Of a DNA stretch of 37,447 bases, positions 1-37,447 are shown piece by piece (within the stretch, counting starts at the first letter, position 1; each line of letters starts with the position of its first letter). The notes under the pieces were generated by a model. The model saw only the letters and a list, made by a program, of their open reading frames with translations. It did not search any database and was not told the origin of the DNA. The position numbers were made by a program, and so were the translations under genes. The DNA lies in IMG/VR virus record IMGVR_UViG_3300042261_000078, positions 1 to 37,447 of that record. The stretch is one strand, 5' to 3'. This DNA comes from a virus.

Positions 1-128
1 ATCAGTTTTGCGCCTTTTTTAAGCGCCAATTTAACTGGGCCACCACGTTTAGATACAACATTCTCTGGAAGGCGATTAAGCGTATCCATTAACTCATCTA
101 AACCGCTGAAGTTTAATGTTGTTTTCAT
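1..128 (-). CDS. HK97 gp10-like neck/tail protein, N-terminal fragment cut by the window edge
   Basis: The minus-strand frame opens with an ATG at 126-128 and runs off the left edge. The roughly 42 visible residues begin MKTTLNFSGLDEL and closely match the start of the complete gp10-like gene at 36244-36756. The ATG overlaps the stop of the methyltransferase as ATGA, exactly as in the right-hand copy. HK97 gp10-family proteins act at the head-tail junction or tail completion stage. This fragment belongs to the diverged copy of the contig end, so it may not be a separate second gene. Confidence 0.85.
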   Translation of the reverse strand, partial: MKTTLNFSGLDELMDTLNRLPENVVSKRGGPVKLALKKGAKL

Positions 129-745
129 TCTATTCGCCTAAAGACATAGGTAGAGATTGCCTCTCGACCAAGTTCTGTTTCCATATTGTTCTTTTCGACC
201 AAAATGAAACCAAGTTGCCTAAACCATTTAGAAAGACCTAAATCAGACCAATACCAAATATGTTCGCCTGGACGGTAATGCTTGCTTTTCGTTATGGTAT
301 TCGGATTGTCGAATATAGGCAATGAGACAAAAACGTATTGCTTTACTTTGTTAATAAGAGCTTCAGGGCATGGTATATGCTCAAGACTATCCCAACAACT
401 AATAGCGTCAACATCACCGGCATAAGGATCACAAAAGCGATCAGTCTCCATAAGCCAATTGATAGCGTTCGCGTTAACATCAAATCCAAAACCTCTAGCA
501 CCCATAGCATCAACAAACTTGCCGCCGCCAATGCCAATGTCAATAATGCTGCCACTGTAGTAGAAATCAACAAGTTCTTTTCTCGCTGCGGTTAATGCGT
601 CACCAAGTTCTGTATTGTCGTATCCAAGATACTTTTCCCAGTAATCATGCTCATAGCAAATCGGCTCTCGCGGATGAAAGCCAATTCCATTTTCAGGACA
701 CCAAATTAGGGAATCCTCCCAGCCATTCGGTAAACTTTTTTGCAT
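125..745 (-). CDS. SAM-dependent methyltransferase (class I fold), copy 1
   Basis: The 206-residue protein is taken from the ATG at 743-745, which has AAGGA about 10-13 bases upstream, not from the longer open frame. The segment IIDIGIGGGKF (about residues 68-78) is the glycine-rich SAM-binding motif I, followed by GFDVN, an acidic motif II position. CWDSLEHIP resembles the motif IV region of type 11/12 methyltransferases. The substrate is not evident. The start lies inside the end of the upstream glycosyltransferase gene (53-base overlap) and the stop overlaps the gp10 start as ATGA, so all three are translationally linked. With the glycosyltransferase it may modify a sugar or surface molecule; that role is inferred. 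A second copy, 90% identical in protein, lies at 36753-37373. Confidence 0.75.
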   Translation of the reverse strand: MQKSLPNGWEDSLIWCPENGIGFHPREPICYEHDYWEKYLGYDNTELGDALTAARKELVDFYYSGSIIDIGIGGGKFVDAMGARGFGFDVNANAINWLMETDRFCDPYAGDVDAISCWDSLEHIPCPEALINKVKQYVFVSLPIFDNPNTITKSKHYRPGEHIWYWSDLGLSKWFRQLGFILVEKNNMETELGREAISTYVFRRIE

Positions 746-1568
746 GATCCTTGATTTCCTTTTTGCAGTTATGTTGGCCGTCACGACAACGACAGAAATT
801 ATCTGGAATAGCATAACCTACTTTGCTTAAATCCATACGACCAGCATCAAATAGATTATCTGGTGCATTATAAGCACCAAAGCCGCCAAATACGAACCAT
901 GCTGGCACTTTATAAGCAATTGCCGCTGGCGTAAGCCAACCGATACCGCCGACTACCATTTGCGAGTGCTGAACTAAACCTAGAAGTTCCTTGATGTTCA
1001 ATTCGCCTTTATGGAATCGTTTAGTTGCTGTAGGTAATGGATCAAGCGCCCATTCAGCGCCATCTTCAAGATCGGCCACAGAAATAACATCAAATCCATT
1101 GTCTAGCAAGATTTGAGCGCACTCAGCCAAATATTCCGGCTTTGGATTGCGGCTAGCAGCTATCCATTCTTTTCGCACAGTTGCCGGTCTAATCACCGCA
1201 TATTTTGCGGTGTTTATGCCTTTTAATCTCCGTATAGGCAATTCAAAATCTGGCAAATCAAATGTTGATGAGTCGATATTGAACCGTTCTCTCATCCCAC
1301 GCATTATTCCATTGCTGGAATAGCTGATTTGAATTGAGTTCCCATAGTAAGGCTTAGACCAAAGACTTTTATCTGCAGCAGCAGCGTTTTTGGCCTGTGT
1401 ACGAAGCCTTGTATGCGGCTTGACCATGCTTAAATTAGATAAATCTGCATATAACTCAGGCCACGGCGTTTCAAGTATGACCGGCGTAGATTTAACTAAA
1501 GACTTAATAAAGGCTCGTTGATAAATATTATCGCCAAGCCCTTGCATACCACGAATAGCAATTGTCAT
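693..1568 (-). CDS. Glycosyltransferase family 9-like (heptosyltransferase-like) protein
   Basis: The 291-residue protein starts MTIAIRGMQGLGDNIYQ at the ATG at 1566-1568. That ATG overlaps the end of the head-tail adaptor gene as ATGA, so I prefer it to a longer reading. The N-terminal GMQGLGDNIYQRAF matches the glycine-rich first motif of GT9/ADP-heptose transferases. A late segment, SQMVVGGIGWLTPAAIAYKV (near residue 210), resembles the donor-binding motif (D/G-G-x-x-H-x-A) of that family, but with Trp-Leu where His is common. The C-terminus has CRCRDGQHNCKKEI, a possible metal or disulfide cluster. It is unusual in a head-neck operon and sits directly before a methyltransferase. It may decorate virions or host polysaccharide; the substrate is unknown. 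Confidence 0.65.
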   Translation of the reverse strand: MTIAIRGMQGLGDNIYQRAFIKSLVKSTPVILETPWPELYADLSNLSMVKPHTRLRTQAKNAAAADKSLWSKPYYGNSIQISYSSNGIMRGMRERFNIDSSTFDLPDFELPIRRLKGINTAKYAVIRPATVRKEWIAASRNPKPEYLAECAQILLDNGFDVISVADLEDGAEWALDPLPTATKRFHKGELNIKELLGLVQHSQMVVGGIGWLTPAAIAYKVPAWFVFGGFGAYNAPDNLFDAGRMDLSKVGYAIPDNFCRCRDGQHNCKKEIKDHAKKFTEWLGGFPNLVS

Positions 1569-1921
1569 TGGCCGTCCGATACACCTGCCTTGCACTTCAG
1601 ACGATATTCTTGCCTTGCCGTTATATCCGTTTCTATGGACACGATGTTGAATACTTTTGTATCCCATAGAACACGCATTTTCTGGGTTAGACCTGGAAAC
1701 CAGCGCATATTGATACGCGCATCAATTTCGCCTTGAGTAGCGCCTGATTGGATAAATTCACGGCCAGCGCCAGTTAGCACTTCAGCAGGAACGGCATCAA
1801 GAATAGTGCCATCTTCAAGAATTGCAGTTTCCCACTCATAACTAACTGCGCCAGTTGTCGTATCTTGAACTTCGTTTAGTTCTTGAATGGTAATACGATG
1901 ACGTAAGCGATATGCAAGCAT
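1565..1921 (-). CDS. Head-tail adaptor protein (SPP1 gp16/HK97 gp9-type)
   Basis: The 118-residue protein begins MLAYRLRHRITIQELNEVQD and contains SYEWETAILEDGTILDAVPA, both typical of the Phage_H_T_join family (lambda FII/SPP1 gp16 type), which closes the head connector and presents the tail docking surface. Its size is normal for the family. It follows the gp6-like connector with no spacing (stop of connector at 1922) and overlaps the glycosyltransferase start by four bases. Operon position between connector and gp10 matches HK97-type phages. Confidence 0.8.
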   Translation of the reverse strand: MLAYRLRHRITIQELNEVQDTTTGAVSYEWETAILEDGTILDAVPAEVLTGAGREFIQSGATQGEIDARINMRWFPGLTQKMRVLWDTKVFNIVSIETDITARQEYRLKCKAGVSDGQ

Positions 1922-2203
1922 TTAGACACCCATTTCGACACGATATGGCATTAGTTTGCCTTCAGCAGCAGCGCGTAGTTTAGGAATATCATCAGGAGAT
2001 GCTTCATAGTTTGACTGCAGCAGAAGCAATGCGCCAATAAAGATAGAAAATGGCAACTCTGACCATTCATCAAGACTTGCGACATTGAGAAAACGAGCCG
2101 CCTCATCTTCAGCGGCATCAAGCAGATTCTGCAGCTTATCGTCGTCAGAACTGTGAATTACATCAAGAAATGCTTTGGCATCAGCCAGCAAAATTACGCT
2201 CAT
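1922..2203 (-). CDS. Head-tail connector protein (HK97 gp6-like)
   Basis: The 93-residue protein is read from ATG at 2201-2203 (MSVILLADAKAFLDVIH). That start has GGAGGA six bases upstream and overlaps the stop of the preceding gene as ATGA, so the six-codon longer reading (2221) is less likely. The pattern of an N-terminal LLADAKAFLDV helix, then DDKLQNLLDAAEDEAARFLN and a hydrophobic helix FIGALLLLQSNYE, is that of the gp6-like connector family that forms a ring under the portal. Confidence 0.8.
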   Translation of the reverse strand: MSVILLADAKAFLDVIHSSDDDKLQNLLDAAEDEAARFLNVASLDEWSELPFSIFIGALLLLQSNYEASPDDIPKLRAAAEGKLMPYRVEMGV

Positions 2204-2805
2204 ACTCGTTCCTCCCACCATCCAGAAAATACAACTGTAGCAGTTGTATTGCCTGTATTGGTGATTACATAATAATAAGTACCTGGACCAACGCCTCGTT
2301 CGCTATCAGTGCCACCAACGCTTGCCTGTTTATTTCCAGCAGTTACTCGAATCAAATCAATCAAAGTGCCGCCAGTATGACCACCATCATAATCCATTGT
2401 GACTTGGCTAGTAATAACTGGAGCCGTTGTCATTGTATTCTTGCGAATTACTGGCATTGCTGTCCATGGGCCAGCAGCAGTGCCACCAGCTTTTAACTGA
2501 ATTTCAATTGATGAATCTTCAGTTTCAAATGATGTTTCATATAAAACAATATTTACGCCAACAGTAGCGCGAACTGCGACTGAAGCGCCAGATGCAATAC
2601 TTAATTTTTGAAATGTCCGGAATTGTTTGCCAGACCAAAAGTTAGTCTGACCAATATCAACGCGCAACCGTGAATAAGCACCATCGCTATCAGTCATTAG
2701 CTTTGCTGGAGGATAAGCCTCTACGCGCTCTGCATGAGTGCCATCGCCGCGATCTACAAGCAGCTTAAATAGATTCTGCCAAAACGGCCATTTCACATTG
2801 CTCAT
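2200..2805 (-). CDS. Virion-associated protein of unknown function
   Basis: The 201-residue protein is read from the ATG at 2803-2805 (MSNVKWPFWQNLFKLL), which overlaps the stop of the preceding DUF115-like gene as ATGA. It is rich in beta-type segments, Thr, Gly and Val, for example VGVNIVLYETSFETEDSSIEIQ and GPGTYYYVITNTGNTTATVV, and ends WWEERV. No Cys and no membrane segment are seen. I recognise no family. The position among connector genes and the beta-rich composition suggest a head decoration or neck accessory protein, which is inference only. Confidence 0.75.
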   Translation of the reverse strand: MSNVKWPFWQNLFKLLVDRGDGTHAERVEAYPPAKLMTDSDGAYSRLRVDIGQTNFWSGKQFRTFQKLSIASGASVAVRATVGVNIVLYETSFETEDSSIEIQLKAGGTAAGPWTAMPVIRKNTMTTAPVITSQVTMDYDGGHTGGTLIDLIRVTAGNKQASVGGTDSERGVGPGTYYYVITNTGNTTATVVFSGWWEERV

Positions 2806-3407
2806 AACAGGCTTTCCAATGATTGACGCGGGAAGCAAGTCAACGCAGTTTCCCTAGACGCATTGATTATATCAATATGGCTGAAGTCCTGCGCTAATTG
2901 CTTAAATTTATCAATCCATTGCTTTGTCATGCCAGCGTTGCCCAAATGATTAGGGTGATCGCCATGCCAATGACTCCTGCCATTAGTATGGCCGCAATCA
3001 AACCCGATGAGGATGATACGCGATGCTTCAGCTTGCGCTGCCAATGAAATGCAACCGGCTCCTGAGTTTCCATATGTATTCATATCCTTAACTTGCGTTA
3101 CGTTATACGATGGATTTTGCGTATTTTTGCTATATCGCTCGCCTTTGAATGTTATATATACATCATGTATATACGTTTTCCACCAATCACGATCTATCGC
3201 AAATAACGCATCAGCCCATGGAGCCGCTTTGTAGCTTGTATTTGCTACGATGACTGCTTTGGCTTGCGACCCTTCTTTTTCGCGCCAAGTTCTGATTCGC
3301 TCACAGTCATCTGCGGTAAGGCTGGGGCCACTGGCAATGCAGACAACGGTTCCGTTACGCCAGCGCCCAGTGAGGGGCGGTCTTGCATAACCTTTGTCTG
3401 ATAGCAC
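2802..3407 (-). CDS. DUF115/MptE-like Rossmann-type protein
   Basis: The 201-residue protein is read from GTG at 3405-3407, with AGAAGG eight bases upstream. TVVCIASGPSLTADDCE near residues 20-36 is the glycine/serine phosphate-binding loop typical of DUF115 (MptE-like, motility accessory factor) proteins. ADALFAIDRDWW and IILIGFDCGHTNGRSHWHGDHP are further conserved blocks of phage members. The family includes enzymes acting on pterin or nucleotide-sugar substrates; the substrate here is unknown. The first 54 codons overlap the upstream 95-residue gene in another frame. With the glycosyltransferase and methyltransferase downstream it may form a modification set inside the head operon. Confidence 0.7.
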   Translation of the reverse strand: MLSDKGYARPPLTGRWRNGTVVCIASGPSLTADDCERIRTWREKEGSQAKAVIVANTSYKAAPWADALFAIDRDWWKTYIHDVYITFKGERYSKNTQNPSYNVTQVKDMNTYGNSGAGCISLAAQAEASRIILIGFDCGHTNGRSHWHGDHPNHLGNAGMTKQWIDKFKQLAQDFSHIDIINASRETALTCFPRQSLESLL

Positions 3408-3532
3408 ATTGCTAGACCTTCTTTGATGTAAAAGTTTGCTTTTTGAGCAGATACATCAACAACATCGCCTTCATTAAGACGGCCATGAACATCGTCAAAC
3501 ACAGGTTTGCGAGTAGTGATGGTAATTTTCAT
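3245..3532 (-). CDS. Small conserved head-operon protein with a basic C-terminal tail
   Basis: The 95-residue protein begins MKITITTRKPVFDDVHGRLNEGD and has a hydrophobic centre (VVDVSAQKANFYIKEGLAMCY), followed by a low-complexity Pro/Ala/Ser linker and the basic end KKKGRKPKQSS. Small proteins with a compact N-terminal domain and a KKK-R-K tail are common after the capsid gene in siphophages; function unknown. It starts at an ATG overlapping the stop of the HNH gene (ATGA) and has no clear ribosome binding site of its own, so translation probably depends on the HNH reading frame. Its 3' half overlaps the DUF115-like gene by 163 bases. Confidence 0.65.
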   Translation of the reverse strand: MKITITTRKPVFDDVHGRLNEGDVVDVSAQKANFYIKEGLAMCYQTKVMQDRPSLGAGVTEPLSALPVAPALPQMTVSESELGAKKKGRKPKQSS

Positions 3533-4209
3533 AGTTGGAAATCCAATTTGTCAGATTTGCGTAAATTATCAGCAGCCCAAAGCGGTTGCAGATTTGTATA
3601 GTGATTCAAGCGTATCACATCTTCTTCAGTTTTCGCTGTAGCAAGCGGAATGATATGGTCAATGTGCCATTCAGAGCGATTTTCCCATGACATGCCTGGT
3701 TGGAATTTAGATTCAAGATAAAATTTCAGTTCTTTAAATGTGCAGCCAATAATATTTTTTGTCAAAATGCTTTTCTTTAGACCAATTCCTTTCATTGCAA
3801 GCCTTGTCCTATGTGACAGCAATGATTTTATTTTATACAAAACATCAGTTTTTCTGCGATAAGCATCACGCAAAACGCTTTTTTCATAATATTTTTTTCT
3901 GTTTATAGACCATTGTTTTTCTTGATTTGCTTTTACTTTGTCTTGGTTATTTTTTGCCCATTCTCTATCTCTTTTTCGTATTGCTTCTATGTTATCAAGC
4001 CTATACTTTCGTTTTTTTTCAAGCAAAATTTCTCTGTTGTCTAAATTATAATTTTTTAGATATTTGCTAATTTTTTCTTTATTTAATTCACGATATGCTT
4101 TATCGCAAATCTTGCATTTTGTCTGTAACCCATCTTTTCTATTTGATGATTTTGCAAAGTAAGATACATCTTTTTCTTCATTGCATTTTTTACAAAGTTT
4201 TGTTTTCAT
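3529..4209 (-). CDS. HNH homing endonuclease inserted in the head operon
   Basis: The 226-residue protein is read from ATG at 4207-4209 (MKTKLCKKCNEEKDVSYF), with AAGGAG seven bases upstream. Zinc-finger-like CKKCNEEKDVSYFAKS..CKICDKAY at the N-terminus is followed by a long Lys/Asn-rich helical middle. The C-terminus has WHIDHIIPLATAKTEEDV and LNHYTNLQPLWAADNLRKSDK, the HNH nuclease core (H-x-D-H-I-x-P and N-L-x-P-L). The coding sequence is markedly richer in A+T than the flanking capsid and portal genes, as expected for a recently acquired mobile endonuclease. It lies just after the capsid terminator and overlaps the next gene by four bases. Confidence 0.85.
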   Translation of the reverse strand: MKTKLCKKCNEEKDVSYFAKSSNRKDGLQTKCKICDKAYRELNKEKISKYLKNYNLDNREILLEKKRKYRLDNIEAIRKRDREWAKNNQDKVKANQEKQWSINRKKYYEKSVLRDAYRRKTDVLYKIKSLLSHRTRLAMKGIGLKKSILTKNIIGCTFKELKFYLESKFQPGMSWENRSEWHIDHIIPLATAKTEEDVIRLNHYTNLQPLWAADNLRKSDKLDFQL

Positions 4210-4252
4210 TGCAATCTCCTTTTGCATATTTTACACGATTTATGCTTGATTG

Positions 4253-4283
4253 CAAATAAAAACACCACCCCGAAGGGTGGTGT
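4253..4283 (-). terminator. Rho-independent terminator after the major capsid gene
   Basis: On the minus strand a perfect 9-bp stem (ACACCACCC / GGGTGGTGT, plus-strand positions 4262-4270 and 4275-4283) encloses a TTCG tetraloop and is followed by TTTTATTT. It lies about 24 bases after the capsid stop. It should make capsid mRNA the most abundant late message and limit expression of the downstream HNH and neck genes, unless readthrough or antitermination occurs. Confidence 0.9.
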
Positions 4284-4306
4284 CCAAGTCTTTGATTCAA
4301 AAGACC

Positions 4307-5449
4307 TTATGCCGTAATATCGCCATACAAAATGGCGCTTGGCTTCTCGACTGCTAGGGCAAGTCGTTCCTCGGCTCTCAATGTTACAACATTGTTGGTG
4401 AAGTCTGCGTTAACGTAACCCATCTCAACAGTTGCACCTTGACGGTTGTAAACAACAGCAGCTTGGTCAAATGCGCCAATAGCGAACTTGCCTTGCGTCA
4501 TGTTGTTCGACAGAACGATACGAACGCCGAATGGGTTGGCGCTAGCCATCGTGCCAGGAACGCCATTCAGGTACATACCGTAGTTACCAGCAGAATACTG
4601 CTCACGAGTGCGCTCTGCAGCGCCCCAATCAGCAGGGTTTACGATAACTGCGTCAGGCATATAACCCTTGGCCCACAGAGCATACTTAGCGCGGTTGATG
4701 CTATCAAACAGCAGGTCGTCGCTAGTTGCGGTGTAAGCAGTGTAGTTGCCGCTGTCGGTGATACCAGACAGGTTAGGCGAAGTGCCATTGCCGTTCAGCA
4801 GTTGAGCGTCAATGCGCTGTGCCAGACCATCGCGGAGGCGAGTGTCGATGTACGACATAACAGCAGGAGCGTCAGCCAGAAGTTGATTGGTCACTTTGAT
4901 GAAGTGAGCAACGGTTTGGATGGTGACGTTGTACTGTTCCATCGTCAGAGCAGACTCAGGCTTTGCAGCACCTTGCGATACTTCAGCAGCGTTGTTGGTC
5001 CAGCCAGCTTCGCGCAGCGAGTAAACAGCGTTCGACGAAACAGGAACCGAGCGCAGCAGTTGGCGAATCGTCAGTGGCTTGAAGTCGCCGCCGATGATTG
5101 CTTGGTTCTGTTGTGGGAACACAGTGGTCGAACCCGACGAAACGGTATTCTTCAGTTCCAGACGAGCGATTTGACGATCACCAGCAACCAGTTGCTTGAA
5201 CTGTTCCGACTTGATGAACTCAGCACCAGCAGACTGTTCAACTGCAGGAGCAGCAGCAGCCTTCATGCCTTCCATCTTCTGAGTCAGTTCAGTGATGGTC
5301 GATTCAAATTTTTCCGACAGAGCCTTAACTTCAGCTTTAGCTTCGTTAGAAGCCGAGCCAGCTACAGCCAGTTCGCTTTCGTACTTCTGAATAGCAGAAT
5401 CAATCGACTTTTGGTGGGCTTCGAGAGCCGACTTAATTTCAAGTTCCAT
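4307..5449 (-). CDS. Major capsid protein, HK97 fold
   Basis: The 380-residue protein starts at ATG 5449 with AAGGAG six bases upstream. Residues 1 to about 80 are a charged coiled-coil region (MELEIKSALEAHQKSIDSAIQKYE...), the scaffolding delta domain removed by the prohead protease in this family. AEFIKSEQFKQLVAGD then leads into the mature capsid region, with SSNAVYSLREAGWTNNAAEVSQGAAKPES and QRIDAQLLNGNGTSPNLSGI, both typical of Phage_capsid (PF05065). The gene lies directly after the protease gene and is followed by a strong terminator. Confidence 0.95.
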   Translation of the reverse strand: MELEIKSALEAHQKSIDSAIQKYESELAVAGSASNEAKAEVKALSEKFESTITELTQKMEGMKAAAAPAVEQSAGAEFIKSEQFKQLVAGDRQIARLELKNTVSSGSTTVFPQQNQAIIGGDFKPLTIRQLLRSVPVSSNAVYSLREAGWTNNAAEVSQGAAKPESALTMEQYNVTIQTVAHFIKVTNQLLADAPAVMSYIDTRLRDGLAQRIDAQLLNGNGTSPNLSGITDSGNYTAYTATSDDLLFDSINRAKYALWAKGYMPDAVIVNPADWGAAERTREQYSAGNYGMYLNGVPGTMASANPFGVRIVLSNNMTQGKFAIGAFDQAAVVYNRQGATVEMGYVNADFTNNVVTLRAEERLALAVEKPSAILYGDITA

Positions 5450-5459
5450 AATGAACTCC

Positions 5460-6110
5460 TTATTTAGTGAGGGATTTGCTCATAGCAAGAATTGCTTGTG
5501 CAAGTTCGTTGGTTTGCTTACGTTCTTGTTCCAGTTCCCCTCGAACAACGGATTTCATACGATTAACCAACATAACCGCATTTTCCTTGGCGAAACCTGA
5601 TTCCCTCACGAATCGCTCAATATCTCGTACTGTTTGCAACTCATCAATGGCAGATTTAATATCGCCAATCTGAGCAGCCAAATCTGCTGGAGATTCTACA
5701 ACAGAAATCTCAACAAGATCAATTTCATGCAAATCTAAACCGCCAGTTTCATTTGGAAAGCCTTTGTTGACGCGATAGCCAATAGACATACCAGAAACAG
5801 CGCCATGTTTTAGCGAAGCATAAACATCTTCTGCTTTGCTATGTCCAGGTGTTAATTCGCCTTCAACCCAAAGACCTTTATCAGTCTCACGAATGTCTAG
5901 CCATTTACCAATGACTTCGCCAAAGTGATTCCATCGCATTTGAACTGGTCGCTTACGCATTTCAAGCGTTGCTTTATATGCACCAGGCATAACGGTATCG
6001 CCATAAGCATCAACACCGCCAAACATAGAGGCATAACCACTAAAGAATCCGCGACGAGCATCTTCAAATTTAACTTCTACCTGACTTAAATCAATAAGTT
6101 TATGCTGCAT
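5460..6110 (-). CDS. Prohead maturation protease (HK97 gp4-like, peptidase family U35)
   Basis: The 216-residue protein begins MQHKLIDLSQVEVKFEDARRG and contains FSGYASMFGGVDAYGDTVMPGAY. RWNHFGEVIGKW carries the family's candidate catalytic His, and HGAVSGMSIGYRV carries the catalytic Ser. LVEISVVESPA is the usual strand after the active site. It cleaves the capsid delta domain during head maturation. The C-terminal third is charged and helical, a possible scaffolding part. The start has AAGGAG upstream, and the portal stop lies just before it. Confidence 0.92.
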   Translation of the reverse strand: MQHKLIDLSQVEVKFEDARRGFFSGYASMFGGVDAYGDTVMPGAYKATLEMRKRPVQMRWNHFGEVIGKWLDIRETDKGLWVEGELTPGHSKAEDVYASLKHGAVSGMSIGYRVNKGFPNETGGLDLHEIDLVEISVVESPADLAAQIGDIKSAIDELQTVRDIERFVRESGFAKENAVMLVNRMKSVVRGELEQERKQTNELAQAILAMSKSLTK

Positions 6111-6112
6111 AT

Positions 6113-7321
6113 TTATACTCCTTGCGCTTGATTATTAGCGCCGAGCGTGTTAATTGGAGCCATATTTACTTGAGATAGTAGCATATCTCCACCTTCAACA
6201 ATCGGCAAACCCTCTATTTTACGAACTTCATTAGGAGTCATAATCGTTCCAGCAACTGCAGTTCGATATGCTTCAAGGCGAGATTTGAAGTCTGAACGCA
6301 GCAGACCTTCAAAATCAAACTCAAATTCGTACTCTCTTGATTCTTGCTCTGTAAATAAATTGCAAGATACAGAGTTTTCAATGCGCTCAAGGTATGGACG
6401 CAGATTCAGCTTGTAAAAACCGCTTACAAGTTGCTCAATGCCAGAACCCCACGATGTAGAACCGGAAGTGTCATTAACAAGTACGGATGGCACACCAAAC
6501 CAGCGGCAAATTTCTTCAATCTGGAATTTGCGGCTTGAAAGCAGTTCAATATCTTGTGGCGACATTGAAATCGGATCGAATTTCATGCCGTTTTCCAAAA
6601 CAAGCAGTCGTTCGCTTGTTCCAGTTGTCAATGTGCTGAAGTTTGCACGAACTGCGTCACGCTGCTCTGGTGTTAGCAAACGATCCAGGCTTAAAACACC
6701 ACTGCGTTTGCCGCCATTTGTATAAATCTTAGTTGTTGCCTTCTCTGTGGCCTGTGCAATGCCGATCATATTGCGGCCAAATGCCAATGGTGACTTGCCG
6801 ATAATGCCGTTGCCATATAGCTTAATGTGCCAAATCGACTCTGCAGCATATACTTCGATGCCACCATCAGACATATACTGGTACACAACAGAACCATCTT
6901 GAAGTAGTGCCGGTTCAACTTGTCCTGACATTAGAGGCATTAGTGAGCGAATTTCACCGCCAACTCGTGCAATTTTGAAATATGCGTTGCCATGAAGCGC
7001 CAAATTCAGCATCAAAGTCTCAAAAAACTCTACTTTTGTCTGATATTTGTTAGGTTTGCGGTTCATTAAACGCGAAAGCCAAAATGAATCATCACGAACA
7101 CGACCAGTTGGAGTCTTTTTATAGACTGCGACAGGCAAACTTGCAACTGTTTCGGCTAGTAGCTTAACGCAAGCCCAAACAGCGCTGACTTGCATTGCAG
7201 TATCTTCAGTTACATTAACTGCTGCGGCTTCCTCGTAAGTTGCCGGACCGGCAATCTGTAAACCTTCATTTCGCTGCGTAGAGCCACCAAACCACGACCA
7301 GACTGAGCGCCAAAATTCCAT
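6113..7321 (-). CDS. Portal protein, HK97 family
   Basis: The 402-residue protein begins MEFWRSVWSWFGGSTQRNEG and carries MQVSAVWACVKLLAETVASLPVAVYK, the conserved HK97-family portal start. LNLALHGNAYFKIAR, SMSPQDIELLSSRKFQIEEICRWFGVP and LRSDFKSRLEAYRTAVAGTIMTPNEVRKIEGLP are the remaining signature blocks. Twelve copies form the DNA channel vertex to which terminase docks. It has AGGGG upstream and starts at the large-terminase stop, typical of a head operon. Confidence 0.95.
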   Translation of the reverse strand: MEFWRSVWSWFGGSTQRNEGLQIAGPATYEEAAAVNVTEDTAMQVSAVWACVKLLAETVASLPVAVYKKTPTGRVRDDSFWLSRLMNRKPNKYQTKVEFFETLMLNLALHGNAYFKIARVGGEIRSLMPLMSGQVEPALLQDGSVVYQYMSDGGIEVYAAESIWHIKLYGNGIIGKSPLAFGRNMIGIAQATEKATTKIYTNGGKRSGVLSLDRLLTPEQRDAVRANFSTLTTGTSERLLVLENGMKFDPISMSPQDIELLSSRKFQIEEICRWFGVPSVLVNDTSGSTSWGSGIEQLVSGFYKLNLRPYLERIENSVSCNLFTEQESREYEFEFDFEGLLRSDFKSRLEAYRTAVAGTIMTPNEVRKIEGLPIVEGGDMLLSQVNMAPINTLGANNQAQGV

Positions 7322-7322
7322 A

Positions 7323-8849
7323 TTAGACCCCTATTGGATTAGCCAAGAAGTCATTAAACGCAGCCTCATCATCAGTCTCATCGTGACGCGAAGCCAAACC
7401 TAATGCCATAGCCATTGCTACAATTCCATCAATTCTACCTGTTGCTTTGTGTTTGTCTAATTTTCTGTTACCAGCAGTATCTTTTGTAATCATCGCATTA
7501 GCAGCACACATGGTCAAAACAGGATGGTTCCCATGAGCAATTCGCCCATTCAACAATTCTGATTCTAACGCATCAATTGCTGGAGACATATCCTTAAAGC
7601 CCTGACCAAACTCAATTAATGGCAATTCTACGCCTATATTGCTCAATTCTTTGTTCAAAATATCAATTCTCCAACGGTCATACGCAATTTGTTGGATATT
7701 TAGATTGGCAAATATATGTGAAATGTCTTGCGCTATGTATTCATAGTCAACAGTTGCGCCAGGCGTAGTTGCCATATAACCTTGCTTAACCCATACGTCA
7801 TAAGGCTGTCTATCACGCTTTGAACGGTCTGAAAGACCGATTTCTGGTGTCCAGAAGTATGGAACAGTATGCCAAACATCATTTATCTTGCCGCATATAA
7901 CGAGTGCCGTTAAGTCAGTACGCGCAGAAAGATCAAGACCGGCATAAACAGGCGTATTACCAAAGTCGATAACCTTGCCAGCACAAGTTTCCCAAATATT
8001 TCTGCTGATAAATGGAGAAAATGTAGAGACTCGTTGATTTAGGATGAGATTTCTAAATGTGTTCTCTGTTGACGGCATACGAGCAGCTTGTTTAGCTTGT
8101 TCCTCCAGATCAGAGAGAGATCGAAAAATTCCAAGAGCCGGATTTGCCGCCCTCCAGCCTTCCTCGTCAAGTACATCTGCATCCTTTTTCGCTGCGTAGA
8201 TGTGCGAAACGATCTTCGGGTCGTTCGAACGTGCAGCATCGTCAATCCATTGCGAGAAAAGGTCATTATCGTTAGCCGCTTGAGTAGAAATTGCCACTAA
8301 TAAAGGTGCTTTATGAGCGCCTTGGGCAGTTGTAATGGCATCAACAAAGTCATCTTGAGGGCCACGAATCTGCCCAACTTCATCCAAAATAGCCAGAACT
8401 GGTGACAAACCATGTGCTGTTGTGCCGTCAGCAGACAATGCTTTGTACTCAACATTGGCTTTTAGACCAATAATTTTCTTGCCAGACGGCACTAAACGGT
8501 ACAAACCAGCGAATTTAGGCTGTAAATTAAGCATCTTTTCCGCTAAATGGTACACAAGTGCCGCTTGATCTCGTGATCTAGCACCAGAAACGATCTGACT
8601 ATTCAAAACGCGTTCTGGTCCGATGATATGCGCCAATAAAAGCGCAGCAATCAAACCTGATTTACCATTTTTACGGGCAATGCTTAAATAAGCACGACGA
8701 GTGCCTTCTGGATTGTCATAAACGTCAAGAATGAACTTTTTTTGAAAGTCAGCCAACTGCAAAGGCTTTCCAACGTGCTCACCTTCAGGCGTTACGCAAT
8801 ATTCCGTTATAAAACGGATTATCTTTTCGCCGCGAGTTTCATTTTTCAT
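7323..8849 (-). CDS. Terminase large subunit (HK97/P27-associated type)
   Basis: The 508-residue packaging motor has an ATPase P-loop ARKNGKSG at residues 58-65 and Walker B VLAILDEVG around 151-159, with D156 and E157. The nuclease domain starts near 302 with AGLDLSARTDLTAL, where D305 and D311 are candidate metal ligands, and a late LDKHKATGRIDGIVAMAMALG carries another acidic site. The ATG at 8849 lacks a clear ribosome binding site and lies 36 bases after the small-terminase stop, unlike the tightly coupled neighbours. Confidence 0.95.
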   Translation of the reverse strand: MKNETRGEKIIRFITEYCVTPEGEHVGKPLQLADFQKKFILDVYDNPEGTRRAYLSIARKNGKSGLIAALLLAHIIGPERVLNSQIVSGARSRDQAALVYHLAEKMLNLQPKFAGLYRLVPSGKKIIGLKANVEYKALSADGTTAHGLSPVLAILDEVGQIRGPQDDFVDAITTAQGAHKAPLLVAISTQAANDNDLFSQWIDDAARSNDPKIVSHIYAAKKDADVLDEEGWRAANPALGIFRSLSDLEEQAKQAARMPSTENTFRNLILNQRVSTFSPFISRNIWETCAGKVIDFGNTPVYAGLDLSARTDLTALVICGKINDVWHTVPYFWTPEIGLSDRSKRDRQPYDVWVKQGYMATTPGATVDYEYIAQDISHIFANLNIQQIAYDRWRIDILNKELSNIGVELPLIEFGQGFKDMSPAIDALESELLNGRIAHGNHPVLTMCAANAMITKDTAGNRKLDKHKATGRIDGIVAMAMALGLASRHDETDDEAAFNDFLANPIGV

Positions 8850-8885
8850 AATGTGGAATGATGTATAATCACGCGCCGCGAGAGA

Positions 8886-9338
8886 CTAGATTAGATCATC
8901 AGTAACCGATTCAATAACTTTACGCGCTGTGCGATCTGCTTTATTACGAGCATCTTGGTCTTTACCAGATACACCCATCTGACTAGCAGATAAACCAAGT
9001 GCTTTATTAAGCTGAAGCACTGTAGCCATTAGGCTAGACTTGGCTGTAACGGCAGGATTTACAACTGGCGTACCTTTATCAGATTTGGTCATTAGGCCAC
9101 GCCTCTCAATATCTTCATTAGCAGCGTCAACCTGGGCGTAAGTCACAGCCAGATTAGTCGCTAGAAGAATGTGGTTGTCGTCCCATGATTCAGTTTCACG
9201 GCTGCGAACCGCACGATCAAAGTAGCTGCGCTGTAATTCATTCAAGTTATATGCTGGCTCCACACCAGCAAGAATTTTTTTGGTCGTTTCGATCTGACCA
9301 GCGATTGTATTTTTCTGTACTCGTTTGCGTTCTGCCAT
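8886..9338 (-). CDS. Terminase small subunit (P27-like)
   Basis: The 150-residue protein begins MAERKRVQKNTIAGQ and has AGVEPAYNLNELQRSYFDRAVRSRETESW, followed by an all-helical middle and NPAVTAKSSLMATVLQLNKALGLSASQMG, the conserved C-terminal part of P27-family small terminases. It recognises the packaging site and recruits the large subunit. AGGAG lies six bases upstream of the ATG. It sits between the HNH gene and the large subunit, the standard order. Confidence 0.88.
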   Translation of the reverse strand: MAERKRVQKNTIAGQIETTKKILAGVEPAYNLNELQRSYFDRAVRSRETESWDDNHILLATNLAVTYAQVDAANEDIERRGLMTKSDKGTPVVNPAVTAKSSLMATVLQLNKALGLSASQMGVSGKDQDARNKADRTARKVIESVTDDLI

Positions 9339-9347
9339 TTGATTCTC

Positions 9348-9653
9348 CTATTTATACCAGTGTGAGTTCTTATCTATTGGCTGTCCATCAACATCGCCAC
9401 CAATTTCAATTTCTCGTTTTTCCATCTTTTGCTTTGTCGAGTTGTGATGAGCATAGCATAGCGATTGAAATGGTCCTCTATAAAATTTCACAACATCGCC
9501 TCTGTGCGGAAAAATATGGTCAACCACATTGGCCAACGTAATTTTCCCTTGCTGTTCGCACATTACACAGGTCGGATGCTCTGTTATATGCGCTTTGCGT
9601 ATCTTTTGCCAGCGATAGGTACGATAGAGATGCTGATATTCGTGCTTTGACAT
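9348..9653 (-). CDS. Terminase-associated HNH endonuclease
   Basis: The 101-residue protein contains YRWQKIRKAHITEHPTCVMCEQQGK with a CxxC pair, then NVVDHIFPHRGDVVKFYRG and FQSLCYAHHNSTKQKMEKREI, the complete HNH motif (D-H-I/H-N-S-K) of the small phage HNH proteins encoded beside terminase. In HK97-type phages such proteins stimulate terminase cleavage at cos. The start overlaps the stop of the 44-residue upstream gene as TAATG. Confidence 0.92.
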   Translation of the reverse strand: MSKHEYQHLYRTYRWQKIRKAHITEHPTCVMCEQQGKITLANVVDHIFPHRGDVVKFYRGPFQSLCYAHHNSTKQKMEKREIEIGGDVDGQPIDKNSHWYK

Positions 9654-9787
9654 TAGAGAGTCTGATTTGTGTCGCGTTCAAGTCCATGCTCATCGCCGCC
9701 TGGTTCTTCCTCATCTTCGGCAAGATAATAAAGCAGCGCGTCAATTTTTGTCTCAATTTTCTTGAGGCGTTCAAGTATTTCGTCCAT
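9653..9787 (-). CDS. Small acidic protein, first gene of the late operon
   Basis: The frame encodes 44 residues starting MDEILERLKKIETKIDALLYY, an amphipathic helix with heptad spacing, followed by an acidic tail (EDEEEPGGDE). AAAGGT lies nine bases upstream of the ATG, and the stop overlaps the HNH start as TAATG, so the two are translationally coupled. No family recognised. A short coiled coil with an acidic tail beside terminase genes could be a packaging cofactor, which is inference. Confidence 0.6.
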   Translation of the reverse strand: MDEILERLKKIETKIDALLYYLAEDEEEPGGDEHGLERDTNQTL

Positions 9788-9825
9788 ATATGTCTACCTT
9801 TTCATGTTTTTTAGACAGGTTGAGC

Positions 9826-9831
9826 ATTATA
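9826..9831 (-). promoter_or_regulatory. Candidate -10 box of the late minus-strand promoter
   Basis: The minus strand has a perfect TATAAT about 40 bases before the first late gene. No good -35 hexamer lies 16-18 bases upstream, so an activator may be needed, as is usual for late phage promoters. Confidence 0.35.
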
Positions 9832-9899
9832 TGTATAAAAATACCAGTTTAGTAGACATATTGATGCCCCCTCAAAAGCTGGCACCCAGTGAAAAACTA

Positions 9900-9918
9900 C
9901 CCCGCGGCCGGTCTGGGG
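9900..9918. other. GC-rich inverted repeat beside the terminase genes, possible cos region
   Basis: CCCCGCGGCCGGTCTGGGG is far more GC-rich than its surroundings, with CCCC/GGGG arms and nested CCGCGG and GGCCGG palindromes. It lies about 110 bases upstream of the first late gene. HK97-type phages with a terminase-linked HNH usually carry cos here. Nothing in the sequence proves cutting. Confidence 0.3.
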
Positions 9919-10026
9919 ATAACTTTGTGGATAACTTACGAACCGCCCCATCCTATGCACAGTTTTGGTGGATAACTTGAAAATTATTCACAAATGCAGT
10001 GGATAACGCAAAAACGATTATCCACA
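9914..10026. other. Cluster of DnaA-box-like motifs, possible replication origin
   Basis: Exact DnaA boxes are TGTGGATAA at 9926-9934 and TTATCCACA at 10018-10026. One-mismatch copies are at 9914-9922 (TGGGGATAA), 9967-9975 (GGTGGATAA) and 9998-10006 (AGTGGATAA). Five boxes in 113 bases of non-coding DNA, four in one orientation and one opposite, is far above chance. Within 9788-10313 I see no protein gene. The rest of that stretch holds the direct repeats and promoter listed separately. Confidence 0.6.
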
Positions 10027-10084
10027 AGGCCGGTGAATATAGCCCTGGCGCATCAAATCGCCTGGCATTGATATCCAAAGGTTA

Positions 10085-10102
10085 TTGTAAGTTTCGTGTA
10101 AG
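10085..10102 (+). repeat. Direct repeat TTGTAAGTTTCGTGTAAG, copy 1
   Basis: This 18-bp sequence recurs exactly at 10203-10220. It contains TGTAAG twice with starts 11 bases apart, one helical turn, so a dimeric protein could bind both on one face. Confidence 0.75.
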
Positions 10103-10202
10103 GTTTAAGCGCGGCTAAAGTGCAAGCCGCTTGCATTGTTGCGCGGCTATTGCATGGCTTCGCCTCTGCTATATATAAATGCCTAACGCTTGCCCTGGTT
10201 GC

Positions 10203-10220
10203 TTGTAAGTTTCGTGTAAG
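10203..10220 (+). repeat. Direct repeat TTGTAAGTTTCGTGTAAG, copy 2
   Basis: This is an exact second copy of the 18-bp repeat, ending 20 bases before the -35 box of the early promoter at 10241. That placement suits an activator or upstream operator site. The related TTGTAAG also occurs at 16167-16173, just before the 16.2 kb promoter. Confidence 0.75.
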
Positions 10221-10240
10221 AAAATTATTTGTAATTCCCC

Positions 10241-10277
10241 TTGCTTTTCTCATTGTTTGCTATACAATGCTTTACAT
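10241..10277 (+). promoter_or_regulatory. Early promoter P1 for the 10.3-11.7 kb operon
   Basis: TTGCTT at 10241-10246, a 16-base spacer and TACAAT at 10263-10268 form a plausible sigma70 promoter. GCTTTACAT follows at once (10269-10277) and is shared with the promoters at 16186 and 20196. The first gene starts 37 bases later behind AGGAGAG. Confidence 0.65.
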
Positions 10278-10313
10278 GCCGCAGCGAAAGCGGATCAACT
10301 AGGAGAGAACAAA

Positions 10314-10646
10314 ATGGCTAACACGTTCAAACAATACATGGCAGAAAACTATGAGCACAACGAATTAGCAGAGATCGCGCTGCATGGTTGCGCCTCTGGT
10401 TGCGCCTCCGGCATGATCTACTACAGCGAGACTATCGCGCTGTTTGATAAATACCGCGACGATCTATTCGAGATTATGGGCGATTGTCAGGAAAGCATGG
10501 GAGAATCGTGCGACAACTTGCCGGAGTATGTTGCAAAGAATGGCGCAACCTTTGCAACCTTTGCCAATGCCGTTGTCTGGTTTTGTGCCGAAGTTGTAGC
10601 GTATGAGAAAACGCAGGGCGAATACATTGCAGATGAGGCCGCATAA
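10314..10646 (+). CDS. Conserved phage protein, DUF7222-like
   Basis: The 110-residue protein starts MANTFKQYMAENYEHNELAE at the ATG behind AGGAGAG. The block HGCASGCASGMIYYSETIALFDKYRDD matches what I recall of DUF7222 proteins in phages and plasmids of proteobacteria; function unknown. It is acidic overall, with no membrane segment. As the first gene after a strong early promoter it is a candidate host-takeover or defence-countering protein, which is inference. Confidence 0.7.
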   Translation: MANTFKQYMAENYEHNELAEIALHGCASGCASGMIYYSETIALFDKYRDDLFEIMGDCQESMGESCDNLPEYVAKNGATFATFANAVVWFCAEVVAYEKTQGEYIADEAA

Positions 10647-10771
10647 TGCAAAGCCCATTGATTCGCGCTGCAAAGCGCAACACAAACCGCGAAAATCTAG
10701 CCGTTGCCATTGGTTGCGGCATTGTACTTGCTGGCCTTGTGCTGGCTTTCATCATCAAAGCAACAAACTAA
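10646..10771 (+). CDS. Small single-pass membrane protein (41 aa)
   Basis: The ATG overlaps the previous stop as TAATG, with GAGG seven bases upstream. After a basic, polar start (MQSPLIRAAKRNTNRENL) comes one hydrophobic helix, AVAIGCGIVLAGLVLAFIIK, and a short tail. The positive N-terminal half before the helix predicts an N-in orientation. No family recognised. Confidence 0.6.
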   Translation: MQSPLIRAAKRNTNRENLAVAIGCGIVLAGLVLAFIIKATN

Positions 10772-10785
10772 CAGAGGCCGAAACC

Positions 10786-11262
10786 ATGAGAAACCAAACT
10801 ATTGCGCTTTACACATTCAATGAGCTTTCAGACGATGCAAAAGATGTTGCGCGGGAATGGTATAGAAGCGGTGCAGACTATCCGTGGATTGATGATGCAA
10901 TGAAAAGCATTTATGAATTTTGTGATTATTTCGGCATCTGCATAAAAGACTATTCAATCGGCGGATACTCTTACTCATACATTACAACAGACGCAACAAA
11001 CGCGGCTTTCCGTGGCTTGAAACTGAAAAGCATAAACCGCGATAACAATCCTACAGGCTATTGCCTTGATTGTACTTTGTGGAATGAATTTTATGACACG
11101 TTCAAACTGAATGGCGATGCCTTACGCGCTTTCAATGATGCAATAGATAAGGCCGTTTCAGAGATTGTTAGCGACATAGAATGGCATCAATCCGATGAAT
11201 GTATTGATGAAATGCTGACAATCAACGAATATGAATTCACCGAAAACGGAAAAATCTACTAA
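10786..11262 (+). CDS. Conserved phage protein of the type often labelled toxin-antitoxin 'antitoxin'
   Basis: The 158-residue protein starts MRNQTIALYTFNELSDDAKD. The N-terminal block ALYTFNELSDDAKDVAREWYR followed by YPWIDDAMKSIYEFCDYFGI is typical of a widespread phage protein group that databases sometimes name antitoxin of a toxin-antitoxin stability system; I do not regard that function as established. It is rich in aromatic and acidic residues. No toxin partner is visible next to it. It lies in a three- or four-gene early operon. Confidence 0.65.
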   Translation: MRNQTIALYTFNELSDDAKDVAREWYRSGADYPWIDDAMKSIYEFCDYFGICIKDYSIGGYSYSYITTDATNAAFRGLKLKSINRDNNPTGYCLDCTLWNEFYDTFKLNGDALRAFNDAIDKAVSEIVSDIEWHQSDECIDEMLTINEYEFTENGKIY

Positions 11263-11335
11263 CAAGCCGCGAATTTGTGCGCCTCTGCATGTGGCGCATA
11301 TGTGCGCGTTTTGCGCGATACAGGAGAGAGAAGCC

Positions 11336-11707
11336 ATGTTATCTATCTATGAAACAGACAAACGAAAATTCGCCGAAGATATGTTGCCGCATTATCTTGA
11401 GTGCGCGGCATGGGCAGACACGCCGGAAGATATTGAAAGCGGGTTAGATTTTGATAACGCAACGGAAGAAATGGCACTGGCCGATTGTATGCGTTTTGTA
11501 GGGCTTGCCGGTTTTCTCTTAATCAATCAATCTCCGGAGCAAGTGGGGCATGATTTTTGGCTGACACGCAACCATCACGGCGCGGGATTTTGGGACAGGC
11601 CGGAGATATACGGAAGCAAAGAAAACGCCGAAAAGCTAACAGAAATAGCGCATGGGTTTGGCGAACGCTATATTTTTGAGCATAACGGAAAACTTATAAT
11701 CGAGTGA
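11336..11707 (+). CDS. Conserved early phage protein with WLTRNHHGAGFWDR motif
   Basis: The 123-residue protein is read from the ATG behind CAGGAGAGAG (MLSIYETDKRKFAEDML), since the longer frame into the previous gene lacks a ribosome binding site. The block HDFWLTRNHHGAGFWDR is highly conserved in small phage and plasmid proteins of unknown function. The His-rich, Trp-rich motif could bind a metal or substrate. Last gene of the operon, just before a terminator. Confidence 0.7.
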   Translation: MLSIYETDKRKFAEDMLPHYLECAAWADTPEDIESGLDFDNATEEMALADCMRFVGLAGFLLINQSPEQVGHDFWLTRNHHGAGFWDRPEIYGSKENAEKLTEIAHGFGERYIFEHNGKLIIE

Positions 11708-11711
11708 TAAC

Positions 11712-11740
11712 AGAGAGGCCGCGCCTCTCTTTTTTCTTTT
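11712..11740 (+). terminator. Rho-independent terminator of the early 10.3 kb operon
   Basis: AGAGAGGC (11712-11719), a 3-base loop and GCCTCTCT (11723-11730) form an 8-bp stem, followed by a T-rich run TTTTTTCTTTT. It lies four bases after the last stop codon. Confidence 0.9.
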
Positions 11741-12244
11741 GTAGGCTGTAATGTGTAGCGTGTAGCGCATCGGCTTCGGTGTGCTATGCGGTGCAATGTT
11801 GCGCCATTGCTCTATAACAATTCGTAGCGGTATGCCGCATCAGTGCTCCTTTTTTATGCCTTAACCGGCAGGGCATCGGCTTGCCTTTTGTTTGTTACGC
11901 CATGCCATGCGGCAGGGATAAATGCGCCCGTATGTTTTGTGCGCCGATTGATTCTGCAGCGTTGCGCGTGATAATGGCGTTATAAGCAATGTGCGCAAAG
12001 CGCATTTTGCAGCGTTTTGAGCCGTTTTCTTTTGTTTTGTATAGCAAAGCATAGCTAAAAAAACAAACGCGGCATAACGCGATTATGTGCGCCGTACTTA
12101 TCCACATAAAATGTGCATTGTTTGTGCGTTTTGCCTTACTTATCCACTTATGCACATTACAACCGCTAGTTTCACCACCCATTTTTTGTGCCTATACCCC
12201 ACCGGCGGGATTTTTAAGAAAAAACTGACTTGCGTTTTTCAAAT
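11741..12244. other. Gene-poor region between convergent operons, with two DnaA-box-like motifs
   Basis: I see no convincing protein gene on either strand; the open frames here lack ribosome binding sites and normal composition. TACTTATCCAC occurs at 12095-12105 and 12137-12147, giving a consensus DnaA box at 12098-12106 and a one-mismatch box at 12140-12148. ATGTGCAT and ATGCACAT follow the two boxes as an inverted pair. Several GTGCGC or TGTGCG words are scattered from 11940 to 12130. No clear terminator was found for the convergent minus-strand operon. Confidence 0.5.
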
Positions 12245-13402
12245 TTAGGCGAACATTTCTGGCGTTACAGTGATGCGACCAACTTCGCCAAATTTTTTGT
12301 GATAAGTGATTGCCTTCATTGTGCGCTCACTCATCCAGCCACCACGCGCAGCATAAGCATCCCTGGCAGCAATCGTTGAGTGCTGAACAACATACATACC
12401 GCTATGCTCTTTTTCGTCGTAATGATGCCGGTGTCCAGTATGACAATACCGTTTTTTAGTCTTGCCCCAAATGTCATGGAACTGGCTGGCAAACATTAGC
12501 GGAAGCGCATCATTCTTCTTCAAATGTCCGTGATGCCAGGCAAGCATTGTGTCGCCATGATGGTAAACATAATAAGGCAATGGTGTGTCAACAACGTCTA
12601 TACGCGGCTCGTTTTCGTACACAGCCTTGAACAACTCACGCAACCAGATAGACGATGATAGATCGTGATTGCCTTCTGCATTAATAAACACAATGCGCTC
12701 ATGCTTTGTTAGGCAATACGCAATTACTCTACGCAAAATGCGTATGGCAACCTGGACAACCTTACTAAACCGATCATCAGCATCTAGCAGGTGTCCGCTA
12801 GTCGGAGTCATTGGCGTAATGCTATCGGCATGAAGAAAGTCGCCAAGCTGTGCAACAACTGCAGTCTGACTACAAGGCGCTGCATTAACCAATTCAATGA
12901 TTGCTGACGTAATCGTTTGTTCAGCAATCTCCAAATCCCAATCAGCACCAGTTTCTTTTCCCCATGCTTTCATACCAACATGGGCATCTGTAATCGTGTA
13001 AACAGTAGCCAAATCTGCGCTGGTCGTTGCATTAAACGCTACAGGCGCATACTTCGGCAAATCTTCTTTTAGCGCTTCAATAGCAGCCAGCATTGCCTCA
13101 TGCTGCACTTCTTTGTTTACATCAGTTTTGATCCACTGCAGCTTTGACTCGCCTGTTGTCTTATCAACAAGCGTTGATGTGCCTTTAACATTAAAACCAA
13201 CGGGTACTTGATAGTCCAAATCAGCATCAGGTGCAATACCAGCCATTGCAGCCCTGGCTTTCACCAACTGTAGTCGCTTGAATACGTTTCGCTCTGTAAT
13301 GCCAAGTCGTGCTGCAATATCACGCTTTGTAATACCTCTGATAGACAACTCAACAATCTTACGTTGCTGCTCTGACAGACAGAAATCAAGAAGATGATCC
13401 AT
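12245..13402 (-). CDS. Helix-turn-helix plus calcineurin-like metallophosphoesterase fusion
   Basis: The 385-residue protein has an N-terminal helix-turn-helix (about residues 10-50, ITKRDIAARLGITERNVFKR, resembling LuxR/sigma-type HTH). A linker follows, then a metallophosphoesterase with all the usual metal motifs: ITDAHVG (D139, H141), LGDFLH (D188), GNHD (244-247), HHGH (290-293) and HTGHRHH (321-327). Such enzymes hydrolyse phosphodiesters or phosphomonoesters with two metal ions; the substrate here is unknown. The ribosome binding site AAGGG lies inside the nearest of three palindromes (13406-13462), so the protein may repress its own gene. It is the last gene of the minus-strand replication block. 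Confidence 0.85.
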   Translation of the reverse strand: MDHLLDFCLSEQQRKIVELSIRGITKRDIAARLGITERNVFKRLQLVKARAAMAGIAPDADLDYQVPVGFNVKGTSTLVDKTTGESKLQWIKTDVNKEVQHEAMLAAIEALKEDLPKYAPVAFNATTSADLATVYTITDAHVGMKAWGKETGADWDLEIAEQTITSAIIELVNAAPCSQTAVVAQLGDFLHADSITPMTPTSGHLLDADDRFSKVVQVAIRILRRVIAYCLTKHERIVFINAEGNHDLSSSIWLRELFKAVYENEPRIDVVDTPLPYYVYHHGDTMLAWHHGHLKKNDALPLMFASQFHDIWGKTKKRYCHTGHRHHYDEKEHSGMYVVQHSTIAARDAYAARGGWMSERTMKAITYHKKFGEVGRITVTPEMFA

Positions 13403-13405
13403 AGA

Positions 13406-13462
13406 TACCCTTTTTAGGTATTAGCTTACCCAAATTGGGTAAAGGCGTACCCAAAATGGGTA
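13406..13462. promoter_or_regulatory. Three phased 15-bp palindromic operators
   Basis: The sites are TACCCTTTTTAGGTA (13406-13420), TACCCAAATTGGGTA (13427-13441) and TACCCAAAATGGGTA (13448-13462). Their centres at 13413, 13434 and 13455 are exactly 21 bases apart, two helical turns. The first covers the ribosome binding site of the phosphoesterase gene. A -10-like TAATAC (minus strand, 13418-13423) lies between the first two sites, so binding should block transcription. Confidence 0.8.
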
Positions 13463-13481
13463 TTCGTGCTTTTTACCACAA

Positions 13482-13712
13482 TTAGTGTATTTGTTCATCA
13501 TCATAGTGTTGCATATCGTCAATCATCTCTGCGATCTGCTCACCACACTCATAGATGTTTTCTTCGCGTAGGATGAAATCAATAATCATCTGTCGCTCAT
13601 CGTAACGAATTGCCTCAATCACATCATCAGCCAAATCTCCGATTGCAGCGTCAATCATTCCTTGCTGAATGTCGTCAACATAGTCGTCATCTTTGTCATT
13701 CGATTTGTCCAT
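13482..13712 (-). CDS. Small highly acidic protein of unknown function
   Basis: The 76-residue protein starts MDKSNDKDDDYVDDIQQ behind GGAG, and Asp and Glu make up about a third of the residues (for example EQIAEMIDDMQHYDDEQIH). It is predicted helical, with no Cys pair and no membrane helix. Strongly acidic small phage proteins often mimic DNA or bind DNA-binding proteins, but nothing here shows that. It lies between the CGGGACA array and the three-palindrome promoter. Confidence 0.65.
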   Translation of the reverse strand: MDKSNDKDDDYVDDIQQGMIDAAIGDLADDVIEAIRYDERQMIIDFILREENIYECGEQIAEMIDDMQHYDDEQIH

Positions 13713-13772
13713 GATTGTCTCCAGAGTGAGACTTAATCATAGTCTTTTTTGTAGATTTTGCATTAAGTGCTA

Positions 13773-13900
13773 GCGGGACATTTATGCGGGACAAGCGGGA
13801 CAAAACGGGACAAAACGGGACATTTCGACATAGATGAGGCGGGACGGACAGGACAAAACACTATAGTTTGTCCGGTTGTCCCGCTTCATGTCCTGTCCCG
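13773..13900. repeat. CGGGACA iteron-like array next to the primase-helicase gene
   Basis: (G)CGGGACA occurs at 13773, 13786, 13795, 13806 and 13816, with repeat starts 9-13 bases apart, close to one helical turn. A sixth, GCGGGACG, starts at 13839, followed by GGACA at 13846 and 13851. In the opposite orientation are TGTCC at 13869, TGTCCCGC at 13877, TGTCC at 13889 and TGTCCCG at 13894. The inner copies can form an imperfect stem around ACTATAG. The region is non-coding. It may be the binding site of a replication initiator or regulator. Confidence 0.8.
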
Positions 13901-15802
13901 TTAAGTTTCAGAATTAATGGCTTTCATTGTTACATTCATCCATCTTTCCCAATCTCGGTTAAATGCTTTACGTTTGCTTTCAGAATTTTCAGCAGGATGC
14001 CTGGCGTAATACTCTGCCCTCACATCTTCTTTTGATCGCTCTCCGGTTCGCTCAAGAACAGTCTGCATTGATGCGTCAAAAATAGTCTGATTCTTTCTGG
14101 TGCGCTCACGATTTTCAACTGGTTTATCTTCAGTTGGTTCGATCACACAAGAAATATCAACTTCATCAGGTTCTGCATCTTCATCCCATTCCGAAGTCTT
14201 GCCAAGTTCAACAACGCCAAGACGGAAGTTAAACAGATCATAGTGATCTTGTCCGTCTTTTTGCTTACCAACCTTGAAGGTGCGGATTGGATCGTCACCA
14301 TTACGATTAATGGAGATTTCAGCATCAGCAGCGCCAAGCAAGCTACTATGGCCTCGCATACCACGCTCTTGATCTTTGCCGCAGTGGTGGATAGGTGCTA
14401 CAAGCGTCTTAAAGTAATCTTCGACCATCTTAAAGCCTTGGATCACCATGCCCATATCATCAGAACTGTTTTCATTGCCACCAGCCATTGCTCTATTAAG
14501 CGTATCAATTACAACCATTGCAATGCGACGGCCAGCCAATGCTGACTTGATTGACAAGATTTCGCTAGCAACAGATTCGACACTGCGGAAATCGACTGAT
14601 GAGTGCTTGATAAGAATGTTTTTCAGATCGCCATCATGTAATCCGTTTTTTCGCTTATATGCCTCAACGCGATCTCGTAGATTGCCTTCCATCGCAATAT
14701 AAACGACTACGCCATTCTTAATGCGCTTGCCGTGATACTTTGGCAAACCTCTAGCAATTGCCAATGCTAAATCAAGCATAGCAAATGACTTACCTGAACC
14801 TGGAGCGCCCCAGACAACGCATAGACCTTTCTTTGGCAGCACATCTTTGACAAGCCAGCCAACACGCTTTTGATTGCCAAGCGCATCGCCAGTAATATAA
14901 CCATGCGAATCTTCAGTTGTCAGTGTTGTAAAGCATGACTTAACAGCATCAGCGCCATGCTCAACAAACAGATCATTAAAGTCAGTCTTGACTGAATTTG
15001 GCTTTCCGTCGATTAATGGCATGACATAAGTTGCGCCAATTGCCTTGGAAGCGTGTTTTGCGGCCTCTAGGCCAACATTCTTATCGCTGTCGCAATCATC
15101 GTCTGCGGCAATAACAATTCGCTTGTCTGTGACGCTTCTAACGTGTTTAGCTACTTTCTCAAGATTACCAGCATTAAAAGCAACATAAACCTGATTGCCA
15201 GTTGCCTGATGAATTGATGCGCCGGTAGAAAAGCCTTCGCAAATAATGATTTGATCTGTTTCCTGACCTATCGTAAAAAATCCACCATTCATCTTGCCGC
15301 CTGGCATGAATTTCTTATTGCCAAATTGGTCGATGCTTTGTAGCGATTGGATGCCTTTTGGCCCATACACGGGAATCAGTAACGAGTTACCTATTTTGTA
15401 TGTGCCATTTGGTTCAATTCCCTTGCTCTTTAGATACTGATGATTTTCTGCAATTTCAGCATCGCCAAGTATTCTGGCAGCCTCTACTGCTGCTTCAGCG
15501 TATTGTTGCTCACGCTCAAGTTCAGCGGCTTTCTTTGCGGCCTCTGCTTTGCGACGAATTTCTTTGATCTCATCATGGCTTGGTTGATGATCTCTGCTCA
15601 TTTGCCATGTATATGTTTCGCCAGTGCGCCAATCACCAAATACAGCGCCAGTGCCATCTGGAAACATCATTACCCAACCAGCACGATCACTTGCTTTGCC
15701 ATTGGTGCTAAATCGTTCGAAGATAGCGCCATTAACACTTGGATAAGTATATCCGGCCTGAACAAATGCGCTTTCTAGGGTTTCACTAAAGATCACGTTC
15801 AT
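13901..15802 (-). CDS. Primase-helicase: TOPRIM domain plus RecA-like (RepA/AAA_25) ATPase
   Basis: The 633-residue protein is read from ATG at 15800-15802, with GGAGG seven bases upstream and a TGATG overlap with the preceding gene. The N-terminal region includes VFGDWRTGETYTW, often seen in phage primases, then a charged coiled coil (about 75-110). A TOPRIM core follows: IIICEGFSTGASI (E189) and IVIAADDDCDSD (D234-D236). The helicase part has GAPGSGKS (332-339) and VVIDT (430-434), then HHCGKDQERGMRGHSSLLGAAD, typical of RepA-like hexameric helicases. It should unwind and prime phage DNA. The usual zinc finger of DnaG-type primases is not seen. The CGGGACA array lies directly downstream. 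Confidence 0.9.
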   Translation of the reverse strand: MNVIFSETLESAFVQAGYTYPSVNGAIFERFSTNGKASDRAGWVMMFPDGTGAVFGDWRTGETYTWQMSRDHQPSHDEIKEIRRKAEAAKKAAELEREQQYAEAAVEAARILGDAEIAENHQYLKSKGIEPNGTYKIGNSLLIPVYGPKGIQSLQSIDQFGNKKFMPGGKMNGGFFTIGQETDQIIICEGFSTGASIHQATGNQVYVAFNAGNLEKVAKHVRSVTDKRIVIAADDDCDSDKNVGLEAAKHASKAIGATYVMPLIDGKPNSVKTDFNDLFVEHGADAVKSCFTTLTTEDSHGYITGDALGNQKRVGWLVKDVLPKKGLCVVWGAPGSGKSFAMLDLALAIARGLPKYHGKRIKNGVVVYIAMEGNLRDRVEAYKRKNGLHDGDLKNILIKHSSVDFRSVESVASEILSIKSALAGRRIAMVVIDTLNRAMAGGNENSSDDMGMVIQGFKMVEDYFKTLVAPIHHCGKDQERGMRGHSSLLGAADAEISINRNGDDPIRTFKVGKQKDGQDHYDLFNFRLGVVELGKTSEWDEDAEPDEVDISCVIEPTEDKPVENRERTRKNQTIFDASMQTVLERTGERSKEDVRAEYYARHPAENSESKRKAFNRDWERWMNVTMKAINSET

Positions 15803-16071
15803 CACACATCCTCCGACCAAAGTTCGTCAACGCTATGGAAAACCTGATCTTCACCACAGAGTTCCCACGCTTTAGAGAATGATGCTTTTTGCATTTCTGT
15901 AGGTTTGGCTTTGTTCCAAACTACATTTAGCTGGCCTTTATAGTCATACATCTCAAGAACCAGCATCTCCATCTGCTCATCGCTCAAACCAAGTATTGCA
16001 GAGGCTAGCTTTGCGGCCTTTTCAAGCCGATTGATACGGCTTTTATCGCCGTCTGAACTGCCATATTTCAT
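15802..16071 (-). CDS. Small protein upstream of the primase-helicase
   Basis: The 89-residue protein is read from ATG at 16069-16071 (MKYGSSDGDKSRINRLEK), with AAGG nine bases upstream; an in-frame ATG at 16080 has the same AAGG touching it and is less likely. The segments KAAKLASAILGLSDEQMEMLVLEMYDYKG and KASFSKAWELCGED are helical. Function is unknown. The stop overlaps the primase start as TGATG, so it is co-translated with replication and may be a loader or accessory factor, by position only. Confidence 0.65.
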   Translation of the reverse strand: MKYGSSDGDKSRINRLEKAAKLASAILGLSDEQMEMLVLEMYDYKGQLNVVWNKAKPTEMQKASFSKAWELCGEDQVFHSVDELWSEDV

Positions 16072-16134
16072 TATTTTCATCCTTGGTGCTATCGTCAGCC
16101 GCTTGTCGCACCACTCCAAACGGCAGGAATCGCT

Positions 16135-16162
16135 ACTCTACTCTTGCTTTGTGGAAAAGCAA
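16135..16162 (-). promoter_or_regulatory. Candidate promoter of the minus-strand replication operon
   Basis: On the minus strand TTGCTT (plus positions 16157-16162), a 16-base spacer and TAGAGT (16135-16140) face left toward the replication genes. It uses the same TTGCTT -35 word as P1. The -10 box is imperfect, so strength is uncertain. Confidence 0.4.
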
Positions 16163-16185
16163 CAGCTTGTAAGTAAAAAAAGTTC

Positions 16186-16222
16186 TTGACATTGCTTTTT
16201 ATTGCTTTATACTGCTTTACAT
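16186..16222 (+). promoter_or_regulatory. Early promoter P2 for the recombination operon
   Basis: TTGACA (16186-16191), a 16-base spacer and TATACT (16208-16213) form a near-consensus sigma70 promoter. The promoter overlaps three tandem 10-base units, ATTGCTTTTT, ATTGCTTTAT and ACTGCTTTAC (16191-16220). GCTTTACAT (16214-16222) follows the -10 box as in P1. A TTGTAAG word lies 12 bases before the -35 box. Confidence 0.8.
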
Positions 16223-16247
16223 CAACTAGCAAATAAGGAGAGTCACC

Positions 16248-16478
16248 ATGTACGAAGTCGCAATGTTCTTAAGTATCGTTTCGTCGGTACTTTTTTGTAT
16301 CTACCTACTAATGTGCATTTTTGGTACCACTTGCCGTACACACGATACACACGAGCCAACAATCACAATCACAGGTCGGATCGTTACAAAAACTGTGACC
16401 TTTACAACGATCAATGAAAATTTTGTTGACAATGATATTCCTGTCTATACAATGCCAAAACAGATTAGCAATCGCTAA
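16248..16478 (+). CDS. Small membrane-anchored protein
   Basis: The 76-residue protein starts MYEVAMFLSIVSSVLFCIYLLMC behind AAGGAGAG. One hydrophobic helix spans residues 5-25 and is followed by a Thr/Ile/Val-rich tail (TITITGRIVTKTVTFTTIN), likely beta-structured. An FGTTCRTHDTH stretch follows the helix. No family recognised. First gene after promoter P2, so expressed early. Confidence 0.65.
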   Translation: MYEVAMFLSIVSSVLFCIYLLMCIFGTTCRTHDTHEPTITITGRIVTKTVTFTTINENFVDNDIPVYTMPKQISNR

Positions 16479-16502
16479 TCAATCATAAACGAAAGGGATC
16501 AC

Positions 16503-16655
16503 ATGACGGAGCAAAAGGAATCAAAGGTGTACGCGCAGATCGGTGTGCGTATCAACGACGAACTGTTAAAGCGTCTTAACGATTTTGCAGCAGCAGAACA
16601 ACGCAGCATGAGCCAGGTTGTTCGCATGGCACTAGAACAATACATGAGCAAGTAA
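16503..16655 (+). CDS. Ribbon-helix-helix DNA-binding protein
   Basis: The 50-residue protein is MTEQKESKVYAQIG followed by VRINDELLKRLNDFAAAE and QRSMSQVVRMALEQYMSK. This is the ribbon-helix-helix pattern of Arc/CopG-type repressors: a short beta strand (VYAQIGVRI), helix A (DELLKRLNDFAAAE) and helix B (MSQVVRMALEQYM). Such proteins bind DNA as dimers on short, often tandem, sites. It is the second gene after promoter P2 and the best small-regulator candidate for the shared early-promoter motifs. The link to any particular site is inference. Ribosome binding site AAAGGG precedes the ATG. Confidence 0.85.
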   Translation: MTEQKESKVYAQIGVRINDELLKRLNDFAAAEQRSMSQVVRMALEQYMSK

Positions 16656-16676
16656 CTTTACTAGGAGAGAGAACAA

Positions 16677-16997
16677 ATGAAAGCGTTTCCAACAAACATT
16701 CCAACAGCAACTGGAGGAGATGGTTTTTATACAGACTTTGGAATGGACTTACGCGACTACTTTGCCGCTCATGCACCATTAGAGCCTCAAGCATGGTTTA
16801 AGCCAAATTATGAAAATTCTGGAGTTTATTTTAGGTTTGAAAGTATTACAAAAATTAGAAATTCTGATATGTCAGAAAATGAAAAAACAAAAGCTATAGA
16901 AGATCAACAAGAAATTCATAATAAATATAATGAATTGAAATTAAAGCAATGGCCTTACGCATGGGCAGACGCAATGATGGAGGCTCGTAAAAAATGA
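16677..16997 (+). CDS. Early phage protein with N-terminal MDLRDYFAA motif
   Basis: The 106-residue protein starts behind AGGAGAGAG. GMDLRDYFAAHAPLEPQ near residue 22 and a C-terminal WADAMMEARKK match the two conserved ends of small phage proteins ('MSLRDYFA...ADAMLKAR') of unknown function. The middle (KIRNSDMSENEKTKAIEDQQEIHNK) is lysine-rich and coded with A+T-rich codons unlike its neighbours. The stop overlaps the ERF start (ATGA). Confidence 0.7.
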   Translation: MKAFPTNIPTATGGDGFYTDFGMDLRDYFAAHAPLEPQAWFKPNYENSGVYFRFESITKIRNSDMSENEKTKAIEDQQEIHNKYNELKLKQWPYAWADAMMEARKK

Positions 16998-17482
16998 TGA
17001 GTGAATCAATCGCAGCAATCGCACCAGCACTTTGCAACGCACAAAAAGCGTTTAAGCCGGTTGGTCAATCTGGGATCAATAAACATCTTGGTAGCAAGTA
17101 CAGCACAATTGCAGACTATCTAAACGCTGTTAATCGCGCACTATGGGATAATGACCTTTTCCTGTCGCAGTCAGTGTCAAAGGTTGAAGTCGGCATTGCT
17201 GTGACAACAAAGATCATCCACAAGTCTGGAGAATGGATTGAATCAGATGCCACAGTCCTCCCTGTCTCTAAAGCAGATGCACAAGCTGTTGGATCAGCTA
17301 TCTCCTACGGACGTAGATATTCTCTATCAGCTTTTCTCGGAATTGCCGCTGGCACAGATGACGACGATGGAGTTGCAGCTAGTAAAGCACCTGTTGCTAA
17401 AGCCGGAAGTTCCAGCCCTATTGAAGCGGCGCGTAGCGCCAAACTAGCTAAAGCAGGTGGCGGTGATGACACGCCATTCTAA
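16994..17482 (+). CDS. erf: ERF-family single-strand annealing protein
   Basis: The 162-residue protein has an N-terminal block AIAPALCNAQKAFKPVGQSG, with KYSTIADYLNAVNRAL, and the family signature KADAQAVGSAISYGRRYSLSAFLGIAAGTDDDDG, diagnostic of ERF annealases. These proteins pair complementary strands, working with an exonuclease, here the YqaJ-type enzyme at 17781. A Ser/Ala/Gly-rich linker ends in GGGDDTPF, closely resembling the acidic tip of bacterial SSB (DDDIPF). It starts within the previous stop (ATGATGA), so it is translationally coupled. Confidence 0.92.
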   Translation: MMSESIAAIAPALCNAQKAFKPVGQSGINKHLGSKYSTIADYLNAVNRALWDNDLFLSQSVSKVEVGIAVTTKIIHKSGEWIESDATVLPVSKADAQAVGSAISYGRRYSLSAFLGIAAGTDDDDGVAASKAPVAKAGSSSPIEAARSAKLAKAGGGDDTPF

Positions 17483-17633
17483 GACAGAATCTAATCAACA
17501 AAATCCTGTTGCATGGATAGAGGTTGAACGTGGAATACCGATGTTTGTTAAGTTTGACAAAGATTTTAAGCCAGAATTTGATGGTTTAATTCCACTTTAT
17601 ATCGAAAAAACTTGTAGTTCATTAGGATCATAA
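17466..17633 (+). CDS. Small protein overlapping the end of erf
   Basis: The 55-residue frame begins at an ATG inside the last erf codons (MTRHSKTESNQQNPVAWIEV), with AGGTGG upstream. It ends LIPLYIEKTCSSLGS. The NPVAWIEVERGIPMF stretch resembles small phage proteins of unknown function. The reading frame is intact and is followed by a GTG-started gene one base after its stop, an operon-like spacing. Confidence 0.55.
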   Translation: MTRHSKTESNQQNPVAWIEVERGIPMFVKFDKDFKPEFDGLIPLYIEKTCSSLGS

Positions 17634-17634
17634 A

Positions 17635-17784
17635 GTGAGCCTTGGACACTACATATGCGCCGCCACAGGACTTGGTTACTTCGTTATTGGCTGCGAACAA
17701 CTGTATAAAAAATCGTATTCAAACGCTATCACATGGTTTGGTTATAGCTTCGCACAAATTGGTTTATGGATGAATTTGAAATGA
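17635..17784 (+). CDS. Small membrane-associated protein, GTG start
   Basis: The 49-residue protein starts SLGHYICAATGLGYFVIGCEQ after GTG. Two hydrophobic segments (GLGYFVIGC and ITWFGYSFAQIGLWM) flank a short polar loop (EQLYKKSYSN), predicting a small hairpin membrane protein. The stop overlaps the exonuclease ATG as ATGA. No function known. Confidence 0.55.
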   Translation: MSLGHYICAATGLGYFVIGCEQLYKKSYSNAITWFGYSFAQIGLWMNLK

Positions 17785-18407
17785 CACTACATTTAGGTGC
17801 TGACTACCACGATCAACGAACGGATGAATGGCATGAAGCGCGTCTTGGTCGTATTACTGCTTCTCGTATTTATGATGTTATTTCTAAAACGTCAAAGGGA
17901 ACATACACTGCAAAAAGAGATGACTATGCCTTCCAGCTTGCAGCCGAACGACTTACCGGACTGCCTACAAAGTCATACACCAACGATGCAATGCTTCACG
18001 GAATAGAAGTCGAACCAATGGCTCTAGAGTTCTATGCTGAATTCTATGGGCATGACATAACATCTGCTCCATTTATTATTCACAGGAATATGTCTTTTTG
18101 TGGCGCAAGTCCAGATGGAATTGTGAACAATAAATGGCTCGTTGAGATTAAGGCCCCACAAACGAACACATTTCTTCGTATCAAACATGAAAACACACCT
18201 CCAGCGCAATACGTTGCGCAATGTCAGTTTCAGATGGCAGTAACTGGTGCTGATAAAGTAGATTTGTTTTTTTATGACAATAGGATCATTGATCCAACAA
18301 AGCAATTTATGTTGTTCAAAATTAAACGCGACAACGAAATGATTGCAAACATCGAAAATGAAGTTGTTATGTTTAATGATTACGTTGAATCTATAGTGAA
18401 TGAGTGA
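17781..18407 (+). CDS. YqaJ/lambda-exonuclease-like 5'-3' exonuclease
   Basis: The 208-residue protein is read from the ATG overlapping the previous stop ([21 protein letters not shown]); an in-frame ATG 15 bases upstream is possible. [43 protein letters not shown] (D112, E122, K124) and [15 protein letters not shown] are the ordered motifs of the lambda Exo/YqaJ nuclease fold, including the catalytic D-E-K triad. It resects DNA ends for the ERF annealase two genes upstream. Confidence 0.9.
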
Positions 18408-18537
18408 TATGATTGTTTTATCGCTTGGCAGCGTTAATCCAGTAAGCCCTGGTAGCTACTCTGTACGGTACTGGCCGTATCTGCCAACGTCCGAAAGGAT
18501 GAGAGTAGCTTCTAGGGCTTTTGTATTAGGAATCAAT

Positions 18538-19002
18538 ATGGCTCCGAAACCTAAAGAAATGTCAGAACACATGGCAAATTTCACAGTATCAGATACAGGA
18601 TGCTGGAACTTTAATGGAAGTAAAGATAGAGATGGATATGGCGTATTTGGAAGATTTGGAAAACAGATCAGAGCGCATAGAGCATCATATGAATTTCACA
18701 TTGGCAAAATAGAAAGCGGAATGATTGTTTGCCATAGATGCGACAATCCATCTTGCATAAATCCAGATCATTTATTTTCTGGAACTTGCAAAGATAACTC
18801 TCAAGATATGGCATCAAAGAATCGTAGCAGAGATCAACATGGATCAAAGCACAACATGGCAAAACTTGACGAACAAGATGTTTCAATTATTCGTCAAATG
18901 AGAAGTTTAGGGGCGACTCTAGAATTCATTGCAAAGCAGTTTGGAATTTCTTTTCAACACGCAGGAAGCATCTGCAATCGTGTCACATGGACACATATTT
19001 AA
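18538..19002 (+). CDS. HNH endonuclease with C-terminal helix-turn-helix
   Basis: From the ATG at 18538 (AGGA six bases upstream) the 154-residue protein contains [55 protein letters not shown] and [18 protein letters not shown], the complete HNH_3-type core. A C-terminal helix-turn-helix ([25 protein letters not shown]) probably gives target recognition. The frame stays open upstream to an ATG at 18400, overlapping the exonuclease stop, and would add 46 residues that do not look like HNH sequence. Probably a mobile endonuclease inserted between exonuclease and DUF736 genes. Confidence 0.85.
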
Positions 19003-19012
19003 GGAGTAACAA

Positions 19013-19246
19013 ATGACACAGTACGATAACGAACTTCGCGGCACACTGTTCAAGAACGACAAAGAAGGTAACGAAAACCGTCCTGACTACACTGGCACTT
19101 GCCAAATCGGTGGCGTTGAGTACCGCATGGCAGCATGGATCAAAGAATCCAAAGCTGGCAACAAGTTTATGTCGTTCAAGTTTGATCCAAAAGAAGGTGG
19201 CACTGCAAAGGCTCAAGCGCCAGTGGATCAAGATATCCCTTTCTAA
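19013..19246 (+). CDS. DUF736-family protein with SSB-like DIPF tail (unshifted form)
   Basis: The 77-residue protein starts MTQYDNELRGTLFKNDKEGN behind AAGGAG. YDN.RGTLFKNDK, PDYTGTCQIGGVEYRMAAWIKESKAGNKFMSFKF is the conserved core of DUF736 (PF05284), small proteins common near plasmid and phage recombination genes. The last six residues, DQDIPF, match the SSB C-terminal peptide that binds host repair proteins, suggesting a single-strand-binding role; this is inference. Its stop is preceded directly by a -1 slippery heptamer (19237-19243). Confidence 0.85.
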   Translation: MTQYDNELRGTLFKNDKEGNENRPDYTGTCQIGGVEYRMAAWIKESKAGNKFMSFKFDPKEGGTAKAQAPVDQDIPF

Positions 19247-19497
19247 TCAGCGCCATTAAGAGTGATCCGATTGTCAAAGAAACGCTTGCCACGTTCAAAG
19301 GCAGTCGGGTCGCAAAGGTTAAATCACCATCAGCAAACAAATGGCATAACACCAATATAACGGTAGCTGATTTGACTGATGACCTGGAAGCGATCTACGC
19401 AGTAGATAACTCAAAGAAGGCGCAAGAGTTTAGAAAGCAGCAACGGCAAAATGAGTTGTTCATCGAAAAATTTATCAAGCAAAAACATCTAAAATGA
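19013..19497 (+). CDS. DUF736 protein extended by a -1 ribosomal frameshift (predicted 161 aa)
   Basis: After slipping at C_CCT_TTC (19237-19243) the -1 frame continues for 84 codons (LISAIKSDPIVKETLATFKG...) to TGA at 19495-19497. That stop overlaps the next ATG as ATGA, the normal operon junction. The -1 frame has no ATG, GTG or TTG start between its upstream stop (19183) and the middle of the extension, and no ribosome binding site, so frameshifting is the simplest way to express it. The extension is lysine-rich and ends in a charged helix (KKAQEFRKQQRQNELFIEKF). The long form would lack the free DIPF terminus. Confidence 0.6.
19237..19243 (+). promoter_or_regulatory. Predicted -1 frameshift heptamer CCCTTTC
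   Basis: The zero frame reads ATC CCT TTC TAA, so the heptamer fits X_XXY_YYZ with X=C, Y=T, Z=C, and the stop codon follows at once, which favours slippage. No strong downstream stem or pseudoknot was found by eye. Confidence 0.6.
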
Positions 19498-19700
19498 AAC
19501 TAACAAACCAAGTACGAGACGAACTAAAAGACCTATACAGCAATCTGCGTGACGCCCAAGAAGAATGGAAAGCTGCAACTGATGCCGTAGCAGCAAAATG
19601 TGGTGTACCAGCTAATGTTGTTCGCACACGCATCAAGCTAGAAGCTACTGGTAAGCTAGAGAAGTACGAAGAAAACGCACAGATGGTTCTTGCCCTGTGA
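19494..19700 (+). CDS. Small helical protein of unknown function
   Basis: The 68-residue protein starts MKLTNQVRDELKDLYSNLRDAQEEW and is almost entirely helical and charged; KCGVPANVVRTRIKLEATGKLEKYEENAQMVLAL suggests a helix-turn-helix-like second half. Its ATG overlaps the stop of the frameshift extension, and its own stop overlaps the GTG of the resolvase gene, so it sits in a tightly coupled recombination operon. Similar small proteins lie next to RuvC-like genes in phages; role unknown. Confidence 0.65.
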   Translation: MKLTNQVRDELKDLYSNLRDAQEEWKAATDAVAAKCGVPANVVRTRIKLEATGKLEKYEENAQMVLAL

Positions 19701-20182
19701 TTATCATTGCTGCTGATCCTGGGCTACGCGGTGCAATCGCTGCTCTAAAGAATGGCGAACAAATTGTGTGGCTTCAGGATATGCCAACCAAAGAACTATC
19801 TAACGGCAAACGCATGATCTGTGCGCGTCAGCTAACTGAAACGCTAAAGCAGATCATTGGTGAGCATCCGCACGAAGAATTTGCTTGCATGATTGAGAAA
19901 GTCAACTCAAGAGTTGGCGAAGGTGTTGTCGGTGCGTTTAGCTTTGGTCGCGGCTTTGGCATCTTGGAGGCTTGCATCATCGCTCGTGGGTTATCACTTG
20001 ATATGGTTCCACCACAAACGTGGAAAAAAGCCATGAAGATGACAGCAGACAAAGATGATGTGCGTATCAAGATGATGGCGAAGTTCCCACAGGTAGCCAA
20101 TATGCTCAAACGCAAGATGGATGATGGTCGGGCAGAGGCTTTAGCGATAGCGTTGTATTTTTGGTACAGGGATTACGCTTAG
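19697..20182 (+). CDS. RuvC-like Holliday junction resolvase
   Basis: The 161-residue protein uses a GTG start overlapping the previous stop (GTGA). The RNase H-like fold shows IIIAADPGLRGAIAAL (D7), ACMIEKVNSR (E67) and KMDDGRAEALAIALY (D142/D143 and E147), the acidic metal-binding residues of phage RuvC-like resolvases. SFGRGFGILEACIIARG and VPPQTWKKAM are further conserved blocks. It should cut branched DNA made by recombination or before packaging. Confidence 0.88.
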   Translation: MIIIAADPGLRGAIAALKNGEQIVWLQDMPTKELSNGKRMICARQLTETLKQIIGEHPHEEFACMIEKVNSRVGEGVVGAFSFGRGFGILEACIIARGLSLDMVPPQTWKKAMKMTADKDDVRIKMMAKFPQVANMLKRKMDDGRAEALAIALYFWYRDYA

Positions 20183-20195
20183 TGCTAAATAATGT

Positions 20196-20232
20196 TTGAC
20201 ACAGCTAAAACTTGCTTATAGAATGTTTACAT
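20196..20232 (+). promoter_or_regulatory. Early promoter P3
   Basis: TTGACA (20196-20201), a 17-base spacer and TAGAAT (20219-20224) form a near-consensus promoter, followed directly by GTTTACAT (20225-20232), the same element seen after P1 and P2. It gives the second half of the plus-strand operon, including the RNA array at 20720, its own transcription start. Confidence 0.8.
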
Positions 20233-20246
20233 GAAAGGAGAGATTC

Positions 20247-20375
20247 ATGGATGTTCCAGATCAAGAGTTAAACCCACCAGAGCCTCGCGGCTATGTAACT
20301 TGGGATGAGTATGTAGAACACGAGCAAGATAGACTTATTGACGAAGCAAAGGAGAGAGAAAATGACAATGACTGA
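20247..20375 (+). CDS. Small acidic protein (42 aa)
   Basis: The frame starts MDVPDQELNPPEPRGYVTWDEY behind AAAGGAGAG, the first gene after promoter P3. It is acidic and proline-rich at the start and ends AKERENDND. No Cys or membrane helix. It overlaps the next gene by 14 bases. Family not recognised; the strong ribosome binding site supports it. Confidence 0.6.
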   Translation: MDVPDQELNPPEPRGYVTWDEYVEHEQDRLIDEAKERENDND

Positions 20376-20565
20376 CACCATTCGTAAGATCGTAGAACGA
20401 TTCAAAAAAGAATCATCTGTGACACCACAAATGCTCATGCAAATGGAGGGCATGGCCGAAAGGAATAAAAAACGTATAGAGGCCATAAAAGAAGAAATGG
20501 GTGAGAAATATATTCTCCATCCATCACACATGAAGTCACGCCTCAACGAGCCTCGCCCAGTTTAA
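20362..20565 (+). CDS. Small helical protein (67 aa)
   Basis: The protein is read from ATG at 20362 (MTMTDTIRKIVERFKKESS), with AAAGGAG upstream inside the previous gene. It is mostly helical, with a charged middle (MAERNKKRIEAIKEEMGEKY), and ends HMKSRLNEPRPV. A second in-frame ATG lies two codons in. Function unknown. Confidence 0.6.
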   Translation: MTMTDTIRKIVERFKKESSVTPQMLMQMEGMAERNKKRIEAIKEEMGEKYILHPSHMKSRLNEPRPV

Positions 20566-20578
20566 CTAGGAGATCAAA

Positions 20579-20713
20579 ATGAAAAAGACTATTTCAATCA
20601 TCGCTGCTCTAATGGCTGTTGCTTCTATCGCTCAAGCAGCCTGTCCAGCATACGCACCATATCGTTGTGTGCCTGGCTATAACGGCAAAATGATCTGCGG
20701 CTGCGGTATGTAA
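20579..20713 (+). CDS. Secreted, cysteine-rich 44-residue peptide
   Basis: A clear signal peptide, KKTISIIAALMAVASIAQA, ends in AQA|A for signal peptidase I. The predicted mature peptide is about 24 residues (ACPAYAPYRC and VPGYNGKMICGCGM) with four cysteines, suited to two disulfides in the periplasm or outside the cell. AGGAG precedes the ATG. Such peptides are unusual in a recombination operon. It is followed at once by the RNA array. A role in superinfection exclusion or lysis timing is possible but unproven. Confidence 0.7.
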   Translation: MKKTISIIAALMAVASIAQAACPAYAPYRCVPGYNGKMICGCGM

Positions 20714-20719
20714 GTTTAC

Positions 20720-20789
20720 GGGGCAAAAGCGGATGTTGAATGAACGGATTGAATAAGTCCTGAGTTCAAACGCAGCGAGTAGCCCCACC
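20720..20789 (+). ncRNA. tRNA-like RNA array, unit 1
   Basis: GGGGCAA (20720-20726) pairs with TAGCCCC (20780-20786) in a 7-position closing stem with one mismatch, followed by ACC. Inside, GGATT/AAGTCC can form a short hairpin, and GCG..GTTGAA can pair with TTCAAACGC. It lies just after the stop of the secreted peptide gene. No canonical tRNA arms are complete. Confidence 0.6.
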
Positions 20790-20797
20790 TTTTCTAC

Positions 20798-20881
20798 GGG
20801 ACGGTTCTCAGACTAACGCAGTAACAACCTTATGAAAGGCGTTATCTGTTTTTGGCTGGTGAATCAACAGCCGTCCCACCA
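20798..20881 (+). ncRNA. tRNA-like RNA array, unit 2
   Basis: A perfect 7-bp stem, GGGACGG (20798-20804) with CCGTCCC (20871-20877), is followed by ACCA, exactly the layout of a tRNA acceptor stem, discriminator base and CCA. Inside, CAGACTAACGC pairs with GCGTTATCTG (10 bp, one bulge), and GGCTG can pair with CAGCC in place of the T arm. At 84 bases it is tRNA-sized, but a normal D arm and T loop are missing. Confidence 0.7.
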
Positions 20882-20888
20882 TTTCAAC

Positions 20889-20950
20889 GGGCTGGTATTT
20901 TCAATCACTATGTATTTGATGATTTGGGAATTTGTATAGCCAGCCCACCA
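20889..20950 (+). ncRNA. tRNA-like RNA array, unit 3
   Basis: GGGCTGG (20889-20895) pairs perfectly with CCAGCCC (20940-20946), followed by ACCA. Compared with unit 2, two stem positions change on both strands (AC to CT, and GT to AG), which is compensatory. The 44-base interior is short and A+T-rich, with only a weak ATCA/TGAT hairpin. Confidence 0.7.
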
Positions 20951-20957
20951 TCTCAAT

Positions 20958-21029
20958 GGGCGCGTACTTCTAGTTTGATTTTTTCATAAGGAGGTAATCG
21001 TGCAGCGGGAAACTTCACGAGCGCCCACC
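20958..21029 (+). ncRNA. tRNA-like RNA array, unit 4, enclosing a ribosome binding site
   Basis: GGGCGC (20958-20963) pairs with GCGCCC (21021-21026), followed by ACC. The unit contains AAGGAGGT (20988-20995) and the GTG at 21000. TCGTG (20998-21002) can pair with CACGA (21016-21020), placing that start codon in a stem just before the 3' arm. Folding could therefore control translation of the downstream gene. Confidence 0.6.
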
Positions 21030-21062
21030 CTACATCAGCACATTAACAACAGGAGAGTTATC

Positions 21063-21401
21063 GTGCAGTTACAAGAAGTTTTGTTTGGCACATTTGTACC
21101 ACCAGAAGGCGCGAAATCTAGAGTGCATCGTATCGGTTTTTCATCTAAATTTGGCTATAAACCGCCTCCAGTTAGAGTATATAAACGTGCAGAAATGCTT
21201 GATTCGCACAAAAAGATTATTGCAGTTCTAAAGAAGCTAGGAAAACCATCAACACCTGCAGAAGTATCGGTAAAAACAATTTGGACACGGAATCGCTGCA
21301 GCATTTTGCTGTGCGAGATGTTCAAAAGCGGCAAGCTAAAGCGGACAAAGATTATCGTAGGAAATTCCAGAACCTATTTATATAGCATTGTGAGTGAATA
21401 A
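21063..21401 (+). CDS. Winged-helix-like protein downstream of the RNA array
   Basis: From GTG at 21063 (AGGAGA six bases upstream) the protein has 112 residues. The frame is also open from GTG at 21000, which has an ideal AAGGAGGT; that start would add 21 residues but lies inside RNA unit 4. The C-terminal half, DSHKKIIAVLKKLGKPSTPAEVSVKTIWTRN and ILLCEMFKSGKLKRTKI with SRTYLYSI, looks like a winged helix-turn-helix. The N-terminal part resembles no family I know. It could be a DNA or RNA binding regulator. It is followed by the DUF3310 gene with stop and start touching (TAATG). Confidence 0.7.
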   Translation: MQLQEVLFGTFVPPEGAKSRVHRIGFSSKFGYKPPPVRVYKRAEMLDSHKKIIAVLKKLGKPSTPAEVSVKTIWTRNRCSILLCEMFKSGKLKRTKIIVGNSRTYLYSIVSE

Positions 21402-21646
21402 TGCACGATCCAGTAAACCAACCAAGTCATTACACAAGCAATAAAGCAAGCTGCAAAATTTGCGATGAAAAAATTGAGTGTATTGACATAACAAAACATA
21501 TGAATTTTTGTCTTGGAAATGCAATTAAATACATATGGAGAGCAGGTCTAAAAAATGATACTATAGAGGACTTACAGAAAGCTATAGTTTACATTCAATA
21601 TGAAATTGAAAAGATCGAGCAAGCACAGGCATCACATAATCCCTAA
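21401..21646 (+). CDS. DUF3310 (phage 'nucleotide kinase') family protein
   Basis: The 81-residue protein has VNQPSHYTSN at the start and IECIDITKHMNFCLGNAIKYIWRAGLK, followed by DLQKAIVYIQYEIEKIE, the DUF3310 signature. The family is often called nucleotide kinase by homology to T7 gp1.7, though it lacks a P-loop. A small CKICDEK insertion with a CxxC pair is unusual. Its 3' end overlaps the next HNH gene by 47 bases. Confidence 0.85.
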   Translation: MHDPVNQPSHYTSNKASCKICDEKIECIDITKHMNFCLGNAIKYIWRAGLKNDTIEDLQKAIVYIQYEIEKIEQAQASHNP

Positions 21647-22178
21647 ACATATGGGCGGTACTGATGATGAAGAAAATCTAACACCGCCTATATCAATTGA
21701 ACTTCATGCTGAATTTCATAAAGATTTGTGGATTCATTACAAAGATAAACGAGATTATATTGCTTGGAAATGTTTATCTGGTCGAATGACAGGCGAAGAA
21801 GCAAGAATTAAAGCTGCAAAAATAGGTCAAAGCATGTCAGTTAAATATAAAGAATCAAGAAAGATTACTGGTGAATTTGTTAAAAATTGTAGAACATATG
21901 AAAGCTGTTCAAAAGGCGGGAAAATTGCATCAAAAAAACTTGTTGAATGGCAATTAAAGAACAAAGAATTATTTGCTAAACAATGCGCTGAAAATGCAAA
22001 AAAAGGTAATAAATATAAATTTATACAGCATTTATATAAAGGAATTATTTATAACAGCAAAAAAGAATTGCAAATTGAACACAAAATGAGCAATTGCGGA
22101 TTTTATGGAAAATTAAAACGCGGTGAAATAATTAGAATTGGGAAAATTCATGTCAAGCAAAAACGAAATAACTGGTGA
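21600..22178 (+). CDS. HNH-type homing endonuclease, A+T-rich
   Basis: The 192-residue protein starts at an ATG inside the DUF3310 gene (MKLKRSSKHRHHIIPKHMGG). HRHHIIPKHMGGTDDEENLTPPISIELHAEFHKDLW is the HNH core found in free-standing phage endonucleases. Residues about 60-150 are Lys/Glu-rich, and CSKGGKIASKK resembles the NUMOD-like DNA-binding repeats of such enzymes. The end (KGIIYNSKKELQIEHKMSNCGFYGKLKRG) may be another DNA-binding module. Codon choice is far more A+T-rich than in DUF3310, so it is a likely recent insertion. Confidence 0.82.
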   Translation: MKLKRSSKHRHHIIPKHMGGTDDEENLTPPISIELHAEFHKDLWIHYKDKRDYIAWKCLSGRMTGEEARIKAAKIGQSMSVKYKESRKITGEFVKNCRTYESCSKGGKIASKKLVEWQLKNKELFAKQCAENAKKGNKYKFIQHLYKGIIYNSKKELQIEHKMSNCGFYGKLKRGEIIRIGKIHVKQKRNNW

Positions 22179-22449
22179 CACACTGATTTCTAAAGTAAAT
22201 TCTGACAGCTTCAGAGATAACTTTGATAGGATATTCAGATCAAAGAAAAAGGAATCTGACGATGGACAACGAAACTCACAAGACGCTACTACGGGAACTG
22301 TTCAGCAAGACGCAGCATTGGAGGCTGATGAAGATTATCGAGCATCTAAAGGCGCTTGCTGTGTGGTGGAAGGTTTGAACTGTACGCAGTGCAACTGCAC
22401 TACTGATTGTCTGAAACAAGGTCTTTGTAAGCGATGCTTTACAAAATAA
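22150..22449 (+). CDS. Small conserved phage protein with a cysteine-rich tail
   Basis: From ATG at 22150 the 99-residue protein begins MSSKNEITGDTLISKVNSDSFRDNFDRIFRSKK, a conserved start in many phage proteins that normally stop near residue 40. Here the frame continues through a polar linker to ACCVVEGLNCTQCNCTTDCLKQGLCKRCFTK, with nine cysteines, a possible zinc-binding domain. A different 38-residue frame starting at 22262 overlaps it. The Cys-rich extension may be a fused or formerly separate domain. Confidence 0.65.
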   Translation: MSSKNEITGDTLISKVNSDSFRDNFDRIFRSKKKESDDGQRNSQDATTGTVQQDAALEADEDYRASKGACCVVEGLNCTQCNCTTDCLKQGLCKRCFTK

Positions 22450-22462
22450 TCTCTTTGTAAAG
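22424..22462 (+). promoter_or_regulatory. Alternative-hairpin or operator element at the gene junction
   Basis: CTTTACAAA (22437-22445) pairs with TTTGTAAAG (22454-22462) in a 9-bp stem, and also with the upstream TTTGTAAGC (22424-22432). The two pairings exclude each other. The central word ATGCTTTACA also occurs after promoter P1. No T-run follows, so it is not a standard terminator. Confidence 0.5.
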
Positions 22463-22475
22463 AATGAGATACAAA

Positions 22476-22613
22476 ATGAGTGAGGAAAGTGCCATCATAT
22501 TGGCTTATGCCTTTGTAGTATTTATGCCATTCCTGGTTGCTGCATTGGTCTTTCTTGACTACATAAAGACAACAAACCATGTTTACAAAAGACGATCTGG
22601 TGGAACTGATTAA
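22476..22613 (+). CDS. Small single-pass membrane protein (45 aa)
   Basis: The frame starts MSEESAIILAYAFVVFMPFLVAALVFLDYIK; one hydrophobic helix covers residues 6-27, followed by a basic tail (TTNHVYKRRSGGTD) that predicts N-out, C-in topology. The ribosome binding site is weak (GAGAT). It overlaps the next gene by 35 bases. Function unknown. Confidence 0.5.
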   Translation: MSEESAIILAYAFVVFMPFLVAALVFLDYIKTTNHVYKRRSGGTD

Positions 22614-22806
22614 AGAAAAAAGCCTATTACAATGCGAAGTTGATAGTAGGCACATTGAAATGATGAACGAGATTTTTGCCATTGGTGTTCAGTGCGGTAT
22701 TAACCACGCTAAAGACGCTATTCGCTGGCGTATCAATGGTGAAATGTGGTGTGACTTTATTGACCAAAACATGACTGAAAAGGAGTTCAACAATGCCTAT
22801 TCCTAA
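22579..22806 (+). CDS. Small early phage protein (75 aa)
   Basis: The protein starts MFTKDDLVELIKEKSLLQCEVDSRHIEM. Mixed helical sequence with EIFAIGVQCGINHAKDAIRWRINGEMWCDF. No membrane helix. It begins inside the previous membrane-protein gene in another frame and ends 13 bases inside the next one, so translation of the three is linked. No family recognised. Confidence 0.6.
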   Translation: MFTKDDLVELIKEKSLLQCEVDSRHIEMMNEIFAIGVQCGINHAKDAIRWRINGEMWCDFIDQNMTEKEFNNAYS

Positions 22807-22966
22807 ACCGCGTACCACTGAAAATCGCGATGACTTTATTGGTCGTTGCATGGGTGATGACACAATGATGCGTGATTTCACCAGCCAGTCACAACGATTT
22901 GCTGTATGTCTCTCGTCATGGGAACGTCGTGGTAAATCTGAAGATGAGAAGAAAGACAAGAAATAA
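22793..22966 (+). CDS. Conserved small phage protein with P-I-P-K-P start
   Basis: The 57-residue protein starts MPIPKPRTTENRDDFIGRCMGDD, with AAGGAG upstream. It ends with SQSQRFAVCLSSWERRGKSED and a lysine tail. The pattern 'IPKP...FI.RCM...F....QR.AVC...W' is that of very common small phage proteins that also occur as N-terminal tags of head or replication proteins. The two conserved Cys residues may bind metal. Function unknown. Confidence 0.75.
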   Translation: MPIPKPRTTENRDDFIGRCMGDDTMMRDFTSQSQRFAVCLSSWERRGKSEDEKKDKK

Positions 22967-22986
22967 TCATACGCTAGGAGAGCGAA

Positions 22987-23262
22987 GTGCCAGTTGAGGA
23001 ACACGAAGTACATCATCTAGTCCGTCACGCAGCAGACAAGCCTTACGGGTGCAATAGCGATAAACCACGCAGCAAAGGCTCATGGTTGATTGTGCGCGAA
23101 TATAAGAAAGACGGCACTTATATCATGCGAGACAAGTTTGTAGAAAATCGCATGAGTACAGATTGTCGTAACTACTATCTTTGGTATAACGACATTAAAT
23201 GCCGTGGTTGCAAGCGTCCAAAAGACCGCGAATATATGCAACGAATGACGGCACTGACATAA
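22987..23262 (+). CDS. Last plus-operon protein, cysteine-containing (91 aa)
   Basis: The GTG at 22987 follows AGGAGAG. The protein PVEEHEVHHLVRHAADKPYGCN...DGTYIMRDKFVENRMSTDC and WYNDIKCRGCKRPKDREYM has four Cys and several His residues, which could form one zinc site. No family recognised. The stop codon borders the bidirectional terminator at 23261. Confidence 0.65.
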   Translation: MPVEEHEVHHLVRHAADKPYGCNSDKPRSKGSWLIVREYKKDGTYIMRDKFVENRMSTDCRNYYLWYNDIKCRGCKRPKDREYMQRMTALT

Positions 23263-23287
23263 AAAAAAGACGGGCATTAAGCCCGTC
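23261..23287 (-). terminator. Terminator between convergent plus and late minus operons
   Basis: GACGGGC (23269-23275), loop ATTAA and GCCCGTC (23281-23287) form a perfect 7-bp stem. On the minus strand it is followed by eight T residues, so it terminates the late lysis operon. In the plus direction the tail is only TAATCATTT, so it is weaker there. Confidence 0.88.
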
Positions 23288-23310
23288 TAATCATTTGCTA
23301 GGAGAGAGAA

Positions 23311-23337
23311 GTGACAAATGAACAATTAGCAATATAG
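23311..23337 (+). CDS. Possible 8-codon minigene
   Basis: GTG ACA AAT GAA CAA TTA GCA ATA TAG follows an ideal GGAGAGAGAA ribosome binding site. It may be the remnant of a deleted gene or a functional minigene; it ends in the rare Ile codon ATA. It lies after the terminator and may be poorly transcribed. Confidence 0.25.
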   Translation: MTNEQLAI

Positions 23338-23345
23338 CACAAAAC

Positions 23346-23564
23346 TTAATATTTAATGCCATGCCTTTGTGCAGCCTCTTGCTCTAGCTGGTAATCGTCT
23401 CTGCACCACTCATCGCACCAGCGACGACCATCACCAAGTTCAGCATTGCAGTAAAGGCAATGTCCAGTGGCTTGAACCGGCTTAGATTTACGCGCCTTTG
23501 CAATCAATCGCTCACGCTCGTTATTTTCAACTTCAGAAGCATTATCTAGAAAATCTGCACTCAT
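23346..23564 (-). CDS. Small zinc-finger-like protein at the end of the lysis operon
   Basis: The 72-residue protein has a helical charged start (MSADFLDNASEVENNERERL) and a C-terminal GHCLYCNAELGDGRRWCDEWCRDDYQLE, a four-Cys zinc ribbon (CxxC...CxxxC). Very similar small proteins are common in proteobacterial phages near lysis genes, often compared to DksA/TraR fingers; role unproven. ATG overlaps the holin stop (ATGA). Confidence 0.8.
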   Translation of the reverse strand: MSADFLDNASEVENNERERLIAKARKSKPVQATGHCLYCNAELGDGRRWCDEWCRDDYQLEQEAAQRHGIKY

Positions 23565-24007
23565 TTTTTCATTATCTTTTCAATGTAGTCTGTCTTTTGA
23601 ACAGAACCAGAACTAGAGCCAAAATAATAGCTTAAAACCTGCGTTACAGCAGTTGTCAGTGCGCCAAGAATATATACAGCCAGGTCTTTGCGGCTAGGAT
23701 CAATCAGCCCAGTTTGGAAAAGAACAACACCAAACAGTACCAAAGCAATAGCCACAGTACCAATAGCAAGAACTGGGGTAACAAGTTTATTGAGTCGAGG
23801 CGCATCTGCAGCAATTGCAATTTGAGATTCACGATCACGAGCAGAAGCGCGATCTTCGACTTCGGCTTTGAAAAGATTTTCATTGTGCGCCATTTCTGCG
23901 ACGATTTGAGCCGCTTCAGCTTTTTGCTTCTCTGTCGCGTCAGGCCAGATGCGATCTACGACTTTACCGGCAAATTCCAAACCTGCGCTAATTGGGTCGA
24001 ACCCCAT
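23561..24007 (-). CDS. Holin of the 3TM family
   Basis: The 148-residue protein is read from ATG at 24007 (MGFDPISAGLEFAGKVVDRIWPD), with GGAG eight bases upstream. The start and the charged helical part EKQKAEAAQIVAEMAHNEN are typical of Holin_3TMs proteins. Hydrophobic segments LVTPVLAIGTVAIALVLFGVV and AVYILGALTTAVTQVLSYYFG follow. The C-terminus is basic. It should open the inner membrane to the GH108 endolysin encoded just upstream. Confidence 0.82.
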   Translation of the reverse strand: MGFDPISAGLEFAGKVVDRIWPDATEKQKAEAAQIVAEMAHNENLFKAEVEDRASARDRESQIAIAADAPRLNKLVTPVLAIGTVAIALVLFGVVLFQTGLIDPSRKDLAVYILGALTTAVTQVLSYYFGSSSGSVQKTDYIEKIMKK

Positions 24008-24009
24008 AA

Positions 24010-24492
24010 TCACATCTCCAAAATAGCTGCTAAACGGCGCGACCAGCCACGAGCATTAGCAGACCAGTTGCGAAGTTCTGTCATAAAGCGCAGACGCTTA
24101 CCAATCATCTGCTGGCGCACGACTTGTGGCGCACACATATTTGCAGCCTGTCGCGTCATTGGCCCAATAGCACCATCTGCCTTCACGCCAAGCGACGATT
24201 GTAACCATTTGATAGATTGACCCACGCCTGAATTAACCGCAGCGTCAAACAGCGGATACTTTAACGGATCAGGCATTACATCACATTGGCAAGCATCCCA
24301 GAAACTCTTACGATAAATTGACTTTGCCTGTTCAATAGTCAAATCACGCATATCGCCAGTATAGCCATTAGAACGCGCCGTCATTTCTGTAATTCCGTAT
24401 TTCGTCTTGCCACCTGGATCATCTGCAAAAGATCGCTCTGCGTAGCCACCTTCGTGGTTTAGCAGAATATCAAACGCTCTATCAAAGTCCAT
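24010..24492 (-). CDS. Endolysin, glycoside hydrolase family 108 muramidase
   Basis: The 160-residue protein begins MDFDRAFDILLNHEGGYAERSFADDPGGKTKYGIT. E14 in NHEGG is the family's catalytic Glu, and DPGGKTKYGIT is the conserved following motif. The second half, FDAAVNSGVGQSIKWLQSSLGVKADGAIGPMT, is the peptidoglycan-binding part (PG_binding_3). No signal peptide, so it needs the holin. Its ATG overlaps the upstream stop as TAATG. Confidence 0.92.
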   Translation of the reverse strand: MDFDRAFDILLNHEGGYAERSFADDPGGKTKYGITEMTARSNGYTGDMRDLTIEQAKSIYRKSFWDACQCDVMPDPLKYPLFDAAVNSGVGQSIKWLQSSLGVKADGAIGPMTRQAANMCAPQVVRQQMIGKRLRFMTELRNWSANARGWSRRLAAILEM

Positions 24493-24740
24493 TATGCTTT
24501 CCAGTGAGCAACAACATAATCAGCAATCCAACCGCCAGCAGCGACGATCGCAATCCATACAAGACCTGCTAATGACTTCTCAATGATGGCTTTACGCAGC
24601 TTTGCACGTTCCGCCTCTGCCTGGATCGCCATGCGAACCCATTGAACTTCATCATTCGTCAAAGGATGGGATTCGACGGCTTCAGCAACAACTTGCCTTA
24701 ATAATTCAATTAATTCCTGTTTGTCCATATCGAATCCCAT
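24492..24740 (-). CDS. Small membrane protein of the lysis cassette (possible antiholin or second holin)
   Basis: The 82-residue protein is read from ATG at 24740 (MGFDMDKQELIELLRQVVAEAVESHP), with GGAAG nine bases upstream; ATG at 24728 is the alternative. A helical charged first half (VQWVRMAIQAEAERAKLRKAIIEKS) precedes one membrane helix, LAGLVWIAIVAAGGWIADYVV, and a short tail. This layout is common just upstream of GH108 endolysins in proteobacterial phages. Which role it plays in lysis cannot be read from the sequence. No separate Rz/Rz1 spanin genes were recognised. Confidence 0.7.
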   Translation of the reverse strand: MGFDMDKQELIELLRQVVAEAVESHPLTNDEVQWVRMAIQAEAERAKLRKAIIEKSLAGLVWIAIVAAGGWIADYVVAHWKA

Positions 24741-24754
24741 TGCTTTCACTTCCG

Positions 24755-25141
24755 TTATTCTACAACAGGAGTTGGCTCTGATGACACTGGCGTAGGACCG
24801 AGCGCAGCCCAAGGCGGTGGCAATGGCTTAATCGAAGGGTCTTGCTGTTCTTCGATCTGGCGCTGAATTGCTAGACGCATTGCAGCAACTTGATCTGCAC
24901 CAAGCAGATTTTCAGTCCAGCTTTGAACTTCATGTTCAGTCAATTGTGCATATGGCGTAAATGGATCACCAGCTTTGTATTCAACGCCAAGAGAGCCATA
25001 AACAGAGCCTGTCAGCGTTTCTTGTGCAGAAGCCAATTCACCAGTAAGAACCCAATGAATTACTGAAACAACATTTTCTTGCGTCTCAAAATGCGGCTTT
25101 ACTTCAAGAGTTGGGAAACTCCATGTGTATTTAATTCCCAT
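24755..25141 (-). CDS. Tail-fibre-linked protein, DUF7936-like
   Basis: The 128-residue protein begins MGIKYTWSFPTLEVKPHFETQENVVSVIHWVLTGE, a start I associate with a family found just after tail fibre genes. ENLLGADQVAAMRLAIQRQIEEQQDPSI is helical, and the end is a proline-rich tail. It may help fibre assembly or attachment, by position only. Starts inside the end of the preceding 51-residue gene. Confidence 0.7.
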   Translation of the reverse strand: MGIKYTWSFPTLEVKPHFETQENVVSVIHWVLTGELASAQETLTGSVYGSLGVEYKAGDPFTPYAQLTEHEVQSWTENLLGADQVAAMRLAIQRQIEEQQDPSIKPLPPPWAALGPTPVSSEPTPVVE

Positions 25142-25286
25142 CTTTTTCTCCTAATTGGCTTTCAGCCTGTTCCTTAACCTTTACCATCAGCGGATAAAAT
25201 CCCTGTTCAGTCTGCGTCTTGCCAAGAAGCATCAGGACGCCAGATACTTCGTCAATCGTCAGATTCAAGGTGATTTCTTGTGTCAT
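25131..25286 (-). CDS. Small protein after the tail fibre gene (51 aa)
   Basis: The frame encodes MTQEITLNLTIDEVSGVLML and continues LGKTQTEQGFYPLMVKVKEQ, ending AESQLGEKDGN. AGGAG is six bases upstream of the ATG. The 'L.L..DE...L..LGK......PL..K...QA' pattern is typical of small proteins between fibre and lysis genes in siphophages. It overlaps the next gene by 11 bases. Function unknown. Confidence 0.7.
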   Translation of the reverse strand: MTQEITLNLTIDEVSGVLMLLGKTQTEQGFYPLMVKVKEQAESQLGEKDGN

Positions 25287-25319
25287 TTATTACTCCTGGT
25301 TAGTTAAGTTTTGATTTTA

Positions 25320-27266
25320 CTACGATTTAAGTGCGGCTACTTCAGCCTTGAGTTGGTTGATTTGTTCTTGCTGTTCTTGGATTGCTTTGGTAAGAGTAGC
25401 TACGAGGAAGCTGGTGTCGATACCCTGATAAACCGGCTCACCTTCAGCATCAACAGCATCCTTCTCGCCAGTTACGCAGTCAGGAACAACAGCTTGCAGT
25501 TCGTGGGCGATGAAGCCTTGACCATCAGAGCCGTCTGCTTTCCAACGATATGTGACCGGATTCAGTTGTGCTACTACGCCCAATGCGTTCTGCATCGGCT
25601 GGATGTTTTCTTTTAGGCGGTAGTCGGAGGAAGTTGAGTAGGATGTTGACGAACCAGTTGTTGTAATACTACCTACAGTTGTGCTTGTCCCAGCAGCCAA
25701 AAATCTAAAAGGTTGTCCCGCGCCGCTTCTAATACGAAATCCTTCCGCAGAGGCATCTACCGCAACCTTACAACTATCAAATGGAGATGCACCAGTAGTC
25801 CCCACCAGCAAGTTACCGCTGGAGTCGATACACATTCTGGTCGCATTGTTGGTTTCATCTTTGATGCTGAATACACCATTGGCGATATTGCCGACCAAAA
25901 TGCCGAACTTGTAACCAGACGACCTTCCGCTATTGTCGAGATAAATACCGGCGCCGCTTGTCGAATCCGACTTGAAGTTTGCAGTGACAGGGTTTGTATC
26001 AACCACTGTCAACTTTTGAGTAATCGTTGAAGTACCAATCCCCACGTTACCGCTGGAGTCGATACGCATACGCTCAACAGAATTTGTGTAAAAGGTCAGC
26101 GGATGGTTAGTAATCGTACCCAAAGAACCGCCAGAGCCAACGACACTTAATCCTAAATCAACGGCGTTTCCTGGGTCACGGAGCACTACATCGCAGCCGG
26201 TACTTCTTGATAGAGTTAGTCGAGCACTTGAACTATATGCGGAAGTTGAACCTACTGCCAGATTCCCACTAGCATCCAGCGTCATCGCTTGGGTGAAGGA
26301 AAGAGAACCTCCAGCGGAACCCGTAGCAGCCAAGTGCCAAGAGTGCATTCCACTCGATAAGTTGTATGCTGACGAAGGCGCTGCATATGGCCTAATCCAG
26401 TTCGCACCGTTAAAATAAGCGTTGGCAGTAAACCACGAATTATTCCCTGCGGTAGCGGAAAATACAGAACTGCCAGCAGAACCAAATTCAACTGCTTTCC
26501 ATCCCGAACCCCAAGCACTCGGCGTAACTCCCAAGCCGAGGTTGCCGGAGGAGTCTATAATAGCTTTGTCTGTTGATCCTGTGCGAAGATAAAGACTTCC
26601 GTTTGAAGCATCAATAATGGTATTTGTATATCCTTGAACCAACAAATATCCACTAGAAGACTTGATAGTGCTATTGGCTCCAGTGCTAATATTTCCAGCA
26701 ACAGTTAGTTTCTCACTAGGACTACTCGTGCCAATCCCCAGACCTGTGCTGGTGAGGCGCATTTGTTCGGAGCCGTTTACATGATATACCAACGGATTGC
26801 CATTGGTTGTCAGCATTGAATAAGCTGATTCAGCAGCGTTAAGCGCATCAATGTATGCGCCAGCAGTTCCGTTCAAGTATCCGCTAACACGAATTTTCCC
26901 TGATGTATTTGAGATTCGAAGTCCGTTATACCCATCTGCTTGTGATGTAGTTAAGTTGCTTCCATCAAACGTCAGCGCAGAACCAGTAGTCAGTACCTTT
27001 GAGCCGTTAAGGTAGGCTACGCCATTGGCTGTGCCATTGGGCAGCGTAAGACTGTTTAGCTGATAAGAAGTGGTGAGTTCTTGCCAAACTGAACCGTCCC
27101 ACTTTTTCCAGCGATTAGCAGTCGAATCCCAACGGATAGCACCAGTTGGTACGTTAGTAGAAGTCGTACCATCAAACTGTTTAGCAATATCAACATCTCT
27201 GTCCTTCATATAGGACAGAAAATCGGTATAGAGCGAAGATAATGTTGGTGTTGACCAATCAGCCAT
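25320..27266 (-). CDS. Tail fibre with self-cleaving S74 chaperone domain
   Basis: The 648-residue protein has an N-terminal tail-attachment part (SSLYTDFLSYMKDRDVDIAKQF...GAIRWDS, WKKWDGSVWQEL) and a long Ser/Thr/Gly repeat region with recurrent SSGNLGLGV, GIGTSSPSEKLTV and NVGIGTSTITQKLTV motifs of trimeric beta fibres. The C-terminal Peptidase_S74 intramolecular chaperone begins near SSDYRLKENI (about residue 545), where self-cleavage occurs in this family, continues with GQGFIAHELQAVVPD, and ends in a coiled coil (KAIQEQQEQINQLKAEVAALK). It determines host binding. Confidence 0.9.
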   Translation of the reverse strand: MADWSTPTLSSLYTDFLSYMKDRDVDIAKQFDGTTSTNVPTGAIRWDSTANRWKKWDGSVWQELTTSYQLNSLTLPNGTANGVAYLNGSKVLTTGSALTFDGSNLTTSQADGYNGLRISNTSGKIRVSGYLNGTAGAYIDALNAAESAYSMLTTNGNPLVYHVNGSEQMRLTSTGLGIGTSSPSEKLTVAGNISTGANSTIKSSSGYLLVQGYTNTIIDASNGSLYLRTGSTDKAIIDSSGNLGLGVTPSAWGSGWKAVEFGSAGSSVFSATAGNNSWFTANAYFNGANWIRPYAAPSSAYNLSSGMHSWHLAATGSAGGSLSFTQAMTLDASGNLAVGSTSAYSSSARLTLSRSTGCDVVLRDPGNAVDLGLSVVGSGGSLGTITNHPLTFYTNSVERMRIDSSGNVGIGTSTITQKLTVVDTNPVTANFKSDSTSGAGIYLDNSGRSSGYKFGILVGNIANGVFSIKDETNNATRMCIDSSGNLLVGTTGASPFDSCKVAVDASAEGFRIRSGAGQPFRFLAAGTSTTVGSITTTGSSTSYSTSSDYRLKENIQPMQNALGVVAQLNPVTYRWKADGSDGQGFIAHELQAVVPDCVTGEKDAVDAEGEPVYQGIDTSFLVATLTKAIQEQQEQINQLKAEVAALKS

Positions 27267-27268
27267 GA

Positions 27269-30200
27269 TTAAACCCCTTTAACAGACCAGCTTACATCAC
27301 ACGATGCACGATTTCCGGTTGCGTAATCATAGGCATAAACCTTGAAATACGTTGGATTTGGCACATCAGTAAAATCATACAAAACAAAGACTTTTCCAGT
27401 TCCCTTTGGCGTTGCAGTAATGCTAATTACATCAACAAATGACTTATTAAAGTACACAGTTGTGCCACCAGAATCTGCCGCATTTGCTGCTATAACACCA
27501 GCATCACTCTTTAATTTTACGTCAAAACGCACGTTGATATTGGTAAATCGCACTAAATCATTGCCATTTCCAGTAACAGTGAAGCGATATTTAACATAAC
27601 GAAAGTTAGTTACATAAACTGAAGATAATCCATCGTAATCAATCCATGGATCAGACGTTGTTTCACGAACGCTGATTTTTGGTGTTATTACCGGACTTCC
27701 ATCAACTACCGTATAAGTCGGCGTAATCGTTATCTTTGTAGCGTTTAGAACCGTACCATAGTCAATTGTTTCTTCGTAATAGCCAGAAGTCGCAGTTGGC
27801 TCAAGATAATACGGATAACCGGCATCAATCTGATCTTGTGGCTGATCCCATGAGCGGCTAGTAAAATGCGACTGCCAGGTTTCAGTGGTATCAAATGGAC
27901 CAATAATAGAGCCATTTTCTTGAATAAAGTTAGACTTTGTTCCGCTAAATGTCGAATTTTGATCGTATTGCAACTCATAATCCGGTGGATCATTTACTAA
28001 TGCCGTAACAGAAGCTGGCGTTGCCGAATTTCCAGCAGCATCAAATCCAGTGATCCAATAAGTATAAGTACCACCAGTTGTTTCAAAGATAACTGTATAT
28101 CGTGCAGATACAGTACCAATCAGCGTTGATCCAGCATATGTTGAGCCACGGCGCACTTCGTAATAATCAATTGGCAGCGTTTGTGTTGCATCGCCCCAAC
28201 GCAGCAGCACATTGTTATCAATGACTTCTTGTGATGGATCGACTTGTGATGGCACTAAAACAACTGCGTCATAACTGCCGATTGCGCCATAGTTACCATT
28301 AAGATCAATGGCAGCGATAAAGAATGTGCGTGTACCAGACCATTGTGCTTTAACGCTGAATGTCGTTGCTTTAACCTGACCTATAACAGTACCTGATGCC
28401 CAATCTGATCCATAACGAATTTCATAGGATTGCGTTGCAAGAGAGCCTGAAACAGCATCCCAAGACATAACCAAATTTGGACCAGCATAGGTTGCTGTAA
28501 TCGTTGGCGCATCCGCTTCAAGAATCGTGCTGGTAACAGATGCAGCATTAGTCGAGTAATTGCCAGATGTATCAACAGCTTTAATCAACCAAGTTTGAGT
28601 GCCTTCTGGCAAGAATCCGACCTTAATCGTATTGGCTTTTATATTGCCATATAGCGCTGCCGATGCCCATGAAGAACCAAGACGAACTTCATAGTTATCA
28701 ATGTCAATGTCAGGCACAGAATTCCATGCAAGACGCAAACCAATGTCTTTATCTACTGTTGCAGTAAAGCCTGAAACATCAGATGGTGGCAATGTTTTGC
28801 CATATACGATGCCAGAGCCTGTAATTGTTGCGCCAATATTTATACCGGCAATAGGCATGGCTTCAGCGTAAACAGTGCCATAACCATCAAAATCTACTTC
28901 AATATCTGTTACGCCATAAGCAATCTTGCTTAACCAGATGCCGTCATTCAATTTATAGCGAACTTGAACTGTATCTACTTGGCTACTGACTTGATTCCAA
29001 CTAATCGTTACGCGAGTAACAATATCACCAGAAGCAACAACAGCAAGTCTTTCAGAAATAGAAATATTTTCAATAACTGGAATTTGAGGCGCTGGCAGCA
29101 ATGTTGATGACGCTGGTTCATTCCAAGAACCATCCCAAGCAGTATAAAACTCAGGATCTTCGTCTGTTGCTACAATTTGAACACGAGTTTCACTTGTTGG
29201 CTGAATTGACAGAATCTTAACTTTTTTGCCTGGCGTTGCTAATGGCGAGAAAAACCAAACGTGATCTAGCGGCAAATAGCCAGCTTGAAACTGTGGCGTT
29301 GTCGTTAAAGTAAGTTCATTTGAATTTCCGGAGCCAGCAGTGACAGAATACGTCGTCATTGTGCCATCAGGTTCTTTGAGCATTAGATACTCAATAGAAC
29401 CATTGCGAGGCACTTCACGATCAATGGTTAGTGTATTGCCATCAACAGCTACAATTCGACCTGAATATCCCCATTGCGTCAAATCATGGCTAAGTAATAC
29501 AACGTCCCCACGCTGGCATACAAAACCTTCAAAATCGCAGTCCCATGTAATACGACGACGGCGATAATATTGTTGTGCCGCGACATAATTGGCAAATTTA
29601 CCAGCCATTGATGTGCTGGTACATCCCCATACATCAATAGTGCTTGATCGTGATGGAGTCGTTACGCCTGGAACCAATACGCGCACTTCATCTTGCGACC
29701 AATCTTTATTTGGATTCACATAGCGAACAATAATTTCTTCGGCAAGCTGCTCAGTAATATAACTGACGTTAAAGCTTCCCTTCAGAATATTGGACATACC
29801 AAAAGCAGCAACTGGAGACGCATTACGCGAATCCCAAACAACACCCAATTTGCCGCTAGCCCAAGATGGTGAGCCAAAACCACAACGCGCAATAGATGTA
29901 ATTACTTCTGCCGCCGTTTTAGCATCATCTAGCACCGCATTAAATGTCAGACCTTCGTTTGAGCAGAATGTTGCCCATGCAGCAATTGCATCAAGATCAA
30001 GTTGTGCTGCAGTCAAGCCAATGCCATATACCAGCTTGCCATTTTTATCTTTGCGACCAATAGCAAAATCTGCAAACCAATGTGCAGGATTGCTGGTTGC
30101 GCCAAATGTCCAAGCAGAGCCATTCCAATAATAGGCTTTAGCACTAAATTGGCAGGAAAGCTGCTGAACAACGCCATTAAGTTGTTCAGATGCGCGAATT

Positions 30201-31558
30201 GTTAAACCACGGCGCAGTTGACCTGCATAATTGCCTTGGTCATCTTGATAGCTGCGAATCGTTGACCAGTTTGTACGATTTTGCAAACGGGCATCAGTAG
30301 AATCAGCCGTTAATCTGCGGATTCGAACATCATATTGACCAGATGTTACATCTAGGAAGATTGTGCCGCGACGAGGCGACTGCGAGTTGCCTGTGATGCG
30401 AATATTGTTACCAGCAGTTGCCCAGCGTTGGCGCGATTCGTAATGACTTGTATCTTGATACCAACAATATTCATCATTGCAATACCAATCACCGCTTGTA
30501 ACCCAAACACTATACGTCTCAAGATCACCAGTGATAAAACCTGGATTATTCACTGTGAGTTTTGATGGACTTAACCATGTGCTTGAACTAGATAGCTTAT
30601 ATTCAAGTTCAAGTTCAACGGTTGTTGAATCAAGACCGCCACCAGTATTGGCGTAATAAAGCGTACCTTCAATATCAATGCCAATACGGTTTGTATTTGT
30701 TGATGTTGTTCGAGTAATCCAACCAGCAGAATATTCCAAAGATGCGCCTGATGCGCTATCTACATTGCCTGGAAAACTAAGAATCTTTCCGTCGGCATTA
30801 GAATCTGTCCAGGTATAGTCAAAATAATTTGTAATTAAATTGTTGCCAATGCGATAGTCTGTAATAGTGCCGTTAGATAAGCCAAGATTAAATATTTGAT
30901 ATAAATATTGATCTTCGCCTTTATATTCAGTAAAAGGCTTTGCAGAAACATCAGGAAAGAAACGGTGCTGCCCCATAATGACAGGCATTGATTCATATTG
31001 GCGTTGACGATTAGAACCGCCAGAAAGCGAATATGTAGCAGATGGTTGGCTATATGTGCCACCAGTTTCTGCCATGCTTAATGATGGCATTTGTGCAGCA
31101 AACACAGAACTAATAATTGCACCGCCAGCAACAAGAATAACACCAGCAGCAATTGCTGATGTTGTCGCTGCCGACATACCCATAATGGCAGGGATTAATT
31201 CATATTGCTGAACAAGAACTGCTACAACAATAAGTGCAACCATTGCTACGATTTGCAATGCGTTAGAACCACCACCGCCACCGCCGCCACCTTGCACAGT
31301 TGCTTTTACATTAATGATTTGATTTGCTTTTGGAACTACCGAATCCCATTCTTCAACCGTAAGCAAACGATCATCAAGCCAAACATAAATTGGCTGCAAA
31401 GGATCAACGCCAGACGCATAAACAATCTCGCGTATCGTTGTTCCTTCTTTAACTAAAGCGTGTTTTGTCTGACGGCCAGCAACAGGCGTAACCGGATGCG
31501 GGTGATAGATCAGATCAATGGCATTTTTAAGCTGGCTTGGCGTTTCTTTTACTTCCAT
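27269..31558 (-). CDS. Tail tip / host specificity protein (lambda J-like)
   Basis: The 1429-residue protein starts with an ubiquitin-like small domain (YVWLDDRLLTVEEWDSVVPKAN), an eight-glycine linker and two hydrophobic helices (ALQIVAMVALIVVAVLV and IAAGVILVAGGAIISSVFA). The J-type hub follows: SLSGGSNRQRQYESMPVIMG, YLYQIFNLGLSNG and FAIGRKDKNGKLVYG. Three FN3-like repeats then carry the echoing pattern YEVRLGSSWASAALYG, YEIRYGSDWASGTVIG and YEVRRGSTYAGSTLIG. The end is a beta-rich receptor-binding region. It forms the central tail tip that contacts the host. The glycine run reflects a GGT/GGC trinucleotide repeat prone to length change. Confidence 0.92.
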   Translation of the reverse strand: MEVKETPSQLKNAIDLIYHPHPVTPVAGRQTKHALVKEGTTIREIVYASGVDPLQPIYVWLDDRLLTVEEWDSVVPKANQIINVKATVQGGGGGGGGSNALQIVAMVALIVVAVLVQQYELIPAIMGMSAATTSAIAAGVILVAGGAIISSVFAAQMPSLSMAETGGTYSQPSATYSLSGGSNRQRQYESMPVIMGQHRFFPDVSAKPFTEYKGEDQYLYQIFNLGLSNGTITDYRIGNNLITNYFDYTWTDSNADGKILSFPGNVDSASGASLEYSAGWITRTTSTNTNRIGIDIEGTLYYANTGGGLDSTTVELELEYKLSSSSTWLSPSKLTVNNPGFITGDLETYSVWVTSGDWYCNDEYCWYQDTSHYESRQRWATAGNNIRITGNSQSPRRGTIFLDVTSGQYDVRIRRLTADSTDARLQNRTNWSTIRSYQDDQGNYAGQLRRGLTIRASEQLNGVVQQLSCQFSAKAYYWNGSAWTFGATSNPAHWFADFAIGRKDKNGKLVYGIGLTAAQLDLDAIAAWATFCSNEGLTFNAVLDDAKTAAEVITSIARCGFGSPSWASGKLGVVWDSRNASPVAAFGMSNILKGSFNVSYITEQLAEEIIVRYVNPNKDWSQDEVRVLVPGVTTPSRSSTIDVWGCTSTSMAGKFANYVAAQQYYRRRRITWDCDFEGFVCQRGDVVLLSHDLTQWGYSGRIVAVDGNTLTIDREVPRNGSIEYLMLKEPDGTMTTYSVTAGSGNSNELTLTTTPQFQAGYLPLDHVWFFSPLATPGKKVKILSIQPTSETRVQIVATDEDPEFYTAWDGSWNEPASSTLLPAPQIPVIENISISERLAVVASGDIVTRVTISWNQVSSQVDTVQVRYKLNDGIWLSKIAYGVTDIEVDFDGYGTVYAEAMPIAGINIGATITGSGIVYGKTLPPSDVSGFTATVDKDIGLRLAWNSVPDIDIDNYEVRLGSSWASAALYGNIKANTIKVGFLPEGTQTWLIKAVDTSGNYSTNAASVTSTILEADAPTITATYAGPNLVMSWDAVSGSLATQSYEIRYGSDWASGTVIGQVKATTFSVKAQWSGTRTFFIAAIDLNGNYGAIGSYDAVVLVPSQVDPSQEVIDNNVLLRWGDATQTLPIDYYEVRRGSTYAGSTLIGTVSARYTVIFETTGGTYTYWITGFDAAGNSATPASVTALVNDPPDYELQYDQNSTFSGTKSNFIQENGSIIGPFDTTETWQSHFTSRSWDQPQDQIDAGYPYYLEPTATSGYYEETIDYGTVLNATKITITPTYTVVDGSPVITPKISVRETTSDPWIDYDGLSSVYVTNFRYVKYRFTVTGNGNDLVRFTNINVRFDVKLKSDAGVIAANAADSGGTTVYFNKSFVDVISITATPKGTGKVFVLYDFTDVPNPTYFKVYAYDYATGNRASCDVSWSVKGV

Positions 31559-31941
31559 GAATAGTATCCCTCAACCGTCAAGAAAACGCGATTCAATTCC
31601 CTAATACGGTGTAATACTACCATGCCAGCGTTCTCCATTGCATGAAGAACTGAAGGTTCTCCATTAACAATGCAATATGCGCCAATATGACTAGGACGAC
31701 CACGGCAATACATCAATACAGCATCGCCTTCTTTTGGATTGTCAGTTTTTTCGCCAAATTCATTGACCAAATCTTGCATTTGACCAACCCTGCCAAGACG
31801 CGATGCGGCACGATCTATTTCAATGTCTTGCGGCACAGGAAGGTTAAACTGTTCTGCTCTAACCTTTGACAATAATCTTGCACAGTCAGCAGAATTGACA
31901 GCATAAGGCTGTCCAATATATTTTTCAGACCAATGTGGCAT
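31549..31941 (-). CDS. NlpC/P60-like tail peptidase
   Basis: The 130-residue protein has the Cys-His-His order of NlpC/P60 enzymes: NSADCARLLSKV (C20), RPSHIGAYC (H85) and VLHAMENAG (H100). It resembles the cell-wall peptidase part of lambda gpK. It should locally cut peptidoglycan cross-links during DNA entry. Its stop lies ten bases inside the J gene start, and its ATG abuts the DUF1833 gene. Confidence 0.88.
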   Translation of the reverse strand: MPHWSEKYIGQPYAVNSADCARLLSKVRAEQFNLPVPQDIEIDRAASRLGRVGQMQDLVNEFGEKTDNPKEGDAVLMYCRGRPSHIGAYCIVNGEPSVLHAMENAGMVVLHRIRELNRVFLTVEGYYSWK

Positions 31942-32417
31942 TAGAACAATCCTGGTGAATTATCCTGTCTATATTGACGAGAGATGGCTGGCTTGCTAAA
32001 CAAGTTCTCAAATCCAAGTTCTGCACTAATTTCTTGCATATTCACTTGAACATTATACAAATTCATTGTGATTTGCCATTCAATTAAATCTGGATTGCTA
32101 CGCAATATTTGCTTAAACGTACAGGTTGAGCCTTGACCACCAGAAGTCGTCTCAATCCAATACATAAGTTCACGGCCAACATTGACAATTGATAAGCGAG
32201 CCTTTGGAATTTGGCTTTCAAAGTCATCTGGTAATATGCACTTGAATGGGAAAGCAATATATTCATTGCCATTGCTTGTGACATTTACTGTGTCATTAAC
32301 AACGCGAACTGGCTCATCAAGATCGGCATGATCTATTTCAAGCAGAATTAATGGCGTTTCAGGTGCATTAACCTCTGCTAAGGTTGATTTGAAATTAGCA
32401 GAATAATCTTTTGACAT
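31941..32417 (-). CDS. Minor tail tip protein, DUF1833 family
   Basis: The 158-residue protein is read from ATG at 32417 (MSKDYSANFKSTLAEVNAPETPLILLEIDH), which overlaps the upstream stop as TAATG. The N-terminal ETPLILLEIDHADL and YIAFPFKCILPDDFESQIPKARLSI are characteristic of DUF1833 (PF08875), found between the tape measure and NlpC genes. Probably part of the distal tail or tip, equivalent in position to lambda gpL. Confidence 0.85.
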   Translation of the reverse strand: MSKDYSANFKSTLAEVNAPETPLILLEIDHADLDEPVRVVNDTVNVTSNGNEYIAFPFKCILPDDFESQIPKARLSIVNVGRELMYWIETTSGGQGSTCTFKQILRSNPDLIEWQITMNLYNVQVNMQEISAELGFENLFSKPAISRQYRQDNSPGLF

Positions 32418-32776
32418 TATGTTGACCAAGTTTCAATTTGAGCAGAAATCTCCCAATCTTGCATTGCAGCAGTCATTGGAGATGCTGTATATCCACCATC
32501 GCGGAAACGTGCAGAAATAGTAGAGCCGCTAATAGGATCGACAAAATCAAACCAATTTGCGCCATCACTAAGATCGTCTTTGTACCATGTCTCAAATAGC
32601 AAAAAGTTTGCTTTTGAATCAATGTAAATTTTAACGCTATGAACTTCCATAACATTGTATTTATAACGCGCTTGCTTTGGAGGACCAGACTCCATTTCTG
32701 AACGCAGCAAAGATGATTCACGCTTTTTGCTGTAATCCTTATATAGAATTTGAGCGTATGTCGGGAATGTAGCCAT
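32417..32776 (-). CDS. Minor tail protein (lambda M-like position)
   Basis: The 119-residue protein begins MATFPTYAQILYKDYSKKRESSLLRSEMESGPPKQ and carries DGANWFDFVDPISGSTISARFRDGGY and DWEISAQIETWS, typical of the small tail proteins encoded directly after the tape measure that form the distal tail ring. It shares a stop-start junction with both neighbours. Confidence 0.78.
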   Translation of the reverse strand: MATFPTYAQILYKDYSKKRESSLLRSEMESGPPKQARYKYNVMEVHSVKIYIDSKANFLLFETWYKDDLSDGANWFDFVDPISGSTISARFRDGGYTASPMTAAMQDWEISAQIETWST

Positions 32777-34728
32777 TATGCTGTTCTCCGCAATCCAAAT
32801 GTATTGCTCATAGTTTGAGACATTGGGCCATTGTTACGCAGATCATTTGTCAATGCTTTGCGAACCATAATGTCAATATCAAGGCCGTTTTCATTTTTAC
32901 GAGCAGTTGCAGTTGCTTGATAGCCATCGCCACCAGCTTCGTTGGTAACATTAATGTTGACGTTACCACCGCCATAGTTAGCGCTTGCAGTAGAGCCGAC
33001 TAATCCGCCTGCAGCATAGCCTTTCATCATGCGGTAAAGTGTTCCAACGCCGATACGACTTGTTGCTTCTTTATTCATTACAAATTCACCAGCATGGACA
33101 ATACCTGCTGGCTGATACTTGCCGCCGTCACCAGTGTAGCCGCCTTCTGCAAACTGATCGCCCATTGGCGTGATTTCTGGGCCATTTGGATATGGATTTG
33201 TTGGCGCAGCAAATGCACCAACTGCTTTACCAATAAGACCAGTAATCAACATCCGAATGTAGATTCGCATAATGTCAGCAATGATTGCATTAGCGAATTC
33301 ACTAAATGCCATCTTGCCTGTCATTGCAAACTGCACAAGACCATTTTCCATGCCTTTGAAAGCGTTTGTAAATACGCCTTCCATGTTTTTAGCCATGTTA
33401 TTTGCAGAATCAGTATAGTTGCGGATAGCTGATTCCATGCCAAATATGCCGCTTTTTTGACGCATTTGGCTTTGTTCAATGATTGCAGTTTGTGCGGCAA
33501 TGGCTTCCTCTGCAGCAGTTTTCATTTTCTGCAGATCATCTTTACGCATTGCAGTGCCTTGGCGTTCAATATCTTGAATCGCTTTTTCTAAGTCTGCTTG
33601 AATTTTGTATTGAGCATTAAGCACTTCGACTTCATTAGCTGTTAGGCCAATCATGTCTTTATTGTGCCGAAGCTGCATAGTCTGTTGCTGCAACGTATCA
33701 GTAAACTTATCTGCACTCATTGCCTGTTGACGGGCAAGACGTTCTTCTGGTGTCATGCGATGCTTTTCACCAGGAACTGCAATCTTTCCAGTTTCACCTG
33801 CTTTTACTGCTTGTTGCTGGAACTTGCTCATTGCAGACATTGCATTGTATGCAGTCTGTTGAGCCATAGCCGCTTTATTCAGCGTTGCAGCAAGTTCTTG
33901 AGCCTTTGCATTGCCCTTTGCCAATTCAGACGAATATTTCTGAGCAAGAATAGATGCTTCAGTAGTACCAGCACGAACTTCAGCAAAGAAATCAGCAGCA
34001 ACTTGAGGCTTTAGGCCAAGATCAGATGGACTAAAATCACCAAGCATACGTTGCAGCATACCTGGCGATACAACATCTTTTAGTTGCTGTTGCGTTGACT
34101 TGGCAACTTCTTCAGCAGCAATTTCTGCTGCAACCTTGCGATATTCGATCAGGCTCAAAATGCCTTTTCGCACATTAGCATCTGCAGCATTGAACTGAAG
34201 AATCATATTCTTCATATCAAAAGTTTGAACTGAGTTATCTACTTGACCAATAACTTCGTCAAGTTGCTTAAACGATTCCTCAATTTTCTTTGTGCCAGAT
34301 GCTTTGATAATCAAATCAGCAATTGCACCACCAAGCGCAGCAATTACACCAAGTATTGCCCCAGCACCGCCAAATGCAGCCAATAATTGTGGTGCTTGTT
34401 GGCTAAATGCTCGCATAGCAGAAACGCCACCACTTACCTGAACTACAAAGTCAGTAATTTGGTAGCTTGCTTGCTGTATAACTTGGTTAGAGCCACGGAA
34501 AGCAGCTTGAGACTTTTGCACTGAATTAGAAACTGCATTTTGTGCAGATTCAACTTTGTGCCAAGTATTCGTTAGTGAATCGAATCTTGCTGTAAATTGC
34601 TCAGTCTCGGTTCGTACTTCATACAAACCATTTTTAAGTCTTTTTAGCGATCTTGCGGCTCTTTCTGAATCCGTTTCAAAGGAGCCTGTGTTCATAAGTA
34701 GATCAATTACAATTGAACCAGCGGCCAT
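32776..34728 (-). CDS. Tape measure protein
   Basis: The 650-residue protein starts MAAGSIVIDLLMNTGSFETDSERAARSLK, a conserved tape-measure start. Hydrophobic segments (LLAAFGGAGAILGVIAALGGAIADLI) and long helical Ala/Gln/Lys-rich stretches follow. A C-terminal part with MAFSEFANAIIADIMRIYIRMLITGLIG, GEFVMNKEATSRIG and GGLVGS resembles lambda gpH-type tail-length proteins. Its length implies a tail near 100 nm if the usual 0.15 nm per residue holds; that is an estimate. Confidence 0.93.
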   Translation of the reverse strand: MAAGSIVIDLLMNTGSFETDSERAARSLKRLKNGLYEVRTETEQFTARFDSLTNTWHKVESAQNAVSNSVQKSQAAFRGSNQVIQQASYQITDFVVQVSGGVSAMRAFSQQAPQLLAAFGGAGAILGVIAALGGAIADLIIKASGTKKIEESFKQLDEVIGQVDNSVQTFDMKNMILQFNAADANVRKGILSLIEYRKVAAEIAAEEVAKSTQQQLKDVVSPGMLQRMLGDFSPSDLGLKPQVAADFFAEVRAGTTEASILAQKYSSELAKGNAKAQELAATLNKAAMAQQTAYNAMSAMSKFQQQAVKAGETGKIAVPGEKHRMTPEERLARQQAMSADKFTDTLQQQTMQLRHNKDMIGLTANEVEVLNAQYKIQADLEKAIQDIERQGTAMRKDDLQKMKTAAEEAIAAQTAIIEQSQMRQKSGIFGMESAIRNYTDSANNMAKNMEGVFTNAFKGMENGLVQFAMTGKMAFSEFANAIIADIMRIYIRMLITGLIGKAVGAFAAPTNPYPNGPEITPMGDQFAEGGYTGDGGKYQPAGIVHAGEFVMNKEATSRIGVGTLYRMMKGYAAGGLVGSTASANYGGGNVNINVTNEAGGDGYQATATARKNENGLDIDIMVRKALTNDLRNNGPMSQTMSNTFGLRRTA

Positions 34729-34730
34729 CG

Positions 34731-35368
34731 CTAACTCCTTTTAGGCGGTTTCTTAACCCCAAGTGCCTTAAATGTATTCAAATCTGCGTCAGAATACTCA
34801 CTATCTTGTTCGCTATTATACTGCGGATGCAGCCATTCTAGCATTTTGTCAATATCAGCACCAGCCATTGATGTAGCAATCAATGCGGCTGGACGATGAA
34901 ACCGATGCAAATCATCAAATGGATGCATTTGGTAAAAGTCGAACCATCGCTCAAATTCAACCTGCGTCATTGCAGATTTTAGTTCAGCGACAGTTCGACC
35001 ACCCAGTGCTAATGCAAGAATATGCCAAAAGTGGTCATCACTCTTGGCATCTAGTCCTTTTTTTCGTCACCTAAACCATTAACATCGCGCACAGCTTCAA
35101 GAATAACGCCAATGACGTTTGGCTTGAGAGTTGCAGCTTGTTCAACGGTAACGGCTTCTGTGCCATCAGAATTGCAAAGAGAAGCGGAAATCAGCTTAGA
35201 GTTCGCAGCAACTTGCACATCCTCATTTTTTGAATTCAGTGCATTTACATAACGAGCAATATCAGCAGCCGTCAATTCTTTGAAATACAGAATATGCTTC
35301 TTGCCATCAGGCAGTTCAACTTCACGTTCTTGAACAGTCGTTGAAACGAAGAAGGATTTGTCTAGCAT
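34731..35368 (-). CDS. Tail assembly chaperone G-T fusion made by -1 frameshift
   Basis: Slipping at A_AAA_AAG (35057-35063) near the end of the G frame continues into GLDAKSDDHFWHILALALGG and then the frame MTQVEFERWFDFYQMHPFDD to the stop at 34731, about 212 residues in total. The 79-residue reading from its internal ATG alone is only part of this. Lambda-like phages use the same trick to make G and GT chaperones in fixed ratio. It ends just before the tape measure start. Confidence 0.9.
35051..35368 (-). CDS. Tail assembly chaperone G
   Basis: The 105-residue protein starts MLDKSFFVSTTVQEREVELPDGKKHILYFKELT and ends NGLGDEKKD. Charged beta-rich start and helical end match lambda-G-type chaperones that coat the tape measure while the tail tube polymerises. 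The AAAAAAG heptamer falls at codons EKK just before the stop. Confidence 0.88.
   Translation of the reverse strand: MLDKSFFVSTTVQEREVELPDGKKHILYFKELTAADIARYVNALNSKNEDVQVAANSKLISASLCNSDGTEAVTVEQAATLKPNVIGVILEAVRDVNGLGDEKKD
35057..35063 (-). promoter_or_regulatory. -1 frameshift heptamer AAAAAAG in the tail chaperone gene
   Basis: The minus strand reads GAC GAA AAA AAG GAC TAG, so A_AAA_AAG is in the correct phase and the zero-frame stop follows one codon later. This is the most efficient bacterial slippery sequence. Confidence 0.9.
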
Positions 35369-35387
35369 TATTTTTCCTATTAGTTAA

Positions 35388-35846
35388 TTAGGCTTTCCAC
35401 GACCATGCAACGCTGCCGGAACGCTGGAGCGTCATAGTACCACGGACAACTTCGTTAGTTGCAACGTCGATATTTACGTCAGCAACAAAAGCGTCAAACT
35501 GAGCGTAAGTACGGGTCGAAGCAAATACCAGTTCGCCAGAAACGATGGTTGGAACAGCAGTGCCGTCAGAGAAACCAATTGCCCACGAAGTAATGTCGCC
35601 GCTATCGTGCAGATCAAGAACTGCTTGATGGCTGGTCGAAGTAGGATCGAACACAAATGGAACAGAGATTTGACCTGGATTGCCAAGACCACTGACATAC
35701 GATTTGTCGTCAGTTGCGTTTAGGCAAGTTGCATCAATTTGGTCACGCGAACCGCCAAGACCAGTAATGCCGGTTGGGCAAGTCATGGTGGCAACAGTAG
35801 CGCTGTCAATGAAGAATAGGTTAGTACCTTGGGTTTTAATGGACAT
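35388..35846 (-). CDS. Major tail (tube) protein
   Basis: The 152-residue protein starts MSIKTQGTNLFFIDSATVATMTCPTGITGLGG, with DQIDATCLNATDDKSYVSGLGNPGQISVPFVFDP, a pattern typical of siphophage tail tube proteins. Beta-rich, ending SVAWSWKA. The ATG is preceded by AAAGGAG, and a small hairpin ATCTC-TGGCC-GAGAT lies 15-30 bases upstream and may protect the mRNA. Expected to be among the most abundant late proteins. Confidence 0.9.
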   Translation of the reverse strand: MSIKTQGTNLFFIDSATVATMTCPTGITGLGGSRDQIDATCLNATDDKSYVSGLGNPGQISVPFVFDPTSTSHQAVLDLHDSGDITSWAIGFSDGTAVPTIVSGELVFASTRTYAQFDAFVADVNIDVATNEVVRGTMTLQRSGSVAWSWKA

Positions 35847-35877
35847 AATTTACTCCTTTAATCTCGGCCAGAGATAT

Positions 35878-36234
35878 TTAACGGGAAGCGATAAAGTCAG
35901 CCTCTATCGCAATTCTATACAACTTTGTGTCGTTTTCACGAGAATTGACTACCATTCTATTAGTAATCAAATTTGAGTCAAGCGCACTCCTTACGGCATA
36001 CGCAAGAGTTTCAACCTGTTCGTCTGTTTCGCACCAGCAGTCAATTTGTACCAAATCTCTATCTGCAGATGGAGCCTGACTTACATTGTCATAAGGATTG
36101 CCAGATACTAAAAACCATGTGATATAAGGCTTTTGTACGTTTTGAGGCGCTGAACCATGACGATAAATGCGCGTTCCAACTGTACTAACAACAGTGGCAT
36201 TTCCTCTGATTGTCTGATAAACATTTGGAAGCAT
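35878..36234 (-). CDS. Tail completion protein, DUF3168-like (HK97 gp11 type)
   Basis: The 118-residue protein begins MLPNVYQTIRGNATVVSTVGTRIYRHGSAPQNV and carries PYITWFLVSGNPYDNVSQAPSADRDLVQIDCWCETDEQVETLAYAVRSAL, matching DUF3168 proteins that terminate the tail tube at the neck. It lies between the gp10-like and tail tube genes as in HK97-type phages. Confidence 0.85.
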   Translation of the reverse strand: MLPNVYQTIRGNATVVSTVGTRIYRHGSAPQNVQKPYITWFLVSGNPYDNVSQAPSADRDLVQIDCWCETDEQVETLAYAVRSALDSNLITNRMVVNSRENDTKLYRIAIEADFIASR

Positions 36235-36243
36235 TTTTATTCC

Positions 36244-36756
36244 TTACATTGACAAGCTAGTATCAGTATTACTATCAAGTCCATATTTTCGCACAAGTTT
36301 TTGAATACGACTTGTTAAATCATCGCGTATGACATTGATTGCTTTTTCAGCAGTAGCCATAAATGCTGTACGAATAAATGAACGCGCTGGCTGATGTTCA
36401 GAGCCATACTCAAAGATTTGAGCAGTTTTAATGGTGGATACTTTTTCTTTTTGGTTTGCCTTGCTTGGATACATACGGCGCTTGACGCGAACGACATATC
36501 TTTCGCCACGACTATTTGCTGGCTTTTTACCACGGCTAGCAATGATGTTTTTGATTAGCAAACCAGTTGTATCATTGTTGCCTTGCTCATTAAGCATGGC
36601 TTGCAATCGTTCAACTTCAGCGTCACGAATCAGTTTTGCACCTTTTTTAAGCGCTAATTTAACTGGACCACCTCGTTTAGACACAACATTTTCTGGCAAG
36701 CGGTTAAGCGTATCCATTAGTTCATCTAACCCGCTGAAGTTTAATGTTGTTTTCAT
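36244..36756 (-). CDS. HK97 gp10-like neck/tail protein, complete copy
   Basis: The 170-residue protein begins MKTTLNFSGLDELMDTLNRLPENVVSKRGGPVKLALKKGAKLIRDAEVERL, the HK97_gp10 family pattern, and carries basic RYVVRVKRRMYPSKANQKEK and PARSFIRTAFMATAEKAINVIRDDL near the end. It works in tail completion or joining. The ATG overlaps the methyltransferase stop as ATGA. The left window edge shows a diverged copy of its first 42 codons. Confidence 0.88.
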   Translation of the reverse strand: MKTTLNFSGLDELMDTLNRLPENVVSKRGGPVKLALKKGAKLIRDAEVERLQAMLNEQGNNDTTGLLIKNIIASRGKKPANSRGERYVVRVKRRMYPSKANQKEKVSTIKTAQIFEYGSEHQPARSFIRTAFMATAEKAINVIRDDLTSRIQKLVRKYGLDSNTDTSLSM

Positions 36757-37373
36757 TCTATGCGCCTAAATACATAGGTTGAAATTGCTTCGCGACCAAG
36801 TTCAGTTTCCATGTTATTTTTCTCAACAAGTACAAAACCGAGTTCGCTAAACCACTTTGTTAAGCCAAAATCAGACCAGTACCAAATATGTTCGCCTGGT
36901 CGATAATGTTTGCTTTTCGTTATGGTATTCGGATTCTCAAAGATAGGCAATGAAACAAAAACATATTGCCTTACCTTGTTAATAAGAGTTTCAGGAGATG
37001 GAATATGCTCAAGGCTATCCCAGCAAGAAATAGCATCAACATCACCGGCATAAGGATCGCAAAAGCGATCAGTCTCCATAAGCCAATTGACAGCGTTTTG
37101 ATTAACATCAAATCCAAAACCTTTAGCGCCCATAGCAGTAACAAACTTGCCGCCGCCAATACCAATATCAATGATTGAGCCATTATAGTAAAAATCAACA
37201 AGTTCTTTCCTTGCATCAGTCAGGGCATCGCCAAGTGCCGTATCATCGTAGCAAAGGTATTTTTCCCAATAATCATGCTCGTAGCAAATAGGTTCTCGCG
37301 GGTGAAAACCCATCCCCTTTTCAGGACACCAAATCAGGGAATCTTCCCAACCATTCGGTAAACTTTTTTGCAT
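36753..37373 (-). CDS. SAM-dependent methyltransferase (class I fold), copy 2
   Basis: The 206-residue protein is 90% identical to the copy at 125-745 and keeps IIDIGIGGGKF, GFDVN and CWDSLEHIP. Differences cluster outside these motifs (for example CYDDTA for GYDNTE, and FGLTKWFSELGF for LGLSKWFRQLGF), which suggests that both versions are functional variants. ATG at 37371-37373 follows the same AAGGA. The upstream glycosyltransferase frame overlaps its start, as in copy 1. Confidence 0.78.
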   Translation of the reverse strand: MQKSLPNGWEDSLIWCPEKGMGFHPREPICYEHDYWEKYLCYDDTALGDALTDARKELVDFYYNGSIIDIGIGGGKFVTAMGAKGFGFDVNQNAVNWLMETDRFCDPYAGDVDAISCWDSLEHIPSPETLINKVRQYVFVSLPIFENPNTITKSKHYRPGEHIWYWSDFGLTKWFSELGFVLVEKNNMETELGREAISTYVFRRIE

Positions 37374-37447
37374 GATCCTTGATTTCCTTTTTGCAATTAT
37401 GTTGGCCGTCAGAACAACGACAGAAATTATCCGGTATAGCATAACCC
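37321..37447 (-). CDS. Glycosyltransferase family 9-like protein, C-terminal fragment at the window edge
   Basis: The minus-strand frame GYAIPDNFCRCSDGQHNC, followed by KKEIKDHAKKFTEWLGRFPD and LVS, enters from the right edge and stops at 37321-37323. It matches the end of the gene at 693-1568, with S for R, R for G and D for N changes. The gene is cut by the window and is probably the same locus seen at the left end. Confidence 0.8.
   Translation of the reverse strand, partial: GYAIPDNFCRCSDGQHNCKKEIKDHAKKFTEWLGRFPDLVS

Follow-up and report, generated by a model that had tools for sequence, protein, structure and literature searches.

A conserved tandem array of ACC-ending hairpins in phage early operons: candidate RNase P-processed small RNAs

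The C4 RNA of phages P1 and P7 is an antisense RNA that pairs close to a translation start, and the CI RNA of phage P4 is an immunity RNA of about 80 nt that is processed by RNase P. In the P1 C4 RNA the RNase P cleavage site is the 5' end of the P1 stem (PMC5320573), and phage RNAs including C4 and M3 are also RNase P substrates, the 3' RCC of such substrates pairing with a GGU in the RNase P RNA (PMC12710915, PMC11143913). A different early RNA, put, is used by phage HK022 (PMC9378689). The locus examined here lies in the IMG/VR virus record IMGVR_UViG_3300042261_000078, positions 1-37,447 of which (37,447 nt, 43% GC) were analyzed and are called the window. It comprises four hairpin units, and a GG-starting stem closed by CC and followed by ACC is present in all four, in two units of a second phage, and in the P1 C4 RNA.

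The array is a conserved, real phage RNA element. Structured RNAs conserved between phages that have no detectable proteins in common are uncommon, and their conservation usually points to a function useful in many hosts. The following sections describe the array and its homologue and weigh the functions that it may serve.

Layout and setting of the array

The structural genes of the window are of the HK97/HK022 type, with a terminase 62.7% identical to the HK022 terminase, and the array is located in a rightward early operon that also encodes Erf, YqaJ-exonuclease, HNH, RuvC-like and DUF3310 proteins. The gene immediately upstream (20579-20713, + strand) specifies a 44-aa peptide with a signal-peptide-like start on sequence inspection, and its stop codon lies 6 nt ahead of unit 1. 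The downstream open reading frame (21000-21401, + strand), for which no family match was found, begins at GTG 21000 within unit 4 or at an in-frame GTG at 21063. Between 20565 and 21000 neither strand contains an open reading frame of at least 60 aa. A possible sigma-70 promoter at 20196-20224 (+ strand; TTGACA-17-TAGAAT) is a consensus match only, and promoter-like sites around it are no commoner than in shuffled sequence.

The four units follow one another head to tail on the + strand at 20720-20786, 20798-20877, 20889-20946 and 20958-21026, and their stems and folds confirm the preliminary description of a four-unit tandem array with perfect closing stems of 6-7 bp in units 2-4 and a mismatch in unit 1. 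Unit 1 is closed by GGGGC/GCCCC, a 5-bp stem followed by an A.A mismatch and one A-U pair, and contains a conserved internal loop (AAAA-GC-GGAU opposite CGCA-GC-GAGUA) below a variable apical hairpin. The closing stems of the remaining units are GGGACGG/CCGTCCC (unit 2, 7 bp, then ACCA), GGGCTGG/CCAGCCC (unit 3, 7 bp, then ACCA) and GGGCGC/GCGCCC (unit 4, 6 bp, then ACCC). Units 2 and 3 have different bases at positions 4 and 5 of the stem, with the opposite arm changed to match, in agreement with the compensatory changes reported earlier. The base that follows ACC is U, A, A and C in units 1 to 4, respectively, so that the common 3' extension is ACC and not ACCA; of the tRNA-like 3' end originally proposed (stem plus A plus CC(A)), ACC is retained in every unit and the terminal A is not.

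Linkers 1, 2 and 3 (+ strand) are ACCTTTTCTAC (20787-20797), ACCATTTCAAC (20878-20888) and ACCATCTCAAT (20947-20957). Each stem is separated from the one that follows by exactly 11 nt at all three junctions, and the similar short linkers noted before are present throughout. Each unit folds more stably than its dinucleotide shuffles (z of -3.83, -2.94, -2.87 and -2.91 for units 1 to 4), as does the whole array (z -3.05), whose minimum-energy structure consists of four separate units. With GGG/CCC kept fixed and the interiors shuffled, the probability of the closing stems arising by chance is 0.056 x 0.0044 x 0.0046 x 0.016, or about 1.8e-8. On inspection, the adjacent arms of neighbouring units can pair through CCC/GGG or one further base pair at most, which indicates that pairing occurs within units.

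Other features of the record were also observed. The record ends (1-818 and about 36629-37446) are 86% identical over 818 nt, each with a Methyltransf_23 gene (125-814 and 36753-37442), and are explained either by a tandem duplication interrupted where a circular genome was opened or by the joining of two strain variants. HNH/homing-endonuclease-like genes are present at 3529-4227, 9348-9653, 18400-19002 and 21600-22178, several for one small phage; the calls at 3529, 18400 and 21600 are Pfam/PHROGs matches and that at 9348 is by sequence judgement only. A 385-aa protein encoded at 12245-13402 has an N-terminal match to sigma-70 region 4/HTH-like sequences, and its remainder appears metallophosphatase-like by eye.

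The homologous array and the conserved anatomy

A scan with the pattern CCCACCWTTTCWACGGG identified one homologue, in IMGVR_UViG_3300025291_000003 (L192; 46,062 nt, 62% GC), a temperate phage with an integrase and a repressor. Around the matched 17-mer this genome reads (T)CAAC-GGGGGAAAGCGGAT...CGCAGCGAGTA-CCCC-ACCTTTTCAAC-GGGCGGAC...GTCTGCCC-ACCCTACAT, an array of two units in which the counterpart of unit 1 occupies 2194-2256. The first-unit core AAAGCGGAU...CGCAGCGAGUA is common to both phages, and the blocks AAAGCGGAT and CGCAGCGAGTA, which played no part in the search pattern, occur in the same order and place in both first units (chance about 2e-8). Linker 1 and the L192 linker are identical at 10 of 11 positions. 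Both arrays end in the boundary GCCCACCCUACAU, and the 13-mer GCCCACCCTACAT (21023-21035, + strand, in the window) closes the last unit of each with 13/13 identity. The second L192 unit has its own 8-bp closing stem, including one G-U pair and again of different sequence. The base after ACC is U and C in the two L192 units, and the stem followed by A-C-C is thus found in 6/6 units with a variable fourth base.

The two phages have no proteins in common at an E-value of 1e-5. Both arrays begin 5-6 nt after an upstream stop codon and are part of early operons that include recombination genes; that of L192 lies 5 nt past a stop codon behind exonuclease-family genes. The agreement in core, linker, boundary and place argues for a conserved RNA in which the number of units is variable. 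Two natural copies were found in all, by exact-pattern scans of the collections. A tRNA-Pro gene is present at 9620-9696 of L192, near the contig end and about 2.2 kb past the integrase, and is possibly the attachment site of this prophage.

From these two copies the first unit can be described as a P1 stem (GGGG/CCCC), [G/A]AAA opposite GAGUA, a GC/GC pair, GGAU opposite CGCA, and a variable hairpin; the [G/A]AAA and GAGUA strands may form a loop-E/bulged-G motif. The consensus linker ACCUUUUC[A/U]AC is followed by one (L192) or three (window) more units, the last of which is followed by ACCCUACAU.

Searches for further relatives used several routes. No near relatives were recovered from viral_contigs through the downstream gene, RuvC-like, YqaJ or primase proteins, and the array was absent from the 80 DUF3310 loci and 50 terminase relatives examined. 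The 20 matches to the first linker pattern, CCCACCAYYTCAAYGGG, were all attributable to chance. BLAST of phages, plasmids and E. coli genomes returned nothing convincing, and the matches obtained in phage 434, a Vibrio phage and E. coli proved on checking to be chance. Among GTDB genomes, 798 of them selected by pattern and 1072 by the two-sequence model R1 (with some overlap between the groups), no credible array was seen, and the only matches, L195, L197, L200 and L203, looked like coding-sequence or chance matches; model R1, with slightly misregistered base pairs, acts mainly as a sequence model, and these empty genome searches show little because no positive-control genome was among those searched.

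Candidate functions of the array

Taken together, the RCC signature, the precedent of C4 and a comparable hairpin in P4 favour an array of tandem RNase P-processed small RNAs that would be C4-like in processing and not in sequence, a reading to which we assign about an even chance of being correct. The P4 hairpin is a 75-nt element at 8341-8415 (read 8415-8341) of the form GTGAG...CTCAC-ACC-CTG, at what we take to be the position of the CI RNA, which is not annotated in the record. In the proposed scheme the host RNase P would recognize each hairpin module and cut 5' of its GGG, breaking the early transcript into several structured small RNAs of 58-80 nt and also parting the array from the flanking mRNAs. 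Each module carries the elements of a minimal RNase P signal, namely a pyrimidine left unpaired at -1, a closing stem with a G1-C72 pair, and a 3' A-C-C able to pair with GGU in RNase P RNA. RNase P had been listed earlier as a possible partner, and the stem-A-C-C of all six units, which corresponds to the RCC signal, is consistent with that suggestion. Because the fourth base lies outside the RCC-GGU pairing, its variability fits this scheme and counts against mimicry of a CCA-type tRNA end. The modules are paralogous, and the repetition of ACC within the window is therefore not independent; the independent support comes from one other phage. On this scheme RNase P would cleave the array and set free small RNAs with a regulatory function of the antisense or immunity type. 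The first module, with its extra conserved internal-loop core, would probably be the one that engages a specific partner, and the others would vary in number and sequence, as in the phage immunity RNAs C4 (P1/P7) and CI (P4).

Antisense pairing was evaluated by duplex energy against dinucleotide shuffles, and the C4 RNA of P1 with its target served as a positive control (p 0.016). Eleven of 13 positions match between the apical loop of unit 1 and the start of the upstream gene. For the starts of neighbouring genes the best values were p 0.015 and 0.03 among 16 tests, which are not significant after correction for that number, and the same test in L192 gave no antisense pairing.

The conserved core of unit 1 exceeds what RNase P requires. 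A more specific and tentative proposal, which we hold to be somewhat less probable than its opposite, is that the array represents a new, horizontally shared RNA family in which a loop-E-like first domain is joined to variable RNase P-processed modules by a fixed 11-nt linker, forming an expandable cassette of trans-acting small RNAs with a possible immunity or counter-defence role.

Another reading, with which the unit 1 core as the most conserved part of the array is in keeping, is a cis-acting leader or switch, in which unit 1 would be a sensing domain (its conserved internal loop lying between P1 and the variable hairpin) and the later hairpins would relay its state to the downstream gene through sequestration of the Shine-Dalgarno sequence in unit 4. 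Unit 4 overlaps a good Shine-Dalgarno sequence (AAGGAGG) and GTG 21000 of the downstream reading frame, and in its predicted fold the Shine-Dalgarno sequence is paired (UACUUCU with AGGAGGUA). The apical loop of unit 2 (20828-20837) is in addition a perfect 10-bp complement of this Shine-Dalgarno region (20982-20991), but it was noted post hoc (the probability of any match of this kind being about 0.007), and by duplex energy the pairing of unit 2 with the translation start at 21000 does not reach significance (p 0.2). The AAAG strand of unit 1 can pair with CUUUU of the linker in both phages as an alternative to the P1 stem, although in the window this pairing is weak (-12.7 vs -24.1 kcal/mol). 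We regard a leader as rather unlikely, since L192 has no + strand gene directly after the array and no Shine-Dalgarno sequence was seen in its last unit; the next gene there is convergent, so the array in that phage does not serve simply as a leader for a gene that follows. The start region in the window is nearly duplicated (20994-21005, GTAATCGTGCAG; 21057-21068, GTTATCGTGCAG), so that two in-frame GTG codons, 63 nt apart and each behind a good Shine-Dalgarno site, are available as starts, the first of them within unit 4.

Several explanations draw on the likeness to tRNA or on position in the transcript. ARAGORN detected no tRNA or tmRNA genes, and a cloverleaf with D, anticodon and T arms is lacking, as is a constant 3' CCA; the sole T-loop-like string, TTCAAAC in unit 1, is missing from unit 1 of L192. 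A trans-acting or decoy RNA that mimics a tRNA acceptor and binds the host CCA enzyme, a tRNA nuclease or a tRNA-dependent defence would account for the acceptor-like stems of 5-7 bp with A73-C74-C75 in 6/6 units, and a tandem series would suit a sponge. The unconserved terminal A, the absent T arm and a conserved internal core foreign to tRNA speak against it, however, so that CCA/tRNA mimicry as such, raised in the preliminary description, is disfavoured and an RNA of this sort is unlikely. The array might instead be a cluster of decayed phage tRNAs that is functionless today, given its tandem acceptor-like ends and the frequency of tRNA clusters in viruses. This explanation, also offered earlier, now seems highly improbable: stems are maintained through compensatory change, the linkers and first unit are conserved in an unrelated phage, and a tRNA body is found in none of the units. 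It is also improbable, somewhat less so, that the array acts in transcription, for example as a put-like antiterminator, or stabilizes the 3' end of the upstream mRNA. In both phages a stop codon is immediately followed by strong hairpins, which, like the HK97/HK022 type of the structural genes, is in keeping with such a role. Against this, put lies just downstream of promoters and the array far inside the operon, the core motifs are missing from the HK022 early region save for one chance 8-mer, there is no terminator-like U-run, and either role would leave the conserved linkers and the ACC signature unexplained.

Other repeat classes were considered and rejected. A CRISPR array or solitary repeat does not agree with repeats that are merely 69-78% alike, spaced at 91 and 69 nt, and paired within units rather than within the repeat. 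On grounds of layout, integron attC sites and the repeats of type III toxin-antitoxin systems appear not to fit either.

Comparison with described phage RNAs

Covariance-model searches of Rfam 15, of the kind suggested in the preliminary description, gave no match to the window at gathering score, and weak-threshold searches of 20600-21100 and of the L192 array produced chance-level matches only. The C4 covariance model had no match in the window or L192 up to an E-value of 10, whereas P1 scores 68.8 bits; the array therefore falls outside the C4 family. No curated family was matched, in line with the earlier view, and the claim that no described family has this layout needs qualification, as the C4 RNA of P1 (RF01695) shares the stem-ACC-U end and the P4 hairpin has a similar one.

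Among the systems compared, HK022 put is likewise a structured phage early RNA, but it consists of two stem-loops in about 70 nt, and no common sequence or layout was found. Polycistronic tRNA transcripts and phage tRNA clusters resemble the array in their tandem units, acceptor-like stems, C-C after the discriminator and short linkers; the array differs in having no tRNA fold, an unconserved terminal A and an additional conserved internal loop. The CI RNA of P4 occurs in one copy and pairs with duplicated target sequences, in contrast to the tandem units seen here. The C4 RNA (about 77-87 nt) is similarly a phage RNA of an early or immunity operon, with a closing GC stem, A-C-C and then a non-A base; in P1 it reads AAUUAU followed by GGUGGGG...CCUGCC-ACC-UGU, and RNase P has been shown to cleave it 5' of the GG (PMC5320573). 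C4 consists of one unit, in which a long stem is combined with two defined hairpins bearing a'/b' target loops, whereas the array has 2-4 units, conserved 11-nt linkers and a different first-unit core. If RNase P does free the modules, phages would have a modular way of obtaining several small RNAs from one early transcript, and YAAC-GGG...CCC-ACC with an 11-nt linker would provide a search motif for other phages. The array would then extend the single-copy immunity RNAs of the C4 and CI type to tandem arrays.
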